Shown here piece after piece: positions 1 through 42,501 of a stretch of DNA of 42,501 nucleotides (its first letter is position 1; each line of letters begins with the position of its first letter). The notes under the pieces are model-generated. The model saw only the letters and a program-made list of their open reading frames with translations, was not told the origin of the DNA and searched no databases. This stretch comes from Opitutus sp. (lineage in GTDB: Bacteria; Verrucomicrobiota; Verrucomicrobiia; Opitutales; Opitutaceae), in the NCBI GenBank assembly GCA_025361365.1, contig JANYAM010000041.1, forward strand, positions 1 to 42,501, written 5' to 3'. Position numbers and translations under genes: made by a program.

Positions 1-894
1 ATGTCCTATGGCTATCCTTCAGGTGTAGATTTGGTGAACAAGATTATTGGGGGTATTAGTCGTCGCTGGATGGATTCGCAGCTGAATGAAAGCCACAAGA
101 GATATTTTACATACTCGATAGATGACCTGCGCGAATTTCAAAGCAGGCTCAGTGGGTCTGGTGTGTTCTCCGTTGATGCGTTTCTGGAAAAGCCGAACAA
201 CAAAACATTCATCGAGCTGGGCAAGCTACTCATAGCTGAGCATCTTCTTCCATGTGAGTCGCCCGACATTCCCCCAAGCGACGGTAGCGATGATTGGTAT
301 AGGTATTTGGTTCACCGGATACAGGAGAATCTCAGCGGGAAGACGCCCAAAAAAGAGCCACTCACCATCATCACATTCAATTACGATCGTTCGTTAGACG
401 AGTATCTACGTACTCGTTTGCAAACGCTATTTGGATATACGCCCGAAGAATCGAACAAGGCATTTAGTAATTTAAAAATCATTCATGTGCACGGCATGAT
501 GTCTGCACTTCCGTGGCAGGGTTCCCAAAATGAAAAAGGACGGGCCTATGGGTCGTCTACTATTGGCGAATGGCCTTTAATTGCATATGGCATAAAGATT
601 ATCCATGAAGGGAATTCAGCAGACCCGGCATTCGTGGAAGCGCGTCGCCATTTAGAGGCAGCAAATCGAATTTTCTTTTTAGGGTTTCACTACCATCAAC
701 CCAACTTAGAGCGACTACTCGCTGGAAGCTGGATGAAAAGAGGTGAACAGAGGACTATCTGGGGCTCTACTTATGGTATGGAAACCTCTGAGATTTCTAC
801 CGTCATGGAGCAATTTGACCTAAGATTTTACGCAGCTGATAATGGACGAAAATGCCTGAAGGCGCTTCGACAATTTAGCGATGCGTTGAGCTAA
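1..894 (+). CDS. SIR2-like domain protein, 5' end cut by window edge
   Basis: The reading frame is open from the first base, and 297 residues are visible. Motifs of the SIR2-like fold common in defence proteins are seen: TFNYDRSLDEYL near residue 124, IIHVHG near 160 and FLGFHYHQPNLERL near 227. The first residues (SYGYPSG) resemble what follows the GAGAS nucleotide-binding loop in this family, so the true start probably lies upstream and the first Met is internal. No second domain follows, so this may be a stand-alone SIR2 protein or the end of a larger one. Some family members hydrolyse NAD in anti-phage systems; that role is inference here. The gene is AT-richer than the rest of the window, and its 3' end overlaps the convergent gene at 875-1222 by 20 bases. 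Confidence 0.75.
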   Translation: MSYGYPSGVDLVNKIIGGISRRWMDSQLNESHKRYFTYSIDDLREFQSRLSGSGVFSVDAFLEKPNNKTFIELGKLLIAEHLLPCESPDIPPSDGSDDWYRYLVHRIQENLSGKTPKKEPLTIITFNYDRSLDEYLRTRLQTLFGYTPEESNKAFSNLKIIHVHGMMSALPWQGSQNEKGRAYGSSTIGEWPLIAYGIKIIHEGNSADPAFVEARRHLEAANRIFFLGFHYHQPNLERLLAGSWMKRGEQRTIWGSTYGMETSEISTVMEQFDLRFYAADNGRKCLKALRQFSDALS

Positions 895-1222
895 GCGGCT
901 TGAACGTCTCCGGGTCCCTCCACCGCTCAGCGATCACGGTCAATGGTGACACTCGTTCCTGCCGCTTAACCCGGCATCCCATCGGCTTCTTGGCATCGGC
1001 ACAGTAAACCCAAGGCGGGCGATTGTCCGAAACAGCCGGGGTATCCCCAGCCACGTTGAAGTCGTAGGCACGGTAGCCTGCCTCATTTCGACTAAACAGT
1101 TTCTTCGGCTTGGTGGCAGGCAGCCCTTTGGCGGCACAATACTGGCCTGTAGGAGCCTGTCTTGAGACCGTAGGGCGGCCCAGCCTAGCCCGAATCAATT
1201 CGAGCCGTTCCTTGGCATTCAT
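875..1222 (-). CDS. Hypothetical protein, 115 aa
   Basis: I do not recognise the family. The protein starts MNAKERLELIRARLG, a likely amphipathic helix, and continues with a basic, Tyr/Trp-containing region holding three cysteines (QYC, VYC and MGC). That is too few for a confident zinc site. The start has a GAGG about ten bases upstream. The gene lies 14 bases downstream of the small ORF at 1237-1392 on the same strand, which suggests a two-gene unit. Its end overlaps the convergent SIR2-like gene. Both the AT-richer composition and the context suggest accessory DNA. Confidence 0.55.
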   Translation of the reverse strand: MNAKERLELIRARLGRPTVSRQAPTGQYCAAKGLPATKPKKLFSRNEAGYRAYDFNVAGDTPAVSDNRPPWVYCADAKKPMGCRVKRQERVSPLTVIAERWRDPETFKPLSSTHR

Positions 1223-1236
1223 AGCCTGGCCTCAGC

Positions 1237-1392
1237 TTACTTACGGCGCTTCTTGGCAGGCTTGGCGGTCTGCCCGGTGACCTTCTTGACGTGATGCTCG
1301 AATTCACGAGCGCCAGCAGGGACAGGCGTGCCCGTTGCCTTGGCAACAATGAGCGCGGCGAGCTGGTTAACGTCAGGACCTTTCTTGGGCAT
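1237..1392 (-). CDS. Small basic hypothetical protein, 51 aa
   Basis: This is an open frame of 51 codons plus a stop. It begins MPKKGPDVNQLAALIVAKAT and ends in a lysine/arginine-rich tail (AKPAKKRRK). The N-terminal pattern, a short charged start followed by LAALIVAKATG, resembles small helical proteins often found beside mobile or accessory genes, some of them labelled histone-H1-like. The likeness is from memory and weak. The gene stands directly upstream of the 115-aa gene on the same strand. The basic tail is compatible with nucleic-acid binding, but no function can be assigned. Confidence 0.45.
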   Translation of the reverse strand: MPKKGPDVNQLAALIVAKATGTPVPAGAREFEHHVKKVTGQTAKPAKKRRK

Positions 1393-1455
1393 TGGATGTA
1401 GTGTAGGCATAAATGGATTGAGGGGGAGGGGAAAATTGAGGAGATACGCTAAGTC

Positions 1456-1878
1456 ATGCCGTTCGTCCGAATAGGTTGTCTAGTTATCGCGATCAGCGCG
1501 GGGTTCGGGCTTCAAAGCCACTGGACCGATTTAGGCTGGTGGATTACATTTGCCGCTGCCGTTATCGGTTTTATCTGGTCGATGCTAGATTATCACCCCG
1601 GTAGGATAGCGATTTCACTGCACCGAGGTAGACCGGCATCATATTTCGCGCTTCGGAACGTGGGAACCTCACCTCTTCGGAACCTGAAAATCGAATGTCC
1701 CCCGAGTCTTGCAAATCTACAGCGAGACTTTGATGAGGTGCCCGCGACTCTTGCCGGAGGCGAGCAAGTTGATATTCCAGTCGGATTAGGCTCCGGTTCA
1801 GCTCGACAATTCGAGTTTCAAGTAGCCTCGCGTTATATGTGGTTAGGTAGAAAGACGCGCAGAATAGTAGTGCAATGA
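1456..1878 (+). CDS. Possible membrane protein, 140 aa
   Basis: Two hydrophobic segments (about residues 6-20 and 27-44) are followed by a beta-rich soluble part with phrases such as ALRNVGTSPLRNLKIE and LAGGEQVDIPVGLG. These are typical of small bacterial membrane proteins with an immunoglobulin-like C-terminal domain. A GAGGAG lies 12 bases before the ATG, a somewhat long spacing. The minus strand also carries a plausible membrane/coiled-coil frame (1571-2017), so strand assignment is uncertain. GC at third codon positions looks slightly higher in this frame, which tips the choice. The region is AT-rich like the SIR2 gene. Confidence 0.42.
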   Translation: MPFVRIGCLVIAISAGFGLQSHWTDLGWWITFAAAVIGFIWSMLDYHPGRIAISLHRGRPASYFALRNVGTSPLRNLKIECPPSLANLQRDFDEVPATLAGGEQVDIPVGLGSGSARQFEFQVASRYMWLGRKTRRIVVQ

Positions 1879-2124
1879 GAACGCCCAACGCGCTGTAGGG
1901 GTTGATGGGATGACTGAGGACGGTCACAACCTTCCCCAAAAAGGTGAGACGAGGAGAGGTTGGGACACACCATTCATCCGGAGGATTCGGCTTCAAAGAA
2001 CACCTCCCTTCTTCCACGAGGGAAGGAGCGAAGCATAGCGAAATCCGCCTTCTTGAGACTCAGAGAGCCCTTGTTGAGAATTTAAGTGGTGCATGACCAC
2101 TGGCTGGGGGAGCTGACCGAAAAA

Positions 2125-2856
2125 TCAGCCGATTTTCGGCCGGCGGGGCAGGAGCGCATCCTTTTCCGCCGGAGGTTCCTCCAGACGGCCCGATCCGGCC
2201 TCCCCGGGTTCGTAGCGGAAGTCGGTGAACCCTTTCTTGATGGCCCACCGCATCAGCTCCTCGCGGCCGTGCAGGTTGAGCTTGGCGAGGATGTTCTGGT
2301 GATGGGTGCGCACGGTAGCGGGGCTGAGCCCGGCGTGCCGGGCGATCTTGTCGTGGGTCCAACCGAAGCCGAACAGGGGCACCAGCTCGAGCTCACGGCT
2401 GGAAAGGATTTTGGAGAAATGATCCGGCTGCCGGCGGGTGTGGGCGATGGCGGTCAGCACCGCGGGTTGGAAATACGTCCGGCCGAACAGCAGCTCTTTC
2501 AGCGCCAGCGCCAGCTCGGTGTCGTGGGCGGAAGACTTGAGCAGGAACCCGTGGATGGGGCTGAGGGCGACCCGGCTCAGGACAATGTCGGGCGCCGCGG
2601 AGGTCAGCACCAGCACCCGCGGGGCCGGGCGCAGGCTGGCCAGCTCCGCGGCGACCTGAAAGCCACTCATGTCCGGCAGGCGGAGCTCCAGGATCACGAC
2701 GTCCGGCTTCTGTTCGCGGGCGAGCTGCAATCCGGCCAGGCCGCTGCGCGCGCCAACCACCACGGCCGGCCCGGGCATGACCTGGCCTAACTTGAGGAGG
2801 AGGAAGTCGAGCAGCAAGGCGTCATCCTCAATGCAAAGAATCGTGGGGGAACTCAT
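2125..2856 (-). CDS. LuxR/NarL-type response regulator with atypical receiver
   Basis: The 243-aa protein has an N-terminal receiver domain (about 1-125) and a C-terminal LuxR-type helix-turn-helix (about 150-215, including LSSRELELVPLFGFGWTHDK and LSPATVRTHHQNILAKL). The acidic pocket (E10, D11, D12), T85 and K107 are present. The phospho-acceptor position reads VVILELRLPDMSG, so Glu57 (codon GAG) stands where Asp is expected. Such receivers cannot be phosphorylated in the usual way and may be locked on or respond to a ligand. No histidine kinase gene is adjacent. The tail after residue 215 is Pro/Glu-rich and low-complexity. It lies downstream of the BrkB gene with a gap of about 107 bases, so it may have its own promoter. 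Confidence 0.88.
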   Translation of the reverse strand: MSSPTILCIEDDALLLDFLLLKLGQVMPGPAVVVGARSGLAGLQLAREQKPDVVILELRLPDMSGFQVAAELASLRPAPRVLVLTSAAPDIVLSRVALSPIHGFLLKSSAHDTELALALKELLFGRTYFQPAVLTAIAHTRRQPDHFSKILSSRELELVPLFGFGWTHDKIARHAGLSPATVRTHHQNILAKLNLHGREELMRWAIKKGFTDFRYEPGEAGSGRLEEPPAEKDALLPRRPKIG

Positions 2857-2963
2857 GCGGTGGGTGCAGCCGCGACTATAAGGGAGCAGCGCGGCGGGCC
2901 CAGTGGGCCTATCGCCTGATTTCAGGGCGCGATTGCGCGCGGGAAATTCCCGCCATGGATCGC

Positions 2964-4463
2964 CTACGATCCCTTCACGGGGAATGGCGCGTAGGTCTGG
3001 CTCGGCTCATGTTCGCCGATGAGTTCGTCCAGGGTCCGGCCGCCGAGCGCGGCGGGCAGGGCTTGGGCGATGCGCTGATGGTAGAGAGCGAGGACGGGGT
3101 CCACGTTGTCGAGCAGGCCCGCCGTCGGGGCCTCCCCGTAATGCTCGAACTCGCGGCGGAACTCCTCGAGCGTGATCTGATCGAGGGGCCGGGCGGGCTG
3201 GTAGCGAAAATCGTTGGGGTCGGCGGTCTCGGCCGGCGGCAGCTCGGTGACGAGCTTCAGGTCACCGAGGCGGTTGAGGCTCTCATTGAGGATCTGCGAG
3301 GGCACGCGGATTAACCCGGAGAGCTCGCTGACGGAATAGGCGGGGGCGGCGACCTTGAAGCGACGGGCGATGAGCAGGAGCACGACCAGCGACATGCTCT
3401 CGCGCGTGGCGTGGTTGAGGCTGTGCCACGCCGTCTGGCTGCTGCGGTAGCGGACATTTTGCACGGCGTAGGTGATCTGTCCGCCGACCAGCACGAAGAA
3501 CCAGAAGATGTAGAGGCCGATCATGAGGATCGGTATGATGCTGACGGAACCGTAGAGGCTCTTGGAGAAGACGACGCGCTTGAAATACAGAAAAGCGAGG
3601 TAGTTGTTGAGGAAGAGCAGGGCCGTGACGACGACGGCGCCGAGGAGGGCTGCCCTCCAGCGCACGCGCGTGTGCGGCACGAGGCGGTAGAACAGCGTCA
3701 GGATGAAGACGAGCAGCAGCACCGACCCTGAGGGGAGCATCCAGACAAAGAAGCTCTTCAGCTGGGCGCCGAGCGGGATCTTTTCAAAGAAGACATTCAT
3801 GAACGCGCCGGCGGAGAGCAGCGTGAGCGAGGTGAAGAAGAGCAGGGCGCCGAGCGTGATGACGCTCCAGTAATAGACGATGCGGGCCAGGAGGCTGCGC
3901 CCGCGGCGCACGCCCCAGATGTCGTTGAAGGTGTTCTCGATCGTCGTGAACAGGCCGATGACGATGATGAACAGCGTGAGGATGCCGATGAGGCCGGCCG
4001 TGCCGGAGCGGGAGCTGACGATGAAATTGTTGAGCAGCTGCACCATCTCGGGCGTGGCGACCGCGGCGGCCGCGACGGGGGCCGCCGGGTTGGCCGCCCG
4101 CGGCTGGTCGCGGGCGTGCTCCTGCTGGTCGGCCTTGTCGTATTGGGCTACCTGCGGGGCGATGAAGCTGATGACGCGGTTGATCCCCTGCGCGGCGAGG
4201 GCGGGGTCCTGGTTGCCGAGGGCAAATCCGGAGATGAGGACGGTGATGGCCACCAGCGGGCCGAGGGCAAGCAGCGAGCTGTAGCTGAGCGCGGCGGCGC
4301 GGATGGCGACGTGCATCTCGTGCAGCCCGGAGACAGTGATGGAGGCGATGCGCAGCAGTGCGAGCAGGCGACTCTTCAGCGTGCGCTCGCGGATCAGGCC
4401 GGCGGCCCAGATATCATGGGTCCAGAGCTGCCGGAGCCGGGACAGGAGCGTAGGCAGCGGCAT
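2964..4463 (-). CDS. YihY/BrkB family inner-membrane protein
   Basis: The 499-aa protein carries the YihY/BrkB core: a first membrane helix after RAAALSYSSLLALGPL, an FNDIWGVRRGRS motif after the third hydrophobic stretch, and further helices through VGGQITYAVQNV, with about six transmembrane segments in total. An Ala/Pro-rich loop interrupts the periplasmic part near residues 115-140. A soluble tail from about residue 360 includes a winged-helix-like region (VSELSGLIRVPSQILNESL). The family was once labelled ribonuclease BN, but that label was withdrawn and its role is still unclear. It follows the GYF_2 gene on the same strand after 27 bases, so the two are probably co-transcribed. Confidence 0.9.
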   Translation of the reverse strand: MPLPTLLSRLRQLWTHDIWAAGLIRERTLKSRLLALLRIASITVSGLHEMHVAIRAAALSYSSLLALGPLVAITVLISGFALGNQDPALAAQGINRVISFIAPQVAQYDKADQQEHARDQPRAANPAAPVAAAAVATPEMVQLLNNFIVSSRSGTAGLIGILTLFIIVIGLFTTIENTFNDIWGVRRGRSLLARIVYYWSVITLGALLFFTSLTLLSAGAFMNVFFEKIPLGAQLKSFFVWMLPSGSVLLLVFILTLFYRLVPHTRVRWRAALLGAVVVTALLFLNNYLAFLYFKRVVFSKSLYGSVSIIPILMIGLYIFWFFVLVGGQITYAVQNVRYRSSQTAWHSLNHATRESMSLVVLLLIARRFKVAAPAYSVSELSGLIRVPSQILNESLNRLGDLKLVTELPPAETADPNDFRYQPARPLDQITLEEFRREFEHYGEAPTAGLLDNVDPVLALYHQRIAQALPAALGGRTLDELIGEHEPSQTYAPFPVKGS

Positions 4464-4490
4464 GGCAGGACCGGTCGAGCCGGGGCGCGC

Positions 4491-5273
4491 TCAGGAGAAG
4501 GACAGGGTGGCCAGCATCGCCATGCCCGCGAGGCCGACGAATGCCGCCACGGCCAGGGGAATGAGGCTCAGGAAGATCGTGCAGAAATACAGCCCGGTCG
4601 AGCCGGCCGCCACGGCGATCATCGGCGTAAGTTGGCCCTGCGTCATGAACAGGAAGCCCAGGAAGCCGAGGCCGAACACCGCGCGGAAGCGCACAAAAGG
4701 ATAGATGGTGATGACGCCGAGGAAGAGCAGGAGGCCGATGACGGCGTCGACAATGCCGAGATACACGAACGGCTTGTCGGCGAGCTTGGCGAGATCCATG
4801 GCGATCACCAGGTCGATGCTGGGCAGGATCAGCGCGATGGCGCTGAGGAGAGAGATGACGGCGGCGGTGCGGGTGCCCCACTGCGCAGCCTTCATCATCT
4901 GCTCGGACTTGTCCTTCTTGCCCTTGGTCTCGTCGGTCCGGCCCTCGGCCGCGGCAAGGAATTCCTGCACGGTGATGGCGGGGGCGCTGTCGGACTTCTC
5001 CTCGTTGACCGCCTTGAATTCCTTTTGCTTGAAGCCCATTTTCTTTTTCTCGGGCCAGAGCGCGCTCTTCAGCTGCTCGTGGGTGCCGATCTGCAGCCAC
5101 TGCTCGGAGGTGGCGTCGTAGAAATAGGTCTCGGCCGTGACATTCTTGGTGGGGTCGCTGCTCTCGGTGAGCGAGCGCAGCTGCTCCATCGAGAAGGGGC
5201 CGCGCGCTTCGGTATCGTTGAGGCCGCGGATGTAATATTCCGGGCCGGAGGGTTCTGGGGAGCCACCGGACAT
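4491..5273 (-). CDS. GYF_2 (DUF4339) domain membrane protein
   Basis: The N-terminus (residues about 10-75) matches the GYF_2 pattern: YYIRGLNDTEARGPFSMEQL, a Trp in the EQWLQIG segment, and a following charged linker. From about residue 130 there are four hydrophobic segments, ending in LAGMAMLATLSF at the C-terminus. The domain is thought to bind proline-rich partners; the C-terminal part anchors it in the inner membrane. It is 27 bases upstream of the BrkB-family gene on the same strand, so a joint envelope role is possible but unproven. A repeat-filled gap separates it from argS upstream. Confidence 0.8.
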   Translation of the reverse strand: MSGGSPEPSGPEYYIRGLNDTEARGPFSMEQLRSLTESSDPTKNVTAETYFYDATSEQWLQIGTHEQLKSALWPEKKKMGFKQKEFKAVNEEKSDSAPAITVQEFLAAAEGRTDETKGKKDKSEQMMKAAQWGTRTAAVISLLSAIALILPSIDLVIAMDLAKLADKPFVYLGIVDAVIGLLLFLGVITIYPFVRFRAVFGLGFLGFLFMTQGQLTPMIAVAAGSTGLYFCTIFLSLIPLAVAAFVGLAGMAMLATLSFS

Positions 5274-5339
5274 AGTGCGGCCATGTTGCGGCCCGGGCCC
5301 GCAGCGGCAAGAGCGAAGTCAGTTAAAGAAATCACAAAC

Positions 5340-5409
5340 GCCAAAGGTCCAAACGCCAAACCAGGGCCAAATTCCATCCATTTGGACTTTGGCGCTCTGG
5401 GATTTGGCC
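5340..5409. repeat. Inverted CCAAA-rich intergenic repeat
   Basis: Between argS and the GYF_2 gene, gccaaaggtccaaa (5340-5353) pairs with tttggactttggc (5381-5393), with one bulged base. A second arm, ggccaaat (5366-5373), pairs with atttggcc (5402-5409). The composition (CCAAA/TTTGG words) differs from the GC-rich flanks and resembles the element at 29408-29515. Confidence 0.65.
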
Positions 5410-5417
5410 TCTTCTCC

Positions 5418-7172
5418 TTACATCCGCTCGAGGTCCGTGCGGAGGCCGAGCAGGTGCAGGCCGGCCTCGAGCTCGACGAGCGTGCGGTGGCAGAGCAGCA
5501 GGCGGCGGGCGCGCACGGCGGGGTCATCTACGATGACCTTGTCCGCGGCGTAGAAGGTGCTGAATTCGCCAGCGAGCTCGTAGAGATGGAGGCTGAGAAA
5601 ATGCGGGCGCAGGGTGTTGGTCGCGAGTTGCACGGCGTCGGGAAACTTCCCGAGCTTGCGGGCGAGGGCGATTTCCTGCGGCGTCTCGGGCGCGGTCGCG
5701 TCGGCGAGGGGCGGCATGGCGGCGTCGAGCCCGGCCTTGCGGAAGATGGAGCGAATGCGGGCGACGGCGTAGAGCAGGTAGGCGGCGGTGTTGCCCTCGA
5801 GCGAGATCATCTTGTCCCAGGCGAACACGTAGTCACTCGAGCGGTTCTGCGACAGGTCCGCGTATTGCACGGAGGCGACGCCGACGATGTCGGCGATGGC
5901 ACGGCGCTCGGCCTCGGGGAAATCGGGGTTCTTCGAACTGACGAGTTGGTAGGAACGTTCCGTGGCCTCGTCGAGCAGGGCCTTCAGGCGGATGATGCCG
6001 CCGTCGCGGGTCTTGAGCGCCTTGCCGTCCTCGCCGTTGACGGAACCGAAAGTCACATGGTGCAGCTCAGGCAGCCGGTAATTTTCCGCCGCGAACCATT
6101 TCCGCACGGTGAGGTAAAGCTGCTCGAAGTGGTCGGCCTGGCGGAAGTCGGTGACGACGATGATGCCGTCGACCTTGAAGTGCTCGGCGCGGTAGAGCGC
6201 CGTCGCGAGATCGCTCGACGCGTAGTTGGCGGCGCCGTCGCTCTTGCGGATGATGAAGGGCTGCTGGGCGAAGCGCGGGTGTTCCGGGTGGAAGACGACC
6301 AGCGCGCCCTCACTCGGTTGCGCGAGACCGGTCCCGGTCAGTTCGCGGTAGACGCGGTCGACCTTGTCGTTGTAGAAGCTCTCGCCGAGCATGGCGTCGA
6401 ACTTGATGCCGAGGCGGTCGTAGATCTCCTGGAACGCGGCGAGGGAGACGTCGTTGATGGTTTTCCAGACCGCGAGGTTGGCGGCGTCGCCGGCCTGCAG
6501 TTTGACGAGTTCCTGCTGGGCCTCGGTCAGCACCGCGGGGTCGGCCTCGGCGGCGGAGTTGCCGGCCTTGTAGAGGCGCTCGAACTCCTCGAGCGGGTCC
6601 GCGTCGAGGGCGGCGGGATCGAGGTGGCGCTTGTAGGCCCAGATGAGTTTGCCGAACTGCGTGCCCCAGTCGCCGATATGGTTGTCGCGAATGACCTTCG
6701 CCCCGCTGAACGTGAGTAGGCGGCAGATGGCCTCGCCGATGACGGCCGAGCGCAGGTGGCCGACGTGCATCTGCTTCGCCGTGTTGGGGGAGGAGTAATC
6801 CACGATCCAAGTCTGGCCGTGGCGGGCACTCGCGGCGCCGGACTGGAGGTGTTCCTCGGAATCGTAGGTCTGCAACCAGGCGAGCAGGGCGGCGGGCTTC
6901 AGGCGGAAGTTGATGAACCCCGGCCCGGCCAGCGAAATGTCATAATCGGCCTGCAGGCCGCCCAATTCGTCCACGATTTGCTGGGCCAGGGCGCGGGGGT
7001 TCTGCTTTTCGCGCTTGGCGAAGGCAAGGGCGCCATTGGCCTGATAGTCGCCATTGGCCGGGTCGGCCACCCGGACCTCGGGCTGGAAGCCCCGGTCGGC
7101 CAATCCCAGCTTGGCGGCGGCGGCCCGGACGGCCGTGTCGAGGTGGCTGGCGACGTTGAAGGGAAGGGACAT
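5418..7172 (-). CDS. argS: Arginyl-tRNA synthetase
   Basis: This class I aminoacyl-tRNA synthetase attaches arginine to tRNA-Arg in the cytosol. The N-terminal Add1 domain is followed by the HIGH-type motif SPNTAKQMHVGHLRSAVIGE, the lysine-lacking KMSKS-loop equivalent GKALKTRDG typical of ArgS, and the C-terminal DALR anticodon-binding domain, ending with the LLGLRTDLERM tail. The start chosen gives 584 residues, close to the usual 560-590. A further upstream start at 7256 would add 28 unconserved residues. It is divergent from the phosphorylase gene, with about 210 bases between the two starts. Confidence 0.96.
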   Translation of the reverse strand: MSLPFNVASHLDTAVRAAAAKLGLADRGFQPEVRVADPANGDYQANGALAFAKREKQNPRALAQQIVDELGGLQADYDISLAGPGFINFRLKPAALLAWLQTYDSEEHLQSGAASARHGQTWIVDYSSPNTAKQMHVGHLRSAVIGEAICRLLTFSGAKVIRDNHIGDWGTQFGKLIWAYKRHLDPAALDADPLEEFERLYKAGNSAAEADPAVLTEAQQELVKLQAGDAANLAVWKTINDVSLAAFQEIYDRLGIKFDAMLGESFYNDKVDRVYRELTGTGLAQPSEGALVVFHPEHPRFAQQPFIIRKSDGAANYASSDLATALYRAEHFKVDGIIVVTDFRQADHFEQLYLTVRKWFAAENYRLPELHHVTFGSVNGEDGKALKTRDGGIIRLKALLDEATERSYQLVSSKNPDFPEAERRAIADIVGVASVQYADLSQNRSSDYVFAWDKMISLEGNTAAYLLYAVARIRSIFRKAGLDAAMPPLADATAPETPQEIALARKLGKFPDAVQLATNTLRPHFLSLHLYELAGEFSTFYAADKVIVDDPAVRARRLLLCHRTLVELEAGLHLLGLRTDLERM

Positions 7173-7382
7173 CACGTGATTGAGGAATTGCGCTTGGCTT
7201 TGAGCAAGAAGGATTTTGGCGGGTTGCGGCTGCGATAAATCCGTGTATGTTCGCACATGGAAACCAGTGTAAATTTGGCAGAAGAAGCGACCATTTTAGT
7301 CTCGACAAAATTGGCAAAACCCATTGCCTCTGCGAGCTTTGCGCCGCACGGCGCGATCCCCCCGACACCCACAGTGCCTTCC

Positions 7383-8729
7383 ATGAGAAAACGTCCCATT
7401 CCCACCCGCCGGTTCATTAAGCCGTCGTTTACTTCATTGATTGAGAAGAAACGCGATGGCCAGGAATTCACGCAGGAGGAAATCCGTTACATTATCGATT
7501 CCACCCTCGATGGCGAGATGCCGCAGCACCAGCAGGCCGCCCTGCTGATGGCGATTTACTTCGCCAACATGTCGGCCCAAGAGACGGCGATCCTCACGGA
7601 GGAGATGATGCTCTCCGGCGAAGTCATCGATCTGTCACACATTTCGAAGCCGAAGATCGACAAGTATTCGACCGGCGGCGTCGGTGACAAAACGGCGCTC
7701 GTCCTCGCCCCGCTGGCCATGGCCAGCGGCGTCGTCGTCCCGATGATGTGCGGCGTCGAGCAGGAGTTCGTCATCACCACGCTGGAGAAGCTCTCGGCCA
7801 TCCCGGGCTTCAAGAGCCACATGTCCATCCAGCACTTCGTCGACCAGCTCGCCCGCGTCGGTGGCGCGATCGCCGAGCAGAGCCCCGAGCTCGCCCCGGC
7901 CGACAAGATCTTCTACGACCTGCGTCTCGAGACCGGCACCATCCCGAGCCTCCCACTCATTACCGGCAGCGTGCTTTCCAAGAAGCTCGCCGAGGGTGCC
8001 GAGGGCCTCGTGATCGACGTGAAGTGGGGCAACGGCTCCTTCATCAAGGACCTCGAGCAGGCCAAACAGCTCGCCCGTTCCATGACCCGCGTCGGCCGCT
8101 CCATGAAGCGCCGCTGCGTCGCGCTCGTCACCGACATGAACCAGCCGCTTGGCGACACCGTCGGCACCGCGCTCGAGATCAAGGAGGCCATCGCGCTCCT
8201 CAAGGGCGAGGGTCCCGAGGACATGAAGGAGCTCGTGCTCAAGCTCGGCATGGAGATCGTCCGCCTCGCCGGCGTCGCCGGTTCCACGCTCTCGGCCAAG
8301 CAGACCGTGCAGCGCCACCTGACCGACGGCTCGGCCCTCGAGAAGTTCAAGGACATGATCAAGGCCCAGGGCGGCGACGTCTCCTACATCGACCACCCGG
8401 AAAAATTCCCGACGGCGAAGCACATCCGCAAGTTGCCCGCCCCGAAGCGCGGCTACGTGCACACCATCAACGCCGCCATGATCGCCAAGGGCGTCTCGCT
8501 CCTCGGTGCCGGCAAGGATCCCGCGCACCACAACAAGATCGACTACGCCGTCGGCGTCTCGGAGATCAAGAAGGTCGGCACGCAGGTCAAGCAGGGCGAG
8601 CCGCTGATGATGATCCACTACAACGACGAGGCGAAGCTCGAGCAGGCGCTCAACTTCTTCAAGGACGCCTATCGCCTCGCCCCCAAGCGGCCCATCCCGC
8701 CCCCGCTCGTCGTCGAGCGCGTGGCCTAA
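7383..8729 (+). CDS. Pyrimidine-nucleoside (thymidine) phosphorylase family, divergent active site
   Basis: Full-length member (448 aa) of the thymidine/pyrimidine-nucleoside phosphorylase family, which splits nucleosides with phosphate to base and (deoxy)ribose-1-phosphate. The N-terminal helical domain (KPSFTSLIEKKRDGQEFT), the glycine loop KYSTGGVGDK (94-103), the segment DLRLETGTIPSLPLITGS and the C-terminal PYNP_C domain are all present. However, the family signature normally written SGRGLGHTGGTLDKLE reads CGVEQEFVITTLEKLS (123-138) at the same length, and the usual His after Lys94 is Tyr. Activity or substrate may therefore differ. The start at 7383 is chosen because homology begins soon after; the frame extends upstream to 7257. 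An intrinsic terminator follows at 8748. Confidence 0.85.
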   Translation: MRKRPIPTRRFIKPSFTSLIEKKRDGQEFTQEEIRYIIDSTLDGEMPQHQQAALLMAIYFANMSAQETAILTEEMMLSGEVIDLSHISKPKIDKYSTGGVGDKTALVLAPLAMASGVVVPMMCGVEQEFVITTLEKLSAIPGFKSHMSIQHFVDQLARVGGAIAEQSPELAPADKIFYDLRLETGTIPSLPLITGSVLSKKLAEGAEGLVIDVKWGNGSFIKDLEQAKQLARSMTRVGRSMKRRCVALVTDMNQPLGDTVGTALEIKEAIALLKGEGPEDMKELVLKLGMEIVRLAGVAGSTLSAKQTVQRHLTDGSALEKFKDMIKAQGGDVSYIDHPEKFPTAKHIRKLPAPKRGYVHTINAAMIAKGVSLLGAGKDPAHHNKIDYAVGVSEIKKVGTQVKQGEPLMMIHYNDEAKLEQALNFFKDAYRLAPKRPIPPPLVVERVA

Positions 8730-8747
8730 CGGGCGCGCGATGCTTTC

Positions 8748-8777
8748 AGGCCGGTCCTCCGCGGACCGGCCTTTTTT
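8748..8777 (+). terminator. Intrinsic terminator after the phosphorylase gene
   Basis: A perfect 10-bp stem (aggccggtcc with ggaccggcct), a five-base loop (tccgc) and a run of T to 8777, lying 19 bases after the stop codon. Confidence 0.9.
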
Positions 8778-8908
8778 ATTTTCCGGAGGGTCGGGAATAA
8801 ACGCCGACCGTCAAAAACCGCCGAACCCAACCGGCCCGGGACGGTCCTTCCTCGGGTAGGGTTAAGCCCTATCGCGGCTGCCCGGTGAAAACAGTAACCT
8901 CCCCGTCT

Positions 8909-9079
8909 ATGAACCTGAACTATCTCATCGCCGTCCTGTGCTTCATCTTCTGGATTGTGGCATTGGTGGACTGCATCAAGAGCAGCAATCCGAACAAGGT
9001 GCTCTGGATCATCGTCATCCTCCTCCTGCCGTTCCTGGGCACGCTGCTTTATTTCATTTTTGGCAAGACGTCGGGCTGA
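8909..9079 (+). CDS. Small PLDc_N-type membrane protein, 56 aa
   Basis: Two hydrophobic helices (about residues 3-19 and 29-51) are joined by VDCIKSSNPNKVLW. This matches the short phospholipase-D-nuclease N-terminal (PLDc_N) domain found as stand-alone small membrane proteins. In longer proteins the domain precedes cardiolipin-synthase-like catalytic parts, which are lacking here, so no enzymatic role is expected. ATG 8909 is preferred; a GTG at 8885 in frame would add eight residues before the first helix. The stop codon lies inside the loop of the following terminator. Confidence 0.8.
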   Translation: MNLNYLIAVLCFIFWIVALVDCIKSSNPNKVLWIIVILLLPFLGTLLYFIFGKTSG

Positions 9080-9094
9080 GCCCGCGTCTTTTTT
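9065..9094 (+). terminator. Intrinsic terminator overlapping the stop codon of the PLDc_N gene
   Basis: aagacg (9065-9070) and cgggc (9072-9076) pair with gcccg (9080-9084) and cgtctt (9085-9090) around the loop tga, which is the stop codon. The stem is followed by four further T. Confidence 0.88.
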
Positions 9095-9102
9095 GGTCAC
9101 CC

Positions 9103-9133
9103 GCCGGTCCTGCGCAAGCAGGCCGGCCTTTTT
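9103..9133 (+). terminator. Second tandem intrinsic terminator
   Basis: gccgg and cctgc (with one bulged T at 9108) pair with gcagg and ccggc around the loop gcaa, followed by T 9129-9133. It stands only nine bases after the previous terminator. Confidence 0.8.
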
Positions 9134-9142
9134 GTTCTCGGG

Positions 9143-9194
9143 TGGAGGGCCCAGCTCCAGCTGGGCCGCGGCTCAGCTGGAGCTGAGCCCTCCA
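9143..9194. repeat. Palindromic intergenic repeat with GGAGGGC arms
   Basis: Outer arms tggagggc (9143-9150) and gccctcca (9187-9194) enclose further pairing based on cagctccagctg. The two halves match over about 24 bases with two mismatches, around a short gcg centre. It lies just before the rRNA methyltransferase gene and shares its outer arms with the element at 15004-15048. Confidence 0.75.
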
Positions 9195-9237
9195 AAAATG
9201 AATCGCCCTTCGTGCCCTCGCGCCTTTGCGTTGGATT

Positions 9238-10497
9238 ATGCCCGAAGAGTTCGACGAAAAGACCCCGATCAACCCCAGCCGCCCCGACCAGGGCGACCCG
9301 CTGCCGCCGGAGCAGTGGTCGAAACCGTGGGCGCAGCTGAAGTTCGTCTCATTCCAGCCGGCCATCTTCCCGCGCATGCTCGGCGATGTGTCGCGCGACG
9401 CACGGCCGGGCGATCTCGTTTCGGTTTACGATAAGTTCGGTCACCGCGTCGGCACGGGGCTCTTCAACCCCCGCGCCAAGATGCCGCTGCGCGTCGTTGT
9501 CCATTCCAGCGAACCAATCGGCGAGGAATATTTCGAGATGGCGATCCGCCGCGCCGTGGCGCTGCGCAAGGACATGTTCCAGCTCGATGCCGTCTCCGAC
9601 GCTTGGCGCGTCCTCAACTCCGACGGCGACGGCATCAGCGGCCTGACGATCGACCGCTACGGCGACACGCTTTATTGCGACGTCTATTCGCTCGGCATTT
9701 TCCACCGCCTGCCAAAGTGGCTGCCGTTGCTGCACGAGTTGCTCGGCACGAAATACGTCCGCGTCCATGTCGATCACGACCTCGGCAGCCTCGAGGGCAT
9801 CAAGCCCTCGCAGATGAAGGAGATCACCGCCTCGGCGCCCGACAAGGTGAAGATCCGCGAGCACGGGGTGAAGTATGAGGTGGATTTCGCCGAGGGCCAC
9901 AAGACGGGCTTCTTCTGCGACCAGCGCGACAACCGGAAGCGCTTTGGTTCGCTCGTGAAAGGGATGCGCGTGCTCGACCTCTGCAGCTACACGGGGGGCT
10001 TTTCGATCAACGCCATGCTCGGTGGCGCGACCGAGGTGACGGCCGTCGATCTCGACGAGGACGTCATCACCCAGGGCCGGCGCAACGCCAACTTGAACCA
10101 GATTTCGCCCAACAAGCTGAAGTGGGTGCACGCCGACGCCTTCGCCTACGCCCGCCAGATGCAGAAGAACGGCGAGCAGTTCGACGCCGTCATGTGCGAC
10201 CCGCCGAAGTTCGTCATGACCCGCGAGCCCGCCGGCGCGTCCGAGGGCATGCGGAAATATTCCGACCTGAACCAGATCGCCGCCAGCCTCGTGAAACCCG
10301 GCGGCCTCTTCGTGACGTGCTCCTGCTCGGGCCTCGTCTCGCTCGAGACCTTCGAGGAATGCGTGATCAAGGGCGCGCATCGCCTGAACCGCCGCCTGCA
10401 GATCTTCGACCGCACCGGCCCCGGCATCGATCACCCGGTCTATTCCAACTGCCCCGAAAGCCGCTACCTCAAGGTGCTGTGGTCGCGGGTGGTGTAG
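9238..10497 (+). CDS. rlmI: RlmI-like 23S rRNA cytosine methyltransferase
   Basis: This is a SAM-dependent class I methyltransferase of the RlmI type, which makes m5C in 23S rRNA. An N-terminal PUA-like domain (about 30-110) and a central subdomain (VRVHVDHDLGSLEGIKPSQM) precede the Rossmann fold with LDLCSYTGGFSINAM (SAM loop), AVDLDE and the catalytic-type motif CDPPKF. Near the end, VTCSCSG fits the second cysteine region. The start ATG at 9238 gives 419 aa; an in-frame TTG lies 12 bases earlier. It is convergent with rlmA, with a single base between the stop codons. The exact target base is by family only. Confidence 0.88.
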   Translation: MPEEFDEKTPINPSRPDQGDPLPPEQWSKPWAQLKFVSFQPAIFPRMLGDVSRDARPGDLVSVYDKFGHRVGTGLFNPRAKMPLRVVVHSSEPIGEEYFEMAIRRAVALRKDMFQLDAVSDAWRVLNSDGDGISGLTIDRYGDTLYCDVYSLGIFHRLPKWLPLLHELLGTKYVRVHVDHDLGSLEGIKPSQMKEITASAPDKVKIREHGVKYEVDFAEGHKTGFFCDQRDNRKRFGSLVKGMRVLDLCSYTGGFSINAMLGGATEVTAVDLDEDVITQGRRNANLNQISPNKLKWVHADAFAYARQMQKNGEQFDAVMCDPPKFVMTREPAGASEGMRKYSDLNQIAASLVKPGGLFVTCSCSGLVSLETFEECVIKGAHRLNRRLQIFDRTGPGIDHPVYSNCPESRYLKVLWSRVV

Positions 10498-10498
10498 G

Positions 10499-11299
10499 TC
10501 ACGCCTTCCGGAACAGCGCCACGCGCAAGGAGAGCGTGGCGGCCAGGCTGGCGGGCAGGAGGCTCTGCCACGGAGTTTCTTCGCGCGTCAGGCGGTGGAT
10601 GGACGGGGACATCTCCACCAGGTCGACCAGCACGGCGTGGGTGAGCTCAATTTTTCCTGTCACGTGCACGGATGCGACAGCGGTGAAGCCTTCCAGGTCG
10701 GCCGGGAGTTTTTCCTCGCCGATCTTGGCCAAGGGGAGAAAGGCGCGGAGTTCCTGCCAGTGGTCGGTTTGGGGATAAACGAAGAGGGCGTAGCCGCCGG
10801 GGCGGAGCACGCGGCTGATTTCGGCCAGCGGCCGCGGGGCGAAGATCGACTGGATCAGGTTCAGGCTGCCGTCGGCAAAGGGCAGGGCGTTGAGCAGGTC
10901 CGCGCGCAGGATCAGAGATTGCTTCAGCGTCTTGGCCGCCAGCTTCACGGCGTCGACGGATAGATCCAAACCGTAGCTCGTGGGGATGCCATGAGCCCGC
11001 ACCATGTGGCCCAGAAAAAAGCCCTCGCCACAGCCTAGCTCCAGGATGTTGCGCGGCGATTTCTCGAACGGCAGAGCGGCCAGTGCCGACACCAGCGGAT
11101 CGAAAACTCCGGCCCGGTGCACGCGATCCCGGGCCAGGATCATGGCCTTGCTGTCGCCGCGGCCTTCGCCCTTTTGCCGGCCGTGCAGGAGGGAAAGATA
11201 ACTTTCTTTGGCCAGGTCAAAGGCATGACCCTGCTCGCAGCGGTAGAACTTTTCGGCCGGCAATAGCGCTCCGCGGCAAAGCGGGCAAGTCAGGGACAT
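10499..11299 (-). CDS. rlmA: RlmA-like 23S rRNA (guanine-N1) methyltransferase
   Basis: The N-terminus MSLTCPLCRGALL...FYRCEQGHAFD carries the CxxC...CxxxH zinc site characteristic of RlmA. It is followed by the methyltransferase fold with ILELGCGEGFF, YGLDLSVDAVKLAAK and the IFAPRPLAEISRVLRPGG region. This matches the E. coli RlmA layout and length (266 aa here). The enzyme methylates N1 of a guanosine in 23S rRNA. The frame is open further upstream, but homology begins exactly at ATG 11299. It is convergent with rlmI and divergent from the carbonic anhydrase gene. Confidence 0.88.
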   Translation of the reverse strand: MSLTCPLCRGALLPAEKFYRCEQGHAFDLAKESYLSLLHGRQKGEGRGDSKAMILARDRVHRAGVFDPLVSALAALPFEKSPRNILELGCGEGFFLGHMVRAHGIPTSYGLDLSVDAVKLAAKTLKQSLILRADLLNALPFADGSLNLIQSIFAPRPLAEISRVLRPGGYALFVYPQTDHWQELRAFLPLAKIGEEKLPADLEGFTAVASVHVTGKIELTHAVLVDLVEMSPSIHRLTREETPWQSLLPASLAATLSLRVALFRKA

Positions 11300-11418
11300 G
11301 GGCGCCAAGGCTGCGAATCTCCGGGCCGTGAGGCCACTGCAAAGCGCGGCCGGCGTCCGTCCGCCGGTGACGGGGTTGGGAGTGGACAACGGGCGTCAGT
11401 TCCCAAACATAACGGCGC

Positions 11419-12090
11419 ATGCACAGCCTGAAGAACCTGTTCGACCAGAACAAAGCCTGGGCGGCGGCGATCAAGCGCCGGGATCCGGAATTTTTCGCCA
11501 AGCTGTCCCGCCAGCAGAGCCCCGAATACCTCTGGATCGGCTGCTCCGACTCGCGCGTGCCCGCCAACGAGATCATCGGCCTGCTGCCCGGCGAGGTGTT
11601 CGTCCATCGCAACGTGGCCAATGTCGTCGTCCACACGGACCTGAACTGCCTTTCGGTCATCCAGTTCGCCGTCGATCTGCTCAAGGTGAAGCACATCATG
11701 GTGGTCGGGCACTACGGCTGCGGTGGCGTCGGCAAGGTCATCCGCTGCGAGCGCGTCGGGCTCGCCGACAACTGGCTGCGCCACGTGCAGGATGTCCGCG
11801 AGAAGCACGAAGGTTGCCTGCACCTCCTGCCGGATGACACCGCGCGCAGCGCGCGGCTGTGCGAACTCAATGTGGTCGAGCAGGCCGCCAATGTCTGCGC
11901 CACCACCATCGTGCAGGACGCCTGGGCCCGCGGCCAGGAGCTGACCGTGCATGCCTGGATCTACGGCTTGAAGGACGGCCATCTGCGCGACCTGAACATG
12001 TCGGCCAGCAATCTTGAGGAGGCGACGGCGGCCCACGTGGCGGCGCTCGCCGCGATCAACGCCGGGGGCGCGACCACGGTGCCCTGGTAG
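11419..12090 (+). CDS. can: Beta-class carbonic anhydrase
   Basis: The protein interconverts CO2 and bicarbonate in the cytosol. The zinc ligands and dyad are all visible: C42 in IGCSDSRVPAN with D44 and R46, then H98 and C101 in VVGHYGCGG. The 223-aa length is normal for the family. The C-terminal part contains the ANVCATTIVQDAW helix and IYGLKDGHLRDL. The gene stands alone, divergent from rlmA and convergent with efp. No Shine-Dalgarno motif is seen before the ATG. Confidence 0.95.
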   Translation: MHSLKNLFDQNKAWAAAIKRRDPEFFAKLSRQQSPEYLWIGCSDSRVPANEIIGLLPGEVFVHRNVANVVVHTDLNCLSVIQFAVDLLKVKHIMVVGHYGCGGVGKVIRCERVGLADNWLRHVQDVREKHEGCLHLLPDDTARSARLCELNVVEQAANVCATTIVQDAWARGQELTVHAWIYGLKDGHLRDLNMSASNLEEATAAHVAALAAINAGGATTVPW

Positions 12091-12097
12091 GCAGAAA

Positions 12098-12126
12098 TAA
12101 AAAAGCCCGCGGCTGAATCGCGGGCT
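12098..12126 (-). terminator. Intrinsic terminator of efp
   Basis: agcccgcg (12104-12111) pairs with cgcgggct (12119-12126) around a seven-base loop. Read on the minus strand, the stem is followed by a run of T (12103 downwards), so it serves efp rather than the plus-strand gene. Confidence 0.88.
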
Positions 12127-12148
12127 GGAAGAGAGGATGAAGCGCGAC

Positions 12149-12706
12149 TCAGGCGCGGCCGAGATACGAGCCGTCGGCCGTGCTGACCTTGATCAGCTCG
12201 CCGGGCTTGATGAAGAGCGGCACGGAGACGACCAGGCCGGTCTCCATCGTGGCGGGCTTCTGGACGTTGCTGGCGGTGTCGCCCTTGATGCCCTCGGAGC
12301 TCTCGGCGACCTTGAGGGTCACGGAGGAGGGGATGTCGATCGTCACCGGGACGTCGTTGATGAAGAGGACGTCGGCCTTGCCGTTGGCGACGAGGTAGTT
12401 TTTGGAATCGCCGATCATGGCGGCGCTGATCTCGAAGGTCTCGAAAGACTCCGGATCCATGAACGAGTAGACGTCGCGGTCGGCGTAGCTGAACTCAAGG
12501 GTGCGGCGGTCGGTGTTCAGCACATCGACGTGGTCGGGGGAGTTGAAGCGCTGCTCGAGCGACTTGCCATAGCGCAGATTGCGCATCTTCACCTGGACGA
12601 AGGCGCGCAGGTTGCCCGGCGTGCGGTGCTGCGTCTCCATGATGAGGTGCGGCTCGCCGTTGAAGGTGATGACTTGGCCTTTCTTGAGATCGTTGGCTGC
12701 GGGCAT
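12149..12706 (-). CDS. efp: Translation elongation factor P
   Basis: EF-P relieves ribosome stalling at polyproline stretches. All three beta-barrel domains are present in 185 aa, with the C-terminal signature KPATMETGLVVSVPLF and the end GELIKVSTADGSYLGRA. In the domain I loop, E. coli has VKPGKGQAF with the modified Lys34; this protein has RTPGNLRAF, which places Asn32 at the modified position. No Lys or Arg is at the loop tip, so the known lysylation (EpmA) and rhamnosylation (EarP) routes would not apply. It is a single gene with its own terminator. Confidence 0.96.
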   Translation of the reverse strand: MPAANDLKKGQVITFNGEPHLIMETQHRTPGNLRAFVQVKMRNLRYGKSLEQRFNSPDHVDVLNTDRRTLEFSYADRDVYSFMDPESFETFEISAAMIGDSKNYLVANGKADVLFINDVPVTIDIPSSVTLKVAESSEGIKGDTASNVQKPATMETGLVVSVPLFIKPGELIKVSTADGSYLGRA

Positions 12707-12865
12707 GGCGGGGACAGGTAAGAGGATTTGGTTACGTAAGGGGATAGGAATACCGGGCCGCTTTTACCGATGTCAACCCCGGGCTCCATTTTCTTCCGAC
12801 CGGGCCCCGGCGCATCTCCAAGCTTGTCATTTCCAAGAGGTTTCCGACACTGCCGCGACATACCC

Positions 12866-14197
12866 ATGAAGCAGCGCACCCTTCTGCGCGAGGTCTCCAT
12901 CAAGGGCAACGCCCTGCACACCGGAGACGCCGTGCATCTGACTTTGAAACCCGCGCCCGCGAACCACGGCATCGTGTTCCGGCGCGTCGACCTGCACGGC
13001 CATCCCGAGATCAAGCCGCGCGTCGACCTCGTCACGGACCTCGTGCGCGCGACCACCATCCAGCAGGGCCACGCCAAGATCCACACCGTCGAGCACGTGC
13101 TCAGCGCCCTCAGCGGCTGCGGGGTCGACAACGTCGTCATCGAGATGGACGCCAGCGAGCCGCCCATCATGGACGGCTCGGCCCGCGAATTCGTAAAGCT
13201 CATCCAGCAGGGCGAGCCGGTGGAGCAGGACGCCGAGCGCGAGTATTTCGCGCTGGCCGAGACGATCTCGGTCTCTCGCGGCAACTCCTCGATCATCGCG
13301 CTGCCCTTTGACGGGCTGAAGATCACCTGTACCAGCGCCGACGACCGTGGCATCCACACCCAGCACCTTTCCTTGGTCGTCGACCCGGAGGTCTACGTGA
13401 CGCAGGTCGCCGCCGCGCGCACCTTCACCATCTACGAGGATATCGAGGAGCTGCTGAAGCTGGGCAAGATCAAGGGTGGCTCGCTCGACAGCGCCATCGT
13501 CATCAAGGGCGACAAGATCATCTCCAAGGAGCCGCTGCGCTTCGCCGACGAATTCGTGCGGCACAAGATCCTCGATATCATCGGCGACATCACGCTGCTC
13601 GGCCTGCCGCTGAAGGCGCACATCATCGCCACGCGCCCCGGCCACGCGCTCAACGCCGACCTGACGAAGCAGCTCTTTGAGAAATACGACGCGTGGAAGA
13701 AGGGCGGCAAGAAGGCCGCCAAGCCCGCCGCGCCGAAGGTCGACCTCGCCACTGAGACCACGCTCGATATCCGCCGGGTGCTCGACACCTTGCCGCACCG
13801 CTATCCGTTCGTCATGCTTGACCGCGTCGTCGAGCTGACGGAGGACAGTCTCACGGCGATCAAGAACATCACGTTCAACGAGCCGTTTTTCCAGGGTCAC
13901 TATCCCGGCAACCCGGTCATGCCCGGCGTGCTCCAGATCGAGGCCATGGCGCAGGCCGCCGGCATCCTCATGATCCGCAAGAGCACCATGGAGGGGAAGA
14001 CCGCGCTTTTCATGAGTTGCGACAAGGTGAAGTGGCGCAAGCCGGTCCGCCCGGGCGACCAGCTCAGCGTGAAGGTCAAGCTCACCAAGGTGCGCGGCAC
14101 CATCGCCTGCGCCGAGGGCGAGTGCAGCGTCAACGGGCAGGTCGTCTGCTCGGCCGATCTGATGTTCGCCACCGTGGACAGCAGCGTGCTGGACTGA
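12866..14197 (+). CDS. lpxC/fabZ: Bifunctional UDP-3-O-acyl-GlcNAc deacetylase / 3-hydroxyacyl-ACP dehydratase
   Basis: This is a fusion of two enzymes. Residues about 1-280 are LpxC, the committed step of lipid A synthesis, with zinc ligands in KIHTVEHVL and HKILDIIGD and the catalytic His in [10 protein letters not shown] Lys/Ala-rich linker ([14 protein letters not shown]) leads to FabZ (about 300-443), with [13 protein letters not shown] and the active-site segment [19 protein letters not shown], which dehydrates 3-hydroxyacyl-ACP. The same fusion is known in Bacteroidetes and PVC bacteria. ATG 12866 fits the LpxC start. lpxA follows after four bases, so the two form an operon for 3-hydroxyacyl-ACP use in lipid A. 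Confidence 0.95.
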
Positions 14198-14201
14198 CGT
14201 C

Positions 14202-14987
14202 ATGGCCAAGCAGATCCACCCCACCGCCATCGTCGAGTCCGGCGCGGAATTGGGCGACGATGTCGTCATCGGCGCCTACGCTTTCGTCGGCGCCGGGTCG
14301 GTCATCGGCGCCGGCACTGTGCTGCACCACCACGCCAGCGTGGAGGGCTTCACCGCCGTGGGGGCGCAGTGCGAGATCTTTCCCTTCACCTGCATCGGCT
14401 CCAAGACCCAGGACCTGAAATACAAGGGCGGCCGGCCGGGCGTGAAGATCGGCGACCGCAATGTCCTGCGCGAATACGTCAGCGTGCACGCCGCCACCAA
14501 GGACGGCGAGTTCACGGTCATCGGCAGCGACAACACCATCCTCGCCTACAGCCATGTCGCGCACGACTGCCAGCTGGGCAACCACATCATCGCGAGCAAT
14601 TCGGTCGGCCTGGCCGGCCACGTGATTGTAGAGGACTATGTCGGCCTCGGCGCCAAGTGCGGCGTGCACCAGTTCTGCCGCGTTGGCGCCTACGCCATGG
14701 TCGGCGCGATGTCGAAGATCGTGCAGGACGTGCCGCCGTTCATCATCGCCGACGGCAACCCCGCCATTGCGCGCTCGATCAACAAGGTCGGGCTCGAGCG
14801 CAACGGCTTTGCCCCCGAGCGGCTGGAGGCGGTGAAGCAGGCCTTCCGCGTCTTCTACCGCGCCGGCCACAACCGCACTCAGGCCTTCGAGCAGATGCAC
14901 GCGCACGCGCTCGGCCAGAGCCCCGATTTCCGGCATTTCCTCAACTTCGTCGAGAAGAGCGAGCGCGGCGTGGTGGCCGGGCGCTGA
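14202..14987 (+). CDS. lpxA: UDP-N-acetylglucosamine acyltransferase
   Basis: This is the first enzyme of lipid A synthesis; it moves 3-hydroxyacyl from ACP to UDP-GlcNAc. The left-handed beta-helix hexapeptide repeats run from residue 5 to about 190 (IHPTAIVESGAELGDDVVIG onwards). The catalytic His lies in AYSHVAHDCQLGN, and the C-terminal helical domain follows from NKVGLERNGF. The length of 261 aa is typical. The start is four bases after the lpxC/fabZ stop. It confirms a Gram-negative outer membrane. Confidence 0.96.
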   Translation: MAKQIHPTAIVESGAELGDDVVIGAYAFVGAGSVIGAGTVLHHHASVEGFTAVGAQCEIFPFTCIGSKTQDLKYKGGRPGVKIGDRNVLREYVSVHAATKDGEFTVIGSDNTILAYSHVAHDCQLGNHIIASNSVGLAGHVIVEDYVGLGAKCGVHQFCRVGAYAMVGAMSKIVQDVPPFIIADGNPAIARSINKVGLERNGFAPERLEAVKQAFRVFYRAGHNRTQAFEQMHAHALGQSPDFRHFLNFVEKSERGVVAGR

Positions 14988-15003
14988 TCCTCGGCCTGTT
15001 TCT

Positions 15004-15048
15004 TGGAGGGCCCGCGTCTCTGCGGGCCGGAATGATGTGCGCCCTCCA
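15004..15048. repeat. Palindromic intergenic repeat with GGAGGGC arms
   Basis: tggagggc (15004-15011) pairs with gccctcca (15041-15048). Inside, gcccgc pairs with gcgggc around gtctct. The arms equal those of the element at 9143-9194. It sits between the convergent ends of lpxA and the DUF971 gene. Its inner word gaatgatgtgcgccc also occurs in the repeat near 40377. Confidence 0.7.
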
Positions 15049-15357
15049 CTATTCCTTCGGCGTCTCCCCGAGTTTCCGCAGCAGATCGTAGCTGTAGAGC
15101 CCCGTGCGGTGGCCGTCGCTGAACTCGAAGCGGATGGCGTAATTGCCGATGCGCTCCCAGCCCGTCACCTCGATGCCCACGTAATTGCGCGGCGCCTCGC
15201 CGCCGTATTGGTGCCCGAAAATGTCGCGCTCGCCCTGCACCTCCGCGCTGGGCGAGGCCGCGCGCAGCGTGGCGAAGGAAATGAAGCTCTCGTGCCCGTC
15301 CGCCCAGCGGAGGGCGACCTCCGTGCCGATGAGCTGGACATCCGTGGGCGCTTGCAT
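15049..15357 (-). CDS. DUF971 (GBBH-like N-terminal domain) protein
   Basis: The 102-aa protein shows the DUF971 pattern: VALRWADGHESFISFATLRAA near the start, and near the end VTGWERIGNYAIRFEFSDGH followed by GLYSYDLLRKL. The fold occurs at the N-terminus of gamma-butyrobetaine hydroxylases and as small stand-alone proteins, sometimes next to iron-sulfur assembly genes. Its function is not settled. The start at ATG 15357 is preferred over an upstream one because the conserved part begins soon after. Its stop codon directly abuts the repeat at 15004-15048. Confidence 0.8.
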   Translation of the reverse strand: MQAPTDVQLIGTEVALRWADGHESFISFATLRAASPSAEVQGERDIFGHQYGGEAPRNYVGIEVTGWERIGNYAIRFEFSDGHRTGLYSYDLLRKLGETPKE

Positions 15358-15506
15358 GGCGCAGGCTAGGCCCAAGTCGCGGCCGGTGGGAAGCCCCGAA
15401 AGCGGTTAATGGCGGCCATAAGCCCGGCAGGGTGGGCCGATGAGCCCGGATGAAATGGGCACAGGCCTGTTTACTCCGGGTCATTGGCGGCTATGCTGTT
15501 TTCCTT

Positions 15507-16829
15507 ATGACCGCCATGGCCTACGATTCGAAACTGCCGCACGTTGTCGTGCTGGGCGCCGGGTTTGGGGGACTTATGTTCGCCAAGGAGTTCCCCGCGC
15601 ACCTGGCCCGGATCACGGTGGTGGACCGGCAGAACCACCATGTCTTCCAGCCGCTGCTCTACCAGGTGGCGACGGCCGGCCTGGCGGCGCCGGACATCGC
15701 GCAGCCCATCCGCGCCATCCTGCGCGACAAGCCGAACCTGACCGTGCTCATGGCCGCGGTGCAGGGCATCGATCTCGCCGCGAAGCGCGTGCAGCTAGAT
15801 CAAGGCACGCTGGATTTCGACTACCTCGTCATCGCGCTCGGCGGACAGACGAGCTATTTCGGTCATGACGACTGGGAGCAGTTCGCGCCCGGCCTCAAGA
15901 CCCTGGACGACGCCGTGCGGCTGCGCCGCAACATGCTGCTCGCCTACGAACGCGCCGAGGTTGAGCCCGACCCGGTGAAGCGCGCGGAGCTGATGACCAC
16001 AGTAGTCGTGGGCGGCGGGCCCACCGGCGTCGAGCTGGCGGGTTCGTTTGCCGAACTCGCGCGCACCGTGCTCTACCGGGACTTCGATCACATCGATCCG
16101 CGGCAGGCGCACATTCTCCTGGTCGAGGGCGGGCCGCGCGTCCTGGCGACTTTTCCGGCGGACCTGTCGGCCAGCGCGCAACAGCAGCTGGCCAAACTCG
16201 GCGTCGACGTGCGCCTCAACACCAAGGTCACGGCGATCCGGGAAAACGAGGTCGAGCTCGACGGCCGGCCGCTGCGCGCCGGCAACATCGTCTGGGCCGC
16301 CGGCGTGGGCGCCAGCCCGGTGACGCGGTCGCTGGGAGTGGAAACCGATCGCGCCGGTCGCATCAAGGTGCGGCCCGATCTCAGCGTGCCGGGCCACCCC
16401 ACGGTTTTTGCCGTGGGCGATCTCGCCACGTTGATCGATGCCAAGGGCGTCGTGGTGCCGGGCGTGGCGCAGGGTGCCATGCAGGGCGGAACGTTTGTCG
16501 CCAAGCTCCTCGCGCAGGATCTCACCGTCGGCCCGCGGCCTCCGGAGGAGCGCCCGGCCTTCGCCTACTGGGACAAGGGGAACATGGCGACCATCGGTCG
16601 CTCCAAGGCCATCGCGCAGATCGGCAAGATGCACTTCAGTGGATTCTTCGCCTGGGTGATGTGGCTGGCCCTGCACATCGTCTTCCTCGTCGGCCTGCGC
16701 AACCGGATCTCGGTGTTCGTGAACTGGATCTACTCCTACTTCACCTACAAGCGCGGGGCACGGATCATCATGGGCGAGCCGGTCACCACACCTCCGGCTC
16801 CGGGGCCGCAGGCTTCTTCGGTTTCTTGA
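15507..16829 (+). CDS. ndh: Type II NADH dehydrogenase (NDH-2 family)
   Basis: This is a single-subunit, non-proton-pumping NADH:quinone oxidoreductase, membrane-bound on the cytoplasmic face. There are two dinucleotide-binding loops: VVVLGAGFGGLMFAKEF for FAD near the start and VVVGGGPTGVELAGSFAEL for NADH. The quinone-site region AQGAMQGG and the FAD-contacting segment VFAVGDLA are also present. A hydrophobic C-terminal stretch (FAWVMWLALHIVFLVG) anchors the protein. Starts at 15507 or 15516 are both possible, and an earlier in-frame ATG at 15450 would add unconserved residues. Its 3' end overlaps the convergent polymerase gene by 47 bases. Confidence 0.92.
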   Translation: MTAMAYDSKLPHVVVLGAGFGGLMFAKEFPAHLARITVVDRQNHHVFQPLLYQVATAGLAAPDIAQPIRAILRDKPNLTVLMAAVQGIDLAAKRVQLDQGTLDFDYLVIALGGQTSYFGHDDWEQFAPGLKTLDDAVRLRRNMLLAYERAEVEPDPVKRAELMTTVVVGGGPTGVELAGSFAELARTVLYRDFDHIDPRQAHILLVEGGPRVLATFPADLSASAQQQLAKLGVDVRLNTKVTAIRENEVELDGRPLRAGNIVWAAGVGASPVTRSLGVETDRAGRIKVRPDLSVPGHPTVFAVGDLATLIDAKGVVVPGVAQGAMQGGTFVAKLLAQDLTVGPRPPEERPAFAYWDKGNMATIGRSKAIAQIGKMHFSGFFAWVMWLALHIVFLVGLRNRISVFVNWIYSYFTYKRGARIIMGEPVTTPPAPGPQASSVS

Positions 16830-18081
16830 GCCGGCCTTCGTAGCTCCGGTCGATCTCCTCGATCTCCGGTTCCGGGATGCGGGTGAAGGCGATGCGCATC
16901 GGCGCGTCCTGCGTGGCGCCGTGCGCGCCGCCGAGATAGACGCTGTTTTTGCCCAGTACCTTGTTCAGGTGGTCGACCGCTTCGAAGAGCTTGCCGCGGG
17001 TCTGTTCGGTTTTCTCCTCGAACAGGTCAGGCGTGTGCAGCTTCAAGTCGATCAGCCGCGTGAGATGCACGCCGATGCGCAGTGGCGTGCGCCGGGCGAA
17101 TTTCTCCGGCCGCTTTCCCCACAGGTCGGTCAGCGCGTGGGTGAGCCGCAGCGTGTCCTGGGTCTCGGTGAGCAGCAATTCGTGCGACCAATGAGTCTCG
17201 TCGGTGTAATCCACCGACGCACTCAGCGCGCCGGCGTAGAGCCGGGAGTGACGCAGCCGCATCGCCGCCTTCTGCAGCAGGCGGTGCAGCACCGCGAGCG
17301 CGTCGGCGTGGTTGCGCTTCGCCGGCGGCAGCACGCCGCCATGGCCGATGGTCTTGCCAATCTCGTGCTCGAAGTAGGGGAGATCGTGGCCATGGAGCAG
17401 GCCCCAGATTTGTTCGCCGCGCACGCCGCCCCAGATGCCGCGCAGTTCGTGGACGTTGGCCGCGTAGAGCTGGGCCATCGACGTGATCCCATGCTCCGCG
17501 AGGCGGCGCTGGATGTTGGGGCCGATGCCCGCGATGTCGCCGGGCGCGAGGTGCAGCAATTTCCCGGGAAGGTCGCCGTCGTCGAGGATGACGAGCCCGT
17601 CGGGCTTCTGCATATCCGACGCGACCTTGGCCAGCAGCCACGTCGGCGCGATGCCGATGGAACTGCGGAGCAGGGGACCGACCTCGCGGAAGATCTTCGC
17701 CTTGATTTTCAGCGCCAGTTTTTCGGCTTCAACGCGCGACAGCATGTCGTGCAGGTGGGCGGTGACCTCGTCGATCGATTGGACCTTCGTTTCCGGCACG
17801 AGCGACTCGATGACGGCGACCAGGCGGCGCTGGTAGTTGATATAGATTTCCGGCCGCGCCTCGACGATGATGAGGCCGGGGCAGGCGAGGCGCGCCTCGG
17901 CGACGCGCATGTTGCGCTTCAGGCCCGCGGCCTTGGCCTCGATGCTGATGGCGACGCAGCCGGTGGTTTCCGCCATCACGGGCACGATGCCGACCGGCTT
18001 GCCCCGCAGTTCCGGCCGCTCCTGCTGCTCCACGGAGGCGAAGAAGGAATTGAAATCAATTGTCAGGTAACGCAGCGCCAC
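16783..18081 (-). CDS. Y-family DNA polymerase (DinB/ImuB-like)
   Basis: This is a translesion polymerase of about 432 aa. The palm begins YLTIDFNSFFASVEQQ with the first catalytic Asp and the Phe steric-gate position. The second catalytic pair is in VQSIDEV, and the fingers/thumb regions include SIGIAPTWLLAKVASDMQKP and the helix-hairpin-helix IAGIGPNIQRRL. The C-terminal little-finger region ends in a Lys/Pro-rich tail. The frame is open to 18246, but that part would overlap the mraZ promoter region, so GTG 18081 is chosen. No imuA or second-subunit gene is adjacent. Whether it is closer to DinB or to an ImuB-like subgroup cannot be settled by eye. Confidence 0.88.
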   Translation of the reverse strand: MALRYLTIDFNSFFASVEQQERPELRGKPVGIVPVMAETTGCVAISIEAKAAGLKRNMRVAEARLACPGLIIVEARPEIYINYQRRLVAVIESLVPETKVQSIDEVTAHLHDMLSRVEAEKLALKIKAKIFREVGPLLRSSIGIAPTWLLAKVASDMQKPDGLVILDDGDLPGKLLHLAPGDIAGIGPNIQRRLAEHGITSMAQLYAANVHELRGIWGGVRGEQIWGLLHGHDLPYFEHEIGKTIGHGGVLPPAKRNHADALAVLHRLLQKAAMRLRHSRLYAGALSASVDYTDETHWSHELLLTETQDTLRLTHALTDLWGKRPEKFARRTPLRIGVHLTRLIDLKLHTPDLFEEKTEQTRGKLFEAVDHLNKVLGKNSVYLGGAHGATQDAPMRIAFTRIPEPEIEEIDRSYEGRLKKPKKPAAPEPEVW

Positions 18082-18249
18082 GAAGCTGAAACTTGTCCGG
18101 AAAGGTGGGGTGGCAAGACGCGACTCGGGGGCGGAAGGTCTCTCCTGACAGCTTTTCGGCCTCAGCAATCGGCCCAGCCGAGAGTAAGGGCCGACCGGCG
18201 AAGGGCCCCTTCGGCTTCGTCCGGTTTGGTAACAATTTGTGAACAATTT

Positions 18250-18280
18250 TTGACATTTTCCGGTGGGTTTTTACTTGCTT
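18250..18280 (+). promoter_or_regulatory. Probable sigma-70-type promoter of the mraZ/dcw cluster
   Basis: A consensus -35 TTGACA stands at 18250-18255, with a weak -10 candidate tacttg at 18272-18277 (spacing 16). It directly precedes the MraZ repeat box. Confidence 0.55.
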
Positions 18281-18290
18281 GCAGGGAGGT

Positions 18291-18320
18291 AAATGGGGAG
18301 AAATGGGGTGTCTTGGGGGA
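18291..18320 (+). promoter_or_regulatory. MraZ box: three tandem 10-base repeats
   Basis: Three adjacent decamers, aaatggggag, aaatggggtg and tcttggggga, share the TGGGG core in exact 10-base register. MraZ is known to bind tandem repeats of this kind (GTGGG plus five bases) upstream of its own gene. The position between promoter and start codon fits autoregulation. Confidence 0.75.
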
Positions 18321-18341
18321 AGGAGCCTCCGGACACCTTCC

Positions 18342-18794
18342 ATGGCGCAATCACGCACAACCGTTTATTCCGGCCGTTTTGAGCACACGCTCGACGACAA
18401 GAATCGTCTCACGATTCCGTCGTTGTGGCGTTGGGTGCACACGGACGAAGAGACGTTTCTCGCGATTCCGCATCCCGATTCCTACATCGCCGTGTTGCCG
18501 CCGGCGCGCGTGGACAAGCTCCTCGCGCAGATCGCCGACATGAAGTTGTCGGATCGCGACGCACAGGCCGTGAAGGCCAAGATTTTTTCCGAGGCGCTCT
18601 CGTTCACCTTCGACAAGCAGGGCCGCTTCGGCGTGAGCCCCGACCTGCTCAGGCACGCGGGCATCGCGAAGGACGCGGTCCTCAGCGGCATGGGCGACAC
18701 CTTCAACATCCTCAGCCCGGCGCGTTGGACCGAGATGTCGCGCAGCACCGCCGGCGAGAACTTCGGCGACATGATGCGCCGCATCGGACTCTAA
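18342..18794 (+). CDS. mraZ: Transcriptional regulator MraZ
   Basis: This is the first gene of the dcw cluster; it is a DNA-binding protein of the SpoVT/AbrB-like fold that represses its own operon. Two MraZ repeats are visible: YSGRFEHTLDDKNRLTIPS at residues 9-27 and FTFDKQGRFGVSPDLLRHAG in the second half. The 150-aa length is normal. ATG 18342 is chosen because the conserved part begins just after it; the frame stays open upstream through the operator repeats. The aaggag at 18319-18324 is too far upstream to be a standard ribosome site for this start. Confidence 0.93.
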   Translation: MAQSRTTVYSGRFEHTLDDKNRLTIPSLWRWVHTDEETFLAIPHPDSYIAVLPPARVDKLLAQIADMKLSDRDAQAVKAKIFSEALSFTFDKQGRFGVSPDLLRHAGIAKDAVLSGMGDTFNILSPARWTEMSRSTAGENFGDMMRRIGL

Positions 18795-18795
18795 C

Positions 18796-18939
18796 ATGAA
18801 AACACTCATCACGCTCATCCGGCCCCAGCCGTTGCCCAAGCTGTCCCCTGTTTTCTGCGCGAACCGCCGCTCCCTCCTGCGCGAGCCGATCTCGATCGCT
18901 CTCCCGTGGAAGAAACTCCATGCCCGCGCCCGCTCTTGA
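18796..18939 (+). CDS. Possible small ORF between mraZ and rsmH, 47 aa
   Basis: An ATG stands one base after the mraZ stop and opens a 47-codon frame that overlaps the start of rsmH by 20 bases. The product begins [16 protein letters not shown] and is basic, without a recognisable domain or a clear membrane helix. The close spacing suggests translational coupling, but there is no Shine-Dalgarno motif and chance is possible. It fills the otherwise unused 125-base gap in a dense operon. Confidence 0.28.
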
Positions 18940-19870
18940 GCTTTCCTCCCGCGCCATGAACCCGGGGCACCAACCCGTGATGTTGCACGAGGTTCTTGAA
19001 TACCTCGCGCCACTCCCGGGCTCGTGCCACCTTGACTGCACCTTCGGCGGCGGCGGCCACACCCGCGCCATCCTCCAGACCGGCGCCTCCGTCGTCGCCC
19101 TCGACCGTGATCCGGCCGCCCAGCCCCGCGCCGAGGTCCTCCGCGCCGGGTTTCCCGCTACTTTCCGCCTGGTGGACCTGAACTTCGGCGACCTGGCCAC
19201 GCTGCCCGACACGGGCTTCGCCGGCATCCTCTTCGACCTCGGCGTCTCCTCCTTCCAGCTCGACGAGGCCGACCGTGGCTTCGCCTTCCGCAATGACGCC
19301 CCGGCTGACATGCGCATGGACCCGCGTTCCGGTTCGTCCGCCGCCCGCTGGCTCGAGGTCGCCAGCCACGACGCCCTGGTCCGCGCCATCCGCGATTACG
19401 GCGAGGAAAACAGCTGGCGCCGGGTCGTCGCCGCGATCGAGGCCGCCCGCGGCACCGGGGCGCTCGCCCGCACCGCTTCGCTGGCCTCGCTCATTTCCGA
19501 CGCCCTCCCGGCCGCGGTCAAGCGCGAGAGCCGCATCCATCCCGCCACCCGCTCCTTCCAGGGCATCCGCATCGCCGTCAACGACGAGCTCGGTGCCATC
19601 GAGCGCGCGCTCCCGGCCGCGTTCGCCAAGCTCGCCTCCGGCGGCGTGCTCGCCGTCATCAGTTTCCATTCCCTCGAGGACCGGCCCGTGAAGCAGTTCT
19701 TCCGCGCGATGTGCGGCCAGCCGGTCGACGCCAACGACGCCACGCCCCAGCAGCTCCGCGCCAAACACGCCGAGCCGCTCACGCGCAAGCCGCTCACGCC
19801 GTCCGAGGCTGAAATTTCCGCCAATCCCCGCAGCCGCTCCGCCAAGCTGCGCGTCCTCCGCAAACTCTGA
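18920..19870 (+). CDS. rsmH: 16S rRNA (cytosine-N4) methyltransferase RsmH
   Basis: This SAM-dependent enzyme (old name MraW) modifies C1402 of 16S rRNA. Motifs seen are [13 protein letters not shown] at the start, the SAM loop [33 protein letters not shown] and the family signature [16 protein letters not shown] near the C-terminus. The length of 316 aa is typical. An alternative ATG at 18956 would start just before the conserved part; the upstream one is kept with some doubt. ftsL follows after 13 bases. Confidence 0.95.
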
Positions 19871-19883
19871 ACTCGTCGCCGCC

Positions 19884-20294
19884 ATGAAACCACCTCCGGC
19901 CAACGCCTTCATCAACCGGCTCATCGCCCTGACCCTGTTGCTCCTCATCTTCTCCGGTTCCCTCGGCCTCGGCGCCGTCTGGGTGCGCCAGGAAATCTCC
20001 TCGACCGCCAACCGCAGCCGCGCGCTCGTGACCAAGCTCAACGACGTCGAGCGCCGCCTCGACGAGGTGAACGCCGAGATCGCGACCGCCGCGAGCCCGG
20101 GCACCCTGATGCGGCAGAACGAGGCCATGCGCCTCGGCCTCGCCACGCCCAAGGAGACCCAGGTCGTCCGCGTCGAGGGTTCGCCCGAGCTGCGCCTCGC
20201 CGCCAAGCGCAACCGCGAGATCTTCAGCCTGGCGTCGGCCTCCGCCGGCGACAACGCCCCCGCCTTCCGCGTCATCACCGCCTCCCTCCGCTAA
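19884..20294 (+). CDS. ftsL: FtsL-like cell division protein
   Basis: This small bitopic protein has one transmembrane helix (about residues 13-33, LIALTLLLLIFSGSLGLGAV) and then a coiled coil (about 40-70, SRALVTKLNDVERRLDEVNA). That is the FtsL layout, and its place between rsmH and ftsI is the standard one. FtsL bridges FtsQ/FtsB to FtsW/FtsI in the divisome. Sequence conservation in this family is low, so the call rests on topology and position. The C-terminal 40 residues are less typical. Confidence 0.75.
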   Translation: MKPPPANAFINRLIALTLLLLIFSGSLGLGAVWVRQEISSTANRSRALVTKLNDVERRLDEVNAEIATAASPGTLMRQNEAMRLGLATPKETQVVRVEGSPELRLAAKRNREIFSLASASAGDNAPAFRVITASLR

Positions 20295-20303
20295 ACCGCG
20301 CCG

Positions 20304-22163
20304 ATGTCCAAGGGTTTTGCCAACAACCGCCTGACGTTCCTCTCCCTCGGGGTCGTCGCCTGCTTCATGGCGGTGGGGGTGCGCCTGGTGTTCCTCCATG
20401 TGGTCGACCGGGACGAGCTGCTGCACTTCGTGGACAAGGCCCGCCGTCAGATCGTGGTCGAGCACGCCCGCCGCGGCGCCATCCTCGATGCGCGCGGCAA
20501 CCTGCTCGCGACCAGCCGCTCCGAGATGACCGTGGCAGTCGACGCCTGGTCGCTCGACGAATATCTCCAGATTGAAAAGAATCCCATCAAGCGCACCCGC
20601 AAGGCCGCCGACGAACAGGTCAAGCGTGTCCAGCTTGCCGGCCTGCTCGGACTGACGACGGCTGAGGTGGAGCAGGCCTTCGTCCCCGCGATGCGCCCCC
20701 TCAAGCCCGAGCTCGACAAGCGTGACGGCAAGGTCGACGGCCTGACGAAGGACCGCTGGGTCAAGCTCCGCGAGGGCGTCACCGATGCCGTCTTCGACCA
20801 GATTGCCGCGCTGAACATCCGCGGGCTCACCGCCGAGCGCGTCTACCGCCGGGTCTACCCGGGCGACGGCCTCGCCGCGCACCTGATCGGCTTCGTGAAC
20901 AAGGAAGGCATGCCTCAGAGCGGCGCCGAGTCCCGCTTCGACCTCTATTTGAAAGGCCAGGACGGGTGGATCGAGTCCGAGAAGGATGGCGCCCGCCGCG
21001 AGCTCGCCCAGTTCCGCTCCCGCGAAGTGCCGGTGCAGGACGGCAACGACGTCGTGCTGACCATCGATTCGGTCGTGCAGCACATCATCGAGGACGAGCT
21101 GAAGGTCATCGCCGAAAAATACCAGCCAAACTTCGCCACCATCATCGCAAGCGACCCGATGACCGGCGAGATCCTGGGCATGGCGAACTACCCGAGCTTC
21201 AACCTGAACGAATACAGCAAGGCGCCGCTCGCCGCGCTCAACAACCGCGCCGTCACCGACACGATCGAGCCCGGCTCGACCTTCAAGATCGTGGCCGCCG
21301 GCGCCGCGCTCAACGAGGGCCTGGTGTTCCCCGGCTCGATGTTCGACTGCGGCAGCCCCACCATCGATTACAAGGGCAAGACCCTCAAGCTGCCGAAGGA
21401 GGACGAGCCGTTCGGGATGCTGAGCGTGGCGGACATCGTCGCGCACTCCAGCAACCGCGGTGCCGCCCAGCTCGCCATGAAGCTCGGCGAGGACCGCTTC
21501 TACGACTACGCGCGACAATACGGCTTCGGCCAGCTGACCGGTTTCGCCCTCGGCGGCGAGGTCCGCGGCACGCTCGCTGCGCCCGCCAAGTGGGACGGCC
21601 TCACGATCACCCGCATGCCGATGGGCCACTCGGTCTCGGCGACCCCCCTGCAGATCCACATGGCGATGAGCGCCGTGGCCAACGGCGGCGTGCTCCTCCG
21701 GCCGCAGATCATCAAGGTCATCAAGGACGCCAACGGGAACGTCATCCGCGCTTTCGACCCGGAACGGCGCGACGCGGCGCTCAAGCCGAGCACCGCCGCG
21801 CTCCTCGCGCAGCTGCTCACGGGCGTCGTCCGCGTGGGCACGGCCAAGGGTTTCGATATCGCGGGCTTCGAGGTCGCGGGCAAGACCGGCACGACGCAGA
21901 AACTCATCGACGGCAAGTATTCCACGACCCACCACGTCTCCTCCTTTGTTGGTTTCTTCCCGGCGAGCCGTCCGGAAATCGTGCTCTCCGTCATCGTGGA
22001 TGACGCCAAGGTTCCGTCGAGCCTGGGCGGCATCGCCTACGGCCGCGTGGTCGCGGCGCCGGCGTTCAAGCATATCGCCGAGCAGCTGATCCAGTATCGC
22101 GACATCAAACCGGTGCAGCCGGTGAGCCGCAGCCTCCTCGCCATGACAGGAGGTGCCCCGTGA
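20304..22163 (+). CDS. ftsI: Peptidoglycan DD-transpeptidase FtsI (PBP3 type)
   Basis: This is the septal penicillin-binding protein that cross-links peptidoglycan. An N-terminal membrane helix (about 11-33) is followed by the non-catalytic dimerisation domain and the transpeptidase domain with all three active-site motifs: S325-T-F-K328 in EPGSTFKIV, S382-S-N384 in HSSNRG, and K527-T-G529 in VAGKTGTTQK. The 619-aa length is normal. The stop codon overlaps the murE start by four bases, and the end of the gene carries the murE ribosome site. Confidence 0.96.
   Translation: MSKGFANNRLTFLSLGVVACFMAVGVRLVFLHVVDRDELLHFVDKARRQIVVEHARRGAILDARGNLLATSRSEMTVAVDAWSLDEYLQIEKNPIKRTRKAADEQVKRVQLAGLLGLTTAEVEQAFVPAMRPLKPELDKRDGKVDGLTKDRWVKLREGVTDAVFDQIAALNIRGLTAERVYRRVYPGDGLAAHLIGFVNKEGMPQSGAESRFDLYLKGQDGWIESEKDGARRELAQFRSREVPVQDGNDVVLTIDSVVQHIIEDELKVIAEKYQPNFATIIASDPMTGEILGMANYPSFNLNEYSKAPLAALNNRAVTDTIEPGSTFKIVAAGAALNEGLVFPGSMFDCGSPTIDYKGKTLKLPKEDEPFGMLSVADIVAHSSNRGAAQLAMKLGEDRFYDYARQYGFGQLTGFALGGEVRGTLAAPAKWDGLTITRMPMGHSVSATPLQIHMAMSAVANGGVLLRPQIIKVIKDANGNVIRAFDPERRDAALKPSTAALLAQLLTGVVRVGTAKGFDIAGFEVAGKTGTTQKLIDGKYSTTHHVSSFVGFFPASRPEIVLSVIVDDAKVPSSLGGIAYGRVVAAPAFKHIAEQLIQYRDIKPVQPVSRSLLAMTGGAP
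22148..22154 (+). promoter_or_regulatory. Strong ribosome binding site of murE
   Basis: aggaggt lies inside the 3' end of ftsI, five bases before the GTG start of murE. It is one of very few clear Shine-Dalgarno motifs in the cluster and decides the start. Confidence 0.8.
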
Positions 22164-23719
22164 TCGGCTACCTCACCCCCAATTACCCGCTCGTCGCCGC
22201 CTTCCGCTCGCTGCCCAAGACCCGCACCCGCCCGGCCGACCGCGTTTCCCAGCGCATCTTCAAACTGGCCCCCAAGCTCTCCGACTATTTCCGCGACGGG
22301 GAATTTCTCGCGAGCAAGGGCGACCTCGACCGTCCGATCTCGGGCCTGGCGATGGACAGTCGCCGCGTGATGCCGGGCAACCTTTTCTTCGCACTGCCGG
22401 GCCGGCGCGCCGACGGCACCTCCTTCGTGGACGAGGCCATCCAGCGCGGGGCCGTCGCCATCGTGGGCGAAAGAATCCCCGCGGGCACCGCCGCCCGCGT
22501 CACGTATATCCAGGTCGCCGATGCCCGCCGGGCGCTCGCACTGGTGTCGCAGCGCTACTTCAATTTCCCCGACAAGGCGCTCGACCTCGTCGGCGTCACC
22601 GGCACCCACGGCAAGACCACCGTCACCAGCCTGCTCAAGCACCTGCTGGCGACGCCGGCCCAGCGCGTCGGCCTGATCGGCACCATTCACTACGACCTGG
22701 GCACCCGCATCGTGCCGTCCTACCGCACGACCCCGGAGTCGCTCGAGCTCTACGGTCTGCTCGCCCAGATGCGCGACGCCGGCTGCCGCCAGGCGGCACT
22801 GGAGATCAGCGCGGAAGGCATCGACCAGCAGCGGGTGCTCGGTCTGCAGCTCGGCGTGGCGGTGTTCACCAACCTCACCAGCGACCATCGCGAGCATAAA
22901 CAGATTTTCGGCACCGGCACCGGCCCGGCCCCGCGTGCCGTGGCCATTAACCTCGATGATCCTGCCGGCCGCTCGCTCGTGGCCGCGGTGGCGCCGTCCG
23001 TCAAGGTTGTGACCTTCGGCGAATCGCCCATGGCCACCGTCCGCGCGGAGAATGTCCGCCTGAATTTCAAGCACACCCTGCTCCGTCTCGTCTGGCCCGA
23101 GGGCAGCATGGAGATCGAGAGCGCGTTCATCGGTCGCTACAACGTGAGCAACCTGCTCGCCGCCTTTGCCGCCTGCTATGCGCTTGGCCGTGATCCGTCG
23201 GTCATCGCGGCGCGGCTCAAGAGCTTTGGCGGCGTCCCGGGCCGCATGGAGCGGATCGACGAAGGTCAGCCCTTCAATGTCTTCGTGGACTATGCCCACA
23301 CCGACGATGCCCTGCACAGCGCCCTCGGCATGCTCCGCGCCGCCACGCCGGGCCGGCTGTTCGTGGTATTCGGCTGCGGCGGCAACCGCGACCGCAGCAA
23401 GCGCGCGCTCATGACCGGCGCCGTGCAGGAATTCGCCGACCAAGCCTGGGCCACGGCAGATAACCCGCGCGGCGAGACGCTCGGCCAGATTTTCAGTGAC
23501 ATGCAGGCCGGCGTGCCGGACGCGGCGAAGATCACCTTTACCGAGGACCGCCGCCGCGCCATCAGCCTGGCGCTCGAGGCGGCCCGCGCGGGCGACTGCG
23601 TGCTGATCGCGGGCAAGGGCCACGAGAATTACCAGGAATTCGCCGACACCATCGTGCCGTTCGACGACCGCCAGGTCGTCCGCGAGTTGATCGGCACCCA
23701 GAGCATCCAGCCCGCCTGA
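22160..23719 (+). CDS. murE: UDP-MurNAc-tripeptide synthetase MurE, divergent central motifs
   Basis: This enzyme adds the third amino acid to UDP-MurNAc-dipeptide with ATP. The ATP loop GTHGKTT (148-154), YRTTPESLELY, RMERI, VDYAHTDDAL and the meso-diaminopimelate-type motif DNPR (434-437) are present. Two near-invariant segments are altered. The usual SSHAL-type motif reads SAEGI (217-221). After FTNLTSDH, the conserved DYHG segment and about ten residues are missing, so the equivalent of the carbamoylated Lys appears to be K247 in REHKQIFG. Residues 1-45 extend the N-terminus. Translation starts at GTG with a perfect aggaggt five bases upstream. Confidence 0.9.
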   Translation: MIGYLTPNYPLVAAFRSLPKTRTRPADRVSQRIFKLAPKLSDYFRDGEFLASKGDLDRPISGLAMDSRRVMPGNLFFALPGRRADGTSFVDEAIQRGAVAIVGERIPAGTAARVTYIQVADARRALALVSQRYFNFPDKALDLVGVTGTHGKTTVTSLLKHLLATPAQRVGLIGTIHYDLGTRIVPSYRTTPESLELYGLLAQMRDAGCRQAALEISAEGIDQQRVLGLQLGVAVFTNLTSDHREHKQIFGTGTGPAPRAVAINLDDPAGRSLVAAVAPSVKVVTFGESPMATVRAENVRLNFKHTLLRLVWPEGSMEIESAFIGRYNVSNLLAAFAACYALGRDPSVIAARLKSFGGVPGRMERIDEGQPFNVFVDYAHTDDALHSALGMLRAATPGRLFVVFGCGGNRDRSKRALMTGAVQEFADQAWATADNPRGETLGQIFSDMQAGVPDAAKITFTEDRRRAISLALEAARAGDCVLIAGKGHENYQEFADTIVPFDDRQVVRELIGTQSIQPA

Positions 23720-23729
23720 GCTCCCGCCC

Positions 23730-25103
23730 ATGCCCGCCTTCTCCCCAGATCAACTCGCCACGTGGACCGGCGGGTCTTGGACCCGCATTCCGGGCGGGGC
23801 GGTCACGGGCTTCAACCAGGACACGCGCACGCTGAGCTCCGGGCAGGTCTTTGTCGCGCTCAAGACCGACAAGCGCGACGGCCACGATTTTCTCCATGAG
23901 GCGCAGCAGGGTGGGGCGGTCGCCGCGCTCGTCGGCCGCGAGGTCACCGGGACGACGCTGCCGCAGCTGGTGACGGCCGACGCGCTCGGCGCCTTCCAGC
24001 GCATTGCCCGTGAACACCGCCGCGAATTCCACGGCACCGTCGTCGGCGTGACCGGCAGCGTGGGCAAGACCTCGACGAAAGACCTGCTCGCGCTGTTGCT
24101 CGGGGGCAGCCCCGACGTCCTCGCCACCGAGGGCAACCTGAACAATCACCTCGGCGTCCCGCTGACACTTACGCGGCTCGACGCCTCGCATCGCGCGGCC
24201 GTCATCGAGGCCGGCATCAGCGGCCCCGGCGAGATGGCCGGCCTGGCCGAGATGATCGAGCCCGACCACAGCGTCGTCACCCTCGTGGCGCCGGCGCACC
24301 TGGAGAAACTCGGCTCGCTCGCCGGCGTGGCGGCCGAGAAAGCCCGGCTCCCCGCGGCCAACCGCGCCGGCGGTCTCGCCGTGTTTCCGATTTCCTGCTG
24401 GGCCCACGAGCCGTTCCGGGCGCTGGCCAACCCGCTCGTGCTGGTGCCGGAGAGCGAGGCGTTGACGAAGGTTTCCGCCCGCACCGTGAAATTCAGCGTG
24501 TTCCATCGCCCCGAGCGCACCGAGGTGACGTTCGAGGGCCGCCGCCGTTTTGTGCTGCGCCGCGTCTCGGCCGGCATGGCGCAGAACGCGGCGCTCGCCC
24601 TGACGCTCGCCTCCGAACTCGGCGTGAAGGATGCGGCTTTGCAAACGCGCCTGGAAAACTGGGCGCCCTCGAAGTGGCGCGGCGAGCTGCGCATGAGCGG
24701 CGAGGCCACGGTGTATTGCGATTTCTACAACGCCAACCCGGCCGCGATGACCGACGCGATCGACGCCTTCAACGGCGCGGTGCCGGCCGACCTGCCGCGG
24801 CTCTATGTGCTCGGCTCGATGGAGGAACTCGGCGTCGAGTCGGCCAACTACCACCGCGCACTCGGGCGGCTGCTGCACCTCCGCCGCGGTGACTTCCTCT
24901 TCGCCCTCGGCAGCCAGGCCGCCGCGCTCCGCGAGGGCCTGCTCGAGAACGGCAACGATCCCGCGTCGGTCGCCGTGATCACCGACGTCGCGCCTGTGCG
25001 GGAGCGCCTCGCCGGGTTCAAGGGCTCCGTTTTCCTGAAAGGCAGCCGCCGTTACCAACTCGAAACCGTGCTCGATCCACACGCTCCCGCCCATGCCCAT
25101 TGA
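23730..25103 (+). CDS. murF: UDP-MurNAc-pentapeptide synthetase MurF
   Basis: This enzyme adds D-Ala-D-Ala to the UDP-MurNAc-tripeptide in the cytosol. It has the Mur ligase layout: an N-terminal substrate domain (NQDTRTLSSGQVFVAL), the ATP loop GVTGSVGKTSTKD, NLNNHLGVPLTL, EAGISGPGEM, AHLEKLGSLAGVAAEKARL with the Lys equivalent, and YCDFYNANPAAM. The length of 457 aa is normal. It follows murE after ten bases, and its end overlaps the first of two small ORFs that lead to mraY. Confidence 0.94.
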   Translation: MPAFSPDQLATWTGGSWTRIPGGAVTGFNQDTRTLSSGQVFVALKTDKRDGHDFLHEAQQGGAVAALVGREVTGTTLPQLVTADALGAFQRIAREHRREFHGTVVGVTGSVGKTSTKDLLALLLGGSPDVLATEGNLNNHLGVPLTLTRLDASHRAAVIEAGISGPGEMAGLAEMIEPDHSVVTLVAPAHLEKLGSLAGVAAEKARLPAANRAGGLAVFPISCWAHEPFRALANPLVLVPESEALTKVSARTVKFSVFHRPERTEVTFEGRRRFVLRRVSAGMAQNAALALTLASELGVKDAALQTRLENWAPSKWRGELRMSGEATVYCDFYNANPAAMTDAIDAFNGAVPADLPRLYVLGSMEELGVESANYHRALGRLLHLRRGDFLFALGSQAAALREGLLENGNDPASVAVITDVAPVRERLAGFKGSVFLKGSRRYQLETVLDPHAPAHAH

Positions 25104-25296
25104 TTCCACCCTCTCCTCGGCGACCGGTCGTCTGCCTGCCGGGCGTGACGAAGCGTTGCGCCGCTACACCCAGCACCTCGCGGCCATCCAGCTTAAGAAC
25201 AGCCGCTGGTGCGCGCTGTTGTCCCATGGCCGGTCGGCCGTCCGCGGGAACCTGTGGTCGGCCGTCGGCCCGAAAGCCTCGCCCCATGCGCACTAG
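25093..25296 (+). CDS. Small coupled ORF between murF and mraY, 67 aa
   Basis: This ORF starts MPIDSTLSSATGRLPAGRDE, with the ATG inside the last codons of murF (11-base overlap). It ends inside the next small ORF. The middle has a charged helix (ALRRYTQHLAAIQLKNSRW), and no membrane segment is seen. The family is not recognised. Three successive overlaps (murF, this ORF, the next ORF, mraY) are the pattern of translationally coupled genes, which supports real expression. Chance openness in GC-rich DNA is the alternative. Confidence 0.45.
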   Translation: MPIDSTLSSATGRLPAGRDEALRRYTQHLAAIQLKNSRWCALLSHGRSAVRGNLWSAVGPKASPHAH

Positions 25297-25480
25297 TTTC
25301 AGCCCCACCTCCGCGGCCGCCCGACTCCTGGCCGCCCGCCCGGCACCGGCCAAGACGGACACCGGCTCCACGCCGCCCTTCGAGCCGCGCTGGTGCGAAT
25401 GGCCGCGGCGCACGCCGGCCCCGCGCCCGCGCGCGGGCATCTGGCAGACCCTGCAGCAGATCCAAGCCCGCCATGCTTAG
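25286..25480 (+). CDS. Small coupled ORF directly before mraY, 64 aa
   Basis: This ORF begins MRTSFSPTSAAARLLAARPA and is rich in Arg, Pro and Ala, with a Trp pair region (EPRWCEWPRR). It ends IWQTLQQIQARHA, possibly a short helix. It overlaps the preceding small ORF by 11 bases and the mraY start by eight (ATG at 25473, this stop at 25478-25480). No family is recognised. The overlaps suggest coupling to mraY translation, and a role in coordinating the MurF-to-MraY step is only speculation. Confidence 0.42.
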   Translation: MRTSFSPTSAAARLLAARPAPAKTDTGSTPPFEPRWCEWPRRTPAPRPRAGIWQTLQQIQARHA

Positions 25481-26588
25481 TTATCTCGCCAATTACGCGC
25501 ACGTTTGGGGACCGCTGCGACTCTTTGCGTCGCACTTGTTCCGCGCCGTCATGGCGACGGGCACGGCGTTGGTGATCGGTTTCCTCGTCGGCCCGTGGCT
25601 CATCGGCCGCTTCCGCGCGCTGAAGTTCGGCCACGGCTACATTGACGAGCGCACCGGCGCGCTGGGCGCGACCTATTTCGACAAGAAGCACACGCCGACG
25701 ATGGGCGGGCTGATTATTTTTATCGCCGTGTTTGGCAGCACCGTGCTCTGGGCCGAGCCCAATGTCTGGACCGTCGTCGCGCTCTTTGTCTACACCGCCC
25801 TGACGGTGCCGGGCTGGCGCGACGACTACCTGAAGGTCGTCCACAAGAACAAGGACGGCATCAAGTCCTGGGAAAAGATTGCCTGGCAGTCGATGGCCAC
25901 GCTGGTCGCGCTCGGCATGCTGTTGTGGCACCCGGCGAGCAAGACGAAGATTCTCGAGCTGTGGGTCCCGTTCTTAAAGACCGCGCTCATCCCCGCCATG
26001 CCTTGGTGGCTGCTGCTCGTGCTACTCTATCTTTGGATTGTCGGCTTCAGCAACGCCATCAACCTGACCGACGGCCTCGACGGCCTCGCCACGGGTTGCA
26101 CCATCACCGTGGCGCTGGTGTTCGGCATCATGGCCTACGTCGCGGATAACAGCATCGCCGCGCAATACCTGCTCATCAGCTACGTGCCCGGCACGAGCGA
26201 ACTCACGGTCATTTGCGGGGCGTTGATCGGCGCCTGCATGGCCTTCCTCTGGTTCAACTCGCACCCGGCCGAGGTGTTCATGGGCGACACCGGCTCGCTG
26301 GCGCTCGGCGGGCTCATCGGCGTCATGGCCTTCATGATCCACCAGCCGTTCACCTTGGTGATCGTCGGCGGGGTCTTCGTGCTGGAGGCCCTCTCCGTTA
26401 TTTTTCAGGTCAGCTGGTTCAAGTGGACGAAGCGGCGCACCGGCACGGGCCGGCGGCTCTTCCTTATGGCGCCGATCCACCACCATTTCCAGAAGCGCGG
26501 CTGGCCGGAGACAAAGGTCGTCCTGCGCTTCTGGATCCTCTCGCTCGGCTGCGCCCTGGCCGGCCTGGCGACACTCAAGCTTCGCTGA
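25473..26588 (+). CDS. mraY: Phospho-MurNAc-pentapeptide translocase MraY
   Basis: This integral membrane enzyme transfers phospho-MurNAc-pentapeptide to undecaprenyl phosphate to make lipid I. About ten hydrophobic helices are seen. Signature motifs are KKHTPTMGGL, GWRDDYLK with the Asp pair, NAINLTDGLDGLA, PAEVFMGDTGSLALGG and MAPIHHHFQKRGW. The 371-aa length is typical. The Arg in GWRDDYLK is slightly unusual, since most homologues have a hydrophobic residue there. The gene is translationally overlapped by the preceding small ORF. murD, the usual next gene, is absent. Confidence 0.96.
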   Translation: MLSYLANYAHVWGPLRLFASHLFRAVMATGTALVIGFLVGPWLIGRFRALKFGHGYIDERTGALGATYFDKKHTPTMGGLIIFIAVFGSTVLWAEPNVWTVVALFVYTALTVPGWRDDYLKVVHKNKDGIKSWEKIAWQSMATLVALGMLLWHPASKTKILELWVPFLKTALIPAMPWWLLLVLLYLWIVGFSNAINLTDGLDGLATGCTITVALVFGIMAYVADNSIAAQYLLISYVPGTSELTVICGALIGACMAFLWFNSHPAEVFMGDTGSLALGGLIGVMAFMIHQPFTLVIVGGVFVLEALSVIFQVSWFKWTKRRTGTGRRLFLMAPIHHHFQKRGWPETKVVLRFWILSLGCALAGLATLKLR

Positions 26589-26630
26589 TTTTCCCTCCCT
26601 CCCAACTCAACTCCTCAACTCCCTCCCACC

Positions 26631-26768
26631 ATGCTGGATGATCCCGCTGAACAACCCTTGCCCATCGTCACCGACACCCGCCTGGCTTTCGCGCCCGGCA
26701 CCCTGATCGCCGTCGGCGTCTGGGCCTGCGCCTTCGCCGCCTTTGTTGTGCTCGGGCTGCAGCCCTGA
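26631..26768 (+). CDS. Small single-helix membrane protein, 45 aa
   Basis: This ORF is open from ATG 26631. The N-terminal half is acidic and soluble (MLDDPAEQPLPIVTDTR), and the second half is a single hydrophobic helix (APGTLIAVGVWACAFAAFVV) ending LGLQP. The layout is that of a small bitopic or tail-anchored envelope protein. It lies 42 bases after mraY and 12 before the next small ORF, at the place where murD is commonly found. The family is not recognised. Clean soluble/membrane partition supports it being real. Confidence 0.5.
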   Translation: MLDDPAEQPLPIVTDTRLAFAPGTLIAVGVWACAFAAFVVLGLQP

Positions 26769-26780
26769 TCCCCCCGTCTC

Positions 26781-26963
26781 ATGCCCATCGACTACAACTT
26801 CGAGGCCACGCCCAGTTTCCGCGACGTCACCCGCACCAGCCTCATCCTGCTGCGGCAGCCGATCGTTCGCTCCCTTTCCAAGCTGCGCCGCCTCCGGAAG
26901 GGGCAGGCGGTCCCTGAGGGTCCGCTCGTGCGCACCGCCAAGACTTTCGCAGGAGTTCGCTGA
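26781..26963 (+). CDS. Small basic protein, 60 aa
   Basis: This ORF begins MPIDYNFEATPSFRDVTRTS and has a basic helical middle (LILLRQPIVRSLSKLRRLRK) that could be an amphipathic membrane-binding helix. It ends near KTFAGVR. Its stop codon lies within the left arm of the inverted repeat at 26955-27016. It follows the 45-aa membrane ORF by 12 bases on the same strand. The start (MPID) resembles that of the ORF at 25093, though this may be chance. The family is not recognised. Confidence 0.45.
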   Translation: MPIDYNFEATPSFRDVTRTSLILLRQPIVRSLSKLRRLRKGQAVPEGPLVRTAKTFAGVR

Positions 26964-27016
26964 CAGGTTCTTTATACTATCAATCGGAACCTTACCTAAA
27001 TTTGCTGTCAGCGAAC
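26955..27016. repeat. Nested inverted repeat around an AT-rich core
   Basis: gttcgctgacag (26955-26966) pairs perfectly with ctgtcagcgaac (27005-27016). Inside, aggttc (26965-26970) pairs with gaacct (26987-26992), in competition with the end of the outer stem. The 38-base core is strikingly AT-rich and includes tatact. It could be an attenuator, a processing site, a protein-binding site or the scar of a small mobile element. It overlaps the end of the 60-aa ORF. Confidence 0.7.
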
Positions 27017-27031
27017 ACCTGCTCTTCTTTC

Positions 27032-27253
27032 ATGCCGATCACCCACGACACCTATCTTTCCGCGACGTTGGCGCACCTTTGGGGCGCCCCGAGCGCCGAC
27101 CAAGGGAAGCTGTCTGCGTGGAATGGTCCGCGTCATGATCAGTCAAGCCACCGGGCCACACCACCCACGCCGGCCGGCATCGCCTTCACCGGTCAGCCAG
27201 CCGGCACCGGGGTGGGGCGACAGACTTTCAAACCCATGGGGGAAAAGCTGTGA
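27032..27253 (+). CDS. Doubtful small ORF before the LysM gene, 73 aa
   Basis: An ATG just after the inverted repeat opens a 73-codon frame that starts MPITHDTYLSATLAHLWGAP and becomes low-complexity (Pro, Thr, Gly). There is no ribosome site and no recognised family. The region 26964-27306 holds nothing else I can identify except the inverted repeat and, near 27235-27275, a weak hairpin followed by T. It is listed so that the gap is accounted for. Confidence 0.28.
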   Translation: MPITHDTYLSATLAHLWGAPSADQGKLSAWNGPRHDQSSHRATPPTPAGIAFTGQPAGTGVGRQTFKPMGEKL

Positions 27254-27306
27254 ATAACTCCCATTTTTAGATAGCAAATCTCCCACCTCAGCCCTCATAT
27301 ATCGCC

Positions 27307-28236
27307 ATGAAAATCCTCCAGATCTTCGGAGCAGTCGTCGCCGTGCACCTGCTTGCGTTTATCTTCATTTTTGCCAGCCCTGGCTGCCAGTCCGGCCCGC
27401 GCAACATTCCCACGCCCGACGCCACCGTGCCCACCGGCGGCACGGCCGAACCCGTGACGTTCACCCCCGCGGCCCCGCAGCCCGTTGACTTGGGCACCGG
27501 CTCGGTCGGCTACAATCCCGCTTCGCCCGCCGGCCACGCCGCGCCGACGCGCCCGGGTTCCGCCAACGCCGTCGCGATCACGCCCGCCAAGGCCACCGCC
27601 GAGGTTGCGCCCGTCAGCACCTACACGGTGGGCAAAGGGGACAGCCTCTGGACCATCGCGAAGAAGAATCACCTGTCCGTCTCCGAACTGGCCAAGGCCA
27701 ACAACCTGCCCGTTGGCGCCGCGTTGCAGCCGGGCAAGAAGCTCATCATCCCGGGCAAAATCGGCGCCGCTCCCGCACCGGCTCCGGTCGCGGCGGGGGA
27801 CAAGCCGCACGATCTCGGCACGCTCACCCAGGCCACGCCCGCCACGGCCAAGCCCGCGGGCGGCGAGAAACACACCGTGGCCGTCGGCGAGAGCCTCGGC
27901 GTCATCGCGCGCAAATACGGCATCACCCTCGGCGAGCTCGCTGCGGCCAACAACATCACCGATCCCTCCAAGGTCCGCGCCGGCCAGACACTCATCATCC
28001 CCGGCGGCAAGGGCACCGGCGCGAAGGCCGCGACCTCCACCTCGACGACCGCCAAGGGTGGCACGACGAAGGCGGCGGCCCCCGAGACCGCGCCGGTCAC
28101 GCCGGCCGCGACGCCGCATTTTGAAATCGCCCCGCCGCCGCCCGGCCAGGATCTCGATTCGGGTCTGAAGAACGCCAGCACCGAGGTGCCGACGATCAAG
28201 GTGGAAGACGCCAAGCCCACGCCGCCGAAGAACTAA
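27307..28236 (+). CDS. Exported protein with two LysM domains
   Basis: The N-terminal hydrophobic segment (about 5-24) ends in FASPGC. Cys27 could be a lipoprotein acylation site, but SPG before Cys is a poor lipobox, so secretion by a normal signal peptide or an N-terminal anchor is also possible. Two LysM modules follow, at 105-149 (YTVGKGDSLWTIAKKN to KLIIPG) and 188-232 (HTVAVGESLGVIARKYG to TLIIPG), separated and followed by Ala/Pro/Thr-rich linkers. LysM binds GlcNAc-containing glycans, so this is likely a peptidoglycan-binding envelope protein. No catalytic domain is present. Its place in the dcw cluster before ftsW suggests a role at the septum. Confidence 0.85.
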   Translation: MKILQIFGAVVAVHLLAFIFIFASPGCQSGPRNIPTPDATVPTGGTAEPVTFTPAAPQPVDLGTGSVGYNPASPAGHAAPTRPGSANAVAITPAKATAEVAPVSTYTVGKGDSLWTIAKKNHLSVSELAKANNLPVGAALQPGKKLIIPGKIGAAPAPAPVAAGDKPHDLGTLTQATPATAKPAGGEKHTVAVGESLGVIARKYGITLGELAAANNITDPSKVRAGQTLIIPGGKGTGAKAATSTSTTAKGGTTKAAAPETAPVTPAATPHFEIAPPPPGQDLDSGLKNASTEVPTIKVEDAKPTPPKN

Positions 28237-28248
28237 CCGAGCACCACC

Positions 28249-29403
28249 ATGGTGGGTTCGCCGAGCGCCGCTGTTCTTCGCCGACCTCTCACGATCACCC
28301 CCGCGAGCGTCATTGTCGTCTGTGTGGCGGCCTTAGTCTCGCTTGGGCTCGTAGTGTTGTTTAGCGCGAGCTCGCCCATCAAGGGCGGGCCCTACGCCTA
28401 CCTCTACAAGCAGTTCATCTTCCTCGCGCTCGCCATCGGCGCCGGCTGGCTGGTCGCCATCGCCGACCTCGAGCACCTGCGCAAGTTCGCCTGGGTCGTC
28501 GCGGCCATCTCGCTCGTCTCGCTCGTGCTGGTGCTGTTCACGCACCCGGTCAACGGCAGCCGCCGCTGGCTGGGTATCGGCGGTCTCGGCTTGCAGATGA
28601 CGGAGTTCGCCAAGCTCGCGCTGGTCTTCTCGCTCGCGCACTACCTGGCGGTCAACCAGAGCCGGCTCCATGACTTCTGGCGCGGCTTCGTGCTGCCGCT
28701 GGCGTGGATCGGGGCCTTCGCACTGCTGGCGATTGTCGAGCCGGACTTCGGCGCGGCGATGCTGCTCGGTGCGATCGGGGTCATCCTGTTGTTTCTCGCG
28801 GGGGCCCGGCTGAAATTCCTCCTGCCGTGCATCGGCACGGCGTTGCTAGGCTTCATCGTGCTGGTGGCCAACAATCCCGTGCGCCTGCAGCGCGTGCTTT
28901 CCTTCCTCGACCCCGAGGCCAACCGCCAGGGCACCGGCTACCAGCCATGGCAGGCGCTGCTCGCCTTCGCTGCGGGCGGCGTCGACGGCGTCGGCCTCGG
29001 CAACGGCCGTCAGCAAAATGCGTTTCTGCCCGAGGCGCACACCGACTACATCTTCGCCATCATGGGCGAGGAGATGGGCCTCATCTTCACGCTGCTTACC
29101 GTTATCCTCTTCGTGACGATCTTCGTCGCGGGCCTGATGCACGTGCGCCGCGCGCCGAACCTGTTCCAGTTCCTGCTCGTGACGGGCTCCGTGCTCCTTA
29201 TCACGCTCCAGGCGATCATCAACCTTGGCGTCGTCACGAGCCTGCTCCCGTCGAAGGGCATGTCGCTGCCGTTCATCAGCGCGGGTGGTTCGAATCTGCT
29301 CCTGATGGGCCTGCTGGTTGGCGTCATCATCAATTCCCAGCGCACGTGGGAGCGGCCGAAGCCGCTGGTGCGGAAACGCTCGCTCACGGAGGTGATCGCG
29401 TGA
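28249..29403 (+). CDS. ftsW: Septal peptidoglycan glycosyltransferase FtsW (SEDS)
   Basis: This is a SEDS-family polymerase with about ten transmembrane helices. Motifs include NGSRRWLGIGGLGLQMTEFAK, VEPDFGAAMLL with the catalytic-type Asp, GTGYQPWQALLAFAAGG, LPEAHTDYIFAIMGEE and the C-terminal LPSKGMSLPFISAGGSNLL. The length is 384 aa. It works with FtsI to build septal wall and belongs to the FtsW branch by its neighbours. The start follows the LysM gene by 12 bases without a Shine-Dalgarno motif. Confidence 0.95.
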   Translation: MVGSPSAAVLRRPLTITPASVIVVCVAALVSLGLVVLFSASSPIKGGPYAYLYKQFIFLALAIGAGWLVAIADLEHLRKFAWVVAAISLVSLVLVLFTHPVNGSRRWLGIGGLGLQMTEFAKLALVFSLAHYLAVNQSRLHDFWRGFVLPLAWIGAFALLAIVEPDFGAAMLLGAIGVILLFLAGARLKFLLPCIGTALLGFIVLVANNPVRLQRVLSFLDPEANRQGTGYQPWQALLAFAAGGVDGVGLGNGRQQNAFLPEAHTDYIFAIMGEEMGLIFTLLTVILFVTIFVAGLMHVRRAPNLFQFLLVTGSVLLITLQAIINLGVVTSLLPSKGMSLPFISAGGSNLLLMGLLVGVIINSQRTWERPKPLVRKRSLTEVIA

Positions 29404-29407
29404 GAGC

Positions 29408-29515
29408 GAAATCCCAAAGGCCAGACGCCAATTTCCAAACAAACTCCCAATGTCGGAGGTTTGTCGGGAATTCGGCCCTTTGTTTGGCGTTTGAGATTTG
29501 GCGTTTGGAGTTTTC
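29408..29515. repeat. CCAAA/TTTGG-rich inverted repeat between ftsW and murG
   Basis: The left half has aaatcccaaaggcc, acgccaatttccaaac and aaactccc; the right half has gtttggcgtttgagattt and ggcgtttggagttt, which are roughly complementary. It fills almost the whole 127-base gap. It resembles the element at 5340-5409 in word content and differs from the GC-rich flanks. Confidence 0.65.
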
Positions 29516-29530
29516 CACGGAGGTGGGTTC

Positions 29531-30661
29531 ATGAGCCGGTTCATCATCGCCTGCGGCGGCACGGGCGGCCACCTCTCGCCGGGCATCGCGCTGGCCGAGG
29601 CGCTGATGGCGCGCGGCCACACCGTCACGCTCTTCATCAGCCACAAGAAGGTGGACACCCGCCTGGTCGAGAAATACCCGCACCTGCCCGCCGAGCGCGT
29701 GCCGAGCGCGCCGTTCGGCTGGCGGCCTGACGTGCACCTGCGGTTTCACTGGAAACAGACGCAGGGCCTGCTCTTCAGCCTGCGCTTCATGCGTGCGACC
29801 CGGCCGGACGCCATCATCGGTTTCGGGGGCTTCACCAACGCCGGCGTGGTCCTGGCGGGCCGCTTGCTTGGCATCTCGGTCGCCTTGCACGAGGCCAACC
29901 GCGTGCCCGGCCTCGCCATCCGCGTGCTCTCGCGCTTCGCCGCCCGCCTTTATCTTCCACCGGGCGTCCGCCTCCCGGGCATACGCGGGGTTGTGGTCCG
30001 TCACACCGGCCTGCCGGTGCGCAATGAGATCACCCGCCTGCCGCGCGACGAGGCTCGCGGCCGGCTCCGCCTGGATCCCGCGCAGAAGCTGCTGGTGGTA
30101 CTCGGCGGCAGCCAGGGCTCCGGCAACCTGAACCAGTGGGCGGAGCAAAACCTCGCGACGCTCGCGCACGAGGGCGTCCAGGTTTACTGCGTCACCGGCC
30201 TCGGCAAGGGCAGCGAGGGCGTGCGCGAGTTGCACGGCAAGAGCGGCCAGGTGGTGCGCAGCACGTTCGTGGCTTTTTCGGACCGCGTGGGCGTGCTGAT
30301 GTCCGCCGCCGACCTCGTGCTCAGTCGCGCCGGCGCCGGCACGCTGGCCGAGCTGGTGCGCTGCGAGACGCCGGCCGTCCTGATTCCCTATCCGCACGCC
30401 GCCGACAACCACCAGTGGGCCAACGCCTCGTATTTCGAGCAGCAGGGCGGCGGCGTGGTGATCGCCGACCATGCGGTGGCGGGCCTGCACCAGGAAGTGC
30501 TCGATGTCATCTTCAACGACTGGCTGCTGAACAAATTCCGCCTGAACCTGCACCGCATGTCGCAGGAGAACAGCATCGACACCATCGTGCATGACCTGGA
30601 GAGCCTCGCGTCGGGCACGCCGCCGCCGGGCCACCTGCGGCCGGTGCCTTCCGCCACATGA
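29531..30661 (+). CDS. murG: UDP-GlcNAc:lipid I GlcNAc transferase MurG
   Basis: This enzyme makes lipid II from lipid I at the inner face of the membrane. The GT-B fold is visible: the N-terminal glycine loop CGGTGGHLSPGIALAEAL, GFGGFTNAGVVLAGRL with LHEANRVPG, the second-domain start VVLGGSQGSGNLN, and the UDP-GlcNAc binding segment SRAGAGTLAEL followed by IPYPHAADNHQWANA. The length of 376 aa is typical. The start ATG 29531 has ggagg seven bases upstream, a rare clear ribosome site here. murC usually follows murG in this cluster but is absent. Confidence 0.95.
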   Translation: MSRFIIACGGTGGHLSPGIALAEALMARGHTVTLFISHKKVDTRLVEKYPHLPAERVPSAPFGWRPDVHLRFHWKQTQGLLFSLRFMRATRPDAIIGFGGFTNAGVVLAGRLLGISVALHEANRVPGLAIRVLSRFAARLYLPPGVRLPGIRGVVVRHTGLPVRNEITRLPRDEARGRLRLDPAQKLLVVLGGSQGSGNLNQWAEQNLATLAHEGVQVYCVTGLGKGSEGVRELHGKSGQVVRSTFVAFSDRVGVLMSAADLVLSRAGAGTLAELVRCETPAVLIPYPHAADNHQWANASYFEQQGGGVVIADHAVAGLHQEVLDVIFNDWLLNKFRLNLHRMSQENSIDTIVHDLESLASGTPPPGHLRPVPSAT

Positions 30662-30680
30662 ATGCCATCCACTACTTCTT

Positions 30681-30734
30681 TGTAGGGTCGGCGCTAGTCG
30701 CCGGACCGGTCCGCCGGCAAGCGGCGACCCTACA
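30681..30734. repeat. Two-hairpin palindromic repeat between murG and murB
   Basis: Outer arms tgtagggtcg (30681-30690) and cgaccctaca (30725-30734) enclose two hairpins, cggcg/cgccg around ctagt and cgccg/cggcg around gcaag. It has the same design as the element at 38521-38570 and fills most of the 82-base gap. Confidence 0.8.
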
Positions 30735-30743
30735 TTCCAGCAG

Positions 30744-31721
30744 ATGAGCGCCTTCGCCAAAGTCCCGGACCTGGAGCTGCGCGAGGCCGCGTGGAATGAA
30801 TTCGTCGCGGCCGTCCGCCCGCTGCTGACGCCGGCGACCAAGTTCACCGAGCGCGAGGTGCTCGGCCCGAAGACGACGATGCGCGTCGGCGGCCCCGCGC
30901 GGGTCTACGCCGAGCCGGCCAGCGCCGCCGAATTACGCCACCTGCTCGTCGGGGCGCACCGCCGCGGTCTGCCGGTGCTGATGCTCGGGCGCGGCTCCAA
31001 TCTCGTGATTCCCGACGCCGGCGTCGACGGACTCGTCCTCAACCTGGCGCACGAACACTGGCAGAGATTCGAGCCGCAGCCGGACGGTCGGATCCGCGTG
31101 GGCGCCGGGCTGCGGTTGAAAAACCTCTGCGGCCTCGCCACGAAGGCCGGCCTCAAAGGCTTTGAGTTTCTCGAGGGCATCCCGGGCAACGTCGGCGGCG
31201 CCCTGCGCATGAATGCCGGCGCCATGGGCGGCTGGATGTTCGATGTTGTCGCGGAAGTTGAAGTGATGAGCTTTGCCGGCGAACTGCGCGTCCTGCAGCG
31301 AAGCGAGATGCAAGTTGATTACCGGCACTGCGCGGAGTTGCACGAGGCCATCGCGCTTGGCGCCGTGCTGAAACCGGCCGCGAGCGCCGAGGCGAACGAC
31401 ATCCGCCGGCAGATCGACGTCTACCAGAAGAAGCGCGTCGAGTCCCAGCCGCGCGAGCCGAGCGCCGGTTGCATCTTCAAGAACCCGCCGGGCAACTCCG
31501 CCGGCCGGCTCATCGACGAGGCCGGGCTCAAGGGCGCGCGGGTGGGGGACGCCGAGGTCTCGGCCGTGCACGCCAATTTCATTGTCAACCGCGGCCACGC
31601 GACCAGCGCCGACATCATCGGCCTGGTCCGCCAGATCCGCGCCCGGGTGAAGAGCGCGAAAGGCGTCGACCTGGAACCCGAGGTGCTGCTCTACGGGCAG
31701 GAATGGAAGGACGTATTATGA
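30744..31721 (+). CDS. murB: UDP-N-acetylenolpyruvoylglucosamine reductase MurB
   Basis: This FAD/NADPH enzyme reduces enolpyruvyl-UDP-GlcNAc to UDP-MurNAc. The FAD-binding region shows VGGPARVYAEP, LMLGRGSNLVIPD and FEFLEGIPGNVGGALRMNAG. The substrate domain has the catalytic-loop region PSAGCIFKNP and the C-terminal VHANFIVNRG and LEPEVLLYG. Cys stands where the E. coli enzyme has the proton-donor Ser229. The ATG at 30744 gives 325 aa. The stop overlaps the ddl start (ATGA). Confidence 0.93.
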   Translation: MSAFAKVPDLELREAAWNEFVAAVRPLLTPATKFTEREVLGPKTTMRVGGPARVYAEPASAAELRHLLVGAHRRGLPVLMLGRGSNLVIPDAGVDGLVLNLAHEHWQRFEPQPDGRIRVGAGLRLKNLCGLATKAGLKGFEFLEGIPGNVGGALRMNAGAMGGWMFDVVAEVEVMSFAGELRVLQRSEMQVDYRHCAELHEAIALGAVLKPAASAEANDIRRQIDVYQKKRVESQPREPSAGCIFKNPPGNSAGRLIDEAGLKGARVGDAEVSAVHANFIVNRGHATSADIIGLVRQIRARVKSAKGVDLEPEVLLYGQEWKDVL

Positions 31722-32650
31722 AGCAACCGGTCATCGCTGTCTTTGCTGGCGGCACATCCCCCGAACGCGAGGTTTCCCTGGGTTCCGGCAAGGCCGCGGC
31801 CCTGGCCATGGCCTACACGCATCCCACGCAGTTCTTCCCGATCGAGGCGGACGCCCTACCCGAGGGGCTCGACCCGGCGATGCACATCGTCTGCTCCACG
31901 CTGCACGGCGTGTTCGGCGAGGACGGCGGCATGCAGCGCCTCCTGGAAAAGGCCGGCGTGATCTATGCCGGCTGCGACGCCAAGTCGAGCGAGCTGACCT
32001 TTGATAAATGGCGCACGCGGCAGACCGTGTCGGCCCAGGGCGTGCAGGTGGCGCCGGGTCGGGTGTTCCAGGCGTCGGCCAAGCCGACCGCCGCGGCACT
32101 GAGTGCGGAGTTTGGCGAGCAGGTGGTGCTCAAGCCCAATTGCCAGGGCAGCAGCGTCGGCCTGCAGATCGTGACTTCCAAGGTCGGGCTCGAGATCGCG
32201 CTGGGCGGCATCCGCCAGGGCGAGTGGGTGGTGGAGGAGCGTATCCTCGGCCGCGAGTTCACCGTCGGCTTGCTGCGCGGCCGCGGAATGGGCGTCGTGG
32301 AGATCGTGCCGAAGTCCGGCGTCTTCGACTACACCAGCAAATATACCAAGGGCCTCACCGAGTATTTCGCCCCGGCGCAGATCTCCGAGGAGATGGCGAC
32401 GCGGATCCGCGTGGCTGCCGAAACCGCCTTCGCCGCCTGCGGCTGCCGCGACTACGCGCGCATCGACTTCATGCTGTCGAACGACGGCGAACTTTATTTG
32501 CTCGAAATCAACACGTTGCCGGGCATGAAAGAGACGAGCCTGCTGCCGATGAGTGCGCGTTGCGTAGGGCTGGATTTTATCGCGCTGTGCCGCGAGATGG
32601 TGGCCCCCGCCGTGGAACGATTCGCCCAGGCTTCCGCCCAGCGCAAATGA
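31718..32650 (+). CDS. ddl: D-alanine--D-alanine ligase
   Basis: This ATP-grasp enzyme makes the D-Ala-D-Ala that MurF adds. Motifs are VFAGGTSPEREVSLGSG at the N-terminus, STLHGVFGEDGGMQ, VLKPNCQGSSVGLQIV, EERILGREFTVGLL, EIVPKSGVFDYTSKYT and the metal-binding end DFMLSNDGELYLLEINTLPG. The length of 310 aa is normal. The starts and stops of murB, ddl and ftsQ overlap by four bases each, which indicates tight coupling. Confidence 0.95.
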   Translation: MKQPVIAVFAGGTSPEREVSLGSGKAAALAMAYTHPTQFFPIEADALPEGLDPAMHIVCSTLHGVFGEDGGMQRLLEKAGVIYAGCDAKSSELTFDKWRTRQTVSAQGVQVAPGRVFQASAKPTAAALSAEFGEQVVLKPNCQGSSVGLQIVTSKVGLEIALGGIRQGEWVVEERILGREFTVGLLRGRGMGVVEIVPKSGVFDYTSKYTKGLTEYFAPAQISEEMATRIRVAAETAFAACGCRDYARIDFMLSNDGELYLLEINTLPGMKETSLLPMSARCVGLDFIALCREMVAPAVERFAQASAQRK

Positions 32651-33630
32651 ATCCCGCTCCCGACCTCACCGCTCCGCCTCCGGGCCGCTCCTGGCGCAAC
32701 ATCCGCCAGGAAGTGAGCGCGCCGGCCATGTCGCCGCGGGGCCGTCGCCGCCGGCTGGCGGCATGGGCGAAAGTCGGGGCGCTGGCCGTCGTGATCGCCG
32801 GTTCCGGCTGGGGTCTCTACGAATTTGCCCGCTCCTGGTCCACCGACCGCGCGGCCCTCGCCACGGCGTTGCACAGCGAACGCGTGCGCGACACCGTGCT
32901 GATCACCGATGGCGTGCTGACCCGGGATTGGGTCGCGGGGAAACTCACTTTGCCGAAGGAGGCCAGCCTGATGACGCTGGACCTGCCGGCGCTGCGCGAC
33001 CGGCTTCTCACCAGCGGCCAGGTGCGCGTCGCCGTGCTAACCCGCAATTTCCCCGACACGCTGGTCGTCACCTTGCAGGAACGCACCCCCGTGGCGCGGG
33101 TGCAGGCGGCCGACGCGGACGGCGCCGCCAAGCAGCTGCTCGTGGCGAAGGACGGCACCGTCTATGACGGGTTGAACTATGACAAGACCATGCTGGCCGG
33201 GCTGCCCTGGCTCGACGGCATCCGCCTCGTGAAGTCAGGGGGCGGCTTCGAGCCGGTCGACGGCATGGCCGATGTCTCCGCCCTCCTCTCGACAGCCCAG
33301 CTGCAGGCCCCGCACCTCTATCGCGAGTGGCTCATCGTGTCGCTCGCCCGCCTGGCCGAGCGCGATGAGATCGTCGTGAAGGCGCAGGACATCCCCGAGA
33401 TCGTTTTCAGCCGCAAGCGCGACTTCTTCAAGCAGGTCGCACAGCTCGACTACGTGATCGACGCCGCGCACGGCCTCGAGGCCGCGCCGCTGCTCCAGTC
33501 GGTGAACCTCACGCTCGAGGGCCAAGTGCCCGTGAAGCTGCAGGGCACACCCGCCGGGCTGGCCGTCACGCCCATCACTCCTTCCTTCCCTCTTAAACCT
33601 TCACAACGGAAAACCAAACGTGAGTTCTAG
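32647..33630 (+). CDS. ftsQ: Cell division protein FtsQ/DivIB
   Basis: This is a bitopic divisome protein. A cytoplasmic, Arg-rich N-terminus (PRGRRRRLAAWAK) precedes one membrane helix (about 40-58, VGALAVVIAGSGWGLYEFA). A periplasmic POTRA-type region follows (residues about 75-145, RDTVLITDGVLTRDWVAGKL and VLTRNFPDTLVVTLQERTPVA), then the FtsQ beta domain. The sequence is weakly conserved, so the call leans on topology and on position between ddl and ftsA. It recruits FtsB/FtsL. The frame overlaps the ftsA start by 11 bases. Confidence 0.85.
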   Translation: MNPAPDLTAPPPGRSWRNIRQEVSAPAMSPRGRRRRLAAWAKVGALAVVIAGSGWGLYEFARSWSTDRAALATALHSERVRDTVLITDGVLTRDWVAGKLTLPKEASLMTLDLPALRDRLLTSGQVRVAVLTRNFPDTLVVTLQERTPVARVQAADADGAAKQLLVAKDGTVYDGLNYDKTMLAGLPWLDGIRLVKSGGGFEPVDGMADVSALLSTAQLQAPHLYREWLIVSLARLAERDEIVVKAQDIPEIVFSRKRDFFKQVAQLDYVIDAAHGLEAAPLLQSVNLTLEGQVPVKLQGTPAGLAVTPITPSFPLKPSQRKTKREF

Positions 33631-34831
33631 CAGAATCGTCGCCGCCGTCGAAATCGGCACCGGCAAAATTGCCGTGCTCGTGGGTGAGATCACCCGCGGG
33701 CGCAGCCTCAACATCATCGGCGTCGGCGTCTCGCCCTCGCGCGGCGTGATGAAAGGCGAGGTCGTGGACTACAAGGCCGCCTGCGAGGCGACCCACCACG
33801 CCTTGGAAATGGCCGAGAAGCGCGCCGGCGCCCGTATTGAGGAGGTCTGGCTCGCCCAGACCGGCGGCCACCTCGACGCCTTCTATAATGAAGCGTCGGT
33901 TAACGTGAAGTCCGCCGACAACACCGTAACGCAGCTCGACATCGCCTCCGTTTGCGACCTGGCCAAGGAGAAGGAGCTGCCCGCGGGTCGCTCGCGCATC
34001 CACGAGATCCGCCGGCCCTTTCGCCTCGACGGCCGCGCCGTGCCGGCCCCCGAGCACCTGTCGGGCCGCCGCCTCGAGGTCGGCTACTGGATCGTCCACG
34101 GACCCGAGAGCAAGATCAGCGACAACATCCACGTCGTGGGCGGCTACCATTTGGAAGTGCGCGAACTCGTCCTCGCCAGCCTCGCCACGGGCTCGCTGCT
34201 GACCAGCGCCGAGGAGCGTTCGCAGGGCGTCCTGGTGATCGACATCGGCAAGGGGGTCACCGACTACGTGCTTTACCGCGACGGCCATGTGCTCGTCACC
34301 GGCACGCTGCCGGTCGCCGGCGACCACCTGACCAACGACCTCAGCATCGGCCTGCGCGTCACCACCGCCCAGGCGGAGATGCTCAAGCTGCGCCACGCGC
34401 GCGCGACGACTCTCTCCCGCGACAAGTCCGACAAGGTCTGGCTCAATGGCGACGCCTCCTTCGGCGACCGCCAGCTGCCCAAGATGGCGATCGAGACGAT
34501 CGCCGCGGCCCGCACGCTCGAGCTGCTCGAGGTGGTCCGCGCCAAGCTCGGCCCGGCCTTCGTGGCGGAGCACTGCGGCGCGGGCGTCATTCTTGCCGGC
34601 GGCACCGCCAAGCTGCCGGGCATCGAGGAGGCCGCCACCCGCGTCTTCGGCCTGCCGGCCCGCCGCGGCGAGCCGCCGGGCTGGGTGAAGGAGGAATTGC
34701 AGGACCCGATGTTCAGCACCGTGCTGGGCGTCTTCCAGTTCGGCCTCCGCACCGCCCACGAGCACGCCGTGCCGCCGCGCCGCAAGACCGGCCTGCTGAG
34801 CAACCTCACGAAAATCTTTGCCGTCTCCTGA
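33620..34831 (+). CDS. ftsA: Cell division protein FtsA
   Basis: This is an actin-like ATPase that tethers FtsZ to the membrane. The first phosphate loop is in VAAVEIGTGKIAVLVGE, the second in GVLVIDIGKGVTDYVLYRDG, and the adenosine motif is in AGVILAGGTAKLPGIEE. The C-terminus ends in a short amphipathic helix, TGLLSNLTKIFAVS, fitting the membrane-targeting tail of FtsA. The start codon is GTG within the ftsQ frame. The length of 403 aa is typical, and ftsZ follows after two bases. Confidence 0.93.
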   Translation: MSSSRIVAAVEIGTGKIAVLVGEITRGRSLNIIGVGVSPSRGVMKGEVVDYKAACEATHHALEMAEKRAGARIEEVWLAQTGGHLDAFYNEASVNVKSADNTVTQLDIASVCDLAKEKELPAGRSRIHEIRRPFRLDGRAVPAPEHLSGRRLEVGYWIVHGPESKISDNIHVVGGYHLEVRELVLASLATGSLLTSAEERSQGVLVIDIGKGVTDYVLYRDGHVLVTGTLPVAGDHLTNDLSIGLRVTTAQAEMLKLRHARATTLSRDKSDKVWLNGDASFGDRQLPKMAIETIAAARTLELLEVVRAKLGPAFVAEHCGAGVILAGGTAKLPGIEEAATRVFGLPARRGEPPGWVKEELQDPMFSTVLGVFQFGLRTAHEHAVPPRRKTGLLSNLTKIFAVS

Positions 34832-34833
34832 CT

Positions 34834-36132
34834 ATGAGCCTTCCCCCGAACGAGCTCCCCCTCGAGGCCCTGACCGACCGCAACGTCGGCATCAAGCTCA
34901 TCGGCGTGGGCGGCGGCGGCTCGAACGCCGTCGACCGTCTCAAGATGGAGAACCTCGATCGCCTGCAGCTGGCGGTCATCAACACTGACTTGAAGGCCCT
35001 CGGCACCTCGCCGGTGCAGGACAAGATCCTGATCGGCGCCTCGCTCACCCGCGGGCTGAGCGCTGGCGGGGACCCCGAGCTCGGCCGCAAGGCCGCGGAG
35101 GCCGACGCCGACAAGATCGCTGAGATCGTCAAGGGCACGGACCTGATCTTCCTCGTCGCCGGGCTCGGTGGCGGCACCGGTTCCGGCGCGACGCCGGTGG
35201 TCGCGGAGATCGCGGCCGAGGCCGGCGCCATGGTCGTCGCCTTCGTCACGCTCCCGTTCAGCTTCGAGGGCGGCCGCCGACGCAAGCAGGCCGAGGAGGC
35301 CCTGGCCGAGCTGCGCCGCGTCTGTGACGCCGTCATTCCGCTCGCCAACGACATGCTCCTGCAGGAGGGCACCGAGTCCACCAGCGTCCTCGATTCCTTT
35401 GCCCGCGCCGACGAGTGGATCGGCCGCGGCGTGAAATCCATCTGGGGCATGCTCTCGCGCACCGGCCTCATCAACGTCGACTTCACCGCCCTGCGCCAAG
35501 TGTTCCAGCACCGCGGCGGCAAGACCCTCTTCGGCCTCGGCCTCGGCACAGGTGAGAATCCCGCCGCCGCCGCGCTCGACGACCTCAAGCAGTGCCCGCT
35601 GCTCCACACGCCGGAATACGCCCGCAAGGCCGACCGCCTGCTCATCAACATCACCGGCGGCGCCGACCTCAGCCTGACCAAGGTCAACGAGCTGATGTCC
35701 GCCCTCACCGAGGAATTCGGCCGCGAGGCGCACGTGGTCATGGGCGCCGCGATCGACGAGGCGCTGGCGGGCCGCGTCGAGATCTGCCTCATCGGCACGA
35801 CCGACCTCGGCAGCCGCAACTTTGTCCGCCGCCCGGCCTCCGTGCCCGTCCGGAAGCCTTCCGAGCGCACCGCCGCGCCGACCGCGACCTCGCTGGCTTC
35901 GGACAGCAACCATAACGTCAAGACCTCCGTCACTCCCGCCTCGCAACGCCCCGCGGCTTCAGCGGCGGCCGGCGTGCACACCGCCAAGCCGACCCAGGAG
36001 GAATTTGGTTTCCAGGGCGGCGTTCCCGCCGAGAACCGCGGCGCTTTCGATAAGTCCGACCGCATCCTTTTCGAGGGGCAGGACCTGGACGTGCCGACCT
36101 ACCTGCGCAAGGGCATCAAGGTGACGGTCTGA
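34834..36132 (+). CDS. ftsZ: Cell division GTPase FtsZ
   Basis: This tubulin homologue forms the Z ring. The GTP-binding parts are VGGGGSNAV (near 25) and the tubulin signature GGGTGSG (112-118), followed by TLPFSFEG and the T7 loop GLINVDFTAL that supplies the catalytic Asp. A variable linker (about 335-415, rich in Ser, Thr, Ala and Pro) leads to the conserved C-terminal peptide DVPTYLRKG, which binds FtsA, and a short basic tail. The length is 432 aa. It is the last gene of the division cluster; a toxin-antitoxin pair follows. Confidence 0.96.
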   Translation: MSLPPNELPLEALTDRNVGIKLIGVGGGGSNAVDRLKMENLDRLQLAVINTDLKALGTSPVQDKILIGASLTRGLSAGGDPELGRKAAEADADKIAEIVKGTDLIFLVAGLGGGTGSGATPVVAEIAAEAGAMVVAFVTLPFSFEGGRRRKQAEEALAELRRVCDAVIPLANDMLLQEGTESTSVLDSFARADEWIGRGVKSIWGMLSRTGLINVDFTALRQVFQHRGGKTLFGLGLGTGENPAAAALDDLKQCPLLHTPEYARKADRLLINITGGADLSLTKVNELMSALTEEFGREAHVVMGAAIDEALAGRVEICLIGTTDLGSRNFVRRPASVPVRKPSERTAAPTATSLASDSNHNVKTSVTPASQRPAASAAAGVHTAKPTQEEFGFQGGVPAENRGAFDKSDRILFEGQDLDVPTYLRKGIKVTV

Positions 36133-36139
36133 GGCCGGC

Positions 36140-36171
36140 TTGACAGATAAATTGTGTGGGACACTGTGTGG
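36140..36171 (+). promoter_or_regulatory. Putative vapBC promoter/operator
   Basis: TTGACA at 36140-36145 begins eight bases after the ftsZ stop codon. Direct repeats tgtgtgg (36153-36159 and 36165-36171) are spaced by 12 bases, with a gtgt/acac inverted pair between them. Type II antitoxins usually bind such repeats; the operator role is inferred. Confidence 0.45.
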
Positions 36172-36173
36172 CC

Positions 36174-36374
36174 GTGCCCACAAATCTTGAGATCGACGAC
36201 AAACTGCTGGCCAAGGCGCAGAAAGCCGGCGGCCACAAGACCAAGAAAGCCACGGTCAACGAGGCGCTGGCCGAGTATATCCAGCACCGGCAGCAGCGCG
36301 AAGTGACAAAACTGTTCGGCACGATCGTTTTTGAGCCGGGCTTTGACTACAAGGCCGAGCGGGCCAAGCGATGA
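36174..36374 (+). CDS. vapB: VapB-family antitoxin
   Basis: The start MPTNLEIDDKLLAKAQKAGG is the ribbon-helix-helix beginning typical of VapB antitoxins. It is followed by KTKKATVNEALAEYIQ and a charged C-terminal tail (GFDYKAERAKR) that would wrap the toxin. The start is GTG at 36174, with other in-frame GTG codons at 36156 and 36168. It overlaps vapC by four bases (ATGA). It neutralises VapC and probably represses its own promoter. Confidence 0.85.
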   Translation: MPTNLEIDDKLLAKAQKAGGHKTKKATVNEALAEYIQHRQQREVTKLFGTIVFEPGFDYKAERAKR

Positions 36375-36781
36375 AAGTGCTGGCAGATACGCCGGTGTGG
36401 TCTGCGGCATTTCGTCGCGCCGAGGGGCAAGCCTCGGCGCTGCGGACGGAGCTCGAATGGCTGGTAGCGCATGGCGCGGCCACCATCGTGGGGCCGATCC
36501 GCCAGGAACTGCTTTCGGGCATCAGGGAGAAAGCACAATATGAACAGGTGCGCGGTGCCTTGCGGAATTTTCCTGACCTCGCCCTGGAAACTGCCGATTT
36601 TGAGACGGCGGCGGAGTATTTCAACATTTGCCGTGGCCAAGGAGTGCAGGGCTCTCTGACGGACTTTCTTATCTGCGCGGTAGCCGCCCGGCGGCAGCTG
36701 GAAATCTTCACGACGGACGGGGATTTCCAGCATTACCGGAAACACCTGCCGATTGCGCTTTACGCGGGCGCCCAAGCCTAG
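36371..36781 (+). CDS. vapC: VapC-family PIN-domain toxin
   Basis: This is a PIN-domain ribonuclease of 136 aa. The acidic active-site residues are visible: D6 in LADTPVW, E46 in GPIRQELLSG, D98 in GSLTDFLICAVA and D116/D118 in TTDGDFQHY. Family members cut tRNA or rRNA when freed from VapB. All catalytic residues look intact, so the toxin should be functional. The pair stands between ftsZ and obgE, an unusual site for a transferable module. obgE starts 12 bases after its stop, so read-through expression is likely. Confidence 0.88.
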   Translation: MKVLADTPVWSAAFRRAEGQASALRTELEWLVAHGAATIVGPIRQELLSGIREKAQYEQVRGALRNFPDLALETADFETAAEYFNICRGQGVQGSLTDFLICAVAARRQLEIFTTDGDFQHYRKHLPIALYAGAQA

Positions 36782-36793
36782 AGTCATATCCCC

Positions 36794-37834
36794 ATGTTTA
36801 TCGACGAGACCTCCATCAAGGCGCGCGCGGGCGACGGCGGCCGCGGCTGCTCGAGCTTCCGGCGGGAAAAATATGAGCCGTGGGGCGGCCCCAACGGCGG
36901 CGATGGCGGCAAGGGCGGGGACGTGGTCCTGCGCGGCGACGACGACCAGAACAACCTCATCGACTTCAAGTTCAAGCCGCACTGGAACGGCGAGCGCGGC
37001 GAGCACGGCCAGGGCGCCGATTGCAACGGCCGCGAGGGCCGGCCCGCCATCCTCCGCGTGCCGCTGGGCACCGTGGTCTACAAGCGCGATACCGGCGAGA
37101 AGGTCGTCGAAATCCTCGCGGACCACCAGGAATTCATCCTGCTCAAGGGCGGCAAGGGCGGTTTCGGCAACACGCGCTTCAAGTCCTCCGTCACGCGCGC
37201 CCCGCGCAAGACCGGCCCGGGCGAACCGGGCGAGATCGGCGAATTCCGCCTCGAGCTGAAGAGCATGGCCGATGTCGGCCTCGTCGGCTTTCCCAACGCG
37301 GGCAAGTCGTCGCTGACCACCCTCATCACCAAGGCGCGCCCGAAGGTGGCCGCGTATCCGTTCACCACGCTCCAGCCGCAGATCGGCGTCATCGAGTATC
37401 TCGAGGAGTATGAGCGCATCGTCCTCGCCGACGTCCCGGGCCTCATCGCCGGCGCCAGCGAGAACAAGGGCCTCGGCCACCGCTTCCTCAAGCACATCGA
37501 GCGCTGCAAGCTGCTCCTCATCATCATCGACCTGGCGGGCACCGACAACCGCGACCCGCGCACCGACTACAAGCAGCTGTTGAAGGAGCTGGAGCTTTAC
37601 GACAAGGCCCTGCTCGACAAGCCGCGCGTCATCGCCGCGAACAAGATGGACGAGGACGCCGCCGTGGTGAACCTCAAGAAATTCAAGACGCGCTACCCGA
37701 AGGTGGATATCATCCCGATCTCCTGTCTCTCCGAGGTGGGCATCCCGAAATTGAAGAAGGAGCTGCTCAAGCGCGTGCTCAAGCTGCGGCCCAAAGAAAA
37801 GAAATCGCCAAAGCGGGCCGGCACAGTAAGTTAA
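36794..37834 (+). CDS. obgE: Obg-family GTPase
   Basis: This is an essential ribosome-associated GTPase involved in 50S assembly and the stringent response. It has the glycine-rich Obg fold (1-158, with GGPNGGDGGKGGDVVLRGD and KGGKGGFGN) and the G domain: G1 GFPNAGKSS (165-173), the switch region YPFTTLQPQIGVI, G3 DVPGL and G4 ANKMD. The C-terminal OCT domain is absent, and a short basic tail ends the protein at 346 aa; this short form is common. The gene is 12 bases after vapC. Confidence 0.95.
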   Translation: MFIDETSIKARAGDGGRGCSSFRREKYEPWGGPNGGDGGKGGDVVLRGDDDQNNLIDFKFKPHWNGERGEHGQGADCNGREGRPAILRVPLGTVVYKRDTGEKVVEILADHQEFILLKGGKGGFGNTRFKSSVTRAPRKTGPGEPGEIGEFRLELKSMADVGLVGFPNAGKSSLTTLITKARPKVAAYPFTTLQPQIGVIEYLEEYERIVLADVPGLIAGASENKGLGHRFLKHIERCKLLLIIIDLAGTDNRDPRTDYKQLLKELELYDKALLDKPRVIAANKMDEDAAVVNLKKFKTRYPKVDIIPISCLSEVGIPKLKKELLKRVLKLRPKEKKSPKRAGTVS

Positions 37835-37843
37835 CTTCCGCCC

Positions 37844-38485
37844 ATGATGACGGAATACCGCCCCCTGCTGATGCGCGCCAACCGGTTGCTCGGTTCGGCC
37901 CTCATCGAGCACAACCTCGTGAAATTCGAGGACTTGGAGGCGGCCAACGAGCGCCTGCTGGAGGTCGCGGCCACCGGCCAGGTGCGGCAAAGTTCCGTGC
38001 TCAGCATCCTCGTCTACGAAAAGAAAGTTTTGCGCGAGGAGGATGTGCTGCACCACGTGGTGGACGACCACGGCGTCGGCGTCGTGGACCTGCGCGGCTA
38101 TGATGTGCCGGACGACGTGCGAAAGGACCTCGACCTCGACGCCTGCTGGGCGACTTGGAGCGTGCCCTTCGACCGCGAGGAGGATTTTCACTTTGTCGCG
38201 ACCGCCTATTACCTGAGCCCGGCCGTCCGTTCGTATTGGGAGAAAAAGCTCGGCGGCCAAATCATCTGGCAGGCCACGACGATGGACATCATCGCGGATT
38301 TCCTGGATCGCGTCCACGCCGAGCGCGGCGAGGGCAAGACCGGTGCGCGCAGCACCCGCGCGCCTTTCGCCGCCCCCGGCTCCGGCGGCAGCGGGTCGCC
38401 GCTCGGCGGCTCCCGCGCACCCGTCAGCGGCAGCGTCGCCCCGTTTCCGGTGCCCGGTGGCACCAAACCCCCGGCCGCCAACTAG
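37844..38485 (+). CDS. Stand-alone GspE/PilB N-terminal (MshEN-like) domain protein
   Basis: The 213-aa protein resembles the N-terminal domain of type II secretion and type IV pilus ATPases: LGSALIEHNLVKFEDLEAAN, a helix pair, VGVVDLRGYDVPDD and ATAYYLSPAVRSYWEKKLG. A low-complexity Gly/Ser/Pro tail runs from about residue 165. No ATPase domain follows in frame; the ATPase is the next gene, which has its own N-terminal domain. Some MshEN domains bind cyclic di-GMP, but the motif cannot be confirmed here. It may regulate or pair with the ATPase. A two-hairpin repeat lies between them. Confidence 0.65.
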   Translation: MMTEYRPLLMRANRLLGSALIEHNLVKFEDLEAANERLLEVAATGQVRQSSVLSILVYEKKVLREEDVLHHVVDDHGVGVVDLRGYDVPDDVRKDLDLDACWATWSVPFDREEDFHFVATAYYLSPAVRSYWEKKLGGQIIWQATTMDIIADFLDRVHAERGEGKTGARSTRAPFAAPGSGGSGSPLGGSRAPVSGSVAPFPVPGGTKPPAAN

Positions 38486-38520
38486 ACCATGGTCGAATCC
38501 ATGTGCAATTTCGCAAAAAT

Positions 38521-38570
38521 TGTAGCGGCGGTCTATGACCGCCGGACGGCGCTCACAGAGCGCCGCTACA
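38521..38570. repeat. Two-hairpin palindromic repeat before the GspE/PilB gene
   Basis: Outer arms tgtagcggcg (38521-38530) and cgccgctaca (38561-38570) are perfect complements. Inside are two hairpins, gcggtc/gaccgc and ggcgctc/gagcgcc. The design and outer arm are like the element at 30681-30734. Confidence 0.82.
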
Positions 38571-38587
38571 GCTTCGCCAACTAAGCT

Positions 38588-40327
38588 ATGCCCCTCGGCC
38601 GCACCCAGACGCAGATCATCGACAAGCTCGAGGAGATGGGAAAACTCTCCGCCGAGGCCAAGGGCGTGCTCATCGCGCGGCCCGACGAGCCGACCGGCGA
38701 CCAGCTCGACTCGATCCTTCAGGCGGACCACCACATCACGGTGTTCCAGCTGCTGCTGGCGAAGTGCCGCGCGCTGGGCCTCGCGCCGTTCAACGTCGCC
38801 CGCTACAAGGTCCACGCCAACACCTTTGAGAAGATCGACCTCGAGTTCTGCCAGAAGAACATGATTTTGCCGGTTGGGCAGGTGGGCGACTTCCTGCTCG
38901 TGGCCTTCGCGAACCCGTTCGACACGACGGTCGCGACGAAAATCCAGGACAAGACCGGCCAGCGGGTCGTCCGCCTCCTCGGCCGCGAGGCCGACATCCG
39001 CGAGAAACTCAAGAAGGACCAGGTCCACGACGAGGTGCAGTTCTCCGACGTGGTCGACCAGCTCGGCACCCAGTTCGCCGATGACGAGGCCGAGATCAAG
39101 GACGAGGACCTGGAGAATGAGGACTCCGCGCCCATCATCCAGCTCGCCAACCGCATCATCGAGGACGCCTATTTCGCCGGCACCTCCGACATTCATGTCG
39201 AGCCATGGGAGAAGGAAGTCGTCGTCCGCTACCGCATCGACGGCCTCACCCAGGAAAAGCTCCGCCTCCCCGCCAAGGTCGCTGGCGCGCTTGTCGCGCG
39301 CCTGAAGATCATGTGCAACCTCGACATCGCGGAGCGCCGCCTGCCGCAGGACGGTCGCATTGTCTTCAAGCAGTATAACAAGAAGAACATCGACGTGGAC
39401 CTCCGCGTCTCCACCGCGCCGCTCAACTACGGCGAGGGGGTGGTGATGCGTATCCTCGACAAGCAGAAGTCCACGCTGCCGCTGCCCGCGCTCGGTTTTA
39501 CCGAGGACAATCTGCGCAAATACCGCGAGTGCATCCGCCAGCCCTACGGCATGATCCTGCACTGCGGCCCGACCGGCTCCGGCAAGTCGATGACCCTTTA
39601 CTCGGCGCTCAACGAGGTGAACACGCCTGACGTCGTCATCCGTACCGCTGAGGACCCGATCGAATACACGCTGCCCGGCATCAACCAGATGCAGATGCAC
39701 CGGCAGATCGGCCTGACCTTCGCCGCCGCCCTCCGCGCCTTTCTCCGCCAGGATCCCGACATCATCCTCGTGGGCGAAATCCGTGACAAGGAGACGGCCA
39801 ACATCGCCGTCGAGGCCGCGCTTACCGGCCACATGCTCATCTCCACGCTCCACACCAACGACGCCCCGAGCACGATCGCGCGCCTCACCGACATGGGCAT
39901 CGAGCCGTTCATGATCTCATCCTCCCTGGTGGCCGTCTGCGCCCAGCGCCTCATGCGCCGCGTGTGCAAGGTCTGCCGCGTCGCCTACGAGCCGGATGGC
40001 CGCGAGAAGGATATGCTCATGCGCGGCATCGGCTGGAGCGGCCAGATCTACAAGGCCAGCCCCAAGGGCTGCTCGAAGTGCAACAGCACGGGCTACAAGG
40101 GCCGCGTCGGCATCCACGAATTGCTCGTGAACAACGAGGAGCTCATCGAGGCCATCAACAAGGAAGCCGAGACGGCCGAGTTGAAACGCATCTGCATGAA
40201 GAGCGGCATGAAGACCCTGCACCAGGACAGCCTGATCAAGGTGAAGGAAGGCCTCAGCACGCTGGCCGAGGCGCTCAGCACCGTCCCGCAGGACATGGAG
40301 CTCCGCGATGGCGCGAAGCAGCGGTGA
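38588..40327 (+). CDS. GspE/PilB-type secretion or pilus assembly ATPase
   Basis: This is a hexameric ATPase that powers type IV pilus or type II secretion pseudopilus assembly. The N-terminal MshEN-like domain (1-150) is followed by the ATPase domain: TSDIHVEP, Walker A GPTGSGKS (327-334), the Asp box RTAEDPIEY, Walker [11 protein letters not shown] (391-400) and the His box [17 protein letters not shown] zinc site is formed by C460/C463 and C495/C498. The length of 579 aa is typical. No other pilus gene is in the window, so PilB and GspE cannot be told apart. Confidence 0.92.
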
Positions 40328-40348
40328 GATTCCATCGCGTTCCTTGTT

Positions 40349-40432
40349 TGTCATTCTGAACGAAGTGTAGAATCCAGAATGATGTGCGCCCGCCGACACG
40401 CTGATGGATTCTTCGCTCCGCTCAGAATGACA
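40349..40432. repeat. Inverted repeat with TCATTCTGA arms
   Basis: tgtcattctgaacgaagtgt and agaatcca (together 40349-40376) pair with tggattcttcgctccgct and cagaatgaca (40405-40432), at 24 of 28 positions. Elements with these arms are widespread in bacterial intergenic DNA. The middle holds gaatgatgtgcgccc, shared with the repeat at 15004-15048. Confidence 0.75.
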
Positions 40433-40485
40433 GGTATCGGGTGCGGTTTGTTTTATCCGCGGTCATCCGCGCAATCCGCGGGAAA

Positions 40486-41112
40486 ATGAATTACTGGCCC
40501 GAGTTTCTCACGATCGTCGTGGCTCACGCCCTCGCCGTGGCCAGCCCCGGGCCCGACTTCGCGCTGGTGCTCCGGCAAAGCCTGGCCCACGGCCGGCGCA
40601 CCGCCGTCTGGAGCAGCATCGGCATTGGGTGCGGCCTGTCGTTCCATATCGCCTATTGCATTCTCGGCCTCGGCTTTTTTCTGAAAAACTCTCCGGTCGC
40701 GCTCGCCACCGTCCAGTATCTCGGCGCGGTCTACCTGGCCTGGGTGGGCGTACAGGCGCTGCGCACGAAAGTCCGCACCGGCGACGTCGATCTCGCCGCC
40801 GTGACGGCGCCCGGCGACCGGGCCGCTTGGACCACCGGCTTCGTGGTGAACCTGCTCAACCCGAAGGTGGCGCTGTTCTTCATCGCACTCTTCGCCCTGG
40901 CCGTCAGCGCTACGACGCCGAAGCTGATTCAGGTGGGCTACGGCCTGTGGATGACTCTGGCGACGATGACGTGGTTCAGCTTTGTGTCGTTCGTGTTCAC
41001 GCAGGAGAATGTCCGGCGCCGTTTCCTCCAATCCGGCCACTGGATCGACCGGGCGCTCGGCGTGGTGTTCATTGCCTTCGCGGTCAGCTTGGTGTTTGCA
41101 AAACTGAAGTGA
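40486..41112 (+). CDS. LysE/RhtB-family amino-acid exporter
   Basis: This is an inner-membrane translocator of 208 aa with about six helices. The family pattern is clear: ASPGPDFALVLRQSLAHGRR after the first helix, GIGCGLSFHIAYCILGLG, YLGAVYLAWVGVQALR and GFVVNLLNPKVALFF. Members export amino acids or homoserine lactones, and the substrate cannot be read from sequence. ATG 40486 is chosen; the frame is open to 40441 through repeat-like DNA (tatccgcggtcatccgcg). It is a single gene between two intergenic repeats. Confidence 0.9.
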   Translation: MNYWPEFLTIVVAHALAVASPGPDFALVLRQSLAHGRRTAVWSSIGIGCGLSFHIAYCILGLGFFLKNSPVALATVQYLGAVYLAWVGVQALRTKVRTGDVDLAAVTAPGDRAAWTTGFVVNLLNPKVALFFIALFALAVSATTPKLIQVGYGLWMTLATMTWFSFVSFVFTQENVRRRFLQSGHWIDRALGVVFIAFAVSLVFAKLK

Positions 41113-41114
41113 GG

Positions 41115-41165
41115 TAGGGCGCGGACTCCGTTCCGCGCCGGTAGGGGCCGTTGTCCCCAACGGCC
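41115..41165. repeat. Two-hairpin GTAGGG repeat beside the insertion sequence
   Basis: Hairpin one is ggcgcgga/tccgcgcc (41118-41139) and hairpin two is ggccgttg/caacggcc (41146-41165). Each is preceded by gtaggg. It looks like a relative of the elements at 30681 and 38521, but the right outer arm is not seen before the insertion sequence. Confidence 0.65.
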
Positions 41166-41194
41166 CAGGGCGCTTGAGGGTGTATAGACTCGGG

Positions 41195-42412
41195 TCAAGG
41201 GTAACAAGTGTCCCGGGTAGAGGGTAACACTTTGGAGGTGGCTGGTTGAAGCGGATGATAGCTGCCTTTTGCGCGGGTGGTCGACTCAGTGCAGTCGATC
41301 AGACCGAGGGTGAAGGCCTGCAAACAGACCCGGTAGATCCCGTCGGTGGCAGTGGGCCGTAGTGCCAGAGGGAGCCCCGCGAAGGCTTGGCCGACATAGT
41401 AGAAGCGATTGCGGAAGGTGATCTCGCCTTTGTTTTTGACGGGGCGGACCAGTTCGTGGGTGCCATATTCCACCGGCGGCAGCCCCGCAGGCAGTCGGCG
41501 GGCACTGGGTTGGTAACGGGTGGCGGGCACGGCCAGTCCGAGCGCTTCATGCGGCCGGTCATGGTTGTAGACTCGCCGATACCGGTCGAAGCGACGCTGG
41601 GCCTCCGGGAGATCGCGCCAGTCGTGGCGATCCAGCAAGTCGGCTTTCAGGGTGCGATGGAAGCGTTCGTCCTTGCCTTGGGTTTGCGGATGATAAGGCC
41701 GGCCGTGGATCACGGCGATGCCCAGCCGCAGCAGCCACACGCTGAGCACGCTGTGCTCCCGGCGGCCGCCGGCCCACGGCGGCCCATTGTCGCAGAGGAT
41801 GCTTTCCGGCAGGCCGTAGACCGTGAAGATCCGCTCCAGGCGGTGCTGCACGGTGATAGTTTGCTCATCGGCGCAGGCTTGCAGCCCGACGGAGAAGCGG
41901 GAGCAATCGTCGAGCACGGTGAGCGGATGACAGCGGCCTTGTCGCTGCAAGGCGAAGTGGCCCTTAAAGTCCATCTGCCAAAGCTGGTTTGGCTCGGGCC
42001 GGCTGAAGCGCTGCCCGGGCTGATGCTGGACCGACGCGGCGGGAGTGATGCACCCGGCGCGGTGCAGGATGCGACCAAAGGTGCTGACTGCAGGCAACGT
42101 CTTAGCCACGTGCCCGAGATCGAGCAGCCGACGATGCAGCTTGCGCGGTCCCCAGGTCGGATGCTTGCGCCGCAAGGCCAGCACCTTGGCTTCGGTGTGG
42201 GCCGGAGTTTGCTGGCCAGCCCGGCGACGGTCCTGCGGCCGGTCCCCCAACGCCGTGACGCCGTCCGCGGTGAATCGTCCCCGCCACTTGTAACCGGTCT
42301 TGCGACTGATGCCAAAGCGGCGGCACAACTCGGTCATGCTGACTCCGCCAGCCAGGGCCAGCGTCACAAACTCGTGCCGTCGCCCGATGATGTCTTGAAT
42401 GTCCCAGCTCAT
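41195..42412 (-). CDS. IS481-family DDE transposase
   Basis: The 405-aa protein has an N-terminal helix-turn-helix (MTELCRRFGISRKTGYKW, then an HTH_32-like region with KHPTWGPRKLHRRLL) and an rve integrase core with D148 in LWQMDFKG, D208 in ILCDNGPPW and E249 in HPQTQGKDERFHRTLK. The reading frame is intact, so the element may be active. The ATG at 42412 lies at the edge of a 34-base perfect palindrome; the frame is open upstream to 42484 but without conserved residues. The stop codon is inside the inner part of the left inverted repeat. Confidence 0.93.
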   Translation of the reverse strand: MSWDIQDIIGRRHEFVTLALAGGVSMTELCRRFGISRKTGYKWRGRFTADGVTALGDRPQDRRRAGQQTPAHTEAKVLALRRKHPTWGPRKLHRRLLDLGHVAKTLPAVSTFGRILHRAGCITPAASVQHQPGQRFSRPEPNQLWQMDFKGHFALQRQGRCHPLTVLDDCSRFSVGLQACADEQTITVQHRLERIFTVYGLPESILCDNGPPWAGGRREHSVLSVWLLRLGIAVIHGRPYHPQTQGKDERFHRTLKADLLDRHDWRDLPEAQRRFDRYRRVYNHDRPHEALGLAVPATRYQPSARRLPAGLPPVEYGTHELVRPVKNKGEITFRNRFYYVGQAFAGLPLALRPTATDGIYRVCLQAFTLGLIDCTESTTRAKGSYHPLQPATSKVLPSTRDTCYP

Positions 42413-42442
42413 GCTCCGAGGGCCATGGCCCTCGGAGCATGA
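42409..42442. repeat. 34-base perfect palindrome over the transposase start
   Basis: The sequence is its own reverse complement around the centre gccatggc, with arms tcatgctccgagg and cctcggagcatga. On the transposase mRNA it would form a hairpin in the leader ending exactly at the start codon, likely hiding the initiation region. Confidence 0.85.
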
Positions 42443-42501
42443 CTTGGAAAGTGTTACCTCCAACCCGGGACACCTGTTACCCACAACCCCGGACGATACA
42501 G

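Follow-up and report, generated by a model that had tools for sequence, protein, structure and literature searches.

Why should four small open reading frames, of 67, 64, 45, and 60 amino acids, surround mraY in a cell wall operon? The DNA analyzed here (the window, 42,501 nt from Opitutus sp., contig JANYAM010000041.1) was placed within Opitutaceae, near Lacunisphaera; the source bacterium is a freshwater organism. A first-pass annotation had regarded the four frames, orf1 to orf4, as uncharacterized small proteins, with orf1 and orf2 coupled through overlaps from murF into mraY and orf3 and orf4 following directly, and possibly acting as regulators of lipid I synthesis or of the divisome. 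Coupled translation of overlapping genes by termination-reinitiation was reportedly described by Huber et al. in 2019. It is the subject of Huber et al. 2023 (PMC10666635) and of a review (PMC12548453), and the stop/start range used here for coupling, about -8 to +10 nt, follows the former.

Results

All four frames were found where they had been annotated, on the operon (+) strand. murF (23730..25103, +; TIGR01143, 308.7 bits) shares its final 11 nt with orf1 (25093..25296, +; 67 aa), the ATG of which is embedded within the last codons of murF. orf1 in turn shares 11 nt with orf2 (25286..25480, +; 64 aa), and orf2 shares 8 nt with mraY (25473..26588, +; 371 aa, ATG at 25473; TIGR00445, 327.6 bits), the orf2 stop and the mraY start being combined in the overlap ATGCTTAG (25473..25480, +). 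The postulated chain from murF to mraY is thus present, with overlaps of 11, 11, and 8 nt; relative to the coupling range, orf2/mraY at -8 lies inside, and murF/orf1 and orf1/orf2 at -11 lie just outside. Downstream, orf3 (26631..26768, +; 45 aa) begins 43 nt past the end of mraY, and orf4 (26781..26963, +; 60 aa) 12 nt past that of orf3. An unstranded spacer of 343 nt (26964..27306) separates orf4 from lysM, and it is here, after orf4, that murD sits in sister genomes. Net charges of +6 (orf1), +7 (orf2), and +8 (orf4) make all three basic, as had been noted for orf4.

A Shine-Dalgarno-like motif was absent at 10 of the 11 window starts examined, and the chain murF-orf1-orf2-mraY is without Shine-Dalgarno sites. 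RNA folding at three window junctions gave z values of 0.22, 1.15, and 0.31, that is, stability not above that of shuffles, and Rfam returned no match in 24900-27400. The order murE-murF-mraY-lysM-ftsW-murG-murB-ftsQ, shared with the congeners compared, resembles the dcw cluster of Verrucomicrobia (L. limnophila IG16b; V. spinosum), and ddl and ftsA are also present in the window; the window genome differs in having four extra small frames and in lacking both murD and the murC portion of murCB.

Among relatives, murF itself terminates within the mraY start in 32 of 71, mostly via ATGCTTAG. Gap loci, defined by a murF-mraY distance of at least 40 nt, account for 23 of the 71 distinct loci (actual range 64-450 nt), and we observed directly that ATG-started small frames tile the whole interval between murF stop and mraY start in 20 of these 23. 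At the untiled loci, an orf2-type frame terminates 28 nt short of mraY (L044), a frame starts 48 nt past the murF stop (L065), or a frame terminates 65 nt short (L040). The bridging frames are unrelated in sequence between lineages. For hand-picked representatives, tiling was found in 12/15, where dinucleotide shuffles would give 2.73 (P about 2e-11), and, within these, in 7 of the 8 with a first ATG not already inside murF versus 0.18 expected, P values being too small here since the rule and the representatives were picked post hoc and the loci are related by descent. The kept stop is likewise a direct observation: a stop overlaps the mraY start in 23/23 gap loci versus 7/14 loci in which murF ends 2-28 nt upstream, and this stop takes the form CTTAG in 19/23 gap loci versus 0/14 with a murF stop just upstream (Fisher 5e-7, again too small because the loci are related by descent). 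CTT is a rare choice for Leu in the 71 mraY genes, at 4.4% of their 3643 Leu codons. By the tiling and stop counts, the close spacing required for termination-reinitiation coupling is kept across relatives.

Judged from sequence, only orf4 of the four frames appears to be a conserved small gene. Near full-length strong matches occur in 30 of 252 family genomes, as one match per genome (at most 25 candidates scored per genome), and adjoin mraY in 26/26 of those 30 genomes in which mraY was also placed. Eight positions are invariant across 18 sequences, dN/dS is 0.00 versus the nearest relative, L003, and 0.00-0.38 over four relatives, and orf4 is clearly a coding frame under purifying selection. 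The single, mraY-adjoining copy and this constraint favor orf4 acting specifically on MraY or the divisome, as a partner or a regulator, which we consider possible but doubtful: an interaction does not follow from operon position alone, strong matches are confined to three of the 49 genera searched in one family, and the AlphaFold model is of low confidence (mean pLDDT 57). Nor does orf4 belong to a known family, given that the 18 orf4-type sequences had no Pfam match at E up to 0.1 and that one of them reached E 0.063 in NCBIfam (TIGR02380), not over the cut-off. orf4 is most likely a basic peptide of helical form, for which position would tentatively suggest action at the membrane surface, close to where lipid I is made. 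An origin of orf4 as a murD remnant was ruled out, orf4 and murD standing side by side in sister genomes.

The membrane helix predicted for orf3 corresponds to one hydrophobic stretch (residues 25-43, mean Kyte-Doolittle 2.53). Relatives of orf3 were found in 5 of 70 other loci, dN/dS versus L003 is 0.48, and the codon evidence for coding appears weak; orf3 may be a one-helix membrane peptide, less well supported than orf4.

orf2-type frames are present in 9 and orf1-type frames in 6 of 21 genus genomes, every copy adjoining mraY. Between the window and L003, dN/dS is 0.20 for orf2 and 0.33 for orf1, compared with 0.09 for mraY, and the ranges are 0.20-0.30 for orf2 and 0.33-0.63 for orf1. On this basis orf2 is clearly coding, with purifying selection in frame, and the codon evidence for orf1 appears weak. 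The stretches WCEWPRR and QQIQARHA are present in most copies of orf2, and given this kept sequence its peptide may matter. orf1 and orf2, perhaps related to each other in tandem, could accordingly encode peptides with a function at MraY or MurF, the coupling being a by-product of operon packing. The low dN/dS of orf2, the WC and C-terminal stretches common to both frames, their weak alignment (21% in the window), and the single frame of L044, which combines features of the two, agree with such a role. We nevertheless find it rather unlikely, in that orf1/orf2 occur in only 9/21 genus genomes, other lineages have unlike frames at the same site, and the dN/dS of orf1 is higher; the likeness of the N termini MRT, MPT, and MHI is partly forced by the overlap with the murF end (HAH-stop), and AlphaFold gave a low-confidence model for orf2 (pTM 0.23). 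Paralogs of orf1/orf2 away from mraY were not detected at E <0.005 in the 21 genus genomes (at most 150 candidates scored per genome). Twelve orf1/orf2-type sequences had no match in Pfam at E up to 0.1 or in NCBIfam, and window frames searched singly gave only orf1 versus Pfam IBN_N (E 0.15, below cut-off), in agreement with the annotation of the frames as undescribed. The occurrence in 9/21 genomes, together with different frames in the same place in other lineages, suggests that what counts at the murF-mraY site is position and coupling, not one particular peptide.

That all four are chance open frames in GC-rich DNA is improbable. Further open frames do exist (that of mraY extends back to 25209), the third-position excess of orf1 and orf3 is weak (0.39), and the window gap, tiled in 161 of 1000 shuffles, is by itself not improbable; but chance is already disfavored for orf4 and orf2 by their conservation and codon pattern, and tiling and the kept stop recur over several lineages. 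An N-terminal extension of MraY, suggested by a further 264 nt of open mraY frame ahead of the start in the window, was effectively ruled out by the conserved start letters of mraY and by a stop just 5' of its ATG in several relatives (open frame 371-375 aa, 371-aa match).

Of the conservation and synteny in Opitutaceae envisaged by the first-pass annotation, the part concerning orf4 and orf2 was borne out, both adjoining mraY and neither showing the random stops and lack of conservation named there as refutation; for orf1 and orf3 the codon evidence is weak. The idea of a joint regulator set for lipid I synthesis is unsupported, given the 9/21 distribution of orf1/orf2 and the different small frames of other lineages, and no result here shows any of the four frames regulating MraY or the divisome.

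Neither murC nor murD was found in the window genome or in five near-complete congeners, nor was a further Mur ligase; an Mpl-type ligase, murE, and murF are retained in the genomes without them. A tie between orf1/orf2 and this loss was ruled out, since G161 has orf1, orf2, murC, and murD and G147 lacks all four. A Xanthomonas-type MurD2/MurL substitute for murD was set aside on account of its MurD2 component, which is described as MurD-like (PMC8788868), no additional Mur ligase having been found. In the 9 mpl neighborhoods compared, a gene downstream of mpl is common to the murC/murD-less genomes G000, G071, G093, G037, G160, and G147, and was rejected as a marker of the loss because it also occurs in G161. 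The murC/murD absence, a by-product of this work, may outweigh the small-frame finding.

Discussion

We consider it fairly probable that orf1 and orf2 serve as a ribosome relay, which keeps translation of mraY coupled to that of murF, and that orf4 is a separate, real small protein. We infer an ancestor in which murF ended within the mraY start (ATGCTTAG), and in which a ribosome that had completed murF could begin anew on mraY. The two genes would then have been separated by an insertion of about 370 nt, and orf1 and orf2, as first and second relay frames, would span it, each beginning on the last codons of the preceding frame and orf2 terminating within the mraY start. Ribosomes would be handed from murF to orf1, orf2, and mraY by termination-reinitiation, Shine-Dalgarno sites not being used. 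The openness, adjacency, and translation of orf1 and orf2 would count more than their peptide sequence, which may be dispensable; orf4, and orf3 in some species, would be made directly after MraY.

In gene pairs of E. coli and Haloferax, gaps of 20-40 nt nearly abolished coupling (PMC10666635), and a 370-nt gap would thus need bridging; some studies cited there found coupling across long gaps. The window shares with termination-reinitiation systems its short stop/start overlaps, 8 nt being an enriched spacing named in that literature (PMC10666635, PMC12548453), and differs in that extra lineage-specific small frames appear to rescue the coupling of two old partner genes across an insertion. 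Salmonella mgtQ similarly lies as a small frame between neighboring genes of an operon and promotes translation of the second, mgtB (PMC8092293), reportedly through ribosome-destabilizing residues and alternative stem-loops. By contrast, the window frames overlap both neighbors, and the three window junctions are no more stable than shuffles.

A wider generalization is possible, if somewhat less likely than not: insertions between essential operon genes would be tolerated mainly with a new bridging small frame, relay frames selected as open and overlapping, not for their peptide, would arise repeatedly between murF and mraY, and orf4 would be a new MraY-linked small protein in an operon that also lost murC and murD, so that wall precursors would have to start through Mpl.

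Our results single out orf4 as the frame deserving bench work, and the lack of both murC and murD raises a testable question about the route to UDP-MurNAc-peptides in these bacteria. If the relay explanation is true, nature would have run an evolutionary experiment on translational coupling at the murF-mraY junction, with one essential gene pair and several insertions, and with a readable signature in the rare Leu codon retained to hold the stop. One class of small intergenic frames would then be spacers, not regulators.

Small frames bridge the gap between murF and mraY

The window belongs to a 99.7% complete draft genome of 3.56 Mb in 297 contigs (the window being contig 232), whose closest named relatives by mraY include Lacunisphaera MAGs of Opitutaceae (89 and 87% identity). 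Its gene order is murE, murF, orf1, orf2, mraY, orf3, orf4, lysM, ftsW, murG, murB, ddl, ftsQ, ftsA. The four small frames described in the first-pass annotation are all present on the forward strand, with orf1 (25093-25296) and orf2 (25286-25480) between murF and mraY, and orf3 (26631-26768) and orf4 (26781-26963) after mraY. Successive overlaps are 11 nt for murF/orf1, 11 nt for orf1/orf2 and 8 nt for orf2/mraY. The mraY frame stays open from 25209 to 25472, ahead of its ATG, as do other frames there; it is closed in several relatives.

We compared 71 distinct mraY loci, the window counted, after removal of duplicates, loci below 60% mraY identity and loci truncated near the mraY start. They were drawn from 150 family genomes (146 matched, 30 fetched), from genome contigs (66 loci) and from all 21 genomes of the genus (20 matched). 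In 32 loci (21 as ATGCTTAG), the murF stop lies within the mraY start, at +7 or +8, and the MurF ending HA-stop and the mraY start share the same letters. murF ends 2-28 nt before mraY in 14 loci and 64-450 nt away in 23, here called gap loci; L029 and L079 fall in no class. Under a rule set after looking at the data (ATG-started frames, each start -20 to +10 nt from the previous stop), 20 of the 23 gap loci are tiled without interruption: the chain begins at the murF stop, and its last frame ends on a stop codon that overlaps the mraY start. The bridging frames vary by lineage, from 22 aa in L043 and 44-45 aa in L053 and L033 to 103 aa in L049 and 115 aa in L016, with two frames in the window group. 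In the untiled loci, the frame stops 28 nt (L044) or 65 nt (L040) short or begins 48 nt late (L065). Some bridging frames, in L041, L033 and L053, contain stretches like LTPPR or SPFDKLRTPSPSRG, which may be repeat-derived.

Dinucleotide shuffles of each gap, with the flanks kept in place, seldom tile in most lineages and often do so in L087, L021, L044 and L016 (449-715 of 1000), which already have an ATG inside murF. Among 15 hand-picked representatives, 12 are tiled versus 2.73 expected (P about 2e-11, lineages treated as independent), and among the eight with the ATG outside murF, seven are tiled versus 0.18 expected. Of 1000 shuffles of the window gap, 161 tile, so the argument depends on comparison across loci rather than on the window alone.

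The sequence CTT-AG stands at codons 2-3 of mraY in 19 of the 23 gap loci, and the remaining four have another overlapping stop. By contrast, none of the 14 loci with murF stopping 2-28 nt upstream of mraY, where a stop is not required for any frame, has CTTAG, and seven of them have no overlapping stop (five with CTC); related loci are not independent in this comparison. Among all 3643 Leu codons of the mraY genes in the set, 4.4% are CTT. A rare codon thus holds a stop in place in another frame, a pattern that would follow from ribosomes reaching mraY in that frame.

We propose that orf1 and orf2 are relay frames, which would be translated and hand ribosomes from murF to mraY by termination-reinitiation. 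For these two frames, this proposal replaces the earlier reading as small regulators of lipid I synthesis or of the divisome. The 369-nt gap is likely to uncouple mraY from murF, and the two overlapping frames would restore the chain. For native gene pairs of E. coli and Haloferax, most coupling is reported to be lost at 20-40 nt spacing, and other studies cited in the same excerpted source describe coupling over long gaps (PMC10666635). Efficient spacings are reported near -4 to +3, with larger overlaps less efficient and -8 enriched in genomes (PMC12548453, excerpted text); the two -11 overlaps here are thus not ideal. No Shine-Dalgarno-like motif was found at 10 of the 11 starts examined in the window. 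A C-rich stretch ending in CATGC is common to all three window junctions, and in L044 murF is joined directly to an orf2-type frame by a junction nearly identical in letters to the window orf1/orf2 junction. These shared letters suggest that the small frames may have arisen by junction duplication. In a literature search by title, we found no earlier account of small frames at murF-mraY.

Conservation and coding of the small frames

A profile of orf1/orf2 gave 15 strong matches, found in 9 of the 21 genus genomes and all adjoining mraY; one of them, in G154, has an in-frame TGA, and its place and score identify it as the L044 locus. Relatives of orf3 occur in 5 of 70 other loci. Frames of the orf4 type lie downstream of mraY in 29 of 71 loci, one of them partial. 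The orf4 profile, built from 18 sequences and run on 252 family genomes with at most 25 candidates scored per genome, matched 33 genomes. Strong matches (E below 1e-19) number 30: 20 among the 21 genomes of the genus itself, nine in genus g40 and one in g47. G156 is the sole genus member without orf4, and mraY was also missing from its search. In all 26 strong-match genomes in which mraY was placed too, orf4 is directly 3' of it. As an observation, the first-pass annotation is confirmed.

Against the nearest relative, L003, dN/dS is 0.00 for orf4, 0.20 for orf2, 0.33 for orf1 and 0.48 for orf3, compared with 0.09 for mraY. Against L004, L005 and L032, it is 0.18-0.38 for orf4, 0.21-0.30 for orf2 and 0.45-0.63 for orf1; orf3 reaches 0.71 against L004. 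Third positions hold 0.54 of the differences in orf4, 0.48 in orf2 and 0.39 in both orf1 and orf3, an excess that in the L003 pair reaches significance for orf4 (P 0.001) and orf2 (P 0.03) and not for orf1 (P 0.12) or orf3 (P 0.28). Judged by these two sequence measures, orf4 and orf2 are firmly supported as coding, and orf1 and orf3 are only probably coding.

No Pfam or NCBIfam family matched the small frames above cut-off, and 1 of 18 orf4-type sequences gave a weak NCBIfam match (E 0.063). The predicted orf4 product is a basic protein of 60 aa, encoded immediately downstream of mraY or orf3 and followed in sister genomes by murD; AlphaFold gives a low-quality model for it, with two short helices and a mean pLDDT of 57. 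We consider orf4 the best candidate here for an undescribed small protein. Any role beside MraY, such as the regulatory one suggested earlier, is a guess from position.

Absence of murC and murD

In sister genomes, murD follows orf4 and murB is part of a murCB fusion; in the window (26964-27306 and 29498-31721), murD is absent and murB lacks the murC part. Searching the window genome with the murD model TIGR01087 gave nothing above cut-off (best score 44.9 bits); a sister murD scores 302 bits with this model (cut-off 212) and, used as query, matched only a 44-codon stretch of murE there. The genome has four Mur_ligase_M (PF08245) proteins, namely murE, murF, an Mpl-type ligase (G000:C67:4375-5796; TIGR01081 380.2 bits, just under the cut-off of 388.7) and FolC (TIGR01499 267 bits). 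Five others also have four: G071, a single contig of 100% completeness, and G093, G037, G160 and G147, each 99% complete or better. The count is six in G113, G150, G130, G159, G161, G154, G157 and G158; the seven remaining genomes of the genus, with completeness of 69-94% and counts of two to five, were left out of this comparison. Among 12 genomes laid out for synteny, the six with count four have no murD and a murB without the murC part, and the other six have both. In the 21 genus genomes, every score with the murC model TIGR01082 was below the cut-off of 335, those of full murCB fusions (289-332) included; in the six count-four genomes it matched only the Mpl-type ligase (220-235), murE and murF, plus a FolC stretch in G147. 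Thus, murC and murD were not found in these six genomes, which keep the Mpl-type ligase, murE and murF.

G113 carries murCB and murD. MurB and MurC are reported as one protein in L. limnophila IG16b, from which sacculi were isolated (PMC5303756), and V. spinosum is also reported to have a murCB fusion, the dcw genes being called highly conserved in Verrucomicrobiota (PMC12283558; both sources in excerpt). A literature search, judged mostly by titles, found no earlier report of murC/murD loss. Glutamate racemase belongs to the Asp/Glu racemase family PF01177, which had no match in 13 of the 21 genus genomes, among them the window genome and G113, and the source of D-glutamate is therefore in question. 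In the family genome G056 (92% complete), neither Mur_ligase_M nor mraY matched, which would mean either that contigs are missing or that the wall pathway has been lost.

Across the family (252 genomes), the most frequent Mur_ligase_M count is six (about 122, counted by hand). Outside the genus, a count of four is seen in many members of g40, g26, g27 and g19 and in part of g7; examples from other genera than that of the window, each at least 98% complete, are G096, G074, G040, G026 and G066. There, murD absence was judged from a few loci only, by how far lysM lies from mraY; with that scope, the recurrence suggests repeated joint loss of murC and murD across genera of the family.
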